From Afipia sp. (GTDB lineage Bacteria; Pseudomonadota; Alphaproteobacteria; Rhizobiales; Xanthobacteraceae), in the NCBI GenBank assembly GCA_024707075.1, contig JANQAK010000003.1, positions 1,054,001 to 1,118,000 of the forward strand: 64,000 nt of DNA. Direction: 5' to 3'. The position numbers and the translations under genes are program-made. A model generated the notes under the pieces. That model made no database searches, was not told the origin of the DNA, and was given only the letters and a program-made list of their open reading frames with translations. This document shows positions 1-64,000 of this stretch, piece after piece. Position 1 is the stretch's first letter. Every line of letters starts with the position of its first letter.

Positions 1-2
1 TG

Positions 3-68
3 CTGAACGAACTGGCCTCTCCTGCGGGCCGGCTGACAACACTGGTGCGGCAGCTTTTCACGCGATAG
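3..68 (+). CDS. C-terminal tail of a gene cut by the window edge
   Basis: An open frame runs in from the left edge for 21 codons and stops with TAG at 66-68. The tail is hydrophobic and basic (it ends in LVRQLFTR). It faces the M20 peptidase gene convergently, with about 30 bases between the stops. Too little is present to name a family. The call rests only on an open frame entering from the edge, so it could be chance. Confidence 0.3.
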   Translation: MNELASPAGRLTTLVRQLFTR

Positions 69-97
69 CGAAGCGATTTTCCGGCGCGCTTCGCACG

Positions 98-1231
98 TTA
101 TTCGAGACTCGCCAGCAGCCCGGCCATCAAACGTCCGCGCTCGACCAGACTATCGATTTCGATATGTTCGTTCAGCGTGTGATAGTCCGCGCCGCGAAGA
201 CCGAGGCCATCGAGCGTCGGCAATCCCATCGCACCGGTGAAGTTCCCATCGGAGCCGCCGCCCGAACTGCCGTGAATCAAATCAAGGCCGAGCTGCTTTC
301 CGATAGCGCGCGCCTGTTCGTACAGCGCCATGGTTCCGGCATTGGGTTCCCACACCGGCCGCGTGACGCCGCGGGTGACCGTGAACGTCACATCCTCGCT
401 CGTCCCCGACAGCGCAAGCATCCGCTCGACGCCACGATCGAGATCCGACTGACGCTTCGCCATGCTGAGCGCCTCACCGCGGCAGCTTGACGCCACGCAG
501 TTCACCCACTGTCCGCCGTGAACCACGCCCACGCTAAACGTACAGTCCTCGCCCGTCATGCCGTCGATGGCGATAATCTGCTTCGCCATCTCACGAATAG
601 CGGACCGGCCGGACGCGAGCGCCGCGCCGGCATGACTCGGCTTCCCAGCAGCTTCCAGATTGAACCGCGCAATCGCATAGCGGCCCGTGGTGACGCCCGC
701 ATTCCTGAACGCTGGCTCCGGCACCAGCACATACTTGTTGCGGACGGCCTCGGCCTCGATGATGTCGCGCGTGCTCGGCGTGCCGACTTCCTCGTCCGGG
801 GTGAAGAGCACGGTGATCGGCAGCGGTGTCGTCACAGACGCTTTAATCAATTGCCGGATCGCCTCCAGCGACGCGAAGTTTCCGCCCTTCATATCGAGAA
901 TACCGGGGCCGTAACACTTGCCGCCCTCGCGCCGCCACGGCAGCCTCGCCAGCGTGCCGATCGGATGCACGGTGTCCATGTGCCCGGCGATCAGGATGCC
1001 GGGCTGCCCTTGCTTCGGGTGCGGAAACCGGGCGCGAATGCACCCGCCGAAACCCTGACGCCCGGCGATATATTCGATCGAAGCCCCGGCGATCGCCATA
1101 TCGCGCGCCGCGAGTTCAAGCATGCGGTTGACCGCCTCGGCATCCCAGGTCGGGCTTTCGCATTCAACCCAGGGGCGCAGGCCGGTCAGCATGGTTTCAG
1201 CGTCGAACGGAAGCGAAGCCGGATCGATCAA
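98..1231 (-). CDS. M20 family metallopeptidase (carboxypeptidase G2-like)
   Basis: Predicted cytoplasmic di-zinc hydrolase that removes an amino acid from a peptide or acylated amino acid; the substrate cannot be read from the sequence. The M20 metal ligands are visible in order: the His/Asp of GHMDTVHP, the Asp of GILDMKGG, the catalytic Glu pair in PDEEVG, the Glu of VPEPA, and a late His in DYHTLNEH. A lid/dimerisation domain sits between the two halves, with the motif GKPSHAG. I chose TTG at 1231 because AAGGGG lies 8 bases upstream. The frame stays open to another TTG at 1303, which lacks a ribosome site. It is divergent from the DMT transporter. Family call is solid; the start is less certain. 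Confidence 0.85.
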   Translation of the reverse strand: MIDPASLPFDAETMLTGLRPWVECESPTWDAEAVNRMLELAARDMAIAGASIEYIAGRQGFGGCIRARFPHPKQGQPGILIAGHMDTVHPIGTLARLPWRREGGKCYGPGILDMKGGNFASLEAIRQLIKASVTTPLPITVLFTPDEEVGTPSTRDIIEAEAVRNKYVLVPEPAFRNAGVTTGRYAIARFNLEAAGKPSHAGAALASGRSAIREMAKQIIAIDGMTGEDCTFSVGVVHGGQWVNCVASSCRGEALSMAKRQSDLDRGVERMLALSGTSEDVTFTVTRGVTRPVWEPNAGTMALYEQARAIGKQLGLDLIHGSSGGGSDGNFTGAMGLPTLDGLGLRGADYHTLNEHIEIDSLVERGRLMAGLLASLE

Positions 1232-1442
1232 GGCGCTGTCCCCTTTTGATTTGTCTTCTTGGCCGCCGATCGTTGCAGGTTCGGCGAACGATTCAAGATG
1301 CAAACGGAAGGGGCCAGCCGTCCGGTTTCATGCAGTTGCGCGGGAAAAAGAGATTGCGTATTCAAGCGGTCCCTTCACGAGGTCGCGCAATGTTGATTTG
1401 CAGTGCAACACAGGTACGGATGTGACGTCATCGGTCGTTGCC

Positions 1443-2321
1443 ATGCCGCCCTCCAACGCGAAGGCCGCCGGCTGGATGGCCGGCTGGCTTGCGGCGATGC
1501 TGTTGCTGCTGATCGCCGGACGCGAGGCGACCCGAGAACTGAACGTTTTCCAGATCATGGAGATGCGTTCGGTCATCGGCCTGTTCATGCTGTACCCACT
1601 GGTTCACATGAATGGCGGCTTCGCAAGCATGAAGACCTCGCGCCCGCTGGTGCATATCTGCCGCAACGTCGTCCACTACGCCGCGCAGTACGGCTGGTTC
1701 GTCGCGCTGACGCTGATCCCGCTGGCGCAGGTGGTGGCCATCGAATTCACCATGCCGATCTGGACCGCACTGCTCGCGGTGAGCTTCCTCGGCGAACGGC
1801 TCAATGTCTGGAAAATTCTGGCGATCGTGCTGGGACTGGTGGGCGTCATCATCATCGTGCAGCCCGGTGCCGCGCAGATCAGCACTGGCCAGCTGATCAT
1901 GGTGATGGCCGCGGTCGGCTTCGGCGTCGGCATCGTGCTGGTGAAATCGCTCACCCGCACCGACTCCGCCGTCGTCATTATCTTCTGGATGCTCATCATT
2001 CAGTCCGCCATCGGACTGATCCCGGCGCTGTATTCCTGGCACTGGCCATCGGCGCATGTCTGGCCGTGGATATTCCTGATCGCATTCTCCGGAACATACT
2101 CGCACTACTGCTTCACGCAGGCGATGCGCTATGCCGATGCAACAGTGGTCGTGCCGATGGATTTCCTTCGCGTGCCGCTCAGCGCCGCGGTCGGCTGGCT
2201 GGTTTATTCCGAACGGCTCGACGCCGCGACCGTGGTCGGCGCGGCGCTGATCCTCACCGGGAACCTGCTGAACCTGAAACGGTCACGGACGGCGGTGTCA
2301 ACTGCGCGAGCCGAGACCTAG
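1443..2321 (+). CDS. DMT superfamily transporter (EamA family)
   Basis: Inner-membrane permease of about 292 residues built of two EamA repeats, with roughly ten hydrophobic segments beginning at residue 8. Internal landmarks are the repeat-1 end (EFTMPIWTALLAVSFLGERL) and the matching repeat-2 end (VPMDFLRVPLSAAVGWLVYSERLD), both typical of drug/metabolite exporters. The frame is open upstream to 1122, but that part overlaps the peptidase gene and has no hydrophobic character, so ATG 1443 is the likely start. It reads away from the peptidase gene and is followed by an inverted-repeat element. The transported compound is unknown. Confidence 0.85.
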   Translation: MPPSNAKAAGWMAGWLAAMLLLLIAGREATRELNVFQIMEMRSVIGLFMLYPLVHMNGGFASMKTSRPLVHICRNVVHYAAQYGWFVALTLIPLAQVVAIEFTMPIWTALLAVSFLGERLNVWKILAIVLGLVGVIIIVQPGAAQISTGQLIMVMAAVGFGVGIVLVKSLTRTDSAVVIIFWMLIIQSAIGLIPALYSWHWPSAHVWPWIFLIAFSGTYSHYCFTQAMRYADATVVVPMDFLRVPLSAAVGWLVYSERLDAATVVGAALILTGNLLNLKRSRTAVSTARAET

Positions 2322-2344
2322 AATCTGATCGAGCCATATCCAAC

Positions 2345-2425
2345 GTCATTGCGAGCGAAGCGAAGCACTCCAGCCTTCCGAAAATAAAGCTGGATTGCTT
2401 CGTCGCAAGCGCTCCTGGCAATGAC
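2345..2425. repeat. Inverted-repeat intergenic element, family B copy 1
   Basis: About 80 bases bounded by GTCATTGC and GCAATGAC. Inner arms carry GCGAAGC and GGATTGCTTCG segments that can fold into one long hairpin. A second copy lies at 22888-22968. It sits between convergent genes (DMT transporter and hppD), the usual place for REP/BOX-like elements of this group. Confidence 0.75.
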
Positions 2426-2446
2426 GGACCTGCGTCCTTATGTTGA

Positions 2447-3571
2447 TTACGCCGCGCTCTTGCTGTCCACCGTCAGCACGCCGCGCCTGATCTGGTCTTC
2501 CTCGATCGATTCGAACAGGGCCTTGAAGTTGCCCTCGCCGAAACCGTCGTCGCCCTTGCGCTGGATGAACTCGAAGAAGATCGGCCCGATGGCATTGGCC
2601 GAAAACAGTTGCAACAGCACCTTGGTGAGGCCGCCATCCACCACGCCCTCGCCATCGATCAGGATGCCGTTCTTCTGCAACCGCGCGACATCCTCGCCGT
2701 GCTTCGGCAGCCGCGCCTCGATCTTCTCGAAATAGGTTTCCGGCGGCGACGGCATGAACGGCAGGCCATCCGCGCGCAGCTTCTCGATGGTGCGATAGAT
2801 GTCCGTCACACCGCAGGCGATATGCTGGATGCCTTCGCCACGATAGATGCTGAGATATTCCTCGATCTGCCCGGAATCTCCCGCATCCTCGTTGATCGGA
2901 ATCCGGATTTTTCCATCGGGACTCGTCAGCGCGCGCGAGAACAGCCCGGATGCCCGGCCCTCGATGTCGAAGAAACGGATCTGGCGGAAATTGAACAACC
3001 GCTCGTAGAATCCGGTCCAGACATCCATCCGGCCGCGATGCACGTTATGGGTGAGATGATCGAGATAGAACAGCCCCGCGCCTTCCGGCTGCGGGTTCTT
3101 TTCGCCGAGCCATTCGAACTCGGCGTCATAAGCCGACCCATTTGCCCCATAGCGATCGACGAAATACAACAGGCTGCCGCCGATGCCCTTGATGGCCGGA
3201 ACATCGAGCGCCCTGCGGGATGCCGTCTCATTCGCTGGCTCCGCGCCGAGCGACAGCGCGCGCTCATAGGCCCGCTTCGCATCGACCACCCGGAACGCCA
3301 TCGACGGCGCGCAAGGCCCATGCGCCGCGACGAAATCGGTGCCGTGGGTGCCGGGCTGTTCGTTGACCAGATAGTTCACGTCGCCCTGACGATACACCGT
3401 GATCGCCTTGGAGTTGTGGCGCGCGATCGCGGTGAAGCCCATCAATCGGAACAGCGCGTGAAGTTTCTCGGGCTCGGGATGGGCATATTCAACGAACTCG
3501 AAGCCATCAGTTCCCATCGGGTTTTGTTCGGAAATGACAGCAGCCGGCGCATCGTGCGGAAACGGACCCAT
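2447..3571 (-). CDS. hppD: 4-hydroxyphenylpyruvate dioxygenase
   Basis: Converts 4-hydroxyphenylpyruvate plus O2 to homogentisate and CO2, the step that feeds the operon at 4.2-10.3 kb. The 374-residue protein has the two vicinal-oxygen-chelate domains of the family. The three Fe(II) ligands are visible: H172 (LDHLTH), H250 (GIQHIA) and E334 (FFEFIQRKGDDGFGEGNFKALFE, where the Glu of FFEF is the ligand). The C-terminal gate helix with its Phe residues is intact. The gene is transcribed alone, divergently from the Lrp-type regulator, and the shared 131-base gap holds palindromes that may control both. Length matches bacterial HPPD. Confidence 0.97.
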   Translation of the reverse strand: MGPFPHDAPAAVISEQNPMGTDGFEFVEYAHPEPEKLHALFRLMGFTAIARHNSKAITVYRQGDVNYLVNEQPGTHGTDFVAAHGPCAPSMAFRVVDAKRAYERALSLGAEPANETASRRALDVPAIKGIGGSLLYFVDRYGANGSAYDAEFEWLGEKNPQPEGAGLFYLDHLTHNVHRGRMDVWTGFYERLFNFRQIRFFDIEGRASGLFSRALTSPDGKIRIPINEDAGDSGQIEEYLSIYRGEGIQHIACGVTDIYRTIEKLRADGLPFMPSPPETYFEKIEARLPKHGEDVARLQKNGILIDGEGVVDGGLTKVLLQLFSANAIGPIFFEFIQRKGDDGFGEGNFKALFESIEEDQIRRGVLTVDSKSAA

Positions 3572-3659
3572 AACAGTCTCCCTGGCGATTCTTTCTGATC
3601 TTCAAAAATATTGTGCGCCGCTTTTCCTGCAACAGGCGTGTATAATCAGGCTCGATATG

Positions 3660-3698
3660 GCATAATCGTGCATGTTTCATGCATAAATGATGGATTAT
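3660..3698. promoter_or_regulatory. Candidate Lrp/AsnC operator between hppD and its regulator
   Basis: A perfect palindrome TGCATG-TTT-CATGCA (3669-3683) is nested inside a wider pair, ATAATC at 3662 and GATTAT about 30 bases on. It lies just ahead of the Lrp-type gene (start 3703) and within the hppD upstream region. Position and symmetry suit a site for the neighbouring regulator, but binding is inferred. Confidence 0.5.
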
Positions 3699-3702
3699 AC
3701 GC

Positions 3703-4179
3703 ATGACTTCGCTGGACGGGTTCGACCTCAAGATTCTGGCCGCATTGCAGGACGACGGCCGCCTGACCAATCAGCAACTGGCCGATGTCGCAGGCCTGTC
3801 GGCGTCGCAATGCTCGCGGCGGCGGACACGGCTGGAGGACGAGAAGATCATCGCCGGCTATCACGCCGACCTCGCCAGCGACGCGCTCGGCTTTCATGTA
3901 CTGGCTTTCATCCAGATCACGCTGGCGACCCACTCGCCCAACAACGCCAAGCGCTTCCGCGACCTGATGCGGCGCGTCGACGAGATTCAGGAGGCCTATT
4001 CGCTGACCGGCGACGCGGATTATCTGCTGAAGGTGGTGCTGAGCGATCTCAAGAGCCTGTCGGACATCGTCAACAACGTGCTGATGCCGCACGAAAGCGT
4101 GGCGCATGTGCGCTCGTCCATCGTGCTCGACCGGCTGAAGGCAACCCGCAAGCTGCCGCTGAAGAAGCTCGGGACTTAA
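3703..4179 (+). CDS. Lrp/AsnC family transcriptional regulator
   Basis: A 158-residue regulator with an N-terminal winged helix-turn-helix (about residues 6-50; LTNQQLADVAGLSASQCSRR) and a C-terminal RAM (ligand-binding) domain starting near residue 65. The RAM turn GDADYLLKV (family form G-x-x-D-Y) is present. It is divergent from hppD and its stop overlaps that of fahA by four bases, so it most likely senses an aromatic amino acid or keto acid and controls tyrosine catabolism. The target and ligand are inference from context. Confidence 0.9.
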   Translation: MTSLDGFDLKILAALQDDGRLTNQQLADVAGLSASQCSRRRTRLEDEKIIAGYHADLASDALGFHVLAFIQITLATHSPNNAKRFRDLMRRVDEIQEAYSLTGDADYLLKVVLSDLKSLSDIVNNVLMPHESVAHVRSSIVLDRLKATRKLPLKKLGT

Positions 4180-5456
4180 AGCGCCGCCAAGATCGTCCCC
4201 TCGACCTCGCCAAAGCCGATGCGATACCCATCGCCCTGACACCAGCCGCGCATGCTCAGCGAATCGCCGTCTTCAAGAAACGAGCGTTGCACTCCGTTTC
4301 CGAGATCAAGCGGCTCCGCTCCACCCCAGCTCAGCTCCAGCATGCTGCCGCGTTCGCTCTTCTCAGCGCCGCTGATGGTGCCCGATCCGAGCAGATCGCC
4401 GACGTTCATCGCGCAGCCCGATGAGGCATGATGCACAAGCTGCTGCACCGAGGACCAGTACATGTACTTGAAGTTGGTGCGGCTGATCGTATTCGGCTTC
4501 GCCATCTTCTCGGCCTTGAGATCGACGGAGAGTTGCAGGTCGTAATTGTTCGCGCCCTTCTGCTGCAGATAAGGCAGCGGCACCGGGTCCTGCACCGGGC
4601 CATGGACACGGAACGGCTCCAGCGCCTCGCGCGTCACGACCCACGGGCTGATCGAGGTGCCGAACGCCTTGGCCTGAAACGGGCCGAGCGGGACATATTC
4701 CCACGCCTGAATATCTCGCGCGCTCCAGTCGTTCAGCAGCGTGAAGCCGAAGATCATCTCCTGGGCCTGTTGCTCGGTCAGCATCTCGCCCATGGCGGAC
4801 GCCTGCCCGATCACAACACCCATCTCGAGTTCGAAATCCAGCCGCTTGCAGGGGCCGAAGCTCGGCTGGTCCGCTGTCGGCGGCTTGAGTTGCCCGCGCG
4901 GGCGGAGGATCGGCGTGCCGCTGACCACAACGGTCGATGCGCGGCCGTTATAGCCGATCGGAATCGACAGCCAGTTCGGCATCAAGGCATTGTCCTTGCC
5001 GCGGAACATGATGCCGACGTTGGTGGCATGCTCCTTCGACGAATAGAAATCGGTGAAACCCTGGACCTCGATTGGCATGTGCATCTGCGCGAAGTCCTGC
5101 GCCACCAGCGCGCGATTGCGCAACTCCCTGTTGTCGCGGAATTCCGGATGATCGTGGCGCAGCAGTTCGCTGATCCGCGCGCGCGTCTTGCTCCAGACTT
5201 TCGGACCGAGCGCCATGAAGGCGTTCAGCGACGGCCTGGCGAAGACACCACTGGCGTTCTCGAACCGGATCAGGCCCGCTGCCTCCAGCACAGCGAGATC
5301 AAGCACGAAATCGCCGATGGCCACGCCGACGCGCAGATCCGGCCGTTCCGGCGTGAAGAACACGCCATAGGGCAGATTCTGGATCGGAAAATCCGATGAC
5401 GGATCGACATCAATAAAGGAGCGCAGCTTCGGATCGTTCGGGTGCATGGTGTCCAT
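4176..5456 (-). CDS. fahA: Fumarylacetoacetase
   Basis: Last step of homogentisate breakdown: hydrolyses fumarylacetoacetate to fumarate and acetoacetate. The 426-residue length and two-domain layout fit the family: an N-terminal SH3-like domain to about residue 120, then the catalytic beta-roll domain. The latter carries FTDFYSSKEHATNVG (catalytic His), the acidic metal-binding series LDFELEMGVVIG, and LLNDWSARDIQAWE with PLGPFQAKAFGTSISPW. It is the last gene of the minus-strand operon, 9 bases after maiA. Acetoacetate made here could enter the same pool as the acetoacetate decarboxylase at 55.2 kb. Confidence 0.96.
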   Translation of the reverse strand: MDTMHPNDPKLRSFIDVDPSSDFPIQNLPYGVFFTPERPDLRVGVAIGDFVLDLAVLEAAGLIRFENASGVFARPSLNAFMALGPKVWSKTRARISELLRHDHPEFRDNRELRNRALVAQDFAQMHMPIEVQGFTDFYSSKEHATNVGIMFRGKDNALMPNWLSIPIGYNGRASTVVVSGTPILRPRGQLKPPTADQPSFGPCKRLDFELEMGVVIGQASAMGEMLTEQQAQEMIFGFTLLNDWSARDIQAWEYVPLGPFQAKAFGTSISPWVVTREALEPFRVHGPVQDPVPLPYLQQKGANNYDLQLSVDLKAEKMAKPNTISRTNFKYMYWSSVQQLVHHASSGCAMNVGDLLGSGTISGAEKSERGSMLELSWGGAEPLDLGNGVQRSFLEDGDSLSMRGWCQGDGYRIGFGEVEGTILAAL

Positions 5457-5465
5457 CCAGTATCG

Positions 5466-6104
5466 TTATTCCGCGTCAGGCTGGCGGCCCGGCTCGGCGG
5501 CGGCGAAGGCGTCGAGCTTCGAAGCCGCCGCATCGATGCCGACGATACGCTTATAAGGTGTGAGGTCCACGCCGAAACGGCGCGCGTTGAACACCTGCGG
5601 CACGATGCAGATATCCGCCAGCGTCGGCTGCTCGCCAAGGGCAAATGGCCCCGGCAGATGCGCCAGCCGCGCCTCGATGGCGTCGAAGCCGGTTTCGATC
5701 CAGTGCTTCGACCATGCCCCGCGCGTCGCCTCGTCCACGCCCATCTCGATCAGCTTGTTCAGCACGCGCAGATTGCCGATCGGATGAATGTCGCTGGCGA
5801 CCACCAGCGCGATCTCGCGCGCAATAGCCCGCCCCTTAGCATCCGCCGGCAGCAGCGGTGGCGCGGGATGAGTCTCGTCGAGATACTCGATGATGGCGAT
5901 CGACTGCGCCAGTTCGAGATCGTCGTCGATCCAGTACGGCACGAGGGCCGCCGGATTGATCTTGCGATAGGCCGGCTGCGTCTGCTCGCCCTTGCGCAGA
6001 TGCACGAAGCGATGCTCCGCGCTCAATCCTTTCAGATTGAGCGCGATGCGCACGCGATAGGCCGCGGTCGAGCGGAAGTAACCGTAGAGAACAGGTTCGG
6101 TCAT
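5466..6104 (-). CDS. maiA: Maleylacetoacetate isomerase (zeta-class GST fold)
   Basis: Glutathione-dependent cis-trans isomerase that turns maleylacetoacetate into fumarylacetoacetate. The 212-residue protein begins at ATG 6104; the longer open frame upstream overlaps hmgA and is not used. The thioredoxin-like N-terminal domain carries RSTAAYRVRIALNLKG, the zeta-class site (SSCS in eukaryotic enzymes, here STAA), and NPAALVPYW/QSIAIIEYLDE for glutathione binding. The C-terminal helical domain follows (FALGEQPTLADICIVPQVFNA). It sits between hmgA and fahA with gaps of about 10 bases, so it is co-transcribed. Confidence 0.94.
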   Translation of the reverse strand: MTEPVLYGYFRSTAAYRVRIALNLKGLSAEHRFVHLRKGEQTQPAYRKINPAALVPYWIDDDLELAQSIAIIEYLDETHPAPPLLPADAKGRAIAREIALVVASDIHPIGNLRVLNKLIEMGVDEATRGAWSKHWIETGFDAIEARLAHLPGPFALGEQPTLADICIVPQVFNARRFGVDLTPYKRIVGIDAAASKLDAFAAAEPGRQPDAE

Positions 6105-6115
6105 GCGAAACCGCT

Positions 6116-7462
6116 TTACGGCTTCGACGGGTCGAAGCGGCGCTCCAGCCCTTGCCAGCAATCGGCATAGTCGTCCTGCAACGCGCTCGTTGTCGCAGCA
6201 TACTCGGTCACGTGCTGCGAAAAGCGCGTCTCGAACATGAAGGCCATCGTGCCGGTGAGCTTCACCGGCTTGAGTTCGCCGTTGCTGGCATGATCGAACG
6301 CTTCGCGATCCGGCCCGTGCGGCAGCATCATGTTGTGCAGGCTGACACCGCCCGGCACGAAGCCCTGCGGCTTGGCGTCGTAGACGCCGTAGATCAGCCC
6401 CATGAACTCCGACATGATGTTCATGTGATACCACGGCGGACGAAAGGTGTTTTCCGCCACCATCCAGCGCTCGGGGAAGATCACGAAGTCGATGTTCGCT
6501 GTGCCCGCGGTTTCCGACGGCGAGGTCAGCACGGTGAAGATCGACGGATCGGGATGATCGAAGCCGATCGCGCCGACCGGCGAGAACGTCCGGAGATCGT
6601 ATTTATACGGCGCGTAGTTGCCGTGCCACGCCACCACGTCGATGGGCGAATACGGCAACGTGGTCGCGAACATCGACCCGCCCCACTTGACGTAAAGCTC
6701 GGTCGGGGTCTCCTTATCCTCATAGGCCGCCACCGGCGTCAGGAAATCGCGCGAATTGGCCAGACAGTTCGCGCCGATCGGCCCGCGCTCCGGCAGCGTG
6801 AACGCGCCGCCGTAGTTCTCGCAGAGATAGCCGCGCGCCGGGCCGTTCGGAAGCTCGACGCGGAACTTGACGCCGCGCGGGATGACGGCGAGTTCACCCG
6901 GCTCGATGTCGATCACGCCGAACTCGGTGACCAGGCGCAGGTTGCCCTGCTGCGGCACGAACATCAGCTCGCCGTCGGCATTGTAGAAATTCTGGTCCAC
7001 CATCGATTTGGTGATGAGATAGATATGCGCCGCCATGCCGGCCTGGGTATTGGCATCGCCCGCCGTGGTCATGGTGTAGACGCCCTGCAGAAAGGTCTGG
7101 TCTTCCTTCGGGATCGGCACAGGGTCCCAGCGCAATTGCGCGATCGGCATGTCGTGTTCGTGGCACGGCGCGGTGCGCCAGTATTTCATGTCGACCTTGG
7201 CGAAGCGGCCGGAATGCTTCACCGACGGACGAATGCGATAGAGCCACGAGCGCTCATTGGTGCCCCGCGGCGCGGTGAACGGAGATCCGGACAGTTGTTC
7301 GGCATAAAGCCCATAGGCGCAGTTCTGCGGCGAGTTGCGCCCGATCGGCAGCGCGCCAGGCAAGGCCTCGGTCTCGAAGCTGTTGCCGAAGCCTGACATG
7401 TAGCCCGGCGTGATGTTGACGCTGTTGCGATTGATGAGTCCAGGAGCGGTGTTGATATTCAT
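6116..7462 (-). CDS. hmgA: Homogentisate 1,2-dioxygenase
   Basis: Fe(II) ring-cleaving enzyme that opens homogentisate to maleylacetoacetate. It is 448 residues, the usual length. The iron site is readable near the C-terminus: [12 protein letters not shown] provides His and Glu, and [18 protein letters not shown] provides the second His region. [16 protein letters not shown] is the characteristic N-terminal block. An excellent ribosome site (AAGGAGG, 8 bases before ATG 7462) starts four bases after the upstream MBL-fold gene ends, so hmgA is strongly translated within the operon. Confidence 0.97.
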
Positions 7463-7466
7463 GGCG

Positions 7467-8423
7467 CTATCCTCCTTGCAGGGCGGCCCACATCTCGCGG
7501 TCGCGCTTGTCGGTCCAGATCACCGGATCGTCGATGCCCGACGCCTCGTCGAAGGCGCGCGATACGTTGAACGGCAGACAATGTTCGTAGATGGCGAAGC
7601 TCGCGAACTTCGGGTCCATCACCTCGCGGGTCGCGGCCATGGTTTCCTTGAGCGTGCGTCCCTTCGCCACCGAAAGCTCCGCCGCGCCGTACAGCGAAGC
7701 GACAAAATCGCGCGTCATGGCGATGGCTTCGCTCACGGTCGCGGTCCCTTTCAGCGCGTCGCCACGGCCCGGCGCGACAGCCTTGGGATTGAAGTCGCGG
7801 ATTTCGTTCAGGGTCAGCGGCCATTCGCGCAGCAGCGCGTCGCCGCAATAGCAGGCCGAATGAAATTCGATCAGGTCGCCCGAGCACATCACCTGCGCGT
7901 CGGGCACCCAGGCGACGATGTCGCCGGAGGTATGCCCCGCGCCGAGATGAATGAGTTGCACCTCGCGCTTGCCGAGATAGAGCGTCATGCTGGTCTCGAA
8001 TGTCAGCGTCGGCCAGGTCAGACCGGGAATGCTCTCGGCATCGCGAAACAGCCGCGGAAACCGGCCGAATTCCGAATCCCAGTCCTGCTGTCCGCGCTCC
8101 ATAATCAGACGATAGGTTTCCTGCGATGCGACGATGCCCTGCGCGTGGTAGGCCGACGCCCCGAGCACGCGCACCGCGTGATAATGCGAAAGCACCACGT
8201 ACTTGATCGGCTTGTCGGTCACGTTCTTCACGCGGTCGATCACGCTGCGGGCCATCGCCGGAGTCGCCTGTGCATCGAATACCATGCAACTGTCGTCGCC
8301 GACGATCACCGCCGTATTGGGATCGCCCTCCGCAGTAAAGGCGTAGATGTCGGGGCCGATCTCCGAGAAGGTGATTTTCTTCTCGGCCATGTCCCCGGTC
8401 GAAGCGAACCCTTTTGCGGTCAT
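7467..8423 (-). CDS. MBL-fold protein with a degenerate metal site, homogentisate operon
   Basis: A 318-residue protein with a metallo-beta-lactamase fold. The core signature HxHxDH is replaced by HYHAVR (residues near 80), so the Asp and third His are missing. The later GAGHTSGD His and the CSGDLIEF Asp remain, and the last ligand region reads APGRGD where hydrolases have a His. A canonical two-zinc centre therefore looks impossible; one metal or none is likely. It overlaps the DUF2783 gene by ATGA and hmgA follows four bases later, so a role in homogentisate or related aromatic metabolism is likely but undefined. Confidence 0.85.
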
Positions 8424-8659
8424 TTGCTGTCCCTGGTTGAAGTCTTTTTGTCGCCTGTCCCGTCGGGACGGAGCTGCCGCTTCGCCAGCGCGATGGCTTC
8501 CCGCAGCACCTCGGTATCGCCGATGTGATTGGCGAGAATCAGAACCAGCGACGTGTCGAGCAACGCGCTGTCCTCATCGCTCAGGCCGCGATGCGCCTCC
8601 ACCACCAGACGATAGGCACCGTCCGGATCGGAAAAATTCGATTGCGTCGAGAGCGTCAT
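8420..8659 (-). CDS. DUF2783 small protein
   Basis: A 79-residue soluble protein with an acidic, helical centre (GLSDEDSALLDTSLVLILANHIGD) and a basic C-terminus. I recognise it as the DUF2783 family, which recurs beside the MBL-fold and monooxygenase genes in homogentisate clusters of this order. No catalytic residues stand out. It overlaps both neighbours by four bases (monooxygenase upstream, MBL-fold downstream), which implies translational coupling and perhaps a small accessory or subunit role. Function unknown. Confidence 0.8.
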   Translation of the reverse strand: MTLSTQSNFSDPDGAYRLVVEAHRGLSDEDSALLDTSLVLILANHIGDTEVLREAIALAKRQLRPDGTGDKKTSTRDSK

Positions 8660-10293
8660 GACATCGCTCCTGCCTGTGCCGTGGCGCGGGCAATGGCCGC
8701 CTTCACACCGGCATCCGTCGGCTTCTTGAAACGCGCAGCGACATAGCCATCAGGGCGCAGCAGATAGGCCGCGCCGTCCGTCGCGTCATAGCGCTTCGCA
8801 AATGCGCCCGATGGATCGCGCAGCGAAGCGGCTTCGCCGATCCGGATCGACTTGCAAGCCGCCGTTTCGACGTCAACTTCGTTGCCCGATTGCAGCAGCA
8901 CGAAGCCATCGAACGGTTTTCTCACCTCGGTCAGATGGACGGACTCGCCCGTCGCGCTGGCAAGCGGCGCATCGATCATGTGTGCGCCGGGGCGCGGCCC
9001 GGCGGTCCAGACATCGACATCCGGCGTCGACAGCGGCGAGTCGTATACCGAAGGCGTCGAGAGCCGCCCGCCATTGACCATGCGCTTGGCGAACTCGGTT
9101 TCCTTCGCCAGCCGCAGCACCGCCTGGCGCATGCGGCGTTCCTGCGGCGAGTGCGGCGCGATGAAGTCGGTCGAGCGCGTCGAGGCGCGGATGTTCTCGT
9201 CGGCGGCGGCACTGCGCTCGATCTCGTAGCTGTCGAGCAGCGCCATCGGCGCCTCACCGCGCAGGATCATGGAGAGCTTCCATGCGAGGTTTTCGGCGTC
9301 TTCGAGTCCGGAATTCGCGCCCCGCGCGCCGAATGGCGAGACCTGATGCGCGGAATCACCGGCGAAGATCACGCGCTCATGCACGAAGCGCTGCATCCGG
9401 CGGCACTGGAACTTGTAGATCGAAATCCATTCGAAATCGAAATTCGCATGACCCAGCATCCGCTCGATCCGCGGCCGCACATTCTGCGGCAGCCGCTCGA
9501 CGGCAGGATCGGCATCCGGCCCCAGTTGCAGGTCGATGCGCCAGACATCGTCGGGCTGGCGATGCAGCAGCGCCGATTGCCCGGCATGGAACGGCGGATC
9601 GAACCAGAACCAGCGTTCGGTTGGGAATTCCGCCGTCATCTTGACGTCCGCGATCAGGAACTGGTCCTCAAAGACCTCGCCGGAAAACTCCGCGCCGACA
9701 GATCCGCGCAGCGCCGAACGTGCGCCGTCGCAGGCGATCACAAAATCGGCCTTCAGATGATAGCGCCCGTCCGGCGTATCGATGGCGAGGACAACGTGAT
9801 CGTTGCGCTGCTCCAGTCCGGCGACCTTGTTGCGCCAGCGCAGATCGACCTGCGGCAATTCCCTGATGCGGTCGACCAGAAAGGCCTCGGCGTAGTACTG
9901 CTGGAGATTGATGAAGGCCGGCATCTTGTGGCCGTCTTCCGGCAACAGGTCGAACTGATAGACCATGTCGTCCTTGAGAAAGATCTTGCCGACCTTCCAG
10001 ACCACGCCCTTCTCGACCATGCGTTCGCCGACGCCGAGACGATCCCACACTTCCAGTGAGCGCTTGGAGAAGCAGATCGCGCGCGAGCCCTCGCCGATCC
10101 TGTCGGCATCATCGAGGACCACGACGGCATGGCCACGCTGCGCAAGATCGATCGCCAGCGTCAGCCCGACCGGCCCTGCTCCGACAATGATCACCGGATG
10201 ACGCGCGGCCCTGGCCGCCGGCCGGTCCTGATCAGCATGGCGATGATAACCGAACTGGGTGATGGAGGATTGCGACACGTCTCGACCCTGCAA
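8656..10293 (-). CDS. FAD-dependent aromatic monooxygenase (MhpA/PheA-like)
   Basis: Class A flavin hydroxylase of about 545 residues. Visible motifs: the dinucleotide fold VIIVGAGPVGLTLAIDLAQRGH near residue 30, the DG segment FVIACDGARSALRG, and the flavin-ribityl GD motif VIFAGDSAHQVSPFGARGANSGLEDAENLAWKL. The C-terminal thioredoxin-like domain is present. These enzymes ring-hydroxylate phenols using NAD(P)H. In this operon it could make homogentisate or a related ring-cleavage substrate (for example from a hydroxyphenylacetate), but the substrate is inference. TTG 10293 is chosen because AGGAG stands 7 bases before it; no in-frame ATG fits. First gene of the operon, divergent from marR. 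Confidence 0.88.
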   Translation of the reverse strand: MQGRDVSQSSITQFGYHRHADQDRPAARAARHPVIIVGAGPVGLTLAIDLAQRGHAVVVLDDADRIGEGSRAICFSKRSLEVWDRLGVGERMVEKGVVWKVGKIFLKDDMVYQFDLLPEDGHKMPAFINLQQYYAEAFLVDRIRELPQVDLRWRNKVAGLEQRNDHVVLAIDTPDGRYHLKADFVIACDGARSALRGSVGAEFSGEVFEDQFLIADVKMTAEFPTERWFWFDPPFHAGQSALLHRQPDDVWRIDLQLGPDADPAVERLPQNVRPRIERMLGHANFDFEWISIYKFQCRRMQRFVHERVIFAGDSAHQVSPFGARGANSGLEDAENLAWKLSMILRGEAPMALLDSYEIERSAAADENIRASTRSTDFIAPHSPQERRMRQAVLRLAKETEFAKRMVNGGRLSTPSVYDSPLSTPDVDVWTAGPRPGAHMIDAPLASATGESVHLTEVRKPFDGFVLLQSGNEVDVETAACKSIRIGEAASLRDPSGAFAKRYDATDGAAYLLRPDGYVAARFKKPTDAGVKAAIARATAQAGAMS

Positions 10294-10346
10294 TGACCGG
10301 CTCCTGAACGAAGCTCTAGCCATGAGCATAGACCACCGGTAATATA

Positions 10347-10360
10347 GTTGCAACTGCAAC
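10347..10360. promoter_or_regulatory. Candidate MarR operator
   Basis: Perfect inverted repeat GTTGCA-AC-TGCAAC between the divergent monooxygenase and MarR genes. It ends three bases before the GTG start of the regulator, so binding there would block marR itself and probably the homogentisate operon. Size and symmetry fit MarR sites; binding is inferred. Confidence 0.6.
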
Positions 10361-10363
10361 CAA

Positions 10364-10876
10364 GTGGCCATCGACGCCGAGACCGGACACCCTTTCTTGA
10401 CCAAGCTCGATCTCTTCAAGTTCATGCCGTTCCGGCTGAATCGCCTCGCGGCGGAAGTCAGCGCGGAGCTCGCCAGTGAATATGGCGAGCGCTACGGCCT
10501 CGATATTCCGGAATGGCGGGTGCTGGCCACGCTCGGCTTCCGCGGCGACGCCTGCACCGCGCAATACATCGCCTATTGCACGCGGACGCATAAATCGACC
10601 ATCAGCCGGGCGGTGGCCCATCTGCTGGAACAGCACCTGATCGAGCGGGTGGAGAACGAGGACGACCGGCGCGAGCTTGCATTGCAGCTCACCCGCAAGG
10701 GTCGCGCGCTTTATGAGGAGTTGATCCCGCGGCTGCTCCGCAAGGAACAGGACATCCTGTCATGCCTCACGGCGGCGGAACGCAAGGACTTCGCGCAGAT
10801 GCTCGGCAAGATCGAGCAGCGCCTCGATCTGGCTCAAAGCACTAAGGACGCGCGCGCGAAGAAGGGTGCGTATTAG
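10364..10876 (+). CDS. MarR family transcriptional regulator
   Basis: A 170-residue winged-helix repressor starting at GTG. The DNA-binding part is clear: ACTAQYIAYCTRTHKSTISRAVAHLLEQHLIERVENEDDRRE covers the recognition helix and wing with the family DxRR. Long helices at both ends form the dimer interface. It is divergent from the monooxygenase-hmgA operon and has a perfect palindrome at its own start, so it most likely autoregulates and represses that operon until an aromatic acid binds. The ligand is not known. Confidence 0.9.
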   Translation: MAIDAETGHPFLTKLDLFKFMPFRLNRLAAEVSAELASEYGERYGLDIPEWRVLATLGFRGDACTAQYIAYCTRTHKSTISRAVAHLLEQHLIERVENEDDRRELALQLTRKGRALYEELIPRLLRKEQDILSCLTAAERKDFAQMLGKIEQRLDLAQSTKDARAKKGAY

Positions 10877-10907
10877 ATTTGGATTCGGCGCGGATCACGC
10901 ACGGGAT

Positions 10908-11030
10908 GTCGTCCCGGCGCAGGCCGGGACCCATAACCACCAAATATCAAAATGATGCGAGAAGACCGCTCCGGCATCCCACTCAATCGAAAACTCAGGG
11001 AGTATGGGACCCGGCCTGCGCCGGGACGAC
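10908..11030. repeat. Inverted-repeat element, family A copy 1
   Basis: A 123-base element with 25-base terminal arms (GTCGTCCCGG... and its complement, one mismatch). Each arm is itself a hairpin. The centre (ATAACCACCAAATATC..., ending in ACTCAGGG) matches the centre of the copy at 26784-26908. It lies between the marR and chemoreceptor stops, in a convergent gap. Confidence 0.8.
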
Positions 11031-11074
11031 CTGAATGGAGATTGTGCGCGCCACCTTAACGATCGCGACCTGCA

Positions 11075-13124
11075 TCACGCCGCCCGGATGTTCGCCATGA
11101 AGCGATCGAGCTCCTGACGAAGCCGGGTGCTTTCGACCGCCAGCGTCTGCGCCGAACTCAGGACCTCGCTGGAGGCCGTGCCGGTTTCGCTCGCGCCGCG
11201 ATTGACCTCGGAAATGTTCTCGGCAATCTCGGCGGTGCCGCTGGCGGCGTTCTGAACATTGCGCGCGATCTCGGTGGTCGCGGTGCTCTGCTGCTCGATG
11301 GCCGCCGCGATATTGCCGGCAATCTTGGAAATCTGGCCGATGGTTTCGCCGATCTCCTTGATGGCGGACACGGATTCCTGCGTCGCCTCCTGCATGCCGG
11401 CGATATGCGACGAAATCTCGTCGGTCGCCTTCGCGGTCTGGCTCGCCAGGGATTTCACTTCGGATGCGACGACGGCGAAGCCACGGCCTGCCCTCGCCAG
11501 CGCGGGCGGCCTCGATGGTCGCGTTCAACGCCAGCAGGTTGGTCTGCTCGGCGATAGCGGTAATCAGCTTGACCACGTCGCCGATCTCCTGCGCCGCCCG
11601 CGACAGCTTCGCGATGCGCGCATCGGTGGCTTCGGCTTGCGACACGGCCGCCGCCGCGATCCGGCTCGATTCCTGAACCTGCCGGCCGATCTCGATCACG
11701 GATGCTGACAGTTCTTCTGTCGCCGCCGCGACGGACTGCACATTGGTCGACGCTTCCTCCGAAGCGCTCGCGACCCTGCCCGAAAGCTCCTGCGCGGCAT
11801 CGACCGTGCGCGTCAGGGTGGTGGCGGAGGATTCCAACTGGCTGGCCGACGACGATACGCTCGACACGATGACGCCGACGGCGGTCTCGAAGTTGTCGGC
11901 GAAGCGATGAAGCTCGGCGCTGCGTGCCTCGGTGGCGGACTTGCTCTGAATTTCGCGCTCCGCAGCCTCGCTTTCCGCCTTGGCGACGGCCCGCATCTTG
12001 AATTCCTCGACAGCACCCGCCATTTCGCCGATCTCGTCCTTGCGGCCAAGGCCCGGCAGGACGACATCGAAGTTGCCATCGGCAAGCTGCCGCATCGCGG
12101 CGCACATGCCGATCATCGGCCTGGAAATCCCCTGCCCCAGCAGCCATGCCAGCAGCACGCCGAACGCGAGGCCCGCGCCACCGAGAATCGTCACGAACTG
12201 GCCGGTCGAACGGGCCGTGCTGGCGGATTCGGTCGCGACCTTCTCCTGCTGGGCAAGCAGGCCGCCCTTGATAACCCGCGCCTGCCCCGTCACCCCGTCG
12301 GCCGCCTTGGTCATCCTGACGGACAGTTCGTCGACCTTGGCGGTATTCTGGACAAACTTTGCAAACGCCGCCTGATAGGCTTCCAGTTGCTCCGAGATTT
12401 CCACCATTTTCGGCTTCAGCTTCTCATCCTCGGCCGTCAGCGAACTGAGGCTGTTCTTCAGCATCTGGATTCGGGCGCCGGCGCTGGCTGCAACGGTCTT
12501 GTCCGGCCGCGCCACATAGTTCGTGATGTTGGAGGTGATCGCCGCCGACTGTGGGGCCAATTCCTTGACCGTGGAATGCAGCGACGTCAGGCCCGCCAGC
12601 ATCGCGGTATCTGCAAGGTCGTCGAATTTGTAACGGATGGTGTTGCCCATCCGGAGCAACTGGTTCGAAGCGATCGAGGCATTCTCGGTCTTCAGAGCGA
12701 CGGCCTCCCCAAACAGCTTCGCAAAATCACTATAGCTGGAGGACAGATTCAGAATGCTCTTCTTGGTGTCGCCGGTCGCAACCCGCGCCGCCTGCGCAAT
12801 GGCGCTGCCGAGCCCGATTTCCGCCGAACGCGCGTTCGATTCGTCGTCGGGCGTTCCGCTCATCACGTAATATTTTGCAAGAAGCTGATAGCTCGCCAGC
12901 TCGCGGTCGATCTCGCGCGCGCTGTCGGTTTCAGCAACGATGCCCTGGTAGGACTGGATTTCCCTGGCAATGCGTTCGAAGCCGAAATAGGCGATACCCA
13001 TATTGATCGCGGAAATGCCAAGCACGGCGATAAAGCCGAGAATAATCTTGGTCCGAAATCTAAGATTTGAGAGGAAGCTGACTTTTGCTTTCTGCTTCGT
13101 CGGAGCGCCCCTGAACCAGCCCAT
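11075..13124 (-). pseudogene. Methyl-accepting chemotaxis protein, one frameshift
   Basis: Membrane chemoreceptor of about 680 residues once joined. N-terminal membrane helix ([23 protein letters not shown]), a periplasmic helical sensor of about 280 residues, second membrane helix ([21 protein letters not shown]), HAMP domain, then the signalling domain. At 11491-11493 the plus strand has CCC where CC is expected. This shifts the frame inside the conserved hairpin tip ([21 protein letters not shown], interrupted after GE). The proper end resumes as [15 protein letters not shown] and finishes with [11 protein letters not shown] at 11075. ATG 13124 is preferred (AGGA 7 bases upstream). The ligand is unknown. 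Confidence 0.85.
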
Positions 13125-13233
13125 TCCACCATCCTCAGCCATTACATGCGAAACCAGCCGGCAAAGGCCGCCGACTGATGCCGTAAAATTAGATGGAAAT
13201 GGATAACACGTCGTAAACTCATACCTTGTGCAG

Positions 13234-13260
13234 CAAAAAAACGCCCGCATAGCGGGCGCT
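13234..13260 (-). terminator. Rho-independent terminator of nrdB
   Basis: On the minus strand a CGCCCGC-TAT-GCGGGCG stem is followed by seven T residues. It stands about 70 bases after the nrdB stop and closes the nrdA-nrdB block. The plus-strand reading has no T tract. Confidence 0.85.
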
Positions 13261-13328
13261 TTGACGCACGTCTGTGCAAATGCAGCACGTTCCGAGTCCG
13301 GCGGCGGCCGGCCTCGCGAATAGCCGCG

Positions 13329-14451
13329 CTACTCCCAGCTTAGCGCGCCGCCGTTCTGATACTCGATCACGCGGGTCTCGAAGAAGTTCTTCTCTTTCTT
13401 CAGGTCCATCGCTTCCGACATCCAGGGAAACGGGTTCTCGGCCTCGTCGAACACGCGGGTCAGCCCGAGCTGGGCGCAGCGGCGGTTGGCGATGAAGTGC
13501 ATGTACTGCTCGCACAGGGCCGCGTTCAGGCCGAGAAAACCCCGCGGCATGGTATCGCGGCCATAGGCCGCTTCCAGCTCGGCGGCATCGCTGATCATGC
13601 CGCGCACCTCGTCCTGGAATTCACGCGTCCACAGATGCGGATTTTCGATCTTGATCTGATTGATGACGTCGATGCCGAAATTCAGGTGAATGGATCTCGT
13701 CGCGCAGGATGTACTGATACTGCTCGGCGATGCCGACCATCTTGTTGCGGCGGCCGAGCGACAGGATCTGCGCAAAGCCAGTGTAGAACCACATGCCCTC
13801 GAAGATCACGTAGAACGCCACGAGATCGCGCAGGAAGGCCTGATCGGTTTCCGGCGTTCCGGTCTTGAAGCTGGCATCGTCGAGATGCTGGGTGTGCTTG
13901 AGCGCCCATGCCGCCTTGTCAGTGATGGACGGCACCTCGCGATACATGTTGAACAGTTCGCCCTCGTCGAGGCCGAGGCTTTCGACGATGTACTGGAAAG
14001 TGTGAGTATGCACCGCTTCCTCGAATGCCTGCCGCAGCAGGTACTGGCGGCATTCGGGATTGGTGAGGTGGCGATAGATCGCCAGCACGATATTGTTGGC
14101 CACAAGGCTCTCCGACGCCGCGAAGAATCCGAGATTGCGCTTGATAGCGCGGCGCTCGTCCTCGGTGAGGCCATCGCGCGACTTCCACAGCGCGATGTCG
14201 GCCTGCATCGAGACTTCGGTCGGCATCCAGTGGTTGTTGCAGCCGGCCAGATATTTCTCCCATGCCCATTTGTATTTCAGCGGCAGCAACTGATTGACGT
14301 CGGCGCGGCAGTTGATCATCGCCTTGTCGTCCACCGACACGCGGCCGCCGTTGCGGTCGATCTCGCCAAGGCCTGTTGAATCAAGGCCGGTCAGGATGGG
14401 CGGAAGAGTGTTGAGGACCTTGTTCGGTGAAGTGTCGGACCAGTCGAGCAT
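13329..14451 (-). pseudogene. nrdB: Ribonucleotide reductase beta subunit, class Ic-like, one frameshift
   Basis: Radical-generating subunit of NrdAB. Metal ligands can be followed: E114 (AASESLV), E145 and H148 ([10 protein letters not shown]), E218 (FEGMWFY), then E252/H255 in DE-SIH. The radical position four residues after H148 is F152, not Tyr, as in the Mn/Fe class Ic enzyme of Chlamydia, whose sequence this protein resembles throughout. An extra base at 13694-13695 splits the second ExxH motif. The frame resumes as [15 protein letters not shown] and ends normally with [14 protein letters not shown]. Ribosome site AAGGA stands 8 bases before ATG 14451. It follows nrdA across a repeat element. 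Confidence 0.9.
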
Positions 14452-14471
14452 GGAAGTGTTCCTTATCTCGA

Positions 14472-14601
14472 TGTCGTCCCCGCGAAAGCGGGGACCCAGT
14501 GCTTTGCAGACATCGACTTGAAGTTGGATGTGGTGGCAGCGCGGCTCTTTGAGCTCAGGCTCTCATTAGAAATCTGGGTCCCCGCTTTCGCGGGGACGAC
14601 A
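14472..14601. repeat. Inverted-repeat element between nrdA and nrdB, family A copy 2
   Basis: A 130-base element with perfect 27-base terminal inverted repeats (outer ends TGTCGTCCCC and GGGGACGACA), each arm folding as GTCCCCGC-GAAA-GCGGGGAC. It separates nrdA from nrdB on one strand, so it is transcribed with the operon and could attenuate nrdB or protect the nrdA message. That effect is inference. Confidence 0.85.
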
Positions 14602-14606
14602 CCGTA

Positions 14607-17525
14607 CTACTGACAGGCCTCGCAATCGGGATTGTCGATCGAACAGGCCACCGCGCCCGACAGATCCGGCGCGGTCGATGCCTGCGGCACCACAATGGGC
14701 TGGTTCACCGTCATCGCCGCCAGCGAGGACGACACCGCATTGAGCTTGCCGTCGGTGCCCTTCAGCGTCGACTTCTCGACATGGGTGGCGCTGCGCGAGC
14801 GCAGGTAATAAGTCGTCTTGAGTCCGCGCGCCCATGCCAGCCGGTACAGTTGATCGAGCTTCTTGCCGGACGGATTGGCGATGTAGAGATTGAGCGATTG
14901 CGCCTGATCGATCCACTTCTGCCGCCGCGCCGCCGCCTCGATCAGCCATGCGCTGTCGATCTCGAACGCGGTTGCATAAAGCAGCTTCAGATCGTCCGGC
15001 ACACGATCGATGGAGCCGACGCTGCCATCGAAGTATTTCAGATCGGACACCATCACCTCGTCCCACAAGCCGCGCGCTTTGAGGTCACGCACAAGGAACT
15101 CGTTCACCTCGGTGAAATCGCCGGACATGTTCGATTTGACATAAAGGTTCTGGTAGGCGGGCTCGATGGACTGCGCCACGCCGCAGATGTTGGAGATCGT
15201 CGCCGTCGGCGCAATCGCCATCACGTTGGAATTGCGCATGCCATTGAAGCGGACGCGCTTGCGCAGGCTGTCCCAGTCCAGCGTCTGCGAACGGTCCATA
15301 TCAAGGCTACCGCGCGCATCCGCCAGAATCTCGATCGAGTCGATCGGCATGACGCCCTTGCTCCACAGCGATCCGTTGAACGACGCGTAAGGACCGCGTT
15401 CGATGGCGAGATCGACCGACGCCGAGATGGCATGAAAGGAAATCGCCTCCATGCTGGAGTCGGCGAAGGCCACCGCGGCATCCGACGCCATCGGGATCTG
15501 CAGCGCATGCAGCGCATCCTGGAAGCCCATCAGGCCGAGGCCCACCGGGCGATGCTTGAGGTTCGAGCGCCGCGCTTCGGGGATGGTGTAGAAATTGATG
15601 TCGATCACGTTGTCGAGCATCCGCATCGCGGTGTCGACCGTGCGCTTCAGCCGCGCGTGATCGATGCCGCCCTCGCCCACATGGTTGAGCAGGTTGATCG
15701 AGCCGAGATTGCACACCGCGACCTCGTCGTCGGAGGTGTTCAGCGTGATCTCCGTGCACAGATTCGACGAGTGGATGACCCCGATGTGCTGCTGCGGCGA
15801 GCGCAGATTGCACGGGTCCTTGAACGTGATCCACGGATGGCCAGTCTCAAACAGCATGGTCAGCATGCGCCGCCACAAATCCGTTGCGCGCAGCGTCTTG
15901 TAGACCCGCATCTCGCCGCGCGCGGCCTTCGCCTCGTAGAATGCGTACCGCTCGGCAAACGCCTTGCCGTAGAGATCGTGCAGGTCCGGCGTCTCGTCCG
16001 GCGAGAACAGCGTCCAGTCGCCGTCGGCTTCCACGCGCTCCATGAACAGGTCCGGCACCCAGTTGGCGGTGTTCATGTCGTGGGTGCGGCGGCGATCGTC
16101 GCCGGTGTTCTTGCGCAGATCGAGGAATTCCTCGATATCGACGTGCCATGTCTCAAGATAGGCGCAGACCGCGCCCTTGCGCTTGCCGCCCTGGTTCACC
16201 GCGATGGCGGTGTCGTTGGCGACTTTCAGGAAGGGGACCACGCCCTGGCTTTCGCCGTTGGTGCCCTTGATATGCGCGCCGAGGCCGCGCACGCGGGTCC
16301 AGTCGTTGCCGAGGCCGCCGGAATATTTCGCCAGCAGCGCGTTGTCCTTCACCGACTTGAAGATGCCGTCGAGGTCGTCGGCCACCGTGGTGAGAAAACA
16401 GGACGACAGTTGCGGCCGCAGCGTGCCCGAATTGAACAGCGTCGGGGTCGAGGCCATGAAGTCGAACGACGACAGCAGGTTGTAGAACTCAATGGCGCGC
16501 GCCTCGCGGTCGATCTCGCGGACAGCAAGCCCCATCGCCACGCGCATGAAGAACGCCTGCGGCAGTTCGATGCGATTGCCGTTATTGTGCAGGAAGTAGC
16601 GGTCGTACAGTGTCTGCAGTCCAAGGAACTTGAACGACAGGTCGCGCTCCGGCTTCAGCGCAGCGGCAATGCGCTTCAAATCGTATCGCGCCAGTTCCGG
16701 ATCGAGCAGTTCGGCTGCGATTCCGTTCTTGATGTAAACGGGAAAATACTCGGCATAGCGCGTCGCCATATCGGCCTGCGTGGCGTCGATCGGCGCCGCG
16801 TGGACGAACGAGAGAACTTCGGTGCGCAGCTTGTCGAGCAGCAGCCGCGCGCTGACATAGGCGTAGTTCGGCTCCTGCTCCACCAGCGTGCGCGCCGCCA
16901 TGATGCCGGCGAGCGCGAGTTCATCCTGGCTGATGCCGTCGTAAAGATTGCGGCGGGTTTCGGCGAGCACCGGCGCGGCCAGCACGCCGTCGAGGCTCGC
17001 GCAGGCTTCGTCGATGATATGGGCGAGACGTGCGATATCGAGCGGCGCGCGCGTGCCGTCCCGCAGTGTGACATGCAGCAGGGGCTCGGCGACGATCGCG
17101 GATGAAACCGGAACCGCTTCAGCCGCGCGCTGACGGGCGCGCTGCTCGCGATACAGCACATAGGCGCGGGCGACCTTGTGATGCTCGCTGCGCATCAGCG
17201 CCAGCTCAACCTGATCCTGCACGTCCTCGATGTGGAAGGTTCGGCCCTCGCCGACCCTGCGCGTCAGCGCGCCCATCACTTCGCCTGTCAGTTGCTCGAT
17301 GACTTCGTGAACACGGCGCGACGCGGCGGCCGTATGCCCCTCGACCGCGAGGAAGGCTTTCGTCATCGCCACCGAAATCTTGCCGGCATCGAACGGCGAG
17401 ACCGTGCCGTTGCGGCGGATGATCTGGAACGGCGGTTCGCTGGCTGAAGCCGCCGCAAGGGTTTCAGGCCGGAACTGAAACAGAGGAGCGGACTTTGCGG
17501 CTTCGCGATCGAGAGAAAGAGACAT
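14607..17525 (-). CDS. nrdA: Ribonucleoside-diphosphate reductase alpha subunit
   Basis: Catalytic subunit reducing ribonucleoside diphosphates to deoxy forms. It has 972 residues from ATG 17525, longer than class Ia NrdA because two ATP-cone domains precede the catalytic barrel (FQIIRRNGTVSPFDAGKI and LLHVTLRDGTRAPLDIARL). Active-site features are seen: the redox Cys in LSSCFL, the radical Cys of SNLCTEI, a second redox Cys in AVCNLGS, and a C-terminal thiol tail (CSIDNPDCEACQ). The tandem cones and overall length resemble the alpha subunit paired with class Ic beta chains. A cobalamin riboswitch stands upstream, so expression should fall when B12 is plentiful. Confidence 0.95.
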   Translation of the reverse strand: MSLSLDREAAKSAPLFQFRPETLAAASASEPPFQIIRRNGTVSPFDAGKISVAMTKAFLAVEGHTAAASRRVHEVIEQLTGEVMGALTRRVGEGRTFHIEDVQDQVELALMRSEHHKVARAYVLYREQRARQRAAEAVPVSSAIVAEPLLHVTLRDGTRAPLDIARLAHIIDEACASLDGVLAAPVLAETRRNLYDGISQDELALAGIMAARTLVEQEPNYAYVSARLLLDKLRTEVLSFVHAAPIDATQADMATRYAEYFPVYIKNGIAAELLDPELARYDLKRIAAALKPERDLSFKFLGLQTLYDRYFLHNNGNRIELPQAFFMRVAMGLAVREIDREARAIEFYNLLSSFDFMASTPTLFNSGTLRPQLSSCFLTTVADDLDGIFKSVKDNALLAKYSGGLGNDWTRVRGLGAHIKGTNGESQGVVPFLKVANDTAIAVNQGGKRKGAVCAYLETWHVDIEEFLDLRKNTGDDRRRTHDMNTANWVPDLFMERVEADGDWTLFSPDETPDLHDLYGKAFAERYAFYEAKAARGEMRVYKTLRATDLWRRMLTMLFETGHPWITFKDPCNLRSPQQHIGVIHSSNLCTEITLNTSDDEVAVCNLGSINLLNHVGEGGIDHARLKRTVDTAMRMLDNVIDINFYTIPEARRSNLKHRPVGLGLMGFQDALHALQIPMASDAAVAFADSSMEAISFHAISASVDLAIERGPYASFNGSLWSKGVMPIDSIEILADARGSLDMDRSQTLDWDSLRKRVRFNGMRNSNVMAIAPTATISNICGVAQSIEPAYQNLYVKSNMSGDFTEVNEFLVRDLKARGLWDEVMVSDLKYFDGSVGSIDRVPDDLKLLYATAFEIDSAWLIEAAARRQKWIDQAQSLNLYIANPSGKKLDQLYRLAWARGLKTTYYLRSRSATHVEKSTLKGTDGKLNAVSSSLAAMTVNQPIVVPQASTAPDLSGAVACSIDNPDCEACQ

Positions 17526-17649
17526 CGGCAGACCCCGTGCATGTTGCAATTTTCTGGGGGCTTGGGCCGAAGGGGCGCTGCATGACGGCCGACATGCGCC
17601 GGCAACGCTGCAAGCGACCGCCGGACACCCCGCCCGTGGACGTTCATGT
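17526..17649 (-). promoter_or_regulatory. nrdA leader expression platform
   Basis: The 124 bases between the aptamer and ATG share blocks, in the same order, with the metE leader: ACGTCCACGGGCGGGGTG, GTCGCTTGC, GCGTTGCCG, GCGCATGTC, AACAT, CACGGGGT and CCGATGTC at the start codon. The GGGG just before the start can pair with upstream CCCC runs, suggesting control of translation initiation. The mechanism is inferred. Confidence 0.6.
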
Positions 17650-17850
17650 GGCACGGCAGGTCTCCTGGCTCGCAGGTCGGCGCTGAATCCGGTCTTCCCA
17701 ATGCGGAGGCCGCATCAGTGACTTTAAGTCGGACTCAACTCACTGCTTACAGTTGCGGGGGCAGCGCCGGAATTTCGCGTCGCGATACGCGGTTCACCGG
17801 CTTCCCTCTTAGCTACCAAGCCTTGCGACGTGGCAGACCGTGACAACTAC
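17650..17850 (-). promoter_or_regulatory. Cobalamin riboswitch upstream of nrdA
   Basis: Reading the minus strand from about 17850 the B12 aptamer landmarks appear in order: GCTAAGAGGGAAGCCGGTGA, then GCCCCCGCAACTGTAA, and finally the B12 box GCCAGGAGACCTGCC (17655-17669). The nrdA start lies 125 bases further on. A control hairpin is likely near the start, where CCCC stretches can pair with CACGGGGT. Known riboswitches of this class turn off B12-independent enzymes when adenosylcobalamin is bound. That implies a B12-dependent (class II) reductase elsewhere in the genome. Confidence 0.93.
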
Positions 17851-17991
17851 ATCTGGTGTGCTTCGCAGTGAGAAGTCAAGTGTGGGTTCTGGGGATAGCG
17901 GGGCAAATTTTTCGATGACCCGAAACCGCCGGGACATTCACGGATCGCCACATCGGCCATTGGCCGACCACGCAGCGGCCGACCCCGCCGT

Positions 17992-19419
17992 TCACTGCGG
18001 CGACGTCGCATAGGGTGCGAAATGCGAGCGCGATTCGTCAATGTTCAGCGCGCGGCCGATCGGCGGAAACGCCCGCTGCGGACAATGCGGCCGTTCGCAG
18101 ACCTTGCAGCCCATGCCGATCGGCGTCGCCACCGCCGGATCGGTGTTCAGCCCCTGCGCGTAGACGATCCGTTCGGCGTGACGCACGTCGCAACCCAAAG
18201 CCACCGCAAAGGTCTTGGCCGGCGCGCCATAGCCGCCCTGCCCGTGCGACACGGTGCGGGCGATCCACAGATAAGTCCGCTCGTCCGGCATCCGCGCCAA
18301 TTGCGTCAGGATGCGCCCCGGATTGGCGAACGCCTCATAGACGTTCCACAGCGGACACGTTCCGCCGACGCGGGAGAAATGAAAGTCCGTCGCCGACTGG
18401 CGCTTGGAGATATTGCCGGCGCGATCGACGCGGATGAAGAAGAACGGAATCCCGCGCGCATTCGGCCGCTGCAAGGTACTCAGCCGGTGGCACACGGTCT
18501 CGAAGCCGACGCCGAATCGATGCCCGAGCAGTTCGATGTCGTAGCGCCAGCGTTCGGCTTCGTTCAGAAACAGCGTGTAGGGCAGCACCAGCGCGCCCGC
18601 GAAATAATTCGCAAGCCCGATGCGGGCCAGCCCCCGCGCCTCGTCGCTGGTGAGATTCGCTTTCTCAACCAGCGCGCGGATGTCGTCATCCAGTTCCAGC
18701 ATCGCGATCTGCGTCGCGAACTGGAACGCCTGCTGTCCCGGCCGCAGCCGCGGCGACAGATACATCGTCCTGGTGCGCAAATCGAACCGGCGCTGCGTGC
18801 CGGAGGTCAGTTCATCGACGCTCTCGAACATCACCTTCACGCCGTGCTGGCTTTCGAGATAGGCTGCGAGCGCGGGCGCCATCTGGCCGGCGGGGAATTT
18901 CATCCGCGCGGCGATCGCCTCCGCCGCCTCGTCAAGCTCCCCGATGTAGTTGTGGTGCGCGTAGAAAAAATCGCGCACCTCCTCGAACGGCGTCGACGGC
19001 AGAATGGCGGACGCGGCCTGACGATCCTCGCCGAGCCGCGCGGACAGCACCGCGCCCTGCTCGACCGCCTGACGATATTTGCGATTGAGCGTCACGAGCG
19101 CGCGGCCCACCGCCGGCATGTTCAGCGCCAGTTCGCGCAGATCGGCGGTCGCGATGGTTTCCCCGAGCGCCGGATCGGCCAGCGCCTCGCGCAGATCCGC
19201 GATCAGCCGCGCCTCATCGTCGTCTGAAAACGACTGCACGTCGAGACCGAACGCGGAATTCAGCGCGAGCAGCACCGGCAGCGTCAGCGGACGCTGGTTG
19301 TTCTCCAGTTGATTGAGATAGCTCAGCGAAATCCCGAGCTTTGCCGCGAGTGCCGCCTGCGTCAGCCGCCGCTCTTCGCGCAGCCGCTTCAACCGCACAC
19401 CCATGAAGGTCTTCTTCAT
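17992..19419 (-). CDS. XRE-type regulator of the ScfR/PrpR family
   Basis: A 475-residue regulator. Residues 8-60 form an XRE helix-turn-helix (RLTQAALAAKLGISLSYLNQLENNQR). The middle has an IrrE/M78-like fold without a readable HExxH. The C-terminal ScfR domain ends in a cysteine group (CKVCERPHCPQRAFPP) like the cluster-binding tail of mycobacterial PrpR and RamB. Those proteins sense short-chain acyl-CoA and control propionate catabolism. This gene is divergent from thioesterase-prpD-prpC and its upstream gap holds matching sites. It is therefore probably the methylcitrate-cycle regulator; activator or repressor cannot be told. Confidence 0.88.
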   Translation of the reverse strand: MKKTFMGVRLKRLREERRLTQAALAAKLGISLSYLNQLENNQRPLTLPVLLALNSAFGLDVQSFSDDDEARLIADLREALADPALGETIATADLRELALNMPAVGRALVTLNRKYRQAVEQGAVLSARLGEDRQAASAILPSTPFEEVRDFFYAHHNYIGELDEAAEAIAARMKFPAGQMAPALAAYLESQHGVKVMFESVDELTSGTQRRFDLRTRTMYLSPRLRPGQQAFQFATQIAMLELDDDIRALVEKANLTSDEARGLARIGLANYFAGALVLPYTLFLNEAERWRYDIELLGHRFGVGFETVCHRLSTLQRPNARGIPFFFIRVDRAGNISKRQSATDFHFSRVGGTCPLWNVYEAFANPGRILTQLARMPDERTYLWIARTVSHGQGGYGAPAKTFAVALGCDVRHAERIVYAQGLNTDPAVATPIGMGCKVCERPHCPQRAFPPIGRALNIDESRSHFAPYATSPQ

Positions 19420-19437
19420 CCGGCCGCTCCAGCTTCA

Positions 19438-19526
19438 CAAACTTTGCAACCCGCAACAAACTTCTTCGCAAAACTTCACTATTTCAGGCATTTTCAAGCA
19501 CCAGCTCATGCAGATATTGCGAAGTT
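19438..19526. promoter_or_regulatory. RamB/PrpR-like operator sites
   Basis: Three related sites lie in the divergent gap: AACTTTGCAA at 19440-19449, CTTCGCAAAA at 19464-19473, and TTGCGAAGTT at 19517-19526 (the complement of AACTTCGCAA). They resemble the AACTTTGCAA core known for RamB/PrpR regulators, the family of the neighbouring gene. The outer two are in opposite orientation, 77 bases apart. Confidence 0.6.
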
Positions 19527-19554
19527 CTGACGGAATAACAAGCCGTCCGGAGCG

Positions 19555-19995
19555 ATGCCGATGCAATTATCTGCCAATGCCACCGAGCCGGCCCGCGAAA
19601 CCCGCTTCGTGGAAATGGTCTTTCCCAGCCTCTCCAATCACTACGGCACGCTGTTCGGCGGCAACGCGCTGAACCTGATGGGCAAGGCCGCGTTCGTCGC
19701 CGCTGCGCGGCACGCGCGCCGCAACGTGGTGATGGCCTCCTCCGACAAGATCGAATTTCACGAACCGATTCCGGTCGGCGAGTTGATCGAACTCGTCGCG
19801 CGTGTCGAACGCGCGGGCCGCAGTTCGATGACGGTCTCCGTCGAACTGATCCGCGAAAGCCTGATGAGCGGCCAGCGAACCTCCGTCGTGCGCGGCTCGT
19901 TCGAAATGATCGCCGTCAACGATCAAGGCCGTCCCATCGCGATCACGCGGGACGCGCGCCGCCCTCTCAATCAAGCCACCCATCAACTGACCTGA
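19555..19995 (+). CDS. Acyl-CoA thioesterase, hotdog fold (YciA/BACH-like)
   Basis: A 146-residue single hotdog-domain enzyme that hydrolyses acyl-CoA to acid and CoA. The family block NHYGTLFGGNALNLMGKAAFVAA forms the hotdog helix with its catalytic acidic/polar face. The second-strand motif SSDKIEFHEPIPVGELIELVARV matches cytosolic acyl-CoA hydrolases. It is the first gene of the prp unit, 16 bases before prpD. Here it may drain propionyl-CoA or methylcitryl-CoA and free CoA when the methylcitrate cycle is overloaded; that role is inferred from position. Confidence 0.87.
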   Translation: MPMQLSANATEPARETRFVEMVFPSLSNHYGTLFGGNALNLMGKAAFVAAARHARRNVVMASSDKIEFHEPIPVGELIELVARVERAGRSSMTVSVELIRESLMSGQRTSVVRGSFEMIAVNDQGRPIAITRDARRPLNQATHQLT

Positions 19996-20010
19996 CAGGA
20001 ACATCGCATC

Positions 20011-21552
20011 GTGAAGCAGCATACCGTCCGCACCTACAAGTCCGCCGAACCTCTCGCCCGTGCCGATCAGTTGGCCTGGAAGATCGCCGAGGTCGCATCC
20101 GATCCGGTCGCGGTCGAGACCGAGGTCGTCGAGATGATCGGCAACCGCATCATCGACAATGCCGCGGTGGCCGCCGCGTCCGTCGCGCGCCGTCCGGTCG
20201 CCAGCGCCCGCGCGCAGGCCGAGGCGCACCCGTTCCAGCCGGGATCGACGGTGTTCGGACTGAACAAGAGCCAGCGTATCTCGCCGGAATGGGCGGCATG
20301 GGTCAACGGCGTGGCCGTGCGCGAACTGGATTTCCACGACACCTTCCTCGCTGCTGACTACTCGCATCCCGGCGACAACATCCCGCCGATCCTCGCGGTC
20401 GCACAGCATTGCGGACTATCGGGTGCTGATCTCGTGCGCGGTCTCGCTACAGGCTATGAAATTCAGGTCGATCTGGTGAAAGGCATCTGCCTGCACGAGC
20501 ACAAGATCGACCACATCGCACATCTCGGCCCCTCCGCCGCCGCCGGCATCGGCACGCTGCTGAACCTGCCGACCGAGACGATCTATCAGGCGGTGCAGCA
20601 GGCACTGCATGTGACGACGACCACGCGCCAGTCGCGCAAGGGTGAAATCTCAAGCTGGAAAGCCTATGCCCCCGCGTTCGCCGGCAAGATGGCGATCGAA
20701 GCGGTCGACCGCGTGATGCGCGGCGAAGGCGCGCCATCACCGGCCTGGGAAGGCGAGGACGGCTTCATCGCGTATCTGCTGAGCGGCCCGAAGGCGCAAT
20801 ACATCGTGCCGCTGCCGGAGAAGGGCGAGCCGAAACGCGCCATCCTCGATACCTACACCAAGGAGCACTCGGCGGAATACCAGAGCCAGGCGCTGATCGA
20901 TCTAGCGCGGCGGATGGGGCCGAAGATCGGCGACCTGTCGAAAGTCGAGAGCATCGTCATCCACACCAGCCATCACACTCATTATGTGATCGGCACCGGC
21001 GCCAACGATCCGCAGAAGATGGACCCGAAGGCCAGCCGCGAAACCCTCGACCACTCGATCATGTACATCTTCGCCGTCGCGCTGGAAGACGGCGGCTGGC
21101 ACCACGAGAAATCCTACGCGCCGGAACGCGCCAATCGCGCAAGCACCGTCGCGCTGTGGCACAAGATTTCGACGGTGGAAGATCCCGAATGGACGCGCCG
21201 CTACCACAGCCACGACCCGAAGGACAAAGCCTTCGGCGGCCGCGTCGTCGTCACGCTCAAGGGTGGTTCGGTTATCAGCGACGAACTCGCCATCGCGAAT
21301 GCCCACCCGCTCGGCGCGTGGCCGTTCAAGCGCCCCGACTACATCAGGAAGTTCCGCACGCTGTCGGACGGCATCATCGCGCCCTCTGAACAGGAGCGGT
21401 TCATTGCAACCGTCGAGCGGTTGCCTGCGCTGAAGGCGGGCGAACTGACCGACCTCACATTCACCGTCGATGCCAAGCTACTCGGCCAGAATCCGGCGCG
21501 CGGCATCTTCGACTGGCAATCCGACGCGCCGGCAAAGCGCGCGACCGCTTGA
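20011..21552 (+). CDS. prpD: 2-methylcitrate dehydratase (MmgE/PrpD family)
   Basis: Dehydrates 2-methylcitrate in the methylcitrate cycle. The 513-residue, GTG-started protein shows MmgE/PrpD features: a helical domain with [25 protein letters not shown], the active-site region [28 protein letters not shown], and a C-terminal lid ([19 protein letters not shown]). A ribosome site AGGA lies about a dozen bases upstream, just after the thioesterase stop. The last codons overlap the open frame before prpC. With prpC and prpB it completes propionyl-CoA oxidation to pyruvate and succinate. Confidence 0.93.
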
Positions 21553-21569
21553 ACAAGAGAGGACATGAC

Positions 21570-22739
21570 ATGACCGTGAAGCCCGCGCCCAAGAAATCGG
21601 TGGCGCTGTCCGGCGTCGTCGCCGGGAACACCGCTCTCTGCACGGTGGGCCGCACCGGCAACGACCTGCATTATCGCGGCTACGACATTCTCGACGTCGC
21701 GGAAACCTGTGAGTTCGAGGAGATAGCGCATCTGCTGGTTCATGGCAGCCTGCCGACCTCGTCGGAACTGCGCAACTACAAGGCCAGGCTGAAATCCCTG
21801 CGCGGCCTGCCGGTGGCGGTGCTGCGCGCGCTGGAGCTTCTTCCGGCGGCGGCGCATCCGATGGACGTGATGCGCACCGGCGTCTCGGTGCTGGGCTGCG
21901 TGCTGCCGGAGGCGCACGACCACAACCAGCCCGACGCGCGCGACATAGCGGACCGGCTGATGGCGTCGCTCGGCTCGATGCTTCTCTACTGGCATCACTA
22001 TGCCCACCACGGCCGCCGCATCGAGGTCGAGACCGACGATGACTCCATCGGCGCGCACTTCCTGCATCTGCTGCATGGGAAAAAGCCCTCGGCCTCACAC
22101 GAACGCGCGATGCACACCTCACTCATTCTCTATGCCGAGCACGAGTTCAACGCCTCGACCTTCACCGCGCGCTCCATCGCGGGGACCGGCTCGGACATGT
22201 ATTCGGCGGTCACCGGCGCGATCGGCGCGCTGCGCGGACCGAAACACGGCGGCGCGAATGAAGTCGCCTTCGAGATCCAGAAGCGCTACGACAGCGCCGA
22301 TCAGGCGGAAGCGGACATCCGCCGCCGCGTCGAGGCGAAAGAGGTGGTGATCGGCTTCGGCCATCCGGTCTATACGATCGCCGATCCGCGCAACAAGGTC
22401 ATCAAGGAGGTGGCGCGGCGGCTCAGCGCCGAGGGCGGCAGCATGCGGATGTTCGAGATCGCGGACCGGATCGAGGCGGTGATGGCCGAGACCAAGAAGA
22501 TGTTCGCCAATCTCGACTGGTTCAGCGCGGTGTCCTATCACGCCATGGGCGTGCCGACCGCGATGTTCACGCCGCTGTTTGTGATCTCGCGCACGTCCGG
22601 CTGGGCCGCGCATGTGATCGAGCAGCGCATCGACAACAAGATCATCCGACCATCGGCAAATTACGTCGGCCCGGAAAACCTGACATTCGTGCCGCTCGAC
22701 GAACGAGGCAAAGCGCCGTCATCGGTCCGCGCGGCGTGA
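21570..22739 (+). CDS. prpC: 2-methylcitrate synthase (citrate synthase family)
   Basis: Condenses propionyl-CoA with oxaloacetate. The 389-residue protein is of the short citrate-synthase type. Catalytic elements are visible: a first His region [14 protein letters not shown] (as [10 protein letters not shown]), GPKHGGANE with the second His, GFGHPVY with its His, and the Asp of the [13 protein letters not shown] region. GAGGA six bases before ATG 21570 sets the start, although the frame opens earlier from TTG 21549. It sits directly behind prpD, which argues for methylcitrate rather than citrate synthase. Confidence 0.93.
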
Positions 22740-22753
22740 GCTGATCGTCTCTT

Positions 22754-22872
22754 GCCTCGGACGCGGCGCAGCGCGTCAGCGGTGCGACGCTGAGCCGGGG
22801 CCGTACCGGATACGGTCTGTAGCGGTCCCGGTTCAGCAATGCATCGCTCCGCGCTGCATCGCGCCCGGGACA
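22754..22872. repeat. Dispersed intergenic repeat, family C copy 1
   Basis: About 119 bases, from CTCGGACGC to GCGCCCGGGAC, including CGCTGAGCCGGGGCCGTACC and CGCTGCATCGCGCCCGGGAC. A clear relative stands at 35521-35632. It adjoins the family B element at 22888, so the prpC-prpB gap is made almost wholly of repeats. Confidence 0.75.
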
Positions 22873-22887
22873 TGATCGGTGGAAACG

Positions 22888-22968
22888 CGTCATTGCGAGG
22901 AGCGAAGCGACGAAGCAATCCAGTTCTTTCTTGTGGCTCTGGATTGCTTCGCTTCGCTCGCAATGACG
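22888..22968. repeat. Inverted-repeat element, family B copy 2
   Basis: Bounded by CGTCATTGC and GCAATGACG, with inner GCGAAGCGACGAAGCAATCC and its partner GGATTGCTTCGCTTCGCTCG. It can form one long hairpin on the transcript between prpC and prpB. Same family as 2345-2425. Confidence 0.8.
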
Positions 22969-23025
22969 AAATTCAATCTTGAGTCTGTTGATCACCCATT
23001 CGCCCGCAGTTGAAGAAAGTCCACC

Positions 23026-23946
23026 ATGCCTTATCTCGTTGCCTCTGATCTTCCCGCCGAAAGCGCGGGCCGCCGTTTCCGCGACCTGTTGCAGCGTCCC
23101 GGCATCCTGCGTCTGCCGGGCGCGCATAACGGCATGGCCGCGCTTCAGGCCAGGGCCGCGGGCTTCGATGCGCTGTATCTTTCCGGCGCGGCCATGACGG
23201 CCTCGATGGGCCTGCCGGATTTGGGCGTCATCACCGTGGACGAGGTCGCGTTCTTCGTGCGCCAGATCGTGCGTTCGTCGGGACTTCCATTGTTGGTCGA
23301 TGGCGACACCGGCTATGGCGAGGCGCTCAACGTCATGCACATGGTCCGCACCTTCGAGGACGCAGGCGCGGGCGCGGTGCATCTCGAAGACCAGCTGCTG
23401 CCGAAGAAATGCGGCCACCTCAACGACAAGAAGCTCGCCGACGCCCACGACATGGCCGCGAAATTCGCGGCCGCCGCCAAGGCACGCCGCGATCTCGTCA
23501 TCATCGCGCGCACCGACGCCGCCGCCAGCGAAGGTCTCGACGGCGCCGTCGCCCGCGCGAAACTCTATATGGAAGCCGGCGCCGACGCGATTTTCCCGGA
23601 GGCGCTGAACACCGAGGAGATGTTCCGGGCCTTCGCAAAGCGAATGCCGGGCGTGCCGCTGCTCGCCAACATGACCGAGTTCGGAAGGACGCCATTCTTC
23701 ACCGCCTCGGAATTCCAGGACATGGGTTACCGCATGGTGATCTGGCCGGTGTCGTCGCTGCGCGTCGCCAACAAGGCGCAGCAGGACCTCTATGTCGCCA
23801 TCGCGCGCGACGGCGGCACTCATAACTGCGTGGACCGGATGCAGACCCGCGCCGAACTCTACGACATGATCGGGCTTCACGATTACGAGGCGCTGGATGC
23901 ATCCATCGTCCGGACCATCGTTCCCGAAGACATACCGCAGCGCTGA
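23026..23946 (+). CDS. prpB: 2-methylisocitrate lyase
   Basis: Splits 2-methylisocitrate into pyruvate and succinate. The 306-residue protein belongs to the isocitrate lyase/PEP mutase barrel family. The signature KKCGH at 127-131 supplies catalytic Cys129. The metal-binding acids appear in LLVDGDTGYG and HLEDQ, and IIARTDA is the conserved strand. It follows prpC after about 290 bases filled by two repeat elements, so it may have its own promoter or depend on read-through. Confidence 0.95.
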   Translation: MPYLVASDLPAESAGRRFRDLLQRPGILRLPGAHNGMAALQARAAGFDALYLSGAAMTASMGLPDLGVITVDEVAFFVRQIVRSSGLPLLVDGDTGYGEALNVMHMVRTFEDAGAGAVHLEDQLLPKKCGHLNDKKLADAHDMAAKFAAAAKARRDLVIIARTDAAASEGLDGAVARAKLYMEAGADAIFPEALNTEEMFRAFAKRMPGVPLLANMTEFGRTPFFTASEFQDMGYRMVIWPVSSLRVANKAQQDLYVAIARDGGTHNCVDRMQTRAELYDMIGLHDYEALDASIVRTIVPEDIPQR

Positions 23947-24054
23947 CGATTGTGGGCAGCACATCTTTTGGCTGCCCACTCGGGCGTCTTCTTCGCTTCG
24001 CGGAGCGGTGGTGGGAATCTTACACATTGACCCGGCAGCCGGGCATTCCCATAG

Positions 24055-24255
24055 TTTCATGATCGTGGTTCTTCCGGTCGCTTTGCGGCTGGAAGCTAAG
24101 AGGGAATTCGGTGAGCGGTTTCATGCCGCGATCCCGAAGCTGCCCCCCGCAACTGTAAACGGCAAGCCTTGTCCAATCGATGCCACTGAGGCGAGAGCCT
24201 CGGGAAGGCCGGACGTCAGGCGTCGAGCCGTGAGCCAGGAGACCTGCCGCGATCA
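24055..24255 (+). promoter_or_regulatory. Cobalamin riboswitch upstream of metE
   Basis: Landmarks in order: GCTAAGAGGGAATTCGGTGA, GCCCCCCGCAACTGTAA, a variable stem (GAGGCGAGAGCCTC), and the B12 box GCCAGGAGACCTGCC at 24234-24248. It lies 110 bases before the metE start. This is the standard arrangement in which adenosylcobalamin shuts off the B12-independent methionine synthase when B12 is available for MetH. Confidence 0.95.
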
Positions 24256-24366
24256 CAGTACGTCCACGGGCGGGGTGCCCCGGTGTGTCGCTTGCGAGAG
24301 AGCGGCGTTGCCGTCTCTGTTGTTCGCGCATGTCCGGCTCCTGCCCCAACATCACGGGGTTTTCCG
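24256..24366 (+). promoter_or_regulatory. metE leader expression platform
   Basis: The region after the aptamer contains CCCC-AACATCA-CGGGG followed by TTTT, ending 3 bases before ATG 24367. It can act either as a short terminator or as a hairpin that hides the purine-rich GGGG next to the start. Blocks ACGTCCACGGGCGGGGTG, GTCGCTTGC, GCGTTGCCG, GCGCATGTC and CACGGGGT recur in order in the nrdA leader. Confidence 0.6.
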
Positions 24367-26715
24367 ATGTCGAATTTGTCTTCCGCACCATCCACTCCTG
24401 TCGCCACGCTCGGCGTGCCGCGCATCGGTCCGCGCCGCGAACTGAAAATCGCGCTGGAAAAATTCTGGTCCGGCAAGATCGACGAGGCCGCGCTGCGCAA
24501 GGCCGCTGCGGACATTCGCGCGGCGAACTGGACGCGGCAGCGCGATCTCGGCGTCACCGTGATCCCCTCCAACGATTTCTCGCTGTACGATCATGTGCTC
24601 GACACCAGCGCCATGGTCGGTGCGATTCCTAAGATCTACGGCTGGACGGACGGACCGGTCTCGCTCGACGTGTATTTCGCGATGGCGCGCGGCAGCCAGA
24701 AGGATGTGGGCGACCATGACGGCTGCGCGCACGATCATAGCCATGGTCACGGCGTGCCCGCGCAGGAAATGACGAAATGGTTCGACACCAACTATCACTA
24801 CATGGTGCCGGAATTCGCCAGGGACCAGACCTTTGCCCTCGCCTCCACCAAAGTGATCGATGAATACCGCGAAGCGAAGGCCCTCGGCATCCAGACCCGC
24901 CCCGTTCTGGTCGGTCCCGTCACCTTCCTCAAGCTCGGCAAGGGCGAGAGTGAATCCTTCGACCGGATGTCGCTGCTGCCGAAGTTGCTGCCGGTGTACA
25001 TCGACGTGCTGAACACGCTTGCAGCCGAAGGCGCAGACTGGGTGCAGATCGACGAGCCGGTGCTGGCGCTCGACCTCGATGACAAGGAGAAAACGGCACT
25101 CAAGACGGCTTACAGCCAGTTCGCGCTGAAGGTGCCGAACCTCAAGATCATGCTGACGAGCTATTTCGGCCCGCTCGGCGACAACGAGGCGCTGGCGCTC
25201 AGTCTGCCCGTCGCAGGGCTTCATCTCGATCTCGTGCGCGGCGCGAGCCAGCTCGACTCCGTGCTGAAGAAAGCGCCCGCCGATCTGGTGCTCTCGCTCG
25301 GCGTGATCGACGGCCGCAACATCTGGCGCAGCGACCTGTCGAAGACGCTGGGCCGGCTTGAGGCGATCGCGGCAAAGCGCGCCGCGAACCGGTTGCAGAT
25401 CGCGCCATCGTGCTCGATGCTGCATGTGCCGATCGATCTCGATCAGGAAGACGCGCTCGACCCTGACCTGAAGAGCTGGCTCGCCTTCTCGGTGCAGAAG
25501 ATCGGCGAACTGGCGGCGCTCAGCCGCGTGCTGTCCTTGGGACGCGACGCCGCCAAGGACGCGTTCGCGGCATCCGACGCGGCCGCGGCCACGCGCGCGT
25601 CATCGCCGAAGATTCACAACCCTGCGGTGGAATCCCGCGCGGCGGAAAAATCGCCCGGCCAGTCCGAGCGCAAGAGCCCGTTCAGCGAGCGGCGCAAGCT
25701 GCAAGACAAGGTGCTCGGCCTGCCGTCGTTCCCGACCACGACGATCGGTTCGTTTCCGCAGACCGAAGAGGTGCGCAAGGCGCGCGCCGCCCACGCCAAG
25801 GGCCAGCTCAGCGACGCCGAATACGATGCGTTCCTGCGCAAGGAGACGGAGAAGGCCGTGCGCTGGCAGGAGGACATCGGCATCGACGTCCTGGTGCATG
25901 GCGAATTCGAGCGCAACGACATGGTGCAGTATTTCGGCGAGCAACTGTCGGGCTACGCGTTCACAAAGCACGGCTGGGTGCAGAGCTACGGCTCGCGCTA
26001 TGTCCGCCCGCCGATCATCTTCGGCGATGTGTCGCGCCCGAAGCCAATGACGGTGGGATGGTCGTCCTATGCGCAGTCGCTAACAAAACTACCGATGAAG
26101 GGCATGCTGACCGGCCCCGTGACCATGCTGCAATGGTCGTTCATGCGCGACGACCTCGGGCGCGATCAGGTCTGCCGCCAGATCGCGTTCGCGCTGCGCG
26201 ATGAGGTCGTCGATTTGGAGAAGGCCGGCATCGGCGTGATCCAGATCGACGAACCGGCGCTGCGCGAAGGCCTGCCGCTGCGCAAGGGCGACTGGAAAGC
26301 CTATCTCGATTGGGCCGTGGAGTGTTTCAAGATTTCCGCTGCCGGCGTGAAGGACCAGACCCAGATTCACACCCACATGTGCTACGCGGAGTTCAACGAC
26401 ATTATCGATGCCATCGGCGCGATGGACGCCGACGTGATCTCCATCGAGACCTCGCGCTCGAAGATGGAACTGCTCGACGCCTTCGTCACCTACAAATATC
26501 CAAACGAGATCGGCCCCGGCGTCTACGACATCCATTCGCCGCGGGTGCCGGAGGTGCCGGAAATGATGGAGCTGATCGGAAAGGCCCGCCGCAACATCGC
26601 GGCGGACCAGATCTGGATCAACCCGGATTGCGGCCTCAAGACGCGCGGCTGGCCCGAGGTCAAATCCGCGCTGACCAACATGGTCGAGGCGGCACGGCAG
26701 GCGCGGATGGGGTAA
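24367..26715 (+). CDS. metE: Cobalamin-independent methionine synthase
   Basis: Transfers the methyl group of 5-methyl-tetrahydrofolate (polyglutamate form) to homocysteine using zinc. The 782-residue, two-barrel protein has the expected zinc ligands in the C-terminal barrel: His and Cys of THMCYAEF, and Cys of [21 protein letters not shown] carries the catalytic acid region. The N-terminal barrel has [17 protein letters not shown]. Between residues 114 and 130 there is a His-rich loop (H117, H122, H124, H126, H128 plus C120) not present in the E. coli enzyme as I remember it. ATG 24367 is the start; the longer frame overlaps the riboswitch leader. Confidence 0.96.
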
Positions 26716-26733
26716 TCACAGCGACAAGTTGCT

Positions 26734-26765
26734 TCACCTCTTTTCGTTTTGACGGAAAGAGGTGA
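26734..26765 (+). terminator. Hairpin after metE
   Basis: TCACCTCTTT and AAAGAGGTGA form a 10-base stem that extends to 14 with one mismatch around a TTTG loop, starting 18 bases after the metE stop. No T tract follows, so it may be a message-end stabiliser or a weak terminator. Confidence 0.45.
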
Positions 26766-26783
26766 GGCACGAAATCTCTCTGC

Positions 26784-26908
26784 GTCGTCCCCGCGCAGGC
26801 GGGGACCCATAACCACCGAATATCGTGGTGATGGCGAGAAGATCGCTCAAACATCTCCACAATATCGATAACTCAGGGCGTACGGGTCCCCGCCCGCGCG
26901 GGGACGAC
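26784..26908. repeat. Inverted-repeat element, family A copy 3
   Basis: A 125-base element with 25-base terminal arms (GTCGTCCCCGCG..., one mismatch). Its centre (ATAACCACCGAATATC... ACTCAGGG) is related to copy 1 at 10908-11030. It lies in the convergent gap between metE and the cytochrome gene. Confidence 0.8.
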
Positions 26909-26995
26909 ATTGTGCATGCGGGTCGTTCGCGCTTCCCGAGTCGAGCCCGGTAATGACGACTGAATGTGTTGAAGCGCGACGCGACTGAGCGCGAT

Positions 26996-27394
26996 CTACT
27001 TCTTCTTCCCGTCCGCGCCGAACTGCGCGAGGAACGCTGTCAGATCCTTGATTTCCTGCTCGTTCTTGATGCCCGCGAACGCCATCTTGGTGCCGGGAAT
27101 CTTGCCCTTCGGATTCTGGATGTATTCGGCGAAAACCGCCGGCTCCCAGGTAATGCCGGAGTTCTTGTTGGCGTCAGAATAGTTGTAGCCCGCAACACTT
27201 CCGGAGTGGCGGCCGAACAATCCATTCAATTCGGGACCGACCAGGTTCTTGGCGTTTTCGCCAACCTGATGACAGGCGCGGCATTTGGCGAAGGACTTCT
27301 CGCCGGCGGCGGCGTCCTGCGCACTGGCGGGAGCGATATTGGCGCAGATCATGGCGGCGAGAGAAAGCGCAGCGAAGAGCGAACGAATTGTCAT
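26996..27394 (-). CDS. Class I cytochrome c (c2/c550 type)
   Basis: A periplasmic electron carrier of 132 residues. A Sec signal peptide (to about residue 25, cleavage after ASAQ) precedes the haem site C38-RA-C41-H42. The sixth ligand is probably M104 in GTKMAFAG. The block GPELNGLFGRHSGSVAGYNYS is typical of mitochondrial-like cytochromes c. It is last in the minus-strand sox series, so it probably takes electrons from SoxCD or SoxAX to an oxidase. ATG 27394 is used; the frame upstream has no ribosome site. Confidence 0.9.
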   Translation of the reverse strand: MTIRSLFAALSLAAMICANIAPASAQDAAAGEKSFAKCRACHQVGENAKNLVGPELNGLFGRHSGSVAGYNYSDANKNSGITWEPAVFAEYIQNPKGKIPGTKMAFAGIKNEQEIKDLTAFLAQFGADGKKK

Positions 27395-27608
27395 CTGTTT
27401 GACCTTTGAAACCGATAGAAAGTTAACAAGCGGCGAGTGTAGCATCAAGACAATACCCCTTGCAGCCGCAACGGGTATCTGTCTTTAAGTTTATTTTGGC
27501 GTCATCAGGCAAAGATGTCGGCGGTGATTCCTGCATACCAGCCCATGTTCCCGGCCTGTGTCTCCCTTGTGAAAAAGACCAGGTGCAGCAAAATTCATCG
27601 TACCGGCA

Positions 27609-28127
27609 TCAGCCGACTTTCAGATACGCAAAGCCCTTGGATTGCAGCGCGGCGACGGTGGCCACGCCCGACGGCACGAAGCTGATGAACGGCGCATCCT
27701 TCACCTTGCTCTTGTCGAGCTTCAGCCGCTGGAAGGTGATTTCGCACAGGTGAACCTTGAGGCCATTCTTTGCCAGCGCGGCCACGCGCTCGAACAAAGC
27801 CGGATCGATGATCTCATCCTTCCAGGGCGTTCCTTCCAGCGTGCTGAGGAAATACTTCACGGCAACGCTGTGCGCGATAATGACCAGTTGCAGGCCGAAG
27901 GGGTCCGCCCCGTAAGCCGAATAGTGATTGGAGATGTTGTTCAACGTCTGGGCGAAGCGCGCGTTGTCGCCATAGTCGCAATGATAGAGGCATGCGACGT
28001 CGCCCTCCTTCTTCAGATCGTTCATGGATAATGCCTGCGGCGCGGCGTTCGCCGATGCGGCGACAAGACCGCCGGCAGCTCCAACGATAAGGCTTCGCCG
28101 TGTGGTTGAAAGCGTCCGTTCTGTCAT
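27609..28127 (-). CDS. Periplasmic DsrE family protein
   Basis: A 172-residue DsrE-fold protein carrying a Tat-like leader (STTRRSLIVGAAGG). DsrE proteins handle protein-bound sulfane sulfur. C46 (ACLYHCDYGDNARF region, which also holds a second Cys) and a later Cys in VHLCEIT are candidates for persulfide binding. The start ATGA overlaps the stop of the small cytochrome gene upstream, so it is translationally coupled to the sox genes. A role in sulfur transfer in the periplasm fits the context; the partner is unknown. Confidence 0.82.
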   Translation of the reverse strand: MTERTLSTTRRSLIVGAAGGLVAASANAAPQALSMNDLKKEGDVACLYHCDYGDNARFAQTLNNISNHYSAYGADPFGLQLVIIAHSVAVKYFLSTLEGTPWKDEIIDPALFERVAALAKNGLKVHLCEITFQRLKLDKSKVKDAPFISFVPSGVATVAALQSKGFAYLKVG

Positions 28128-28459
28128 GACAATCCCGCCTTGTGAAAAATTGCGTTATTTCCTGCTGCCCAGAATGCCGCCGGGGCCTCACTATCCTCCT
28201 CCGGCAGCCACCCTGCAATCGTCTGCTTCACCGGATTATTCCTGCTTCCTGTTCTTGTCGCCGTTCAGCGCCGTAATGAGCTGTTCTCCGGCTATTTGAG
28301 GCATGGCCTGCGCAGCCTGCCTCAAGGAGCGATGGCAGTCGACGCATTCCGCCGACAGATGCTGTCCCAGTTCACGATCTCCCGCAACCGCATGATCGAA
28401 AGCAAACCTGCCGTCAGGACGAAAGGCAAAATGTTTCGCACTGGCGGCGTATGCGTCAC
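28124..28459 (-). pseudogene. Small cytochrome c between soxD and dsrE, two frameshifts
   Basis: A gene that a single-frame scan misses. A GTG start at 28459 overlaps the soxD stop (GTGA) and opens with a signal-peptide-like stretch (VRNILPFVLTAGLLS). After a one-base loss near 28389 the frame continues as AGDRELGQHLSAECVDCHRS with a CVDCH haem site, then AMPQIAGEQLITALNGDKNR. After an extra base near 28238 it continues as NPVKQTIAGWLPEEDS and ends at TGA 28126-28124, overlapping the dsrE start (ATGA). The restored length is about 111 residues. It resembles the cytochrome subunit of sulfide dehydrogenases (SoxE/FccA type), though no flavoprotein partner is nearby. Confidence 0.7.
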
Positions 28460-29160
28460 TCGACCTTCGGCCCGGATTTTCCGTCCGGCGTCACATCGAC
28501 CGACATGGCCCGGCCGGTCACCTTTGGCGCACTGCGGCAATCCTTCATGCACGGGTCTTTTTTCCAGAACTGCTTTTCGGCGGTTTCGCGATCGTCCTCG
28601 TAGAAGGCGGAGGCATTCGGCATCTTGATGGAGGTAAAGTTCTTCTCGTTCAATTCAAAATTCTCGTCCTTGATGATGTCGTTCATGCTGAGAAGGTAGG
28701 CCGTCAGAGCATAAACATCATCATTCGAAAGCGAGCGGGCATTGCCGAAAGGCATCGCCCGCTGGATGTAGTCGAACACCGTGGAGAGATCCGGCCAGAA
28801 CGAGCCGATAGTCTTGTCGGGCCGGTCCGCCTTCAGCGTCCCCGCGCCGCCTGCAAGCACCGGCCAGCGGCCGGCGCCCTCGCCAAATTCGCCATGACAC
28901 ACCGCGCATTGCGCCTGAAAAATCACGTCACCCCGCTTGGCGGTGCCCTTTCCAACCGGAAGGCCCTTGCCGTCCGGCCGCACATCGGTGTCCCACGCCT
29001 TGATTTCTTCCGGCAGCGCGATCCGCCCAAGTCCGAGCTTGGTGGAAGACTTCGCCGCATCATGGGCGGCAATTTGCTGCGCCGATGTCTGGGAGATCGC
29101 GAATGCCGCCGCGCTGCCGCACAGCAACGCGAGCCCGAGCAGCCTAACCAATCTCGACAT
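28456..29160 (-). CDS. soxD: SoxD, cytochrome subunit of sulfane dehydrogenase
   Basis: Haem subunit of SoxCD, which oxidises the SoxY-bound sulfane sulfur and removes six electrons. The 234-residue protein has a signal peptide (to about residue 27) and one haem site C85-AV-C88-H89. The family block GRWPVLAGGAGTLKADRPDKTIGSFWPDLSTVFDYIQRAMPFG follows. Only one CxxCH is present, unlike the diheme Paracoccus subunit. A C-terminal CMKDC pair may form a disulfide. ATG 29160 overlaps soxC by 17 bases; the GTG of the small cytochrome overlaps its stop. Confidence 0.93.
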   Translation of the reverse strand: MSRLVRLLGLALLCGSAAAFAISQTSAQQIAAHDAAKSSTKLGLGRIALPEEIKAWDTDVRPDGKGLPVGKGTAKRGDVIFQAQCAVCHGEFGEGAGRWPVLAGGAGTLKADRPDKTIGSFWPDLSTVFDYIQRAMPFGNARSLSNDDVYALTAYLLSMNDIIKDENFELNEKNFTSIKMPNASAFYEDDRETAEKQFWKKDPCMKDCRSAPKVTGRAMSVDVTPDGKSGPKVE

Positions 29161-30430
29161 TTTCAGTCTCCCCGGTCGAGCGCACCAGCCAGGTCTGAAT
29201 GCCGTTGTTGTGGTAGATCGAGTTGACACCGCGCACCTTGCGCAGTTCGTCCTTGGTCGGCTGCACATATCCGGTGGAATCCATGGCGCGGGACTGCACC
29301 ATCATCTCCTGACCGTTCCAGTCGAAGTCGACATAGAAACGCGCAAGGGATTTGTCGAACACCGGCCCGTCGATGCGCGCGGTCTGCCAGTTGCGGCCGC
29401 CGTCGAGCGAGACATCCACGCGCTTGATGCTGCCGCGTCCGGACCACGCCAGACCGCTCAACACGTTGCGGCCCTTGTGTTTCAGCGGCGCCTGCGGCGA
29501 CGGATTTGTCACCACCGATTTCGCATCCATGACGAAGGTATGCTTGCGCGAGCGGCCATCCGCCAGCAGGTCGGTGTACTTCGAGGTCTCTTCGCGGCTT
29601 TGCCACGGCTGGTCGCCGACCTCGATGCGGCGAATCCACTTCACCCACATATTACCTTCCCAGCCAGGAATCACCGCACGCAGCGGATAGCCTTGTTCGG
29701 GCCGCAGCGCTTCGCCGTTCATGGCGAAGGCGACCATGCAATCGTTCAAGGCTTTCTCGATCGGCACCGAGCGGTTCATCCCGGCGGCGTCCGCGCCTTC
29801 CAGCATCAGCCACTTCGCATTGGGCTTGAGGCCGGCTTCGTCAAGCAGCGTCTTCAGCGACACGCCGGTGTACATCAGATTGTGCAACATGCCGTGGGTG
29901 AACTGGCAGCCGTTGAGCTGCGCGCCGCGCCATTCCATGCCCGAGTTCGCCGCGCATTCAAGAAAGTAGACCTTGTTCACACGCGGCATGCGCTTGATGT
30001 CTTCCATCGTGAACACCAGCGGCCTGTCCACGAGGCCATTGATCATCAGCCGGTGATCGGCGGGATTGATCTCCGCGATGCCGCTGTGATGGCGCTCGAA
30101 GCACAGCCCGGACGGCGTGATGATGCCGTCGAGCTCGTGCAGCGGCGTGAAATTCACCGAGGATTCCGCCGAGGCCGTCAGCCACGACACGTCGCGGCGG
30201 ATCACGTTCTTCTCGAACTTCGAAGGCATGCCATAGGGATGCTTGTCGACGCCGTCGCCGAGGTAGCGATTCCAGTCCTGCACATCGGTGATGAGCGGAT
30301 CGGGCTTGGCGCCTTCAGCCGCAGCAGGCAGCGCGGACAATGCAGCGCCTGCACCGGCCAGACCGGCCGCGCTCAGGAAGCGGCGGCGATTGAAACGATC
30401 CGCTGACGGCTTTTTGCTCATGTCACTCAT
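29144..30430 (-). CDS. soxC: SoxC, molybdenum subunit of sulfane dehydrogenase
   Basis: Molybdopterin enzyme of the sulfite-oxidase family, 428 residues. A Tat leader (RFNRRRFLSAAG) exports it folded. The Mo-ligand Cys lies in FLECAANSGMEWRG, and the C-terminal dimerisation (Mo-co dimer) domain contains RNVLSGLAWSGRGSIKRVDVSLDGG. Together with SoxD it forms the heterotetramer that lets thiosulfate be oxidised fully to sulfate without free sulfur globules. ATG 30430 is preferred (AGAAGG 7 bases upstream); a second ATG at 30421 is possible. Confidence 0.95.
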   Translation of the reverse strand: MSDMSKKPSADRFNRRRFLSAAGLAGAGAALSALPAAAEGAKPDPLITDVQDWNRYLGDGVDKHPYGMPSKFEKNVIRRDVSWLTASAESSVNFTPLHELDGIITPSGLCFERHHSGIAEINPADHRLMINGLVDRPLVFTMEDIKRMPRVNKVYFLECAANSGMEWRGAQLNGCQFTHGMLHNLMYTGVSLKTLLDEAGLKPNAKWLMLEGADAAGMNRSVPIEKALNDCMVAFAMNGEALRPEQGYPLRAVIPGWEGNMWVKWIRRIEVGDQPWQSREETSKYTDLLADGRSRKHTFVMDAKSVVTNPSPQAPLKHKGRNVLSGLAWSGRGSIKRVDVSLDGGRNWQTARIDGPVFDKSLARFYVDFDWNGQEMMVQSRAMDSTGYVQPTKDELRKVRGVNSIYHNNGIQTWLVRSTGETENVEIG

Positions 30431-30517
30431 GGGGACACCTTCTGGGGCACCTGCATCTTTATTTATCCAGATACGTGAATATGTTGGCCGCAATTCTTTC
30501 TACGAATGCCGCTGCGA

Positions 30518-32215
30518 TCAGGCTCCCGTCACCTTCACGGCCGTGTTCGGCTCGACCTTCACGGTGCCGCGCTTGCCCACGTGGGCCGCGACCACATCCC
30601 AGATCGGCGGGCCTTGCGTGTTTTCGTTGACGCTCGCCCAGCCCGCGACGGTGTAGGTTTTCGCCGCCTCGATAGGCTTGCCGGATTTCAGATGCGTCAG
30701 GCCGGAGATGCGCGATCCCATCGGCTTGGAAATGTCGATCGAATAGCCCATGCCGCCGATGCGGACCATGTCGCCACCGCCCTGAAAATACGGATCGGGA
30801 TGGAAGATGTTGTCGGCGACGTCCTCCAGCACTTCTTTCAGTTGCGCGCCGGTCATCTGGTTGCGGTAGCAGTTCGGATAGGTGATCGCGGTGGCGTTGG
30901 TGACGTCTTCCCATGTGATCGGGCTGTCCGGAAGCAGCGTGCCGCCCCAGCGGAAGCCCGGCGACAGCGCGATCTCGGAATCGCGCTCCGACAGCATCGC
31001 GTCGCAGATCAGATCGTCGAAGGTGCCGTTGAAGTTGCCGCGCCGGTACAGCAGCGAATCCGTCCTGCCGATGGTCCGCGCGAGATCCTTGGCGAACGGC
31101 GCCCTCACCTTCTCCACCAGCGCGGTCATCGATGCGTCAGGCTTGATGGCGTCGGAGAACACCGGCATCAATTTGAAGCGGACGCCGGCAACCTTCTTGT
31201 CTTTCACGTCGAGATCGAGCCGCGACAGGAACTTGCCGTGCGATCCGGTCGCCACCAGCACCGTGTCGCCGACGCGAACGAGGCCCGGCATCGCGTCATG
31301 GGTGTGCGCGGTCAAAATGACGTCGATGCCCTTGACCCGGCTCGCGAGCTTGCGGTCAACATCGAAACCATCGTGCGAGAGCAGCACGACGATCTCCGCG
31401 CCCTCGGCGCGCGCCTCGTCGACCTGCTTCTGCATGTCCTCCTCGCGGATGCCGAATTCCCATTTCGGAAACATCCAGCGCGGATTGGCCACCGCCGTGC
31501 GCGGCAAGGCCTGTCCGATCACGGCGATCTTGGCGCCGCCGCGCTCGAACATCTTGCGCGCCTCGAACACCGGCTCCTGCCATTCGTTGTCGCGGATGTT
31601 CTGCGCGAGAAACGCGAACGACGCCTTGTCGGCGATTTCCTTGACGCGCTCGGCGCCGTAGGTGAACTCCCAATGGCCGACCATGGCGTCGACCTTCAGC
31701 GCCGACATGACGTCCACCATATCCTGCGCCTTGGTCTGGAGCGAACTCCAGCTTCCCTGCCAGCTATCGCCGCCGTCGAGCAGCAGCACCTTGTCCTCGC
31801 CGCGCTCCGCGCGCACCGCGCCGATCAGCGCGGCGACGCGATCCATGCCGCCCATCCGGCCGTAGTTGCGCGCCAGCGACACGAAGTCATCCGCGGTCAG
31901 CGCGTAGGCATCCGCCGACCCGGTGGCGACGTTGAAATATTTCCTGAACTCCGCGTCGGTGAGATGCGGCGGCAATCCGCGCACCTCGCCGACGCCGAGA
32001 TTGACCGACGGCTCGCGGAAATACAGCGGCATCAGTTGCGCGTGGGTGTCGGCGATATAGAGGATCGTCACGGTGCCGAGCGGATCGAACCGCGTGATGT
32101 CGGCCTGGGTCAGGCGCTGCTGGGCCGCGACCTGGCCGAGCGGGCCAAGTCCGCTTCCGATCGTCAGCGCGGACGCAGCTGCGGTCGCTTGCAGGAAATC
32201 CCGCCTCGATATCAT
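30518..32215 (-). CDS. soxB: SoxB, thiosulfohydrolase
   Basis: Releases sulfate from the terminal sulfone on the SoxY cysteine using a di-manganese centre. The 565-residue protein has a Tat leader (ISRRDFLQATAAAS). Metallophosphatase motifs in order: ADTHAQ, DGGDSWQGS, GHWEFTYG, LLSHDGF and TAHTHDAMPG. The 5'-nucleotidase-type C-terminal domain follows (PFAKDLARTIGRTDSLLYRR, FNGTFDDLICDAML). In the soxY-Z-B-C-D order on the minus strand; a 78-base gap separates it from soxZ. Confidence 0.96.
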   Translation of the reverse strand: MISRRDFLQATAAASALTIGSGLGPLGQVAAQQRLTQADITRFDPLGTVTILYIADTHAQLMPLYFREPSVNLGVGEVRGLPPHLTDAEFRKYFNVATGSADAYALTADDFVSLARNYGRMGGMDRVAALIGAVRAERGEDKVLLLDGGDSWQGSWSSLQTKAQDMVDVMSALKVDAMVGHWEFTYGAERVKEIADKASFAFLAQNIRDNEWQEPVFEARKMFERGGAKIAVIGQALPRTAVANPRWMFPKWEFGIREEDMQKQVDEARAEGAEIVVLLSHDGFDVDRKLASRVKGIDVILTAHTHDAMPGLVRVGDTVLVATGSHGKFLSRLDLDVKDKKVAGVRFKLMPVFSDAIKPDASMTALVEKVRAPFAKDLARTIGRTDSLLYRRGNFNGTFDDLICDAMLSERDSEIALSPGFRWGGTLLPDSPITWEDVTNATAITYPNCYRNQMTGAQLKEVLEDVADNIFHPDPYFQGGGDMVRIGGMGYSIDISKPMGSRISGLTHLKSGKPIEAAKTYTVAGWASVNENTQGPPIWDVVAAHVGKRGTVKVEPNTAVKVTGA

Positions 32216-32293
32216 GGTCCACCCCTGGTCCCTTCACGCGAAAGGACGATTTTCAGAAACTTTGCGCTCGCGCGGAAACTCCGCGCGACAAGA

Positions 32294-32623
32294 TCAGCCG
32301 ACGGTCAGCTTGTTCTTCGCGGTGTATTCCGAGCCGTCGTCATCCTTCCAGGTGAAGGTGAATTCGCCGGTCTCGGCCGCCTTGTAGAAAAACGACTGAT
32401 ACGGATTGGCCGAGATCGCCGGATTCCAGTCGGCCTCGAACACCGGCTTGCCGTTGAACGCCGCCGTGAACTTGTTGATGATCTTGCGCGGCACAACCTT
32501 GCCGGACGAATCCTTGCGCTGGCCCGATTCCATCTCGTGCGAGATGAGGGTCTTGATCTCGATCATTTCGCCGGGCTTCGCCGTGGCAGGAACGCGAACG
32601 CGCGGTGTAGGTGCTGTGGCCAT
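32294..32623 (-). CDS. soxZ: SoxZ, sulfur carrier partner
   Basis: A 109-residue immunoglobulin-like beta-sandwich protein without a signal peptide. It is exported bound to SoxY, which carries the leader. It presents RVRVPATAKPGEMIEIKTLISHEMESG and ends WKDDDGSEYTAKNKLTVG, both standard for SoxZ. With SoxY it forms the carrier on which all sulfur intermediates ride. The gene follows soxY after 48 bases. Confidence 0.95.
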   Translation of the reverse strand: MATAPTPRVRVPATAKPGEMIEIKTLISHEMESGQRKDSSGKVVPRKIINKFTAAFNGKPVFEADWNPAISANPYQSFFYKAAETGEFTFTWKDDDGSEYTAKNKLTVG

Positions 32624-32671
32624 GGGAAAATTCCTCGCCTGAATTGTTTTTCTTTGTCGAAGCCGCTCCGA

Positions 32672-33136
32672 TCAGCCGCCGCAGCCGCCGATGGTGACCT
32701 TGATGTTCGCCTTCGCCATATGGAGCTGGCCGTTCGACATTTCCGCGATGCAGATGATGTTCTGCGTCTGCGCGAGACGCATGCGCGTCGATGCGGAGGC
32801 CTTGCCGCAGGCCGGCGTGAACTTGTAGCTGACGACGCCGGGGAGCGGATTGCCGTCCGCGAACACATGCACGGCCTTCACATAATCCTGTTCGGTCATC
32901 GGGCTTTCGACCTCGACATTGATCGGAACGACGAGACCGTTCTCGGCGATCTCGGGCACGTCGAGCTTGATCTTGCCGCTCTCGAGTTTCTTGTCGCCAT
33001 AGAGTTTCTTGATTTCGGCGGCGACGGCGGCCTCGTCCGCAAATACCATTTTCGGCGCGAGAAATGCTGCAAGGCCTGCGATTGCTGCAAGCGCGAGAGT
33101 TTCGCGACGGGTTGTTTCAACCGGCTTCATAATCAT
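32672..33136 (-). CDS. soxY: SoxY, sulfur-carrying subunit
   Basis: A 154-residue periplasmic protein whose C-terminal swinging arm ends in GGCGG. Its cysteine, third from the end, is the covalent carrier of thiosulfate-derived sulfur. A Tat-like leader (ETTRRETLALAAIAG) occupies the first 30 or so residues. GGAGG stands 8 bases before ATG 33136, which decides this start over the in-frame ATG 6 bases later and over the longer open frame. First gene of soxYZBCD, divergent from soxAX. Confidence 0.96.
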   Translation of the reverse strand: MIMKPVETTRRETLALAAIAGLAAFLAPKMVFADEAAVAAEIKKLYGDKKLESGKIKLDVPEIAENGLVVPINVEVESPMTEQDYVKAVHVFADGNPLPGVVSYKFTPACGKASASTRMRLAQTQNIICIAEMSNGQLHMAKANIKVTIGGCGG

Positions 33137-33169
33137 TGATCGTTCCTCCAGCGGGAGTCTTTTGCATCC

Positions 33170-33252
33170 CTTGACGATAGTATCGCTTGACGATGCCAAG
33201 TCTGATCTATCATGATCCGCACACATCATTATATTCTTTTTTCTGAATGTAA
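33170..33252. promoter_or_regulatory. soxY/soxA control region
   Basis: Two features stand in the divergent gap. One is ATTC-N8-GAAT at 33233-33248, extended to TTATATTC...GAATGTAA (33229-33252). The other is a direct repeat CTTGACGAT at 33170 and 33186, 16 bases apart. The ATTC-N8-GAAT pattern also occurs upstream of the second YeeE/YedE gene at 41737 and is what I recall for SqrR, a relative of the SoxR encoded at 38.4 kb. Confidence 0.55.
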
Positions 33253-33317
33253 AGATAGTTCGGACCAATCCGGAAAGCCGCAAGGGCCCGCATAGACGGC
33301 CTGACGGGGGAGGACAC

Positions 33318-34145
33318 ATGATGAGACAGGCCGCAATTCGGTCGGCAATCGCCTTTGCCATTATTATTTGTGCGTCGGGGACCGCCGTTCGCGCGCAGGA
33401 CGCGAGTGAAAAGGAAATCGAGCGCTATCGCGCGATGATCTCCGATCCCATGTCGAATCCGGGTTTTCTCGCGGTCGATCGCGGCGAAGTGCTCTGGAGT
33501 GAAAAGCGCGGCACCAAGAACGTCTCGCTTGAAGGCTGCGATCTCGGTCAGGGCGCGGGCAAGATCGAAGGTGCCTTCGCCAAGATGCCGCGCTATTTCG
33601 CAGACGCCGACAAGGTCATGGACCTCGAGCAGCGCCTGCTGTGGTGCATGCAGAATATCCAGGGCCTCGACACCAAGGATGTCGTCGCCCGCCGATTCTC
33701 CGGCCCGGGCCGCGCCTCCGACATGGAAGATCTCGTCGCCTATATCGCCAACAAGTCGAGCGGCATGAAGATCGATATTCCGCTCAGTCATCCGAAAGAA
33801 CAGGAAATGGCTGCCGTCGGCGAAGCGCTGTTCTATCGGCGCGGCGGCGTGAACGATTTCTCCTGCTCGACCTGCCATGCCGACGAAGGCAAGCGCATCC
33901 GGCTGCAAGGCCTGCCCGACCTGTCGAAGCCCGGCAAGCAGCCGCAGGAAACCATGGGCGGCTGGCCGACCTATCGCGTCTCGCAGGGCGCACTGCGCAC
34001 AATGCAGCATCGCCTGTGGGACTGTTACCGGCAGCAACGCTGGCCGGTTCCGGCCTACGGTTCGGACGCGCTCACCGCGCTGACCGTGTTCCTGCAAAAG
34101 CAGGCGGCCGGCGGCGAGATCAACGTCCCGTCGATCAAGCGTTGA
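33318..34145 (+). CDS. soxA: SoxA, catalytic cytochrome of SoxAX
   Basis: Links thiosulfate oxidatively to the SoxY cysteine. The 275-residue protein has a signal peptide (to about residue 26), a degenerate N-terminal haem domain whose C74 and C110 replace the haem, and one functional haem site, C183-ST-C186-H187. The active-site haem ligand C236 in DCYRQQRWP is the cysteine that becomes a persulfide. It is thus the monohaem-type SoxA. It is divergent from soxY and soxX follows 14 bases later. Confidence 0.95.
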
Positions 34146-34159
34146 GAGAGGAGCGCATT

Positions 34160-34792
34160 ATGACAACATCTTTGAAAATCGCCGCGCTGGCTCTCGCCGC
34201 AAGCCTCGCCGCCTTCCCCCTCACCGCCTCCGCGCAGACCGCGCCGAAGACAGTGGACCCCGCCATCGTCGATGCTTACGTCAAGTCGACTTTCGGCAGC
34301 GCACCGCAGGAATGGCAGGAGCGCATCGTTCCCGACGAGACGCTGAAGGTCTGCAATAAATATCACAACAACGTGCCGTCGGCGGAAGCCGATGCCATCA
34401 CCAGGCGCGAGCTTGCGAAGGTGGTTTATCCCGCCGATGGAAACTTCCTCGGCGACTGGAAGTCAGGCGCCAAGATCGCGAACAACGGCCGCGGCGGCCA
34501 GTTCTCCGATCCGCCGGGCACGGTCGCGGGCGGCAACTGCTACGCCTGCCACCAGATGGAGCGAAAGGAAGTCTCCTTCGGCACGCTCGGCCCGAGCCTC
34601 ACCAACTACGGCAAGGACCGCAAGTTCGCTCCGGAAGAAGCCAAGATGGCCTACACGAAGATCTTCGATTCGCAGGCTGTGTTTGCATGCTCCAACATGC
34701 CGCGCTTCGGCGCGAACAAGGTGCTCAGCGAACAGCAGATCAAGGATATCATTGCGTTCCTGTTCGATCCGGAGTCGCCGGTCAACAAGTAG
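34160..34792 (+). CDS. soxX: SoxX, cytochrome subunit of SoxAX
   Basis: Receives the two electrons released by SoxA. The 210-residue protein starts at ATG 34160 (GAGAGGAG about 6 bases upstream); the longer open frame belongs to the soxA region in another phase. A signal peptide ends after TASAQ (residue 26). The haem site is C127-YA-C130-H131 and M180 (CSNMPRFG) is the likely second axial ligand. The N-terminal extension of about 80 residues is longer than the minimal SoxX of Paracoccus. Confidence 0.95.
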   Translation: MTTSLKIAALALAASLAAFPLTASAQTAPKTVDPAIVDAYVKSTFGSAPQEWQERIVPDETLKVCNKYHNNVPSAEADAITRRELAKVVYPADGNFLGDWKSGAKIANNGRGGQFSDPPGTVAGGNCYACHQMERKEVSFGTLGPSLTNYGKDRKFAPEEAKMAYTKIFDSQAVFACSNMPRFGANKVLSEQQIKDIIAFLFDPESPVNK

Positions 34793-34833
34793 AGTCAGTC
34801 AGCGGCTGTTTCATCCGGGCCGATCGGCCCAAT

Positions 34834-34956
34834 CCTCATCCTGAGGAGCGCGCTCTTCGCGCGCGTCTCGAAGGATGAGGGTGATCGAAGAGGCGGTTTC
34901 AACATACGCCTCATGGTTCGAGACGGCGTGGGAGATGCGCCTCCTCACCATGAGGC
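34834..34956. repeat. Dispersed repeat after soxX, family D
   Basis: CCTCATCCTGAGGAGCGCG, CTCGAAGGATGAGG, CCTCATGGTTCGAGACGGCG and CCTCCTCACCATGAGG form two nested hairpins. This pattern is common between genes in Bradyrhizobium-like genomes as I remember. It separates soxX from the haem-binding-protein gene. Confidence 0.7.
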
Positions 34957-34995
34957 TTCAGGCACTCAATGTTGCCTGGTCGAGGAGGTTAAAGA

Positions 34996-35493
34996 ATGAG
35001 AATACCAAACCTGCTGGCGCTATCGGCCGTCTGCACCCTCGCCTCGGCACCGGTTCATGCGCAGGACGCGACCGTGACCTACAAGTCGCTCAGTCCCGAA
35101 CTCGCACAGGAGGCTGCGAAGGCGGCGCTGGCCGATTGCCGGACACGCGGCTATCAAGTGTCGGTCGCTGTGGTGGATCGCTTCGGCACGCCGCAGGTGA
35201 TGCTGCGTGATCGCTTCGCGGGAGCGCACACGCCGCCCACCGCGACCGGCAAGGCATGGACCGCCGTCAGCTTCCGCAGCAGCACGAGCGACCTGAACGC
35301 ATCGACTCAGGCACCTGCGATGCAGGGCCTGCGCAATCTGCCGAACGTCGTCATCATCGGCGGCGGCGTCATGATCGAAGCAGGCGGCTCGCTGCTCGGC
35401 GCCATCGGCGTCTCCGGCGCGCCGGGCGGTGACGCGGACGAAGCCTGCGCCAAGGCCGGCATCGCCGCGGTCAAGGACAAGCTGGATTTTTGA
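34996..35493 (+). CDS. GlcG/HbpS family haem-binding protein, exported
   Basis: A 165-residue protein with a signal peptide (to about residue 22, APVHAQ) and one GlcG/HbpS domain: LAQEAAKAALADCRTRGYQVSVAVVDRFGTPQVMLRD and a C-terminal glycine-rich LLGAIGVSGAPGGDADEACAKAG. Members bind haem or act as redox sensors. AGGAGG 7 bases before ATG 34996 gives it a strong start. It stands on the soxAX strand after a repeat element, so it may serve haem handling for the sox cytochromes; that is inference. Confidence 0.85.
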   Translation: MRIPNLLALSAVCTLASAPVHAQDATVTYKSLSPELAQEAAKAALADCRTRGYQVSVAVVDRFGTPQVMLRDRFAGAHTPPTATGKAWTAVSFRSSTSDLNASTQAPAMQGLRNLPNVVIIGGGVMIEAGGSLLGAIGVSGAPGGDADEACAKAGIAAVKDKLDF

Positions 35494-35520
35494 ACGCAGC
35501 AAATGTTGCCGCGATCCCGT

Positions 35521-35632
35521 GCCCCGGACGCAGCGCATCACGAAAGTGGTGCGCTGCTGAGCCGGGGCCGTTGCGCATCGGATCTGTAATGGTCCCGGTT
35601 CTGCGAAGCAGCGCTGCATCGCGCCCGGGACA
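35521..35632. repeat. Dispersed intergenic repeat, family C copy 2
   Basis: GCCCCGGACGCAGCGCATCA through CGCTGCATCGCGCCCGGGAC, including GCTGAGCCGGGGCCG and GGTCCCGGTTC. It matches 22754-22872 along its length with scattered changes. Confidence 0.75.
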
Positions 35633-35766
35633 AGTCAGCAAGCGTAGCCCGGATGGAGCGCGGCGCGATCCGGCGCATGTCCAGCGGTGTTTATCCCGGA
35701 TTTCGCTGTGCTCCGGAGTGATTTCTCGTTTCGTCATCGTGGAGAGTTCGTCATCCTGGAGAGTTC

Positions 35767-35869
35767 GTCATTCCGGGACGCGCCCTCTTGGGCGCGGGCC
35801 CGGAATCCACTCTTCCTGCCGCCATGGATTCCGGGTTCGCTCGCGAAGATGCTCGCGCCCCGGAATGAC
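35767..35869. repeat. Inverted-repeat element, family E copy 1
   Basis: Bounded by GTCATTCCGGG and CCCGGAATGAC (arms exact over 10 or more bases), with an internal GGGCGCGGGCCCGGAATCCA and TGGATTCCGGGTTCGCTCGC. The second copy is at 36427-36531. Confidence 0.8.
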
Positions 35870-35889
35870 GGTGGACGATCCGGCGTGAC

Positions 35890-36400
35890 GACTCCTGCAA
35901 CATTTCGTGATGGGGATACGAATCCCCGCGCTCCAGATCGGCCTTACGTTCGGCATGTCCTGTTCGTGAGGGGCGCTTCTCGAGGGCGCTTGTTAAGCGG
36001 AGCAGGATGCGGCGCCTGCGCGTGTGTTTCGCAAACACCACGCCCGGGAGGCTGGGGTCACCGTCCGGGCCAACTACGTGGCTCTGCCGTCAGCGGCTGG
36101 ACGAGGACAGGATGAAGGCGGGGAAATCCCGCCGGATCAGGGCGCGCCGCGCCCGTCCTGACCCGGAAGTACGGTCCTCTCGCCCAAAATCGCCGCAATG
36201 GAGCGCCGTGAGGCGACGCGCTTCCGGAGAACCATTCGCCTCGCAAGCGGATGCCGGAAGCGAGACACCACATTTGCGCCTCGCGGCGCTCCATGCCCCT
36301 CATGTTTCGAGGGGTGACACTGAAAGCCCAACTCGCGCGGCACGCGGGAACGAATGCGCATGCGTGAATGAACGTGGCTGTTTGAAATTTGAATCGGAAC
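35890..36400. other. 500-base element resembling a recurrent Bradyrhizobiaceae sequence
   Basis: A segment with CGTGTGTTTCGCAAACACC, CACCGTCCGGGCCAACTACG, GGCGGGGAAATCCCGCC, CCTCTCGCCC and TTTCGAGGGGTGACACTGAA. I remember near-identical stretches recurring in Bradyrhizobium-type genomes, often annotated as hypothetical proteins. The small hairpins (GGCGGGGAAATCCCGCC) and lack of a conserved frame suggest non-coding repeat DNA. Confidence 0.5.
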
Positions 36401-36426
36401 CGGTGCATCGCAAGTGCTTACACCAC

Positions 36427-36531
36427 GTCATTCCGGGACGTGTCCCCTTGGACGGCGGGCCCGGAATCCACTCTTCCTGTCGTTATGGATTCCGGGTTCG
36501 CTCGCAAAGCGGGCTCGCGCCCCGGAATGAC
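36427..36531. repeat. Inverted-repeat element, family E copy 2
   Basis: Starts GTCATTCCGGGACG and ends CCCCGGAATGAC. The centre (GGGCCCGGAATCCACTCTTC, TATGGATTCCGGGTTCGCTC) follows copy 1 closely. Confidence 0.8.
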
Positions 36532-36613
36532 GGTGGATGTGATGACGCGAGACGCTCGTCACACCCACGATGTCGCCCTCCGTGTAAGCGGGGACCACGC
36601 GGAGAAATTTGCC

Positions 36614-37201
36614 TCACGCCTGCCGCTTCAGCCACTCCGGGAACGGCGCGGACTCGTAACCCTTCTCGCGCACGTAACGGAACATCGCGAGAAATTCCAC
36701 GGGCTCCAGCAATCCCGGCATGCGGGCAACCTCCCGCGCCTGCCCGCTCAGCGCCGCAAGTCCGTCGGTCTTTTCCGGAAAGAACTGGATTGTCGGCGTG
36801 AAGCGGATGCCGTAGGCCTCGCCCAGCGCCTTCTCGCCGCGCTTGCGTCCGTCGAAGTCGGTCACCTCGCGCGCGCCGATATGATTGAGATGGAGAACCT
36901 CGAAGTTGTCGCGGATATAGCTTTCGATCTTCGGGTCCATCATGTGGACTTCGTGCATGCGCTTGCAGGCCGGACAGCCTTTCAGGCCCCACATGATCGC
37001 GAAGCGTTTTTCTTTCGCGGTGGCCCCTGCAAGATCCTCGGAGAGATCGAGGAAGCTCTCCAGATACCAGTCCATCTGGTAGAGCCCGTCGTCGCCGAGC
37101 TTCGGCTTCGCCAAGGCCGGCGCTGCACGCAGGGCCAGCGCACCGGCACCCAATGCAGCGATGGCGTGCCGTCTCGTCAGCAATTGCTTTTGTTCTTGCA
37201 A
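36614..37201 (-). CDS. soxW: SoxW, exported thioredoxin-like protein
   Basis: A thioredoxin-fold protein of about 195 residues with the redox motif CPAC (WGLKGCPACKRMHE) and the cis-proline loop RFTPTIQFF. A leader (RRHAIAALGAGALALRAAPALA) exports it. It receives electrons from the membrane protein SoxV/CcdA, encoded immediately upstream, and keeps Sox proteins such as SoxY reduced. TTG 37201 with GGGAGG 5 bases before it is my start; a further TTG at 37231 overlaps soxV. Family and role are clear from the pair. Confidence 0.88.
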   Translation of the reverse strand: MQEQKQLLTRRHAIAALGAGALALRAAPALAKPKLGDDGLYQMDWYLESFLDLSEDLAGATAKEKRFAIMWGLKGCPACKRMHEVHMMDPKIESYIRDNFEVLHLNHIGAREVTDFDGRKRGEKALGEAYGIRFTPTIQFFPEKTDGLAALSGQAREVARMPGLLEPVEFLAMFRYVREKGYESAPFPEWLKRQA

Positions 37202-37214
37202 GAGAGCCTCCCGT

Positions 37215-37958
37215 TCAGCCGATCGATCCAAACGCCGGAAACGTTTCCAGCAGCCAACCGGCGATGCGCGGCATCACGCCAGTCAAAAACAGCACACCGG
37301 TCAGCACAAGAGCGCCGCCGATCACCTTTTCGATAGCGCCCATATGGCTGCGCAGCCGCGCCATCAGCCGCAAGAACGGGCCGGAGAACAGCGACGCCAG
37401 CATAAACGGAATGCCGATCCCGAGCGCATAGGCCCCGAGCAGCAGCGCGCCGCGCGTTGCCGATCCCTCGACGCCCGCGACCACGAGAATCGCGGCCAGC
37501 ACCGGCCCGACGCAAGGCGTCCAGCCAAACGCAAATGCGAGACCCACGATGTAGGCTCCGAGAAATCCCGCCGGCTTCGACACCGCCTGAAACCGCGCTT
37601 CGCGAAGCAACAAACCGATCCTGAACACGCCGAGGAAATGCAGGCCGAGGATCACGATGATGACGCCGGCGATGATGGCGAGGGTGTCGAAATACGCGGT
37701 GACGGCCTTGCCGATCACCGATGCGGACGCACCGAGCGCGATGAATACCGTTGCGAAGCCGAGCACGAAGGCAAAGGACAGCGCAACCACGCGCCAGTCC
37801 GGCCGCCAGCCGCGCGTTTCGTCCTGATGCGTCAGATCGTCCAGGCTGATGCCCGCCAGAAAGCACAGATACGGCGGCACCAGCGGCAAAACGCAGGGCG
37901 ACAGGAAGGACAGCAGCCCCGCCCCCAGCGCGCCGATCAGAGAAATTGAAGAAACCAC
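37215..37958 (-). CDS. soxV: SoxV, CcdA-type membrane electron transporter
   Basis: Inner-membrane protein of 247 residues with six predicted membrane helices. It moves reducing power from cytoplasmic thioredoxin to periplasmic SoxW. The two CcdA-type cysteines stand in LSFLSPCVLPLVPPYLC (helix 1) and FAFGWTPCVGPVLAAIL (helix 4), each followed by the family Pro. It starts at GTG 37958, divergent from soxS, with a palindrome in the gap, and overlaps no gene upstream. Confidence 0.93.
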   Translation of the reverse strand: MVSSISLIGALGAGLLSFLSPCVLPLVPPYLCFLAGISLDDLTHQDETRGWRPDWRVVALSFAFVLGFATVFIALGASASVIGKAVTAYFDTLAIIAGVIIVILGLHFLGVFRIGLLLREARFQAVSKPAGFLGAYIVGLAFAFGWTPCVGPVLAAILVVAGVEGSATRGALLLGAYALGIGIPFMLASLFSGPFLRLMARLRSHMGAIEKVIGGALVLTGVLFLTGVMPRIAGWLLETFPAFGSIG

Positions 37959-37977
37959 AGGTTTTCCGGATCTAGCA

Positions 37978-38005
37978 GATACATGCGAATTCGTGTATAT
38001 GTATC
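37978..38005. promoter_or_regulatory. Candidate operator between soxV and soxS
   Basis: Perfect 7-base arms GATACAT (37978-37984) and ATGTATC (37999-38005) surround a 14-base core containing CGAATTCG. It covers the start region of soxS and lies 20 bases before soxV. SoxR, encoded next, is the obvious candidate protein, although the core differs from the ATTC-N8-GAAT sites. Confidence 0.55.
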
Positions 38006-38007
38006 AC

Positions 38008-38400
38008 ATGATTGCAGGAATGCTCGCAAGGACCTTTGTGACGGCCGCGTTTGCGGCAGGCGTCTTGCTGTCCTCGGCGATCGCACAAGCCTCCGAACTC
38101 GTGATGTTCGAACAGGCCGGATGCGTTTACTGCCTGCGATGGGATCGCGACGTCGGCGCGCTCTACGGCAAGACCGACGAAGCCAGGTCTCTTCCGCTGC
38201 GGCGCATCAATATCCAGAGTCAAAAGACGAGCGGCATCGCCCTCGCCTCGCCGGTACGCTTTACGCCGACCTTCGTGGTGGTGGACAATGGCCGCGAGGT
38301 CGGACGCATCACCGGCTACAGCAGCGACGATGCATTCTGGGGACTGCTCGACGCGCTGGTCGCAAAACTTGCATCACTATCCGAGCCGAAACAGATCTGA
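38008..38400 (+). CDS. soxS: SoxS, exported thioredoxin-like protein
   Basis: A periplasmic thioredoxin-fold protein of about 130 residues. A signal peptide (to residue 28, IAQASE) precedes the redox motif CVYC (FEQAGCVYCLRWD) and the cis-proline loop RFTPTFVVVDNG. In Paracoccus SoxS reactivates SoxYZ by reducing blocked SoxY. ATG 38008 or the in-frame ATG 37999 could start it; neither has a ribosome site, and both lie in or beside the operator. It is the first gene of soxS-soxR-soxT. Confidence 0.87.
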   Translation: MIAGMLARTFVTAAFAAGVLLSSAIAQASELVMFEQAGCVYCLRWDRDVGALYGKTDEARSLPLRRINIQSQKTSGIALASPVRFTPTFVVVDNGREVGRITGYSSDDAFWGLLDALVAKLASLSEPKQI

Positions 38401-38440
38401 CCACGTTTGACTTCACCGCCTGAAAGATAAGCCGCAGCCC

Positions 38441-38818
38441 ATGACGTCGATCCTGTCATCCGAACTGGAAACCGAACTTCGCGACGGCGCGGAGTATTCG
38501 CCCGAGCTCGACCAACTCATGCGCAAGGCGCGCAAGGCCAGCAATTTTCTCAAAGCGCTCTCGCACGAGAACCGGCTGCTGCTGCTGTGCCTGCTGGCGG
38601 AACGCGAGCGGTCGGTCACTGAGCTAGAGAATATTCTCTCGCTGCGGCAGTCGGCAGTGTCACAACAGCTTGCGCGGCTGCGCTACGACGGCATGGTCGA
38701 TACGCGCCGCGACGGCAAAACCATCTACTACAGTCTCGCCAACGAGGACGTGCGCCGGGTGATCTCGGTGGTCTACGATATTTTCTGTTCCCCGGTGGGA
38801 GCAGACGAGAAGAAATAA
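38441..38818 (+). CDS. soxR: SoxR, ArsR-family sulfur-responsive repressor
   Basis: A 125-residue winged-helix repressor. The DNA-binding helices are VTELENILSLRQSAVSQQLARLRYDGMV. Two cysteines, C50 (NRLLLLCLLAERE) and C116 (VYDIFCSPV), stand exactly where SoxR/BigR/SqrR proteins form an intramolecular di- or polysulfide bridge with sulfane sulfur and let go of DNA. This is therefore most likely the regulator of all sox units here. It follows soxS after 40 bases and precedes soxT. Confidence 0.94.
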   Translation: MTSILSSELETELRDGAEYSPELDQLMRKARKASNFLKALSHENRLLLLCLLAERERSVTELENILSLRQSAVSQQLARLRYDGMVDTRRDGKTIYYSLANEDVRRVISVVYDIFCSPVGADEKK

Positions 38819-38889
38819 TCCTGCCGCACCGGCAGGCGGACGCGGAGCAGCCCGCAAGGCCAAGCTCCGCGCCGACCGGGAGAAACGCC

Positions 38890-39999
38890 ATGCAGAATAT
38901 GTCTGCCTGGATGCAAGCATTGGGCGGCTTCGCCATCGGCGCAGCCGCGGGATTTGCCGTGCGCCATGCGCGGCTGTGCACATTCGGCGCGATCGAGGAC
39001 GCACTGATGGGCGGCGACAGCCGGCGGCTGCGCATCTTCGGGCTGGCGCTCGGCATCGCCGTTCTCGGAACACAAATGCTGATCCTCAGCGGCTTCCTCG
39101 ATCCCGATCTGGCGACATACACGCCGCCCGCTTTGCCGCTGGTCGCGATCCTGATCGGCAGCGTGATGTTCGGCATCGGCATGGCGATGGTCGGCACCTG
39201 CGGCTTCGGTTCGCTGGTGCGGCTCGGCACCGGCGATCTGCGCAGCCTCGTCGTCATTCTTGTGCTGGGCGGCGCGGCCTATGCGACATTGCGCGGCATC
39301 TTTGCCGGCTTCCGCGTCGGATTTCTCGAATCCCTGTCGCTCGCGATGCCGGACGGCGCGCGCTCCGACATCGCATCGCTGTCATCGCTGGCGCTCGGCA
39401 TCGACGTGCGCTCCATCATCGCGGCCATCGCAGGCGCGGGATTGTGCTGGCTGGCGTTCAGCGATGCGCGGCTGAGACGCGCGCCGCGCCTGGTGTCAGC
39501 AGGCATGGTGCTCGGCGTCATGATCGTTGCGGGATGGATCGTCACCGTTTCATGGGTGGATGATTTCGCAGCCCCGCCTCGTCCGCAAAGCCTGACGTTT
39601 GTCTCGACGGTGGGCAAAGCGCTCTATGCCGGCTTGCTGAGTGTCACGAACTTCGCGGACTTCGGCGTCGGCAGCGTGTTCGGCGTCATCGCGGGATCGT
39701 GGCTGGCGGCGTGGCGCTCCGACGAATTGCGCTGGGAGGCATTCGACGACGACCACGAGATGCGGCGCCATCTTTCCGGCGCGGTGCTGATGGGCATCGG
39801 CGGCATTCTCGCCGGCGGCTGCACCATCGGTCAGGGGCTCACCGCAGGATCGATGCTGGCGCTGTCCGCGCCGCTCGCGGTGGGCGGCATGGTTGTCGGT
39901 GCGCGGCTCGGTATCGCCATTCTGGTCGATGGCTCGCCGCGTGACATCATTCAGCGCCGCTGGGCCAACCTGCTCGGCAAGAGCGACCCGGCGGAATAG
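38890..39999 (+). CDS. soxT: SoxT, YeeE/YedE family thiosulfate/sulfur transporter
   Basis: Inner-membrane protein of 369 residues with about nine or ten hydrophobic segments. Three conserved cysteines of the TsuA/YeeE family are present: RLCTFGA near the N-terminus, GTCGFGSLVR in the middle and GGCTIGQGLTAGS near the C-terminus. They pass thiosulfate along a thiol relay. It follows soxR by 71 bases. The likely job is import of thiosulfate or a sulfur signal so that the cytoplasmic SoxR can respond; that is inference. Confidence 0.88.
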   Translation: MQNMSAWMQALGGFAIGAAAGFAVRHARLCTFGAIEDALMGGDSRRLRIFGLALGIAVLGTQMLILSGFLDPDLATYTPPALPLVAILIGSVMFGIGMAMVGTCGFGSLVRLGTGDLRSLVVILVLGGAAYATLRGIFAGFRVGFLESLSLAMPDGARSDIASLSSLALGIDVRSIIAAIAGAGLCWLAFSDARLRRAPRLVSAGMVLGVMIVAGWIVTVSWVDDFAAPPRPQSLTFVSTVGKALYAGLLSVTNFADFGVGSVFGVIAGSWLAAWRSDELRWEAFDDDHEMRRHLSGAVLMGIGGILAGGCTIGQGLTAGSMLALSAPLAVGGMVVGARLGIAILVDGSPRDIIQRRWANLLGKSDPAE

Positions 40000-40037
40000 T
40001 TCACTTATGGCATCGCCGCATCGATCTGAATCCCGTC

Positions 40038-40523
40038 TCACGGACGGACGACTGTATAGCCGCTCTCGCTTAAACTTAGTAATTGCCCGACACCCACCTG
40101 AACCTCAATGGCATGCGGATTGATTTTCGGCCGCTGTCCGGTTTCACGCTCGATGGTATCGAGGGTGTTACCGCAGACATCGAAGCGAACGCCCTGCGAA
40201 ACGAGGCTGTCCACCAATTGCCGGTTCTCGTTGGTGTCGCGCAGCAGATCGATGCCGGGACCGAACGTCACCACCTCGATGGCGATTTTGTCCTGACCAT
40301 AAGCCTTCTGAAGATTGCTGGCGACGCTGAGAACCAGCCGTTCCTTCTTCGGATCGGAATCGGATAGCTGCAACGCAATGAAATGTTCGGCGAACGGCTT
40401 GTCGCTGGGAGGCTTGGCTGCGGACGACGCGCGCTCAGCGCCCGTTGTCTGTGCCCTCGCCGGAAAGGCGGCCGAGGCGAATGTAATGAGGGCAATCGAG
40501 CAAATGAGGTCGCGACGATTCAT
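40038..40523 (-). CDS. Second exported DsrE family protein
   Basis: A 161-residue protein with an N-terminal leader (MNRRDLICSIALITFASAAFPARAQ) and a DsrE-like fold: ERLVLSVASNLQKAYGQDKIAIEVVTFGPGIDLL and the Cys-containing SQGVRFDVCGNTLDTI. That cysteine sits where periplasmic DsrE-like proteins carry sulfane sulfur. The gene lies just behind the second YeeE/YedE gene on the same strand, so the pair may capture and import reduced sulfur. The exact substrate is unknown. Confidence 0.82.
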   Translation of the reverse strand: MNRRDLICSIALITFASAAFPARAQTTGAERASSAAKPPSDKPFAEHFIALQLSDSDPKKERLVLSVASNLQKAYGQDKIAIEVVTFGPGIDLLRDTNENRQLVDSLVSQGVRFDVCGNTLDTIERETGQRPKINPHAIEVQVGVGQLLSLSESGYTVVRP

Positions 40524-40634
40524 GGCAATTCGTTTCTTCCGGTCCGTAGGCGCGGAAGGATGCCGTAGCAGATGCATAACAACAAGCGATTTGCTGCGAA
40601 GTCCGGCCAGAGCGCGCCGGAATCGGGCGTTGTC

Positions 40635-41683
40635 TTAGCGCGTAGCGAGCGCCGGAATAACAACCGCACCGCGAAGGGCGAGCGCCGCGCCGGACAGAAT
40701 GCCGGCAACGGCGATGAACGACGGCATCCCGAGCGTGGACAGCCCGGTCAATCCCTGCCCGATCGAGCAGCCGTAGGCCATCGCACCGCCGATGCCCATC
40801 AGTGCCGCACCCGAGATCGAACGCACCATGTGGTTCGCCGAGGTATAGCCCTCGGGCTGAAGCGCCCGGTGACAACAGCCGTCAGCAGGCTGCCGATGAG
40901 AACGCCAACGACCAGCGCAATGCCGAAGTTCAGCGAGAGGCCGGTCGACAGCATGGTGTATTGCAGCGTATCGGCGATCGGCGAAATGAAAGTCAGCGAC
41001 GTGACCGGAATCGGATTGAATTCGTCGGCGCCGAGCCAGCCAGTGGTCAGCCAGCCCGCGATCACCAGAAGGCCGACCGCAAGCCCGGCCGCGATCTGGC
41101 CGTAGGAACGGCGGAACTGACGGTCGGAGAATGCAAAGATCAGCAGCGCGCCGCTCGCGATCAGCGTCACGGCGATGCGGGCAACGAAGTCGTCGATGCC
41201 CATGGTGGCAAGCAGCGCGGGTGCGGATACGGCGGCGGGCGTTGTCTGCGTGGCTTGCAGGAATGCAAGACGAGCAGGCGCGATCAGGCCCTTCAAAGTC
41301 ATCTGCGCGGCGATGCCGATAATGGCGATTACGACCAGCGAACGAAGATTGCCCTTGCCGAGCAAAATCAAAGCGCGCGAGGCGCAGCCATTGGAGAGCA
41401 CCATGCCGAAGCCGAACAGCAGGCCACCCGCAAAAATCAGCGGTGCGGAAAACGAGGGTTGCAAATAGAGCGACTTCGCGATGTCCACGACGCCAATGCC
41501 GGCAATGAACTGCGTGCCGAGGATCGCCACGGCCAGCGCCACCGCGTAGCCGCGGATCTTGCGGCCGTCATTCGCGGTCCACCAGTCACGCAAGCTGCTC
41601 ATCAGGCAGAAGCCGCTCAGCAGCCCGACCACGCCAAAGGCGAGGCCGATCGCAAAACCAGCGGAGATGGAGATACCGGGCAT
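40635..41683 (-). pseudogene. Second YeeE/YedE sulfur transporter, one frameshift
   Basis: A SoxT-like membrane protein, about 350 residues once joined. The three cysteine motifs are GFCLMSSLRDWW near the start, SNGCASRALILLG in the middle and AYGCSIGQGLTGLS near the end. A missing base near 40857-40862 (expected RFRPEGY, read as RFSPRAI) breaks the frame. The last third resumes as EGYTSANHMVRSISGAALMGIGG and stops at 40635. ATG 41683 is chosen (AAGGA 10 bases upstream). It is paired with the DsrE-type gene at 40038. Confidence 0.83.
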
Positions 41684-41734
41684 GGCGGATTTTTCCTTGG
41701 GCTCAATCGATAACGCCTGGAAATCCACCAACTT

Positions 41735-41754
41735 CTATTCGCGCGGGCGAATAG
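41735..41754. promoter_or_regulatory. Candidate SoxR-type operator upstream of the second YedE gene
   Basis: Perfect 8-base arms CTATTCGC and GCGAATAG, 4 bases apart, 52 bases before the gene start. It contains ATTC-N8-GAAT, the same spacing as the site at 33233 between soxY and soxA, so both units may answer to SoxR. Confidence 0.6.
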
Positions 41755-42131
41755 GGTCTATATCGTTGAAAAACTAAGACTAATCTTGCCAGTCCGGAGC
41801 AAATTGGAGAGAGTTTTTCTATTTTGAGGAACCGGAGGCGGAAATCCTTCTCCTTCTCTTGCGCTGAAAACCCGGTCCAGGAGGCACACTCTATATACAT
41901 AAGTGTCGCTGGACTGAACCCGCTTCGAAACCGTGACGCTAACGGAATACCCTATTGATGGCGTCGAGATCGAAGCATCGGCGCTGGCCGGAACTGCGGA
42001 TCTGATCATGTGTTGGACCGGCGAAATACCGCTTTGTCCCGCCCAACCTTCAAAAAGAACCTTTTGACAAAACTTGGCTTTACAGCCGACAACATCCCAC
42101 CTTCCCGCCCATCGAGCCGCCAGAAAACATC
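41755..42131. other. Gene-free gap before tal-pgi
   Basis: About 380 bases without a supportable gene. It holds short purine-rich stretches (GGAGAGAG, GAGGAACCGGAGGCGG) and presumably the promoters of the divergent second yedE and tal-pgi genes. Apart from the palindrome at 41735 I saw no strong motif or hairpin. Confidence 0.5.
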
Positions 42132-44972
42132 ATGAATCCAGTCAAAGCCCTCACCACCCACGGCCAGGCGATCTGGCTCGACTTCCTCGCCCGCGGGTTC
42201 ATTGCCAATGGCGAATTGAGAGCGCTGGTCGATCAGGATGGCGTGCGCGGCGTGACGTCCAATCCCTCGATTTTCGAAAAGGCGATCGGCGGCAGCGATG
42301 AATATGACGGCGCGGTGTCGGCGCTGCTGAAGGAACGCGACCGGCCGGTGAGCGATCTCTATGAAGCCCTCGCCGTCGAAGACATCCAGCGCGCGGCGGA
42401 CGCGCTACGCTCGGTCTATGACGAACTGAATGGCGCGGACGGCTATGTCAGCCTCGAAGTCTCGCCTTATCTGGCGCGCGACACCAAAGGCACCGTCGCC
42501 GAGGCGCAGCGGCTGTGGACAGCCGTCGGCCGCGACAACCTGATGGTGAAGGTGCCGGGAACGCGAGAGGGCGTCCCCGCGATCCGCGAACTGATTTCGC
42601 AGGGCATCAGCATCAACGTCACGCTGCTGTTCTCGCAGGATATGTATGCGGAGGTGCTGGAGGCCTATATCTCGGGCCTTGAAGCCTTCATCGCGAACGG
42701 CGGCGATCCGAAACGCATCGCCAGCGTGGCGAGCTTCTTCATCAGCCGCATCGACGTCTCGGTCGACAATCAGCTCGACGGCAAGATCGCCGGAACGAGC
42801 GGCGAGCAGAAGACGCGGCTGGAAGCATTGAAGGGCAAGGTCGCCATCGCCAACGCCAGGCTGGCCTATCAGCACTACAAGAAAGTCATCGCAAGCGAGC
42901 GCTGGAAAAAGCTGGCGACCAAGGGCGCGCAGGTCCAGCGCCTGCTCTGGGCCTCGACCGGCACCAAGAACAAGGCCTACAGCGATGTGCTCTACATCGA
43001 GGAATTGATCGGCCGCGACACGGTCAACACCGTGCCGCCCGCCACTCTCGACGCCTTCCGCGATCACGGCAAACCGCGCGACAGCCTTGAAGAAAACATT
43101 GCGGATGCCGAACGCGTTCTGGCCGATCTTGCAAAAGCCGGCATCTCGCTCGATGCCATCACCGACGCGCTGGTCGATGACGGCGTCAAGCTGTTCGCTG
43201 AGGCCTTCGACAAGTTGTTGGGTGCTGTTGCCTCCAAGCGCGCCGCGATCCTCGCAAACCGTATCGACACTCAGGCGATCAAGCTCGCCGCCGGAATCGA
43301 CAAGGAAGCCAAGGCGCTGGCGGAAACCTGGCGCGCGAACGGCACTATCCGCGCGCTGTGGCAACACGATGCATCGGTCTGGACCGGCAGCGACGAAAGC
43401 AAATGGCTCGGATGGCTCGACGTCGTCGCACGCGAGCAAGACAAGGAACAGGCGACGCGCTATGTCGCGTTCGCCGGCTGGGTGAAGAGCAAGGCATTCA
43501 CCGATGTTGTGGTGCTTGGCATGGGCGGTTCGAGCCTCGGACCGGAAGTGCTCGCAGAGACCTTCGGTCAGATCGCGGGTTTTCCGAAGCTGCGCATTCT
43601 CGACTCCACCGATCCCGCGCAGGTTCGCCGCACCGAAGCGGCGATCACTCTCGACAAGACACTCTTCATTGTGTCGAGCAAATCCGGCGGCACCACCGAG
43701 CCCAACGCGCTGATGGACTATTTCTTCGTCCGCGCCGGAGCGAATGCAGGCGAGCGGTTCGTTGCCGTGACCGATCCCGGCTCGTCGCTGGAGAAGGTCG
43801 CGACCGCGCGCGGCTTCGCCCAGATTTTCCACGGCGATCCGGCGATCGGCGGGCGTTACTCGGTCTTGTCGCCGTTCGGTCTCGTGCCTGCGGCAGCGGC
43901 CGGCATCGACGTGGCGGAGTTTCTTGATCTCGCGGCAGCGATGGTGCGCTCCTGCGGTCCTGATGTGCCGCCGGCGGAGAATCCTGGCTTGCAGCTCGGG
44001 CTCGCGCTCGCCGCTGCCGCGAAGCATGGCCGCGACAAGCTCACGCTGACCGCCTCGAAGCAGATCGCCGATTTCGGCGCATGGGCCGAGCAGCTCATCG
44101 CGGAATCCACCGGCAAGAACGGCAAGGCGCTGATCCCGCTCGAAGGCGAGACGCTCGGCAAGCCTGACGTCTATGGCAAGGACCGCGTGTTCATCGACCT
44201 GCGGCTGAAGGACGACGCCGACGATGCACGCGAGACTGCGCTCGCCGCGCTGGAGGCCGCAGGCCATCCCGTTATTCGCATCACTGTGACGAGCCCGGCC
44301 CATATCGGCCAGGAATTCTTCCGCTTCGAGATCGCAACCGCGGTGGCGGGCGCGGTGCTGGGCATCAATCCGTTCGATCAGCCCGACGTCGAAGCCGCGA
44401 AGATCAAGACGCGCGAACTGACGTCCGCGTTCGAGACGTCGGGCACGTTGCCCGCCGAGACTCCTGTTGCGACCGATGGCTCGATTGCGATCTACACGGA
44501 CGCGGCGAATGCCGACGCGCTGCGCAAGATGGGCGCGGGCACTGATCTTGTGTCTTGGTTGAAGGCGCATCTCGCGCGCATCCAGCCGGGCGACTACGTC
44601 GCCACCCTCGCCTATCTCGACCGCGACGATGCCAATATCTCCGCGTTGCAGTCGATCCGCATGGCGATCCGCGACAGCAAGCACGTCGCCACCTGCGTCG
44701 GGTTCGGGCCGCGCTTCCTGCATTCCACCGGACAGGCCTACAAGGGCGGGCCGAACAGCGGCGTGTTTCTCCAGATCACGGCGGACCCCGCCGCCGATCT
44801 CGATGTGCCCGGCCAGACCATCAGCTTCGGCGTGATCGAGGCGGCGCAGGCGCGCGGCGATTTCGGCGTGCTGGCGGAACGCGGACGGCGCGCGCTGCGG
44901 CTGCACATCAACGGCGATGTCGCGAAGGGCCTCGCGGTCATCGCTGCCGCGGTTCAGGGCGCGGTGAAGTAG
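42132..44972 (+). CDS. Transaldolase / glucose-6-phosphate isomerase fusion
   Basis: A 946-residue bifunctional protein linking the pentose phosphate pathway to glycolysis. Residues 1 to about 370 are a class I transaldolase barrel; K140 in LMVKVPGT is the Schiff-base lysine, and TSNPSIFEKAIGG and SVASFFISRID are family blocks. From about residue 400 to the end is a phosphoglucose isomerase with two SIS domains (VVVLGMGGSSLGPEV, FIVSSKSGGTTEPNAL, GGRYSVLSPFGLVPAA, KGGPNSGVFLQ). Both halves appear intact, so both reactions should occur. This fusion is known in Bradyrhizobium-type and some other bacteria. It stands alone on the plus strand. Confidence 0.95.
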   Translation: MNPVKALTTHGQAIWLDFLARGFIANGELRALVDQDGVRGVTSNPSIFEKAIGGSDEYDGAVSALLKERDRPVSDLYEALAVEDIQRAADALRSVYDELNGADGYVSLEVSPYLARDTKGTVAEAQRLWTAVGRDNLMVKVPGTREGVPAIRELISQGISINVTLLFSQDMYAEVLEAYISGLEAFIANGGDPKRIASVASFFISRIDVSVDNQLDGKIAGTSGEQKTRLEALKGKVAIANARLAYQHYKKVIASERWKKLATKGAQVQRLLWASTGTKNKAYSDVLYIEELIGRDTVNTVPPATLDAFRDHGKPRDSLEENIADAERVLADLAKAGISLDAITDALVDDGVKLFAEAFDKLLGAVASKRAAILANRIDTQAIKLAAGIDKEAKALAETWRANGTIRALWQHDASVWTGSDESKWLGWLDVVAREQDKEQATRYVAFAGWVKSKAFTDVVVLGMGGSSLGPEVLAETFGQIAGFPKLRILDSTDPAQVRRTEAAITLDKTLFIVSSKSGGTTEPNALMDYFFVRAGANAGERFVAVTDPGSSLEKVATARGFAQIFHGDPAIGGRYSVLSPFGLVPAAAAGIDVAEFLDLAAAMVRSCGPDVPPAENPGLQLGLALAAAAKHGRDKLTLTASKQIADFGAWAEQLIAESTGKNGKALIPLEGETLGKPDVYGKDRVFIDLRLKDDADDARETALAALEAAGHPVIRITVTSPAHIGQEFFRFEIATAVAGAVLGINPFDQPDVEAAKIKTRELTSAFETSGTLPAETPVATDGSIAIYTDAANADALRKMGAGTDLVSWLKAHLARIQPGDYVATLAYLDRDDANISALQSIRMAIRDSKHVATCVGFGPRFLHSTGQAYKGGPNSGVFLQITADPAADLDVPGQTISFGVIEAAQARGDFGVLAERGRRALRLHINGDVAKGLAVIAAAVQGAVK

Positions 44973-45011
44973 CCGCGCCCTCGCAGTCTCAAGCCGGTTG
45001 TCGGGATGATG

Positions 45012-45992
45012 TTACTGAAACCCGACAAAGCGGTGCGGCGTGTAAGGCGCCTCAAGCGCGGCGATTTCGTCGGGCGTGAGTTTCAACGACAGCGCCGCCA
45101 CCGCGTCGGTGAGATGGTTCGGCTTCGAGGCGCCGACGATGGGCGACGTGATCTCCTGCTTCTGCGCGACCCAGGCCAGCGCCACCTGCGCCTGCGGCAC
45201 ACCGCGCGCGTTGGCGATGGCCGCGACCTGCTCAACGATCTTGCGATCCGACTCGATCGATTGTGTGTAGAGATTCTTGCCGAACTCGTCGGTCTTCTGC
45301 CGCTCGCTGACCTCATCCCACGCGCGAGTCAGGCGGCCGCGCGCCAGCGGACTCCACGGCATCACCGCGATCTTCTGGTCCGCGCAGAGCGGCAGCATCT
45401 CCCGCTCTTCTTCGCGGTTCAGCAGGTTGACGTGATTCTGCATGCTGACGAATTCGGTCCAGCCGTTGAGCCGCGAGATGTAGAGAGCTTTCGCGAACTG
45501 CCACGCGTGCATCGACGACGCGCCGATGTAACGGGCCTTGCCGCTCTTGACGACATCGTGCAGCGCCTCGAGGGTTTCCTCGATCGGCGTGCCGTAGTCC
45601 CAGCGATGGATCTGATAGAGATCGACATAATCGGTGCCGAGCCGGCGAAGACTGTTGTCGATTTCGGCGAAGATCGCCTTGCGCGACAACCCCGCGCCGT
45701 TCGGGCCGGGCCGCATGCGGTTGAACACCTTGGTCGCCAGCACGATCTCCTCGCGCTTCGCGAAATCCCTGATCGCGCGCCCGACGATTTCCTCCGACGT
45801 TCCGTCGGAATAGACATTGGCGGTGTCGAGGAAATTGATGCCGAGTTCGAGCGCCTGCTTGATGAGAGGGCGGCTTTTCTCTTCATCGAGCGTCCAGCTA
45901 TGACTGCCACGGGACGGATCGCCGTAAGTCATACACCCAAGACAAAGGCGAGATAACTCAAGTCCGGTCTTGCCGAATTTCACGTACTCCAT
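45012..45992 (-). CDS. Aldo/keto reductase
   Basis: NADPH-dependent (by family) reductase of aldehydes or ketones, 326 residues, (beta/alpha)8 barrel. Catalytic residues can be followed: Asp in FLDTANVYSDG and the Tyr of the same block, Lys in LATKVFN, and His in LYQIHRWD. Coenzyme-binding C-terminal part: MPWSPLARGRLTR and SPIVGASKPNHL. Resembles the AKR5/AKR11-like general stress reductases (YajO-type). It is divergent from nothing obvious; its start stands near the end of the aldehyde dehydrogenase gene on the same strand, which may make them one unit. Confidence 0.9.
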   Translation of the reverse strand: MEYVKFGKTGLELSRLCLGCMTYGDPSRGSHSWTLDEEKSRPLIKQALELGINFLDTANVYSDGTSEEIVGRAIRDFAKREEIVLATKVFNRMRPGPNGAGLSRKAIFAEIDNSLRRLGTDYVDLYQIHRWDYGTPIEETLEALHDVVKSGKARYIGASSMHAWQFAKALYISRLNGWTEFVSMQNHVNLLNREEEREMLPLCADQKIAVMPWSPLARGRLTRAWDEVSERQKTDEFGKNLYTQSIESDRKIVEQVAAIANARGVPQAQVALAWVAQKQEITSPIVGASKPNHLTDAVAALSLKLTPDEIAALEAPYTPHRFVGFQ

Positions 45993-46139
45993 GACGTTCT
46001 CCGGTCTGTTCTGTTGTTATCTTGCAGAAGTATCTATCAAGCCGACGAGCGGCCGAAGTTCGTGACACATTCCTTGAAAGTGAAATGCGCGTGGCGCGGC
46101 TATCGGAACAGCCGCGCCGGCGCTTTAAGCGTTTTAATC

Positions 46140-47570
46140 TCAGGCCGCATTGAAGCCCGCGATGGCCTTCACTTCGAGATATTCCTCAAGGCCGAACTTG
46201 CCCCACTCGCGGCCGTTGCCCGACTGCTTGTAGCCGCCGAACGGCGCGGTCCGCTCATTCGGAACGCCGTTGAGATTGACGTTGCCGGCGCGAAGCTGGC
46301 GGCCGACCTTGCGCGCACGCTCGACAGTGCCAGCCGAAACATAACCGGCAAGACCGTAGGGCGTGTCGTTGGCGATCTTCACCGCGTCCGCTTCATCCTT
46401 CGCGCCCATGATCACGATGACAGGGCCGAAGATTTCCTCGCGGGCGATCGTCATGTCATTGTTGACGTCGGAGAACACGGTGGGCCGCACATAGAAGCCC
46501 TTGTTGACGCCCTCCGGAAGACCGACGCCGCCAGCGACCAGCGTCGCGCCCTCGTCGATGCCCTTCTGGATCAGCGCCTGGATCTTGTCCCACTGCGTGC
46601 GATTGACCACCGGACCGATGGTGGTGCCCTCGGCGCGCGGATCGCCGGCCTTGGTCTTGTCGGCGACGGTCTTGGCGATGGCCGCGATCTCCTTGATCTT
46701 CGCCTGCGGCACGATCATGCGGGTCGGCGCGTTGCACGACTGACCCGAGTTGTTGAAGACGTGCGCCACGCCGCCGGTCACGGCCTTGGTGAAATCCGCA
46801 TCGTCGAGAATGATGTTCGGCGACTTGCCGCCCAGTTCCTGACTGACGCGTTTCACGGTGTTCGCGGCGCGCTTGGCGACATCGATGCCAGCGCGGGTCG
46901 AACCGGTGAACGAGATCATGTCGATCCCCGGATGTTCGCTCATCGCGACGCCGACATCGGGACCGAGGCCGTTGATCACGTTGAACACGCCCTTCGGGAC
47001 GCCCGCTTCATGCAGGATTTCCGCGAAGATCAGCGCGGACGACGGCGTGAATTCCGACGGCTTCAGGATCATGGTGCAGCCCGCCGCAATCGCAGGCGCG
47101 ACCTTGCAGGCGATCTGGTTGAGCGGCCAGTTCCACGGCGTGATCATGCCAATGACGCCGATGGGTTCGCGCACGACCACCGCCGAGCCGATTGGCTCCT
47201 CAAACTGATAGTCCTTGAGAACCTGAAGCGTCGACGACAGATGACCGAGGCCGGCGCCGGCCTGCATCTTCTCCGCCATCGGCAGCGGCGCGCCCATCTC
47301 ATCGGAGATCGCAGCGCCGACATCCTTCATCCGGGTCTTGTAGACCGCGATGATCTTCTCAAGCAGCGCGACGCGCTCTTCGCGAGTGGTCTGCGAGAAC
47401 GTTTCAAACGCGCGGCGGGCGGCGGCAACGGCCTTATCGACGTCGGCCTTCGAGCCAACCGCGACCTCGTACATCGCCTCTTCCGTGGCCGGATTGACCA
47501 CCGGGATGGACTTCTTGACTGCGGGGTCGACCCAGGCGCCGTCGATATAAAACTGCATGCGATTGGTCAT
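46140..47570 (-). CDS. Aldehyde dehydrogenase family protein
   Basis: NAD(P)-dependent oxidiser of an aldehyde to an acid, 476 residues. The nucleophile Cys lies in NNSGQSCNAPTRM, the general base Glu in QELGGKSPNIIL, and the Asn of the oxyanion hole in TPWNWPLNQI. The cofactor fold GSTRAGIDVAKRA and the C-terminal FGGYKQSGNGREWG are standard. The substrate cannot be told. It is divergent from a LysR-type gene, which likely controls it, and upstream of the aldo/keto reductase on the same strand. Confidence 0.9.
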   Translation of the reverse strand: MTNRMQFYIDGAWVDPAVKKSIPVVNPATEEAMYEVAVGSKADVDKAVAAARRAFETFSQTTREERVALLEKIIAVYKTRMKDVGAAISDEMGAPLPMAEKMQAGAGLGHLSSTLQVLKDYQFEEPIGSAVVVREPIGVIGMITPWNWPLNQIACKVAPAIAAGCTMILKPSEFTPSSALIFAEILHEAGVPKGVFNVINGLGPDVGVAMSEHPGIDMISFTGSTRAGIDVAKRAANTVKRVSQELGGKSPNIILDDADFTKAVTGGVAHVFNNSGQSCNAPTRMIVPQAKIKEIAAIAKTVADKTKAGDPRAEGTTIGPVVNRTQWDKIQALIQKGIDEGATLVAGGVGLPEGVNKGFYVRPTVFSDVNNDMTIAREEIFGPVIVIMGAKDEADAVKIANDTPYGLAGYVSAGTVERARKVGRQLRAGNVNLNGVPNERTAPFGGYKQSGNGREWGKFGLEEYLEVKAIAGFNAA

Positions 47571-47895
47571 GGCGTTTCCCTTAAACTGCCGCGTTCTTGC
47601 GTCGATGATGGGTGAATCGATCAGACGACCGATGAATTCGATGTACCGGCCCTCGCCGATATTTTTTATCGTACCGCTCTTGCACCGGGAGCGAAAGACC
47701 GTCCTCGATCCTTTATCGTCAAATGCGAGTGCGGCGCATGCGAGGCATGCGCGCTGCTCTCACGCCTCGTGCGCGGCGCGAAACCGCAGGGTGCGACATG
47801 CCTCTGAACCGGATAATTCGAGGGATTCCAGTCATTTTGACAATCACGCATTCAACGAGCTTAATATCGGATTCTCAGATATAAAGTAAGGCCCC
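47571..47895. promoter_or_regulatory. Divergent control region with a LysR T-N11-A site
   Basis: A 325-base gap between the aldehyde dehydrogenase and LysR genes. ATATC (47864-47868) and GATAT (47878-47882), 9 bases apart, make an ATC-N9-GAT core of LysR type, 14 bases before the regulator start. A GATAT-TTTTT-ATC element stands near 47658. No coding frame is convincing in between. Confidence 0.55.
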
Positions 47896-48795
47896 ATGGA
47901 TACCGAACTGGCCAGGACCTTCCTCACCGTCGTCGAAGCGGGAAATTTCATCAGCGCGGCTGAACGGCTCCATGTCAGCCAGTCGACCGTCAGCACCCGG
48001 ATCCATACGCTTGAAGACCTGCTGGGCTGCGTTCTGTTCGTCCGCAACAAGGCGGGCACGACGCTGACCTCCGCCGGCCGCCAGTTTCAGAAGCACGCGA
48101 CCGCATTGGTCCGGACGGTGGCGCAGGCGCGCCACGACATCGGTATTCCGGAGGGCTTCAGCGGGACGCTGGTGATCGGCGGCCGCATCGGCCTCTGGGA
48201 AGAATTCCTGCTGCATTGGCTGCCGCTGATGCAGAAGGCGACGCCCACCATCTCCATCCGGGCCGAAAGCGGGCTTGAACCGGAAATCATGCAGGGCCTC
48301 ATCGAGGGCCGGATCGACATCGGCGTCATGTATACGCCGCAAAGCCGCCCCGGCCTGAAAGTCGAGCAACTGTTCGATGAGCGCCTGGTGATGGTGTCAA
48401 CCAGCGCGAAGAGCGCGCCTGAACCTCAGACCGGATACGTCTATGTCGACTGGGGACCTGAATTTTACACGCGGCACAGCGCATGCTTTCCGAATTTCGG
48501 CGGGCCTTCGCTGACGGCCAATATCGGCTGGCTTGGATTGCAGCACCTGATGAAAAATGGCGGATCCGGATATTTTCCGATGCGGATCGTGCTTCCTCAT
48601 ATCGCCGCGAAACGGCTGCATGTCGTCGCCGGTGCGCCCGAGTTTTCCATGCCGGCCTATGTCGCCTACCCGGTCGACAGCGAACGCGAGGTCATCAGAG
48701 ACGCCGTGGCATTGATGCATCGGGTAGCGGCCTCGGCCACGAAAAGCAACGCCGCCGGAAAGCCCGCCAGGCGAGCGGCCGCAAGCAAGCGTTAG
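47896..48795 (+). CDS. LysR family transcriptional regulator
   Basis: A 299-residue regulator. The N-terminal helix-turn-helix is clear: LARTFLTVVEAGNFISAAERLHVSQSTVSTRIHTLEDLLGCVLFVRN. The remaining two-lobed periplasmic-binding-like domain senses an unknown effector. AAGG 4 bases before ATG 47896 sets the start. It is divergent from the aldehyde dehydrogenase gene, with a T-N11-A type palindrome close to its own start, so control of that gene and of itself is likely. The tail is rich in Ala, Lys and Arg. Confidence 0.92.
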   Translation: MDTELARTFLTVVEAGNFISAAERLHVSQSTVSTRIHTLEDLLGCVLFVRNKAGTTLTSAGRQFQKHATALVRTVAQARHDIGIPEGFSGTLVIGGRIGLWEEFLLHWLPLMQKATPTISIRAESGLEPEIMQGLIEGRIDIGVMYTPQSRPGLKVEQLFDERLVMVSTSAKSAPEPQTGYVYVDWGPEFYTRHSACFPNFGGPSLTANIGWLGLQHLMKNGGSGYFPMRIVLPHIAAKRLHVVAGAPEFSMPAYVAYPVDSEREVIRDAVALMHRVAASATKSNAAGKPARRAAASKR

Positions 48796-48905
48796 ATGCG
48801 CGCATCGGCCGGGCGGATGTATCCAGGTTCCCGATACGATCGGCCAGTATTTATCGCTTGCCGGCCATCGCATGGAGGCGAAAATGATTGCGCCCGCAAT
48901 CGCAG

Positions 48906-49382
48906 ATGGAAAAAGCAATGTATCGAACATCCTCCGGTCGCGAGACCGCTCCGCTTGGCATCATGGATGCGCTGCTAGCATCGGCGTCGGATGCTATTAT
49001 TGCAACGGACCGCGACAGCGTGGTCACGTTCTGGAATCCTGGCGCAGTTCAGATCTTCGGGTTTTCCGCCGATGAAGCAATCGGCCAATCTCTCGATTTC
49101 ATCATTCCGGAAAATCTGAGGGAGCGGCACGGAGCCGGCTATCGGGAGGTGATGATGAGCGGCCAGAGCCGATATGGCGAGGGCGATCTGTTGTCCGTTC
49201 CGGCCCTGACCAAGAGCGGCCGGCGCATCTCCGTCGAGTTCACGATCGCGCTGCTGCGCGACGCGCACGGCTCGCCCATTGGCACCGCCGCTATTTTGCG
49301 CGACGTGACACGGAATTTCGAAGAGCGGCTCGCCTTGCGGCGACAGGTCGCGGAATTTCAGAGAGCCACATCCGGCGCCTGA
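48906..49382 (+). CDS. Single PAS-domain protein
   Basis: About 158 residues comprising one PAS domain (MDALLASASDAIIATDRDSVVTFWNPGAVQIFGFSADEAIGQSLDFIIPENLRERH) with its PAC part (GTAAILRDVTRNFEER). No kinase or other output domain follows, so it may be a partner or a stand-alone sensor. Family members often bind haem or flavin; I see no unambiguous haem ligand. The start is uncertain: a strong ribosome site GGAGG precedes ATG 48884 in another frame, which may point to one more base error upstream of residue 20. Confidence 0.75.
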   Translation: MEKAMYRTSSGRETAPLGIMDALLASASDAIIATDRDSVVTFWNPGAVQIFGFSADEAIGQSLDFIIPENLRERHGAGYREVMMSGQSRYGEGDLLSVPALTKSGRRISVEFTIALLRDAHGSPIGTAAILRDVTRNFEERLALRRQVAEFQRATSGA

Positions 49383-49615
49383 GCGGAAACATACTTCCGG
49401 CGCGACATTTTCAGAAGCCTGATCTGATTTGACATGGTTCCGGCCGAAGCGATAGCGTTCAGGCCGACATCGTCTTCGCCCCTCAACCACGCACGCCACC
49501 CACCCCAACGCACGCTGCGTTGCAAAATGGCCCGCCATCACGGGATGGCTGGCAAAAGAATGCGCAGGTCTATGGTGTTTGAAACAACCATTGCAGCCGG
49601 AAAAGGTATCGTAGC
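49383..49615. other. Gap without visible gene
   Basis: 233 bases between the PAS gene and the acyl-CoA dehydrogenase pair. No conserved frame, strong hairpin or repeat was noticed. It probably carries the promoter of the acyl-CoA dehydrogenase operon. Confidence 0.4.
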
Positions 49616-50674
49616 TTGATTGACAATATCGTCGCGGAGACTGCCGAGCGCATTTTCACCGACCTTGCAGATGCACAAAGCATCAACAGCGCTGCGAATG
49701 ACGGCTGGAAATCAACGCTCTGGACTGCGCTCAGCGATGCAGGCTTGCCCCTATCGTGGGTGCCGGAAGACTGCGATGGCTCCGGCGCAAATCTAGCGGA
49801 CGGCTTCAGCGTCGCTAGTTCGGCGGGCCGGTTCGCAGTCTCTATTCCGCTGGTCGAAACAATGCTCGCCGGCTGGCTGCTGTCGCGGGCCGGGCTTCCC
49901 CTCCCCGTCCGGCAAAATGACGATCGCGCCGGCACGCCCGCAGGATCGAATCACGATCAATGCGGACGGGACACTAAGCGGCCGCGCCCGTGGCGTTCCA
50001 TTTGCGTCCGAGGCCGGACATATCGCCGTGATCGCGTCTGGCGCGCAGGAGTCACGATAGCGCTCGTGAAAGCCTCTGCCTGCCGGATCGAGGCCGGAGA
50101 GAACCTCGGCAACGATGCGTCGGACACCGTGACCTTCACCAATGTCAAACCCGTTTCGGCAAAGCCTGCGCCAGCAGGAACAACACCATCTTCACTGATG
50201 CTGATGGGCGCAGCATTGCGCAGCCTGCAAATCGCGGGCGCACTGGAAACCATGCTCGACATCACGGTGCGCTACTCGAACGAACGCATTGCGTTCGAGA
50301 AGCAGATTTCGAAATTCCAGGCGGTGCAGCACAATCTCGCAAAACTCGCGGGCGAAGTCGCAGTCGCCGTCGCCGCCGCCGGATCGGCAGCGGATGCCAT
50401 CGCGAACAGCGCGTCGTTCGACGACGGCGTTTTCCTTGAGGTCGCCGCGGCCAAAATTCGCTGCGCGGAGGCTGCGGAAAAAGGCGCGGCCATCGCGCAT
50501 CAGGTGCACGGCGCCATCGGCTTCTCGATGGAGCACATTCTGCATCGCTATACGTTGCGCGCGCTGGCCTGGCGCGATGACTTCGGCCAGGAAAGCTACT
50601 GGGCCACCGAGCTTGGCAAATTCGTCGCCGCCCGCGGCGCGGACGAGTTGTGGCCGCTGGTCGCTTCGCGCTGA
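49616..50674 (+). CDS. Acyl-CoA dehydrogenase, first of a pair, with a scrambled middle
   Basis: FAD enzyme that dehydrogenates an acyl-CoA; 352 residues from TTG 49616. The N-terminal helical domain (PLSWVPEDCDGSGANLADG) and the C-terminal helical domain (GALETMLDITVRYSNERIAFEKQISKFQAVQHNLAKLA, HQVHGAIGFSMEHILHRYTLRALAWRDDFG) are well conserved. Between them, 49907-50053 is read out of phase. An extra G at 49907 and a missing base near 50052 cancel out and leave about 49 meaningless residues. The other phase gives SGKMTIAPARPQDRITINAD and VPFASEAGHIAVIASGAQE, a normal middle domain. It is operonic with the next two genes. Confidence 0.82.
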   Translation: MIDNIVAETAERIFTDLADAQSINSAANDGWKSTLWTALSDAGLPLSWVPEDCDGSGANLADGFSVASSAGRFAVSIPLVETMLAGWLLSRAGLPLPVRQNDDRAGTPAGSNHDQCGRDTKRPRPWRSICVRGRTYRRDRVWRAGVTIALVKASACRIEAGENLGNDASDTVTFTNVKPVSAKPAPAGTTPSSLMLMGAALRSLQIAGALETMLDITVRYSNERIAFEKQISKFQAVQHNLAKLAGEVAVAVAAAGSAADAIANSASFDDGVFLEVAAAKIRCAEAAEKGAAIAHQVHGAIGFSMEHILHRYTLRALAWRDDFGQESYWATELGKFVAARGADELWPLVASR

Positions 50675-50689
50675 GAGAGGAAGATCAAC

Positions 50690-51850
50690 ATGACCGCAGC
50701 GCTTCGTTTCGATCAGATCTGTTTGCCGGAAGAATGCGAGACGCTGCGTCGCGAAGTGCGCGCGTTCCTCGCCGAGGAAATCGCGGCCGGCACCTTCAAT
50801 CCGCACGAACCGCAGCGGGAAGACAGCGACATTCCTGAGTTCAGCCATCGCGTCGGCCAGCGCGGCTGGATCGGCATGACATGGCCGAAGAAATACGGCG
50901 GCCACGAGCGCACCTTCCTTGAGCGTTACGTCGTCACCGAGGAGATGCGGGTGGCCAACGCGCCCACCCGCCGCTTCTTCGTCGCCGACCGCCAGAGCGG
51001 CCCCGTGCTACTCAAATACGCCAGCGAGCGGATCAAGATGGACATCGTGCCGCGCATCTGCCGCGGCGAAGTCTGTTTCGCCATCGGCATGAGCGAGCCG
51101 AACTCTGGCTCCGATCTGTTCGCCGCCAAGACCAAGGCGACCAAGACCGAGGGTGGCTGGCTGATCAACGGCACCAAGATCTGGACCACCTCGGCGCATA
51201 TCGCGGACTACATGCTCGCGATCTTCCGCACCTCGCCGCCGACCAAGGAAAACCGCCGTCACGGCCTGACGCAGTTTCTGGTGGACATGAAGACGCCGGG
51301 CATCACGGTCAACCCGATTGCGCAGATCAGCGGACTGAAGGAATTCAACGAAGTCGTGTTCGAGGACGTGTTCCTTCCCGACGACTATGCACTCGGCGAG
51401 ATCGATGGCGCATGGAAGCAGGCCACCAGTGAACTGTCCTATGAGCGCAGCGGACCGGAACGCTTTCTCGAAACCTATTATGTGCTGACCGAACTGGTGC
51501 GCGCGCTGGGACCGAACCCCGATGCACGCGGCGCGGAAGGCATCGGCCGGCTGGTGGCGCAGCTTCACGCCATGCGCCGCATGTCGGTTTCAGTCGCGGG
51601 CATGTTGCAGGCAGGCAAGGAACCCGTGGTGGAAGCCTCCATCGTCAAGGACATCGGCACCATCTGGGAGCAGCAGTTGCCGCATCGCGTGCGCGACCTC
51701 GCCGCATTCATCGACACTGATGCTTCCAATCATCACACGCTCGAGGAGCAACTGGCCTTCGCCATCAAGATCGCGCCAAAGCTGACGATCCAGGGCGGCA
51801 CCACGGAAGTGCTGCGCGGCATCATCGCACGCGGGCTTGGACTGCGCTGA
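50690..51850 (+). CDS. Acyl-CoA dehydrogenase, second of a pair
   Basis: A 386-residue acyl-CoA dehydrogenase with all three domains: GWIGMTWPKKYGGHERTFLERYVVTEEM, the flavin-contacting strand CFAIGMSEPNSGSDLFAAKTKATKTEGGWLINGTKIWTTSAHIADYM, and the C-terminal helices ending LTIQGGTTEVLRGIIARGLGLR. It begins 15 bases after its partner ends. Adjacent non-identical pairs like this often form alpha2beta2 dehydrogenases acting on bulky or aromatic side chains; the substrate here is not shown by the sequence. Confidence 0.92.
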   Translation: MTAALRFDQICLPEECETLRREVRAFLAEEIAAGTFNPHEPQREDSDIPEFSHRVGQRGWIGMTWPKKYGGHERTFLERYVVTEEMRVANAPTRRFFVADRQSGPVLLKYASERIKMDIVPRICRGEVCFAIGMSEPNSGSDLFAAKTKATKTEGGWLINGTKIWTTSAHIADYMLAIFRTSPPTKENRRHGLTQFLVDMKTPGITVNPIAQISGLKEFNEVVFEDVFLPDDYALGEIDGAWKQATSELSYERSGPERFLETYYVLTELVRALGPNPDARGAEGIGRLVAQLHAMRRMSVSVAGMLQAGKEPVVEASIVKDIGTIWEQQLPHRVRDLAAFIDTDASNHHTLEEQLAFAIKIAPKLTIQGGTTEVLRGIIARGLGLR

Positions 51851-51880
51851 ACAATAGCAAACACCGAACGAGGACCATTC

Positions 51881-52666
51881 ATGAGCGGCTTCACCGACAT
51901 CGGCGTCGAAAAACACGGGCATGTCACGCTGATCGAGATTCGCCGGCCGCCGCTGAATTTCTTCGATTTGTCGCTGATCCGGCAGATCGCCGACGCGCTC
52001 GGCGAGATCGACAACGATATGGACGCGCGCGCGGTCGTGCTCGCCTCGCAAGGCAAGGCGTTCTGCGCCGGCGCAAACTTCAATCGTCCGGCGGGATTTG
52101 ACGGAGATGCCGCGTCCGGCGACGGCACCACCGGCGATCTCTATCGCGAGGCGGTTCGCATCTTCGGCAACAAGAAGCCGATCGTTGCCGCTGTTCAAGG
52201 TGCTGCCATCGGCGGGGGCCTCGGTCTTGCGGTATCGGCCGATTTCCGTGTCGCCTGCCCCGAGGCGCGCTTCGCCGCGAACTTCACCCGGCTTGGGTTC
52301 CATCCCGGTTTCGGCCTGACCGTGACGCTGCCGGAAGTGATCGGCAAGAACAACGCCGCGCTGATGTTCTACACCAGCCGCCGCGTGACCGGCGAGGAAG
52401 CCTTCAGGATGGGCTTGGCCAATGTACTGGTGCCACAGGATCAGGTGCGGGACGCGGCGTTCAAGCTCGCTGGCGAGATCGCGGAGAATTCGCCGCTCGG
52501 ACTGATGTCGACTCGCGCGACCATGCGTGCGGGATTGGCGGACCGCGTCAAGGCGCAGACCGACCATGAACTCGCGGAACAAACCTGGCTGCGCGAAACC
52601 GAGGATTTCAAGGAAGGTGTGAAATCGACCGAAGAGCGCCGCGCCGGAAACTTCAAGGGGCGGTAA
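51881..52666 (+). CDS. Enoyl-CoA hydratase/isomerase family protein
   Basis: A 261-residue crotonase-fold enzyme. The oxyanion-hole strands are QGKAFCAGANFN and VAAVQGAAIGGGLGLAVSADFRVA. FTRLGFHPGFGLTVTLPEVIG carries the region of the catalytic acids, with His/Gly in place of the usual second Glu, so hydratase activity is not assured. It is third in the acyl-CoA dehydrogenase operon, 30 bases after the second dehydrogenase. It likely adds water to, or isomerises, the enoyl-CoA they make. Confidence 0.9.
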   Translation: MSGFTDIGVEKHGHVTLIEIRRPPLNFFDLSLIRQIADALGEIDNDMDARAVVLASQGKAFCAGANFNRPAGFDGDAASGDGTTGDLYREAVRIFGNKKPIVAAVQGAAIGGGLGLAVSADFRVACPEARFAANFTRLGFHPGFGLTVTLPEVIGKNNAALMFYTSRRVTGEEAFRMGLANVLVPQDQVRDAAFKLAGEIAENSPLGLMSTRATMRAGLADRVKAQTDHELAEQTWLRETEDFKEGVKSTEERRAGNFKGR

Positions 52667-52675
52667 TAAGCCGCC

Positions 52676-54034
52676 TCAATAGCTGAACGTGCTGCGCAGG
52701 CCGAACACAGCGGCATCCTTGATGCGCCGGGTCTGCGTCGGATCGTTGGGATCCGGGATCCCTCCTCCCGGATGAAAGACGTATTGGAACACCGGCGGAA
52801 CGGTCCAGCCGGCTTGAATCTCAGCCAGATACGTCATCTCGAACACCACTTCGAAATCACGCACCGGGAATGGCGCCCCGGTGAATGCCTGCACGTCGCG
52901 GTCGGCGGCGCGTGTCGCATCGGAAATGCGCGCATAGGTCATCGCGATGCCGAACCTGTCGTTCGGACGCGCCTCATTGAAGCCGCCGAACTGAAAGCCG
53001 CCATCGAGATAGAAACTAATCAGATTGCGATCCGACGGGCTGACGGACGTGCGGACAAAAAAGCCGATGCCCTTGTCCGAGCCCGGCGCTGCGCGCGCCA
53101 GCATCTGCTCATAGACGCCGAAGATGCCCTGATTGCCGCGCAGCTTTTGCGGCTCACCCGAGGTCGTGGGATCAGCCTGCGCCAGCCCGCCGACCGCATA
53201 ACGTTGGTCGTTGAACTCGCCGAGATGTTTCCACGCGCCGCCGGTGATCGTGCCCGGCAGCTTGCTTTCGCCGAGCTGGAACCCGTATTTGAGCTGCCCG
53301 ATGATCCACGGCGGATCGTTGACGCGAAACAGCAAACCGTTGCGGTTCTTGATCTGCGGATCGTCCGGACCCGGTGGCGCGGCATCGCCATCGAAAATGG
53401 CGGCATAGGCCGTGATGCTGTCCGATAGCTGCGCCTTGATGCGAACACCCGGCACGGCCAACGGCGGCGACGGCCCGCCGCTCAGCAGATTGATGCCGGT
53501 GATGCCAGGCCACCCCAGCGCCGAATTGGTGAAAATATCGTCGTACTTGCTGTCGATGAATTCGACGTCGGACGCCTGCTGTCCGACCTTCACAAGCAAT
53601 CTGCCGTCGAACAACGACTGCTCGATCCACAATTCATAGAGTCGCGTCGCGGGCAGCGCTTCGACACCGCTGACCAGCATCAGGTTGCCGACATAGTCGC
53701 GCGACAGCCCTTGCCCGTGGATTTGATACATATTGGCGTGAAACTTTGCGCCGGTCCAGCCGACGATCTTTTCGAGATCGGCGTCGGCACCGAGATCGAG
53801 ACGCCCGGTGTAGATCGAACCGCGCCGCATGCCGCCAGAGGCATTGCCGAACACTTCCGCGATGTAGGTCGCATTGAATTGCACGCCCCCGTCGGCCAGA
53901 ATCTCGCGCGGGCTTTTTTTGATCGATGTATTCGCCGCCGGTTTTTCGTCCGCCGCATGCGACATGCACGGCAACGACACACTCATGGCGAGAATTGCGA
54001 CGATCCGCAGCAGCCCGGACAACTGATCTTGCAC
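52676..54034 (-). CDS. Carbohydrate-selective porin, OprB family
   Basis: An outer-membrane beta-barrel of about 452 residues. It has a signal peptide (to about residue 28, MSHAADE) and the OprB pattern: ATYIAEVFGNASGGMRRGSIYTGRLDLGADADLEKIVGWTGAKF near the N-terminus, RLYELWIEQSLFDGRLLVKVGQQ, and a terminal Phe-rich strand ending GLRSTFSY. The final Tyr replaces the usual Phe. It starts at GTG 54034, and the gene faces the acyl-CoA operon convergently, ten bases apart. The sugar or other solute is not known. Confidence 0.88.
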   Translation of the reverse strand: MQDQLSGLLRIVAILAMSVSLPCMSHAADEKPAANTSIKKSPREILADGGVQFNATYIAEVFGNASGGMRRGSIYTGRLDLGADADLEKIVGWTGAKFHANMYQIHGQGLSRDYVGNLMLVSGVEALPATRLYELWIEQSLFDGRLLVKVGQQASDVEFIDSKYDDIFTNSALGWPGITGINLLSGGPSPPLAVPGVRIKAQLSDSITAYAAIFDGDAAPPGPDDPQIKNRNGLLFRVNDPPWIIGQLKYGFQLGESKLPGTITGGAWKHLGEFNDQRYAVGGLAQADPTTSGEPQKLRGNQGIFGVYEQMLARAAPGSDKGIGFFVRTSVSPSDRNLISFYLDGGFQFGGFNEARPNDRFGIAMTYARISDATRAADRDVQAFTGAPFPVRDFEVVFEMTYLAEIQAGWTVPPVFQYVFHPGGGIPDPNDPTQTRRIKDAAVFGLRSTFSY

Positions 54035-54046
54035 AGCCGCTCCGGA

Positions 54047-55042
54047 CTATTTCACGATGCCGAAGCGCTTCATGATGTAGTAGGCAAGCGCGGATGAGCT
54101 TATGACGAGAACACCGGCCGTGAGAAATCCGCTGTCTACATCGGTCAGCGGCAATCCCTTGGTGTTCATGCCGAAGATGCCGGTCACCAGCGTCGGCGGC
54201 AGCAACAGGGCGGTGAGCACCGAAAGCAAATGAATGCTCTTGTTGGTCTGCTCCTCGATCTTGAGATGCAGTTCCTCCTGCAACAAGCGGCTACGCTCGC
54301 GCATTTCCACGACCACATGATCGAGCGCATCGAGCCGTTGGGCGAGTTTTCCGGCGCGCAGCCGCAGCGCCGGCTTCAGAACATCAGGCCCCTGCAAATC
54401 GAGGCGGCGGAACATGAGCAGAAGACCGGACAGTTGCCGATGCAGCCGGACGCAGGTGCGGCGCAACCGGCCGAGATCCCTGCGCAGATCGGCGGTATCG
54501 TCCGAAAGTACCTTTTCCTCGATACCGTCGAGCTTTGACCCGACACCTTCCGCTACACGCTCCATCGTCTCGGCGACATGCTCGACAATCGTCTCGAGCA
54601 GGGCCGCCGCGCTGCCGATCCGCTGGCCGCTCTCGAGAACCCGCCGCGTTGCATCGACGGCACAAAGCGCATGATGACGCCCGCTGACGAGCAAATGCTC
54701 CGTCATTGCAAAATGCAGGTAGCCGGTTTCCTCGGTGACGCGGTCGATCGCCCGCACCAGATCGGAGAACACACCGTAGATGCAGTCGTCGGCTGCATGA
54801 ATCTGCTGGAAATTGTCCCGTGACAGCAGCAGCGCCTTGCCGACAGCCGGAATATCGAGATCAGCCGCTTCAAGCCACTGATCCGCACGCAGATCGGCGA
54901 GATTGAAATGCAACCAGAGCAATCCGTCGCCGCGCAGATTGATCGGTTCGTCGACATTGAGCGGCTCGGCGATGCCGTCGGCATGAATCCGGAATGCCCA
55001 CACCAGACCCGGAATCGACGCCATCGTCGGCGATTGCCTCAT
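54047..55042 (-). CDS. CorA-family divalent cation transporter (ZntB-like)
   Basis: Inner-membrane magnesium or zinc transporter of about 331 residues. A long cytoplasmic domain (rich in coiled-coil helices, RLHRQLSGLLLMFRRLDL and LAQRLDALDHVVVEMRERSRLLQEEL) precedes two membrane helices at the C-terminus, joined by the family motif GMN (FGMNTKGLP). ATG 55042 is my start, giving the usual length; the frame runs back to TTG 55147 without a ribosome site. It follows nothing in an operon; the porin starts 13 bases after its stop. Confidence 0.9.
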   Translation of the reverse strand: MRQSPTMASIPGLVWAFRIHADGIAEPLNVDEPINLRGDGLLWLHFNLADLRADQWLEAADLDIPAVGKALLLSRDNFQQIHAADDCIYGVFSDLVRAIDRVTEETGYLHFAMTEHLLVSGRHHALCAVDATRRVLESGQRIGSAAALLETIVEHVAETMERVAEGVGSKLDGIEEKVLSDDTADLRRDLGRLRRTCVRLHRQLSGLLLMFRRLDLQGPDVLKPALRLRAGKLAQRLDALDHVVVEMRERSRLLQEELHLKIEEQTNKSIHLLSVLTALLLPPTLVTGIFGMNTKGLPLTDVDSGFLTAGVLVISSSALAYYIMKRFGIVK

Positions 55043-55194
55043 CGCGATGTCCGCAGTCGTCAACGCTTCGGCCTGCACGATACGTCCCCATCGACCGGAA
55101 GCTCGATACCGCTTCGGTTCAGCCTCAAAATGGCTCCGAGATACCAATCCAATAGTATGACGACAGATTTGTTACGGACGCATGTCAGCGCCGC

Positions 55195-55974
55195 TCATTC
55201 CGCCGCTTCCGCGAGATCGTCCGCTTCCTTGTTGTAGTCGTGCACCACACGACCATAAGGCAGCGTCAGGTCGGCAAGGAAATGATGAGCGCCAATCACG
55301 CGCCGCACCGGAAAATCCGCCACCGGCGCATTGACATGCGGAATGAGATGCAGGCGGCCGGGCCCGAACCATGATCCCTTGACGTTGATGTCAGTCAGAT
55401 TGATCGCCACGAGCTGGCAGATTTCGGCGAGACCATCGACGCCGGGGATCAGCTTGAGATTGATCTGGGTCTTCGACAGCGTGGCAAGGGTCGCCTCGCC
55501 ATTGCCGGCCATCGCCTCATGCTTGTAGCCCATGGTACCGACAGCGACCTGCTGTCCGGCATATTCCAGCGTGCCGGTGAGCGTGTCCTTCACAATCTCA
55601 AGTTTCGGATGCGCATATTTCTTGGGAAAGCCCCAGATCTCGCGGCCGGCGGCGATCGGCGGATCATCGTCAAGATACATCTGCGAGACGAAGTTGACCT
55701 CTTCGCCATGCAGGCGCGCGGGAATGACCAAGCCCGACTCGGTGTAGCTGCCGAAGCCGGATGAATCCGGCATCTTGATCCACTCGTAATGCACGATGGG
55801 CGTGTCGATCGACTCCAGCGGCTCGGGTAGCCCGGCGCGGATCAGGTCGGGATCGGTCTCATAAGTAATGACAAGAAATTCGCGATTGATGAAACGATAC
55901 GGCCCCCCGGATAGCTCGGACCGGCCGCGGGCATCGAGGGAAGTCTGAGAACGTCCGCTTTCCGCATCGTACAT
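55195..55974 (-). CDS. Acetoacetate decarboxylase family protein
   Basis: Decarboxylates acetoacetate to acetone and CO2 through a lysine Schiff base. The 259-residue protein has the diagnostic REIWGFPKKYAHPKL, in which the paired lysines include the catalytic one, and conserved GKxHEGE-like text (LHGEEVNFVSQMYLDDDPP). ATG 55974 fits the usual size; the open frame upstream has no support. It is divergent from the patatin gene. Acetoacetate could come from tyrosine breakdown (fahA) or polyhydroxybutyrate turnover. Confidence 0.92.
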   Translation of the reverse strand: MYDAESGRSQTSLDARGRSELSGGPYRFINREFLVITYETDPDLIRAGLPEPLESIDTPIVHYEWIKMPDSSGFGSYTESGLVIPARLHGEEVNFVSQMYLDDDPPIAAGREIWGFPKKYAHPKLEIVKDTLTGTLEYAGQQVAVGTMGYKHEAMAGNGEATLATLSKTQINLKLIPGVDGLAEICQLVAINLTDINVKGSWFGPGRLHLIPHVNAPVADFPVRRVIGAHHFLADLTLPYGRVVHDYNKEADDLAEAAE

Positions 55975-56258
55975 TTCCTTTTCAGTGCTATCTCCAGCCG
56001 CGACGGCTCCGCGTGGTCGATCACAGCAAACTGGTAACGACATTGTCTTGCGCACCACAGCTAGCGGCTGTGCTTGACATCGATGTGAGAAAATTCCTTC
56101 AGCCGCATGACAGACGTCCAGTCCGTTAAGGCTGATGCAGCTATCGCAAGAAAGCGGCAAGCATTTCGCAGCGGCAATAATCCCCTGTCACAACAACGTC
56201 ACGGCTGATCTGAATTCTGCGCGCGGAATTCATATCTCATAACGTTGGGGACAAGAAA

Positions 56259-57419
56259 ATGGACGCGCGCACGCCGGAATCCGAAGCCCTCGCATCCAGC
56301 AACTGGCGGCCCGATCGATGCGATCGCGTGGCATTGGTTCTTCAGGGTGGCGGCGCGCTGGGAGCCTATCAAGCCGGCGTCTATCAGGCGCTGCATGAAG
56401 ACGGCATGGAGCCGGACTGGGTTTGCGGTGTGTCGATTGGCGCAATCAATTCAGCCATCATCGCCGGCAATCGTCCGGAAAGGCGGCTTGAACGGCTGCA
56501 AATTTTCTGGGATCGCATCACCAGCCGCAAGGTCTGGCACTACACGCCCGATGGCGACGTCTATCGCAAGGCGCGCAACCTGACGAGTTCGTTCCTGACC
56601 ACAACCATGGGACAACCTGGCTTCTTCAAGCCGCATGACGTCAATCCATGGTTCGCCCCGGCCGGAGCCAGGACCGCGACGAGCTATTACGACACGACGC
56701 CGCTGCGGGAGACGCTGCTGGAACTGGTCGATTTCGATCTGATCAATTCGCGCAAGATGCACTTCGCCGTCGGCGCGGTGAACGTGCTGACCGGGAATTT
56801 TCTCTACTTCGACAACAAAAAGGAAATCATCGGGCCAGAGCATGTGATGGCCAGCGGCGCGTTACCGCCTGCCCTGCCGATGGTAAAGATCGGCACCGAT
56901 CATTTCTGGGACGGCGGCATCGTGTCCAATACGCCGCTTCAACATCTGCTCGATCAGGAAGACAGGAAGAATTCGCTGGTGTTCCAGGTCGATCTATTTA
57001 ACGCGCGCGGTCCTCTGCCGCGCGACATTCAGGAGGTCATGGCGCGGCAGAAGGACATCGTCTATTCGTCGCGCACGCGCTACAACACCGATGTCTACAA
57101 GCGCATGAACAACCTGAAAGCCGATTTCTACAAGGCATTGCTGAAAATTCCGGAAGAGCAGCTTTCCGAACATGAACGCGCCCTGCGCGACCACTTCGCC
57201 GACCTTCCAGAGATCACTATCCTGCAAATGATCTATCAGCAGAAGGCGTATGAGGGCGATTCCAAGGATCACGAATTCTCTGCCACATCGATGCGCGAAC
57301 ACTGGCTGAGCGGGCTGGAAGATACCCGCCGGACCTTGAAGCGCCGCGACTGGCTGGCGATGCCTCAGTCCGGCAGCGGCATCGTCGTTCACGACGTGCA
57401 TCGCGAGAGGGATTATTGA
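56259..57419 (+). CDS. Patatin-like phospholipase/hydrolase
   Basis: A 386-residue serine hydrolase. The oxyanion loop VLQGGGALGAYQAGVYQAL, nucleophile motif GVSIG (Ser near residue 68) and catalytic Asp of FWDGGIVSNTPL complete the patatin dyad. The long C-terminal part (PEEQLSEHERALRDHFADL, EFSATSMREHWLSGLEDTRRTL) is the DUF3734 region. Genes of this type beside acetoacetate decarboxylase are associated with polyhydroxybutyrate turnover, which suggests a lipid or polyester-granule role; that is inference. Followed by a clear terminator. Confidence 0.9.
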   Translation: MDARTPESEALASSNWRPDRCDRVALVLQGGGALGAYQAGVYQALHEDGMEPDWVCGVSIGAINSAIIAGNRPERRLERLQIFWDRITSRKVWHYTPDGDVYRKARNLTSSFLTTTMGQPGFFKPHDVNPWFAPAGARTATSYYDTTPLRETLLELVDFDLINSRKMHFAVGAVNVLTGNFLYFDNKKEIIGPEHVMASGALPPALPMVKIGTDHFWDGGIVSNTPLQHLLDQEDRKNSLVFQVDLFNARGPLPRDIQEVMARQKDIVYSSRTRYNTDVYKRMNNLKADFYKALLKIPEEQLSEHERALRDHFADLPEITILQMIYQQKAYEGDSKDHEFSATSMREHWLSGLEDTRRTLKRRDWLAMPQSGSGIVVHDVHRERDY

Positions 57420-57477
57420 GCATCTAGCTCCCCATTGCGCCCGCGAACCGGAGAACAATCAAGATCTAAATGGAACG

Positions 57478-57503
57478 GCCCGCGCCATCAGCGCGGGCTT
57501 TTC
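57478..57503 (+). terminator. Rho-independent terminator after the patatin gene
   Basis: GCCCGCGC-CATCA-GCGCGGGC, perfect 8-base stem (57478-57485 with 57491-57498), followed by TTTTCC. It lies about 60 bases after the stop. Confidence 0.9.
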
Positions 57504-57526
57504 CTTGTTGGCTATTCGGGCGGATC

Positions 57527-57553
57527 GAAAGCCGTCGCCTGAAGGCGACGGCC
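57527..57553 (-). terminator. Terminator-like hairpin of the phosphate permease gene
   Basis: On the minus strand GCCGTCGCC-TTCA-GGCGACGGC, a perfect 9-base stem, is followed by TTTC. It starts 9 bases after the permease stop. The T tract is short, but position and stem support termination. Confidence 0.7.
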
Positions 57554-57561
57554 TCTGTTTG

Positions 57562-59188
57562 TCAGAACAGGCGCGAGAACAGCACGTAAAGACCTGCCGA
57601 CAGGCAGATCGCCGCCGGCAGCGTCAGCACCCAGGCCATCAGCAGGTTGCGAATGGTCGCCATCTGCAAGCCCGAGCCATTGGCCGCCATCGTTCCGGCG
57701 ACACCCGATGACAGGACGTGGGTGGTCGAAACCGGAAGCCCGAACACGTCAGCCGCTCCGATCGTCGCGGCGGCAACCAGTTCGGCGGATGCACCCTGCG
57801 CATAGGTCAGGTGCGTCTTGCCGATCTTTTCGCCCACGGTGATAACGATACGCTTCCAGCCGATCATGGTGCCAAGGCCGAGCGCGATGGCCACCGCAAT
57901 CTTCACCCAGGTCGGGATAAACTTGGTGGCACTATCAAGTGAGCCTTTATAAGCGTTCAAGGTGGCGATATCTTCCTTATTGAGATCGCTTTCCTTGTCT
58001 TTCATCAGGAAGCGAATGGCTTCCGAGGTCAGATACATGTCGTTGCGGGTGTTGCCGACGACTTCAGCGGGCACCTTGTTCAGCGTGCCGTACTTCTGCA
58101 CCTGTTCGCCGACGTCTTTCACCAGCACAGCCAGCGACGGATATGTGCCTTCGCTGATGTGGTGTTCCGCGACGTAGCGGGTCACGGCGGGACGCGGATC
58201 GCCGATGATGCTGTGGCCGGCTCCCTTTGCCGCGATCACCTTGGATGCGGCTTCCGACGTCTGGTAAAACTTCGCAACCTGCGATTCGGGCAAGGCGCGG
58301 TTCAAAGCATAAGCGGTCGGCACGGTGCCGATCAGGATCAGCATGATCAGGCCCATGCCCTTCTGACCGTCGTTGGACCCATGCGCGAAGCTAACGCCGG
58401 TGCAGGTGGCAATCAAAAGGCCGCGAATCCAGAGCGGCGGCGCCTTGTTGCCTTCCGGCGCCGCGTAGAGCGCGGGGTTGCGGACAACGAACTTCAGCAC
58501 CAGCAGCAAAAGCGCGGCCATGCAGAATCCAAACAGCGGCGACAGCAGAAGCGCGTAGCCGATTTCGGTGGCCTTGCTCCAGTCGACGCCCGAGGTGCCG
58601 TCGCGGCCGCGCATCACCGCATTGGCGACGCCGACACCGATAATCGAACCGATCAGCGTGTGAGAGCTGGAAGCCGGAAGACCGAAGTACCAGGTTCCGA
58701 GATTCCACATGATCGCAGCGATCAGCAATGCGAACACCATGGCAAAACCGGCGCTGCTTCCGACCTGAAGGATCAGTTCGACCGGCAGCAGCGAGACGAT
58801 GCCGAAGGCAACCGCGCCACTCGACATCAAGACACCGAGAAAATTAAAGAAGCCCGACCACATCACGGCGAACTCTGCCGGGAGCGAGTGTGTGTAGATC
58901 ACGGTCGCGACCGCGTTCGCCGTGTCATGAAAGCCGTTGACGAACTCGAAGCCGAGCGCAATCAGAAGCGCCACGAACAGCAGAATGTAAGGCAGATAGG
59001 TCGTGACCTTGGCGCCGGTCGCATCGACATCAACATAGATGCTGTAGGCGACGAACAGGAGTCCGGCGGCGAGGATTCAAAAACAGGATCATCGTCAGCG
59101 GATTGAAGCCTTTGTCAAGATTTGGCCTGGAGGCCGGCTCGATTGCCGATCCATCGGCAATCGCAGAATTCAATGTCATGTCGCTCAT
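57562..59188 (-). pseudogene. pit: PiT family inorganic phosphate permease, one frameshift
   Basis: Inner-membrane low-affinity phosphate transporter of about 540 residues once joined, with some ten to twelve helices. The two PiT signature halves are GFEFVNGFHDTANAVATVIYTHS and, near the C-terminus, ADVFGLPVSTTHVLSSGVAG; SFAHGSNDGQKGMG is the third family block. ATG 59188 has AAGGGG 6 bases upstream and begins MSDMTLNSAIADG. An extra base at 59076-59077 breaks the first helix (NPLTMILFL reads on as NPRRRT; the other phase gives ILAAGLLFVAYSI). The second part is fully open to 57562. Confidence 0.88.
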
Positions 59189-59387
59189 CTCACACCCCTT
59201 GTGAAGCTCGGGCATGTTTTGACGGCTTATCTTGAAGGTTACATGACACCTTTCATGCTGAGACGACATAGGTCACGATTTTCGCGAACCTGAGATTTCG
59301 CACGCACTCCTCGCGCTGATGCGCAGCCGTGTGAGTTCATTCGTGGCGTAGTTGATATTTTTCAAGGCTGTACGGCAATGACCCTGC

Positions 59388-60743
59388 TTATCGAAACGCG
59401 GTCTTTCCCTTTCGTTCACTCATTAATTCAAGCAGCCAGGCAAGGCTGATAGCGAAACCAAGCCCGAGCAGAATGCTGGTAAACAGAACACGAATGGAAG
59501 ATGCACCGCTCCGTCCCTGCGGTGGCGTTGCACGGCTGACTATCCGGGGAAGCGTATCGCTCAGTCGCTGTCGTTCGCCGCCATCGCGAGATCGCAGCAG
59601 AAAGGCCTGATACGCCGCACGGCTTGTCTCGACTTCACGTTCAAGTTCCCCGAGGCGCGCGAACACTTCGTTCGATTTGGTCAGACCTTTCTTCGATGCA
59701 TCAAGACGAGCCTTGAGCCGGGTCACGACAGAACGGGCACGCTCCAGTTCGCCGGCCGTGGATTGAACCATGTCTCCAATGGCCTGATCCAGCAGCCGTC
59801 TTGCTTCGGCCGTTTGCGATCTGGCAAATCTGAGATCTGGATGCCGCGGTCCGAGGGTTTCAGACAGATCGGCCTCGGTCCGCCATGCGGTTGCATACCG
59901 ATTCCTGAGAGCGTCAACGGTTCTGCTCCGCAGCGCCGCCGGAATAGCGTCGACATCCCGATCGTCCCTGGCGCGCTGGAGCTGGGTCAGCGTCGAACGC
60001 AAGCTATTAACCCTAGCTTCGGCAGTGGTGATTTGGCTGATCAATTCACTGACCGGATTCTCGATCACCGGCTGGCCGTTGCTGCCGGCGATGCCGTTGT
60101 CCTGACGATATTTGTCATAGCGCTGCTCTGCGTCCCGGAGGCGATCTTGAAGTATCTCCAGCGATGTATCGGGAGGCGCGCTATCGCCGGGCGTGGTTTC
60201 GATCGGCAGGCGTGCCGCATCTTCAATGAAAGCATCCATCACGGCATTCGCGACACGCGCCGATATTTCGCGATCCGGCGTCACAACGTTGACGTTCACA
60301 TTGGATGAGCTGGGTTCACGCATGACGCTGACCGCGCGATCGAGTTGGCGCAGCGCCATGGCGTGCGGATCGCCAGCAGGCACAAGGCCAATACCAGTCA
60401 ACAGCGCCGAGAGAATTCCCCTTGATCTTGCGCCAAACAGCGGATCGTCGTTGAGCTTTTCGCGCGCGATCACATTGTTAAAGATGCGAGGTGACGTAAG
60501 GTCCTTGATCCGAGTTGCACCGACGTCGCCGACCGAAGCACCGAGTTCGATCCGGCCGGAGGCCGTATATCTAGGAGTCGCAAGCAGAATATAGACAAGG
60601 CTCAGCGCGACGCAGGCAAACGTCACGCTCACGATAAACACCGCCCGACGGCGCAACGTCGTCACGACGCCGTCCATGCCCAAAGCAGGCGGCAGACTAC
60701 GGCGCAGGTATGCATCGTGCCTGTCGCCCTCCGAAATCGCCAT
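59388..60743 (-). CDS. Polysaccharide chain-length/export protein (Wzz/GumC family)
   Basis: A 451-residue inner-membrane protein with one membrane helix near residue 35 (AVFIVSVTFACVALSLVYILL) and one near the end (VLFTSILLGLGFAISLAWLLEL). In between is a long periplasmic coiled coil (LQDRLRDAEQRYDKYRQ, ITTAEARVNSLRSTLTQLQRARD, ARLGELEREVETSRAAYQAFLLRSRDG). That is the architecture of Wzz/GumC proteins that set polysaccharide length. No C-terminal tyrosine kinase domain is attached. No other polysaccharide gene is in the window, so its pathway is unknown. Confidence 0.87.
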   Translation of the reverse strand: MAISEGDRHDAYLRRSLPPALGMDGVVTTLRRRAVFIVSVTFACVALSLVYILLATPRYTASGRIELGASVGDVGATRIKDLTSPRIFNNVIAREKLNDDPLFGARSRGILSALLTGIGLVPAGDPHAMALRQLDRAVSVMREPSSSNVNVNVVTPDREISARVANAVMDAFIEDAARLPIETTPGDSAPPDTSLEILQDRLRDAEQRYDKYRQDNGIAGSNGQPVIENPVSELISQITTAEARVNSLRSTLTQLQRARDDRDVDAIPAALRSRTVDALRNRYATAWRTEADLSETLGPRHPDLRFARSQTAEARRLLDQAIGDMVQSTAGELERARSVVTRLKARLDASKKGLTKSNEVFARLGELEREVETSRAAYQAFLLRSRDGGERQRLSDTLPRIVSRATPPQGRSGASSIRVLFTSILLGLGFAISLAWLLELMSERKGKTAFR

Positions 60744-60825
60744 CTTTACAACCCGCTACGCTACAAGACGGGTCAGTCTAGACCGGCGCGGCGCCCGTTG
60801 GGAGGCATCTTTAGGCGGTGATCCG

Positions 60826-60867
60826 ACAAAAACCGTTCCGGGGAAGAGTCCCCGAAATGCCCCGGTT
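60826..60867 (-). terminator. Candidate terminator after the EEP-family gene
   Basis: On the minus strand GGGGA-CTCT-TCCCC is nested in an outer AAAACCG/CGGTTTT pairing and ends with TTTTT. It begins at the end of the EEP gene and would close the ABC-transporter operon. Confidence 0.6.
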
Positions 60868-61704
60868 TTAATCGGCAAGCTCGATGAAAATCGGCTGATG
60901 GTCCGAAGCCACAGTGTTGCCTTCGACTTCGACACGACGAACCCGGCCGCTCAAATCTTCGGTCGCAAAAATGAAATCCCGGCAGTCGGGGCCGTCCGGC
61001 CATTGCCCGTGGTCATAGAGCCCGCAGGTGAATGCACGGGGCTGACCGGGATGACAGATCGACCATGCGTCGCGGTAGTTCAATCCCCGCCGCTTCGATC
61101 CGTGAATCAGCGCGTGCTGCGGGTCCGACACATCGAAATTGAAATCGCCGCATAGCAGGCTCGACGCGGCAAGCGTTTGAGCGACATATGGCTCAATGTG
61201 GGAACCACCGGCCTTCGGACTCGCGGATGCTTCTTCCTGCAAATCGAGCAACCGCGCGATCTGGGCTTCGCGCTGGGCTGCTGAATGATATTCGAGATGC
61301 GTGTTGACGATGCGCAGCGCGCTGAAGCCCGTCTGAACTGTGACGTCCAGCGCATGCCGCCGCATGCTGCGGACGCCCCCCGCTCCCGGCCACGGCAGCA
61401 GATGATTGGCGATCTGCACCACCGGCAGACGCGACAGCGTCATGTTGCCGAACCGGTGCATTCGGCCATCGCCGTCGATGGTTTCAATCGCCGGACGAAA
61501 CACCGGCCTGTATCCGGGCAGCAATGATGCCAATTGCGCGCTCTGGTCCGCACCGCCATCAAGATTCACGAAATTGTCGGATACTTCCTGAAAGCAGTAG
61601 ACATCCGCGTCGGCCAAATCTCGCGCAACAGATACGATGCGCGCAAGATCGGTCACGCCGTCGCAGCCCTTGCCGCACTGGATGTTCCAGGTCAGAAGCC
61701 GCAT
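60868..61704 (-). CDS. Endonuclease/exonuclease/phosphatase (EEP) family hydrolase
   Basis: A 278-residue DNase I-like fold enzyme, Mg-dependent. Motifs in order: MRLLTWNIQCGKG, FQEVSD (metal Glu), IVNTHLEYH, LLCGDFNFD, and the catalytic SDHQPIF at the end. No signal peptide. Its ATG overlaps the stop of the ABC permease, so it is co-transcribed with the transporter. It may therefore hydrolyse a phosphodiester taken up by that transporter (for example a glycerophosphodiester, in the role usually played by UgpQ). That assignment is inference from position; DNA is an alternative substrate. Confidence 0.87.
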   Translation of the reverse strand: MRLLTWNIQCGKGCDGVTDLARIVSVARDLADADVYCFQEVSDNFVNLDGGADQSAQLASLLPGYRPVFRPAIETIDGDGRMHRFGNMTLSRLPVVQIANHLLPWPGAGGVRSMRRHALDVTVQTGFSALRIVNTHLEYHSAAQREAQIARLLDLQEEASASPKAGGSHIEPYVAQTLAASSLLCGDFNFDVSDPQHALIHGSKRRGLNYRDAWSICHPGQPRAFTCGLYDHGQWPDGPDCRDFIFATEDLSGRVRRVEVEGNTVASDHQPIFIELAD

Positions 61705-62514
61705 CAGCGGATGCCCGCGCGCATGAAGGACTGCACGAACTGCCGCTGGAACAGCAGGAACGCGATCAGCAGCGGCGCCATCGTCATCACGGTCGCAGCC
61801 GTGATGATCGACCAGTCCACGCCGGTTTCCGGCGCGCCGAATACCGCGAGGCCCACCGTGAGCGGACGGCTCTCAACCGAATTGGTCACGATCAAGGGCC
61901 ACAGGAAATTGTTCCAGTGATAGCTGACCGAAACGAGACCGAAGGCCACATAAGTCGGCCGCGCTAGCGGCACATAAACCTTCCAGAGAATTTGCAGCGG
62001 CCCCGCCCCTTCGACGCGGGCGGCCTCGACCAGTTCCTGCGGAACGCTCTTGAAGGTCTGCCGCAACAGGAAGATGCCGAACGCGCTGGCAAGATACGGC
62101 AAGGCAATCGCCGGAATCGTGTCGAGCAGCCCGAGCTTGCCGATCATGCGGTAGTTCTCGACGATCAGCACGTCCGGCATGATCATCAATTGCAGCAGCA
62201 CAAGCGCGAATGCAATACCGCTCCCCCCTGAACGTAAAGCGCGCAAAGGCATAGGCGGCCAGCGTCGAGAGCACGAGCTGGCCGATAAGGATGATAATGA
62301 CCAGCACAATGGTGTTGAGATAGTAGCGGCCGAACGGTGCCTGATGCCATGCGCGGGCGAAATTCTCTAGCGTCCAGGGCGCGGACAGGCTAAAGGAGGT
62401 CGCGTAGGCCGCCGGGTGCAGCGCGCTCCAAAACGCATAGACCAAGGGCGCCAGCCACAACAGCGCCAGCAGCCAGGCGGCGACCGCCTCGATCGAATGC
62501 GTGCGGCCGTTCAT
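61704..62514 (-). pseudogene. ABC transporter permease (UgpE/MalG type), one frameshift
   Basis: Inner-membrane permease of about 270 residues with six helices. The first part is MNGRTHSIEAVAAWLLALLWLAPLVYAFWSAL ... YAFARFTFRG. The second resumes as IAFALVLLQLMIMPDVLIVENY with the EAA loop ELVEAARVEGAGPLQILWKVYVPLARP and ends at 61704. A run of six C at 62223-62228, where five are expected, breaks the frame between the two. The start overlaps the upstream permease stop by four bases. It belongs to the CUT1 class, which imports sugars or sn-glycerol-3-phosphate. Confidence 0.87.
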
Positions 62515-63431
62515 TGGTAATGAATCCTGCGATCGAGATAGCCGAACTTGATCAGCGCCACCGTACTAAGCAGGACCAGCAGCACCACCGTCAGGGTCGC
62601 CGCATAGGCTGAATCCTGAAACGTGAAAGCAACTTCATAGATGTAGTAAAGCAGCAGCGTGCTGGCGTTGTTGGGACCGCCTTTGGTCATGATGACAAGA
62701 TGGTCCACCAGCTTGAACGAATTGATCACAGCGTTGATCGCCACGAACAGCGTGGTCGGCATCAGCAGCGGAAACGTAATGCGCCGGAACGTGTACCAAC
62801 GGCTCGCGCCTTCAACCGCCGCCGCCTCTTCCAGATCCGGTGACAATTGCTGAAGTGCTGCGAGATAGAAAATCATGAAAAACCCGGCTTCCTTCCAGAT
62901 CACCATAACGATCAGGCAGCCCATCACCGTGCTGGGGTCGCCCAGCCAGTTCCAGCCCGCAAGTCCGAAAACCCCGCGCAACTGATCAAGCAGTCCATAA
63001 TCCGGCGTGTAGAAAAACAACCAGATGTTCGCCACCGCGATCATTGGCAGCACGGTCGGCGTGAAAAATGCGAGGCGGAGGAAGCCGCGGCCGCGCATGT
63101 TGCGGTTGACCCAGATCGCCATCAGCAGCGCCAGTGCGATCGAGGTCGGAATGGTGCCGAGTGCGAACCAGAAATTGTTGACCAGCGCCTTCCAGAAAAT
63201 CGGGTCGGCGGCCATCGACTGGTAGCTGTCGAGGCCGACGAAGACCTCCGTGCCGTTGCGGCGAGTCAGGAAAAACGAATGACGGATCGTCGCCAGAATG
63301 GGGTAATGCGTGAACGCGACCAGCAGCACCGCCGCCGGCAATAGCAGCAGCCACGCATTCACAGCGTTCCACCACGCGTGCGAGCTCGGCATTCGCGCGG
63401 CAACTGTCGATGTGACTGCTTGATCTGTCAT
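62511..63431 (-). CDS. ABC transporter permease (UgpA/MalF type)
   Basis: Inner-membrane permease of about 306 residues with six helices, the first being AWLLLLPAAVLLVAFTHYPILATI. The EAA loop that docks the ATPase is LEEAAAVEGASRWYTFRRITFPLLMP. It pairs with the permease at 61.7-62.5 kb. ATG 63431 is used (the frame upstream is part of the binding-protein region in another phase). Forty-five bases separate it from the binding-protein stop. CUT1 class; the substrate, sugar or sn-glycerol-3-phosphate, is not settled. Confidence 0.9.
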   Translation of the reverse strand: MTDQAVTSTVAARMPSSHAWWNAVNAWLLLLPAAVLLVAFTHYPILATIRHSFFLTRRNGTEVFVGLDSYQSMAADPIFWKALVNNFWFALGTIPTSIALALLMAIWVNRNMRGRGFLRLAFFTPTVLPMIAVANIWLFFYTPDYGLLDQLRGVFGLAGWNWLGDPSTVMGCLIVMVIWKEAGFFMIFYLAALQQLSPDLEEAAAVEGASRWYTFRRITFPLLMPTTLFVAINAVINSFKLVDHLVIMTKGGPNNASTLLLYYIYEVAFTFQDSAYAATLTVVLLVLLSTVALIKFGYLDRRIHYQ

Positions 63432-63476
63432 CAGGAATTTGGCCGGGCGACGGCGAGCCGCCACCCGGCCCTTTCT

Positions 63477-64000
63477 TTACTTGTAGGCGCGGAGCACGCG
63501 ATCAGCCTGCTGTTGTGCAGCCGCGAGCGCCTCCGATGGCTTCTGCGTGCCGGTGACGGCCGCCTGCACGGCGTCATTGACGAACTTGTAGATGCGGCCG
63601 TTCTCGTGAACGGACAATTCCGGCACCGCATGCTCAAGCTGGTCGCGCGCGACGGTGGCGGCGGGGAAGCCCTTCGCGTAGGCTTCCATCGCCGGTGTCT
63701 TGTAGGCTGCCGGCGAAACGGCGGCATAACCGGTCTTGATGCTCCACTCGGCGGCGCGCTCAGGCGTTGTCATCCACTGGATGAACTTCACCGCCGCCTT
63801 CTGCTGTTCGGGCGAAGCGTTCTTGAAGACATAGAAGCTGCCGCCGCCGGTCGGCGAACCGCGGCGCTCCTTGGCAGGCAGCATGGCGACACCGAAGTTG
63901 AACTTCGCACCGTCCTTCACCGCGGTGAGATTGCCTGTGGTGTGCCACATCATCGCGGTCTTGCCTTCGAGAAAGTCGGTGCGCAACGTCGCCCAGTCGA
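63477..64000 (-). CDS. ABC transporter substrate-binding protein, C-terminal part (cut by the window edge)
   Basis: The last 174 residues of a periplasmic solute-binding protein of family 1. Recognisable blocks: GKTAMMWHTTGNLTAV, FNFGVAMLPAKERRGSPTGGGSFYVFKNASPEQQKAAVKFIQWMTTPERAAEWSIKTGYAAVSPAAY, typical of UgpB-like proteins. The frame stays open to the window end, so the N-terminus and signal peptide are missing here. It is the first gene of the transporter operon as far as can be seen and feeds the two permeases. No ATPase gene follows in the window. Confidence 0.88.
   Translation of the reverse strand, partial: DWATLRTDFLEGKTAMMWHTTGNLTAVKDGAKFNFGVAMLPAKERRGSPTGGGSFYVFKNASPEQQKAAVKFIQWMTTPERAAEWSIKTGYAAVSPAAYKTPAMEAYAKGFPAATVARDQLEHAVPELSVHENGRIYKFVNDAVQAAVTGTQKPSEALAAAQQQADRVLRAYK

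Follow-up and report, generated by a model that had tools for sequence, protein, structure and literature searches.

A family of MBL-fold proteins in which HYHAVR and GRG stand in place of the canonical metal-binding motifs tracks an FAD-dependent aromatic hydroxylase and a small DUF2783 protein rather than homogentisate 1,2-dioxygenase (HmgA), and very probably forms a functional unit with the hydroxylase. The member analyzed here is encoded in a 64,000-nt stretch of Afipia sp. DNA (the window), directly upstream of the genes for homogentisate degradation. We tentatively propose that the trio combines a hydroxylase of the MhaAB type with a dedicated one-metal hydrolase acting on trapped forms of hydroxyphenylacetate or homogentisate. 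The initial annotation, which noticed the trio as part of a homogentisate operon, overlooked that the association with the hydroxylase pair and with phenylacetate genes outweighs that with hmgA, and it also missed the likeness to MhaAB.

The three genes are located on the minus strand. The ORF of the FAD-dependent aromatic hydroxylase (8656-10425) scores 818 bits against NF006002 (cut-off 416) and matches PF01494; NF006002 itself is named FAD-dependent oxidoreductase, and the designation MhaA-type is our interpretation. Since the family homology begins at about residue 53, the true start is probably situated near 10320, inside the annotated ORF. The second gene (8420-8659) encodes a DUF2783 protein of 79 amino acids (PF10932, 90.2 bits), putatively a coupling protein of the MhaB type, and the third (7467-8423) encodes the MBL-fold protein of 318 amino acids (PF00753, 43 bits with a gathering score of 22.7), the sole member of its family detected in this genome. 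The four-base overlaps that had been described between these genes are indeed present (8656-8659 and 8420-8423). There is no overlap with hmgA (6116-7462, minus strand; TIGR01015, 692 bits, cut-off 510.75), which follows the MBL stop after a gap of 4 bases (7463-7466) and is succeeded on the same strand by maiA for maleylacetoacetate isomerase (5466-6104; TIGR01262, 262 bits) and fahA for fumarylacetoacetase (4176-5456; TIGR01266, 574.7 bits); hppD is found at 2447-3571. The assignment of the MBL gene to an aromatic-catabolism context thus holds. A MarR-family regulator (10364-10876, plus strand; PF12802, 51 bits) is transcribed divergently, and the palindrome TTGCANNTGCAA (10348-10359), placed between it and the hydroxylase, is a possible operator. 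The palindrome has a single match in the window and 9 matches across 1.74 Mb of loci, and as an exact pattern it occupies the equivalent place in 6 of 81 near relatives.

Residues 80-85 of the MBL protein read HYHAVR (8169-8186, minus strand, as are all its residues given below), so that the first two metal-binding His of HxHxDH are kept, Val84 replaces Asp and Arg85 follows. In GRG (residues 219-221; 7761-7769) Arg220 replaces the His of canonical members. The window protein therefore has neither HxHxDH nor the last His by which the MBL superfamily is recognized. Arg as the last residue of the first motif is usual in class B1 β-lactamases (HxHxDR), and for this reason the informative changes are those of Asp to Val in the motif and of His to Arg in GRG. 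A Streptomyces outgroup (31% identity over 64% of the query) retains both HHHGDH and GHG, which indicates that the HYHAVR/GRG change marks the family. Against NF033088 (subclass B1 metallo-beta-lactamase) the protein scores 80 bits, below the cut-off of 200, and against the quinoprotein relay zinc hydrolases TIGR04558 and TIGR04559 it scores 96.3 and 98.3 bits, below the cut-offs of 300 and 280, respectively.

Relatives were drawn from a species collection (the best 80 of 230), a phylum sample of 299 genomes, a class sample of 245 genomes and plasmid records, the last providing 15 family members and the Streptomyces outgroup of 53 matching. In an alignment of 157 members, 69 of them diverged (G715 and a second copy in G729, among the class-sample matches, were left out), HYHAVR was present in 156 and GRG in all 157, in full agreement with the motifs first read in the single sequence. 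Position by position, Y81, H82, A83, R85, H164 (7932-7934), R220 and H281 (7581-7583) were found in 157 members and H80, V84 and D183 (7875-7877) in 156, while E186, Y192 and D195 were conserved in 156 or 157. His281 belongs to a family-specific C-terminal helical part, and Asp183 corresponds, as mapped by motif, to the bridging-Asp position (Cys in class B1). An N-terminal arm, F6-A7-S8-x-x-D11 (8391-8408), was invariant in all 157 members. The sole exception to HYHAVR, locus L117 of genome G139, has N80, L84, A183 and V186 and retains the arm; it was likewise the one deviating row in an earlier 125-row alignment, from which duplicate short loci of genomes refetched with wider flanks had been omitted. 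The 14 MBL proteins in wider stretches, mostly the same genes as the aligned ones, all have HYHAVR. Homologs keeping HxHxDH in the same context were looked for in the 125-row and 157-row alignments and in these 14 wider stretches, and none was found. Among the window protein and 37 members sharing 44-65% identity, 65 columns are invariant.

H80, H82 and H164 together with D183 are likely to constitute a one-metal site, His164 being the third His. Val, Arg and Arg occupy, by motif mapping, the positions of most second-site ligands, and the suggestion that the protein is unable to hold the usual two zincs agrees with this loss as far as it can be judged from the sequence. Binding of one metal is accordingly considered probable. 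With the class B1 and B2 metallo-beta-lactamases the window protein has the fold and the Zn1 His set in common; unlike them, it has mostly lost the second metal site and carries a long C-terminal helical part.

A structure model built on 41 aligned members reached a pLDDT of 91.3 (43.9 when the single MBL sequence alone was used). Its closest counterpart is 8D2Z, the crystal structure of an orthologous MBL superfamily protein of Burkholderia cenocepacia, which superimposes over 303 residues with an rmsd of 1.2, a Z of 46.6 and 57% identity (Foldseek, VIA-align) and is also a full-length phmmer match (E 1.1e-122). It shares HYHAVR and PGRG with the window protein, and its title names the MBL superfamily and gives no function. 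When the C-terminal 97 residues were used in a PDB sequence search with E up to 10, 8d2z was the sole match. The aligned range of 8D2Z, 14-319, equals its 306 modelled residues, the full sequence having 327. Residues 1-10 of the window protein have a mean pLDDT of 59 in the model and the modelled range of 8D2Z begins at 14, which suggests that the N-terminal arm is apparently disordered in 8D2Z and is a mobile piece, perhaps used for binding. The MBL protein is thus not an unseen one: the PDB already includes a structure of this family, whose members carry the annotation MBL fold hydrolase. A paper on the role of this MBL, on the trio or on 8D2Z was not found in the open-licence PMC literature, partly among the matches listed.

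The second fold match, and the nearest one with a characterized protein, within the best 1000 Foldseek chains that VIA-align compares (families missing there may also be related), is the chlorothalonil dehalogenase Chd (6UXU), with a Z of 29.7, an rmsd of 2.9 and 20% identity over 279 residues; the match takes in model residues 9-297 and includes the helical C-terminal part. Passages of PMC12784990 describe Chd as an enzyme with a mononuclear catalytic zinc and an aromatic pesticide as substrate, the zinc being held by Asp116, His117, Asn216 and His257. By motif position in a putative alignment, the window protein has V84, R85, D183 and R220 at these places, and the MBL family appears to retain the opposite half of the metal site. 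It had been supposed that a single-metal MBL protein in aromatic catabolism would be without precedent; Chd, as portrayed in that source, provides the precedent of a one-metal MBL enzyme active on an aromatic compound. The same passages indicate that one-metal MBL proteins are capable of hydrolysis (PMC12784990). The non-hydrolytic role that was also put forward finds no support, and a site of three His with one metal could still hydrolyse.

In the 299 Pseudomonadota genomes the MBL was detected in 38, DUF2783 in 37 and NF006002 over its cut-off in 37. The DUF2783 and hydroxylase sets consist of the same 37 genomes, all of which carry the MBL, and the 38th MBL genome is G139, the source of L117 (Fisher p 1e-46 for the co-occurrence, uncorrected for kinship). 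HmgA exceeded its cut-off in 71 of the 299 genomes, including 29 of the 37 with the trio. A tie of the MBL to the HmgA step was rejected, since HmgA does not exceed its cut-off in 8 of the 37 trio genomes and the MBL is missing from 42 of the 71 HmgA genomes. Hydroxylase, DUF2783 and MBL were found together in 80 of 80 close relatives (the best 80 of 230), so the trio noticed in one genome proved conserved both at this range and in the 37 of 37 genomes with DUF2783 and hydroxylase.

The class sample of 245 genomes, which was searched for MBL and DUF2783 only and shares 8 of its 35 MBL genomes with the 299-genome set, contained the MBL in 35, DUF2783 in 38 and both in 33. The members of these 33 pairs are close neighbors in 19 genomes, unlinked in 13 and split by a contig end in one (G004). 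Unlinked pairs are located on separate contigs or separated by 0.5 Mb or more; some of these genomes are drafts, and the MBL gene of G634 is 3 kb away from the end of its contig. No hydroxylase was found within up to 8 kb to either side of the 13 unlinked MBL genes. DUF2783 was present without an MBL at the threshold in 5 of the 38 genomes (G621, G647, G667, G677 and G775), of which G667 scores 24.7 bits and G677 is 74% complete; the MBL was present without DUF2783 in two genomes, G139 and G672. A Variovorax plasmid record carries genes for a 39% identical hydroxylase and DUF2783 but none for the MBL. The Rhodococcus and Nonomuraea loci place the MBL gene beside the hydroxylase, and no DUF2783 was found adjacent, nor anywhere on the whole Rhodococcus plasmid. 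Conservation of the MBL extends across Proteobacteria (Alpha-, Beta- and others) and Actinomycetota. Gene calls were weighted by codon position, and loci such as L118, L214 and L231 were analyzed by homology scans only. The hydroxylase is encoded near the MBL and on the same strand, in either order, in 41 of 45 loci studied in detail, and the MBL and hydroxylase protein distances are correlated over 41 loci (Mantel r 0.56, 0 of 2000 permutations as high), which is no more than expected for any co-inherited pair. An apparent hydroxylase-MBL fusion in G246 was rejected, as the coordinates place the two starts in different frames.

Genes of phenylacetate degradation (paa) accompany both parts of the trio. 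In 14 hydroxylase/DUF2783 stretches without MBL (from 9 of the 13 unlinked genomes, 3 of the 5 MBL-less ones, G231 and G019), paa genes were found in seven (L229, L230, L232, L233, L234, L236 and L237), which represent five families and carry PaaG, PaaH, PaaI, PaaJ or PaaK. PaaI is present in 6 of the 14 stretches; in L230 it occurs with DUF2783 and no hydroxylase was found. In L233 PaaI and PaaG passed their NCBIfam cut-offs, as did PaaJ/PcaF and PaaK in L232; PaaH of L232 and L234 and PaaG of L236 are just below the cut-off, and the remaining Paa assignments are based on phmmer scores. Another 14 stretches, those of the 13 unlinked-pair genomes and G672, contain the MBL without a neighboring hydroxylase. 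No Paa enzyme was found above the thresholds in them, and four contain PaaX, the phenylacetate repressor, adjacent to the MBL gene in L219 and L224 (which belong to one family), at 1.6 kb in L217 and at 5 kb in L216. These assignments are based on TIGR02277 over its cut-off in L216, L217 and L219 and on Pfam PaaX in L224. L217 additionally holds a P450 and a low-scoring PaaA-like protein. The neighbors in the other unlinked MBL loci were varied (HerA, a TRAP transporter, alternative oxidase, thymidylate kinase, glmU, glmS), and other sharing of neighbors was noted only within the pairs L115/L116 and L218/L223. As a rough control, the genome of the window was sampled in 80 stretches, each of 20 kb, which were searched with the same thresholds, and paa genes, forming one cluster, were found in two; at this rate of 2.5% per stretch, 7 of 14 corresponds to p 2e-8 and 4 of 14 to p 3e-4, kinship not being corrected for.

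The full trio occurs with paaABCDE in L136, which also has PaaX, and in L143, and PaaD and PaaE lie near the trio in L140; in Nonomuraea PaaK-PaaI is divergent from MBL-hydroxylase. No paa gene or PaaX was found near the window's own trio, nor within flanks of up to 6 kb in any of the 80 close relatives, and 34 of the 37 diverged MBL loci showed no paa gene. The genome from which the window derives encodes PaaABCDE, PaaX, PaaI and PaaK at about 330-341 kb of contig C6, as detected by phmmer in a search covering about 1.6 of its 5.3 Mb. PaaI, a hydroxyphenylacetyl-CoA thioesterase, overlaps in function with the job proposed here for the MBL protein but belongs to the thioesterase superfamily PF03061 and not to the MBL fold. 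PaaI is encoded by the side of the hydroxylase in G621 and G775, two of the genomes that have DUF2783 but lack the MBL. An interpretation in which MBL and PaaI simply replace each other was rejected, since in a third such genome, G647, the stretch contains no paa gene, and since four MBL genomes also carry PaaI by the hydroxylase/DUF2783 (L229, L230, L232 and L233).

A described counterpart of the hydroxylase pair is MhaAB of P. putida U, presented in passages of PMC3053370 as an FAD protein of about 560 amino acids with a small coupling protein of 60 amino acids, which convert 3-hydroxyphenylacetate to homogentisate. A similar pair, proposed to be MhaAB, adjoins hmgA in P. xenovorans LB400 according to parts of PMC3053370 and PMC10983741. 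The window hydroxylase and the small protein resemble MhaAB in size, kind and place, DUF2783 being, like the coupling protein of MhaAB, encoded next to the hydroxylase (with the 4-base overlap), and MhaB is likely to be a DUF2783 protein. The word "lactamase" is absent from PMC3053370 and "metallo" from PMC10983741, and the passages on MhaAB make no mention of an MBL. DUF2783 was found in 0 of 25 and 0 of 249 genomes of two genera taken for Pseudomonas, counts that were obtained without a control and are not proof of absence.

In the proposed mechanism the FAD hydroxylase, aided by DUF2783, would para-hydroxylate hydroxyphenylacetate to homogentisate, which would then be degraded by HmgA, MaiA and FahA. 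The MBL protein would hold its metal by H80, H82 and H164 (with D183), and Arg220 and Arg85, at the positions of second-site ligands, may hold a carboxylate or an oxyanion. It would hydrolyse a lactone or CoA thioester in which hydroxyphenylacetate or homogentisate is trapped. We regard hydrolysis as somewhat more plausible than other chemistry for this site, and the assignment of the substrate class as a lactone or CoA thioester of these acids is offered with considerable doubt. The foremost candidates would be 2-hydroxyphenylacetyl-CoA and its cyclised product, arising from the rearomatised epoxide of the phenylacetate pathway; after opening of the lactone or thioester, para-hydroxylation would yield homogentisate. 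Homogentisate lactone is also a possible substrate. Parts of PMC7497051 describe the ring epoxide of phenylacetyl-CoA as unstable, giving 2-hydroxyphenylacetyl-CoA from which CoA is likely to be lost intramolecularly, a step that the source terms acid anhydride formation; we infer that the product of CoA loss would be a lactone formed by ring closure. In Cupriavidus pinatubonensis JMP134, 2-hydroxyphenylacetate is degraded via homogentisate, there by a P450, as stated in a passage of PMC8449657. Because four MBL genomes and the window's own carry PaaI, a lactone is a better guess than a thioester: with PaaI beside the hydroxylase/DUF2783 and in the window's genome, a second thioesterase would be redundant.

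The hydrolase model fits the partners of the MBL gene, its partial independence of HmgA and its PaaX and PaaI neighbors. Evidence against it comes from the 5 of 38 DUF2783 genomes without MBL, the two MBL genomes without DUF2783 and the Variovorax plasmid, from the lack of Paa enzymes above the thresholds in the 14 unlinked MBL stretches, from the lack of paa genes near the trio of the window and its 80 close relatives and in 34 of the 37 diverged MBL loci, and from L117, which retains the invariant arm yet has lost metal residues. To our knowledge, the familiar MBL lactonases are all two-metal enzymes, and MhaAB of P. putida U reportedly makes homogentisate with no MBL being mentioned. Owing to this evidence, three other explanations keep real weight. 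An unlikely one, though the most credible of them, is that the MBL protein assists the hydroxylase as a third component with a non-catalytic or a regulatory role; it would dock via its conserved flexible N-terminal arm and raise coupling or protect the enzyme. It would account for the strong co-occurrence with hydroxylase and DUF2783, for an arm invariant in 157 of 157 members in spite of low model confidence and apparent disorder in 8D2Z, and for the Rhodococcus and Nonomuraea loci, which keep MBL-hydroxylase with no DUF2783 found adjacent. However, the conservation of H80, H82, H164, D183, E186, Y192, D195 and H281 exceeds the needs of a scaffold, the arm is kept in L117, whose genome has neither DUF2783 nor a hydroxylase over the cut-off, and the PaaX-linked MBL genes are not adjacent to a hydroxylase.

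Hydrolysis of an ester or amide conjugate of plant-derived 3-hydroxyphenylacetate, the phenylacetate link then reflecting shared regulation only, is improbable in our estimate. In its favor, some loci also encode transport proteins (binding proteins of the TTT or branched-chain ABC type), an amidase or an additional hydrolase, and part of PMC3053370 ascribes high specificity for 3-hydroxyphenylacetate to MhaAB of P. putida U, but a single conjugate hardly accounts for a distribution that takes in Alphaproteobacteria, Betaproteobacteria, other Proteobacteria and Actinomycetota, and CoA-linked chemistry is suggested by the PaaX and PaaI neighbors. Slightly less credence is given to a mononuclear non-haem iron enzyme, oxygenase-like as ETHE1. 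We take H80, H164 and D183 to be the iron-holding positions of the ETHE1 persulfide dioxygenase, as mapped by motif, and on these presumed ligands two His and one Asp are kept; the neighbors, too, are oxygenases. Nevertheless all three His are retained and would suit zinc equally, and in 29 of the 37 trio genomes ring opening is already provided by HmgA. That the MBL gene is a decaying hitch-hiker with no function in the operon is very hard to believe: the canonical metal ligands are lost by sequence, as decay would have it, but 65 columns are invariant among the window protein and 37 members of 44-65% identity, and the MBL is kept together with DUF2783 even when the two are unlinked.

If the hydrolase model is carried further, the trio may be a salvage branch linking the phenylacetyl-CoA and homogentisate pathways, with the MBL protein as a new one-metal hydrolase in which arginine replaces the second metal, a reading that as a whole we consider speculative and rather unlikely. 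Such a branch would recover a hydroxyphenylacetyl damage product, hydroxylate it to homogentisate and return carbon and CoA to metabolism; the MBL protein would then count as a third member of MhaAB systems that had escaped notice, and PaaX would perhaps place the trio under phenylacetyl-CoA control in some lineages. For a family with a solved structure whose title names no function the analysis provides a sharp hypothesis as to which metal is bound and which lactone or thioester is opened. If true, it would account for the joint retention of a flavin hydroxylase and a hydrolase in more than one phylum, connect two central aromatic pathways and show an MBL-fold enzyme working with arginine instead of a second metal.

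L117, the locus fetched from genome G139, comes from the sole genome of the phylum sample (299 Pseudomonadota) that carries the MBL-fold protein with neither DUF2783 nor a hydroxylase scoring over the cut-off, and its MBL-fold protein has lost H80 and D183 of the proposed one-metal site together with E186. The pattern looks as if the metal site were retained only where the hydroxylase is present; however, G672, a class-sample genome which also lacks DUF2783, encodes an MBL-fold protein with HYHAVR intact.

The hydroxylase gene and the divergently oriented MarR gene are separated by a stretch that contains the palindrome TTGCANNTGCAA (window 10348-10359), a possible operator. It is unchanged (exact match) in 6 of the 81 near relatives, and among the matches listed the examples are Afipia. 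Further upstream of the trio, a candidate methyl-accepting chemotaxis protein gene, recognized by eye (10995-13250, minus strand), changes frame near 11.46 kb, the C-terminal part running on in another frame as an ORF at 11075-11458; this reading frame is therefore either disrupted in the organism or misassembled. Less than 3 kb from this frameshift, a candidate gene for the ribonucleotide reductase small subunit, also identified by eye (13329-14451, minus strand), is split between two frames near 13.7 kb.

Among the loci of relatives, L217 has, at 4062-7460, a cytochrome P450, the phenylacetate repressor PaaX and a low-scoring PaaA-like protein upstream of an MBL-fold gene without a neighbouring hydroxylase. 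In L136 the trio and paa genes are adjoined by an HmgA-like protein of 383 aa (10000-11148), whose 85 bits fall far under the HmgA cut-off of 510.75; no HmgA over that cut-off was found in the genome.

A VOC protein (glyoxalase/dioxygenase fold) of about 180-200 aa was repeatedly observed close to DUF2783 and the hydroxylase (L190, 4219-7772; L182; L239; L240; L148). In L190, located on a plasmid from which the MBL-fold protein is absent, it is accompanied by an alpha/beta hydrolase. The VOC protein in this neighbourhood may mark another ring-opening branch.
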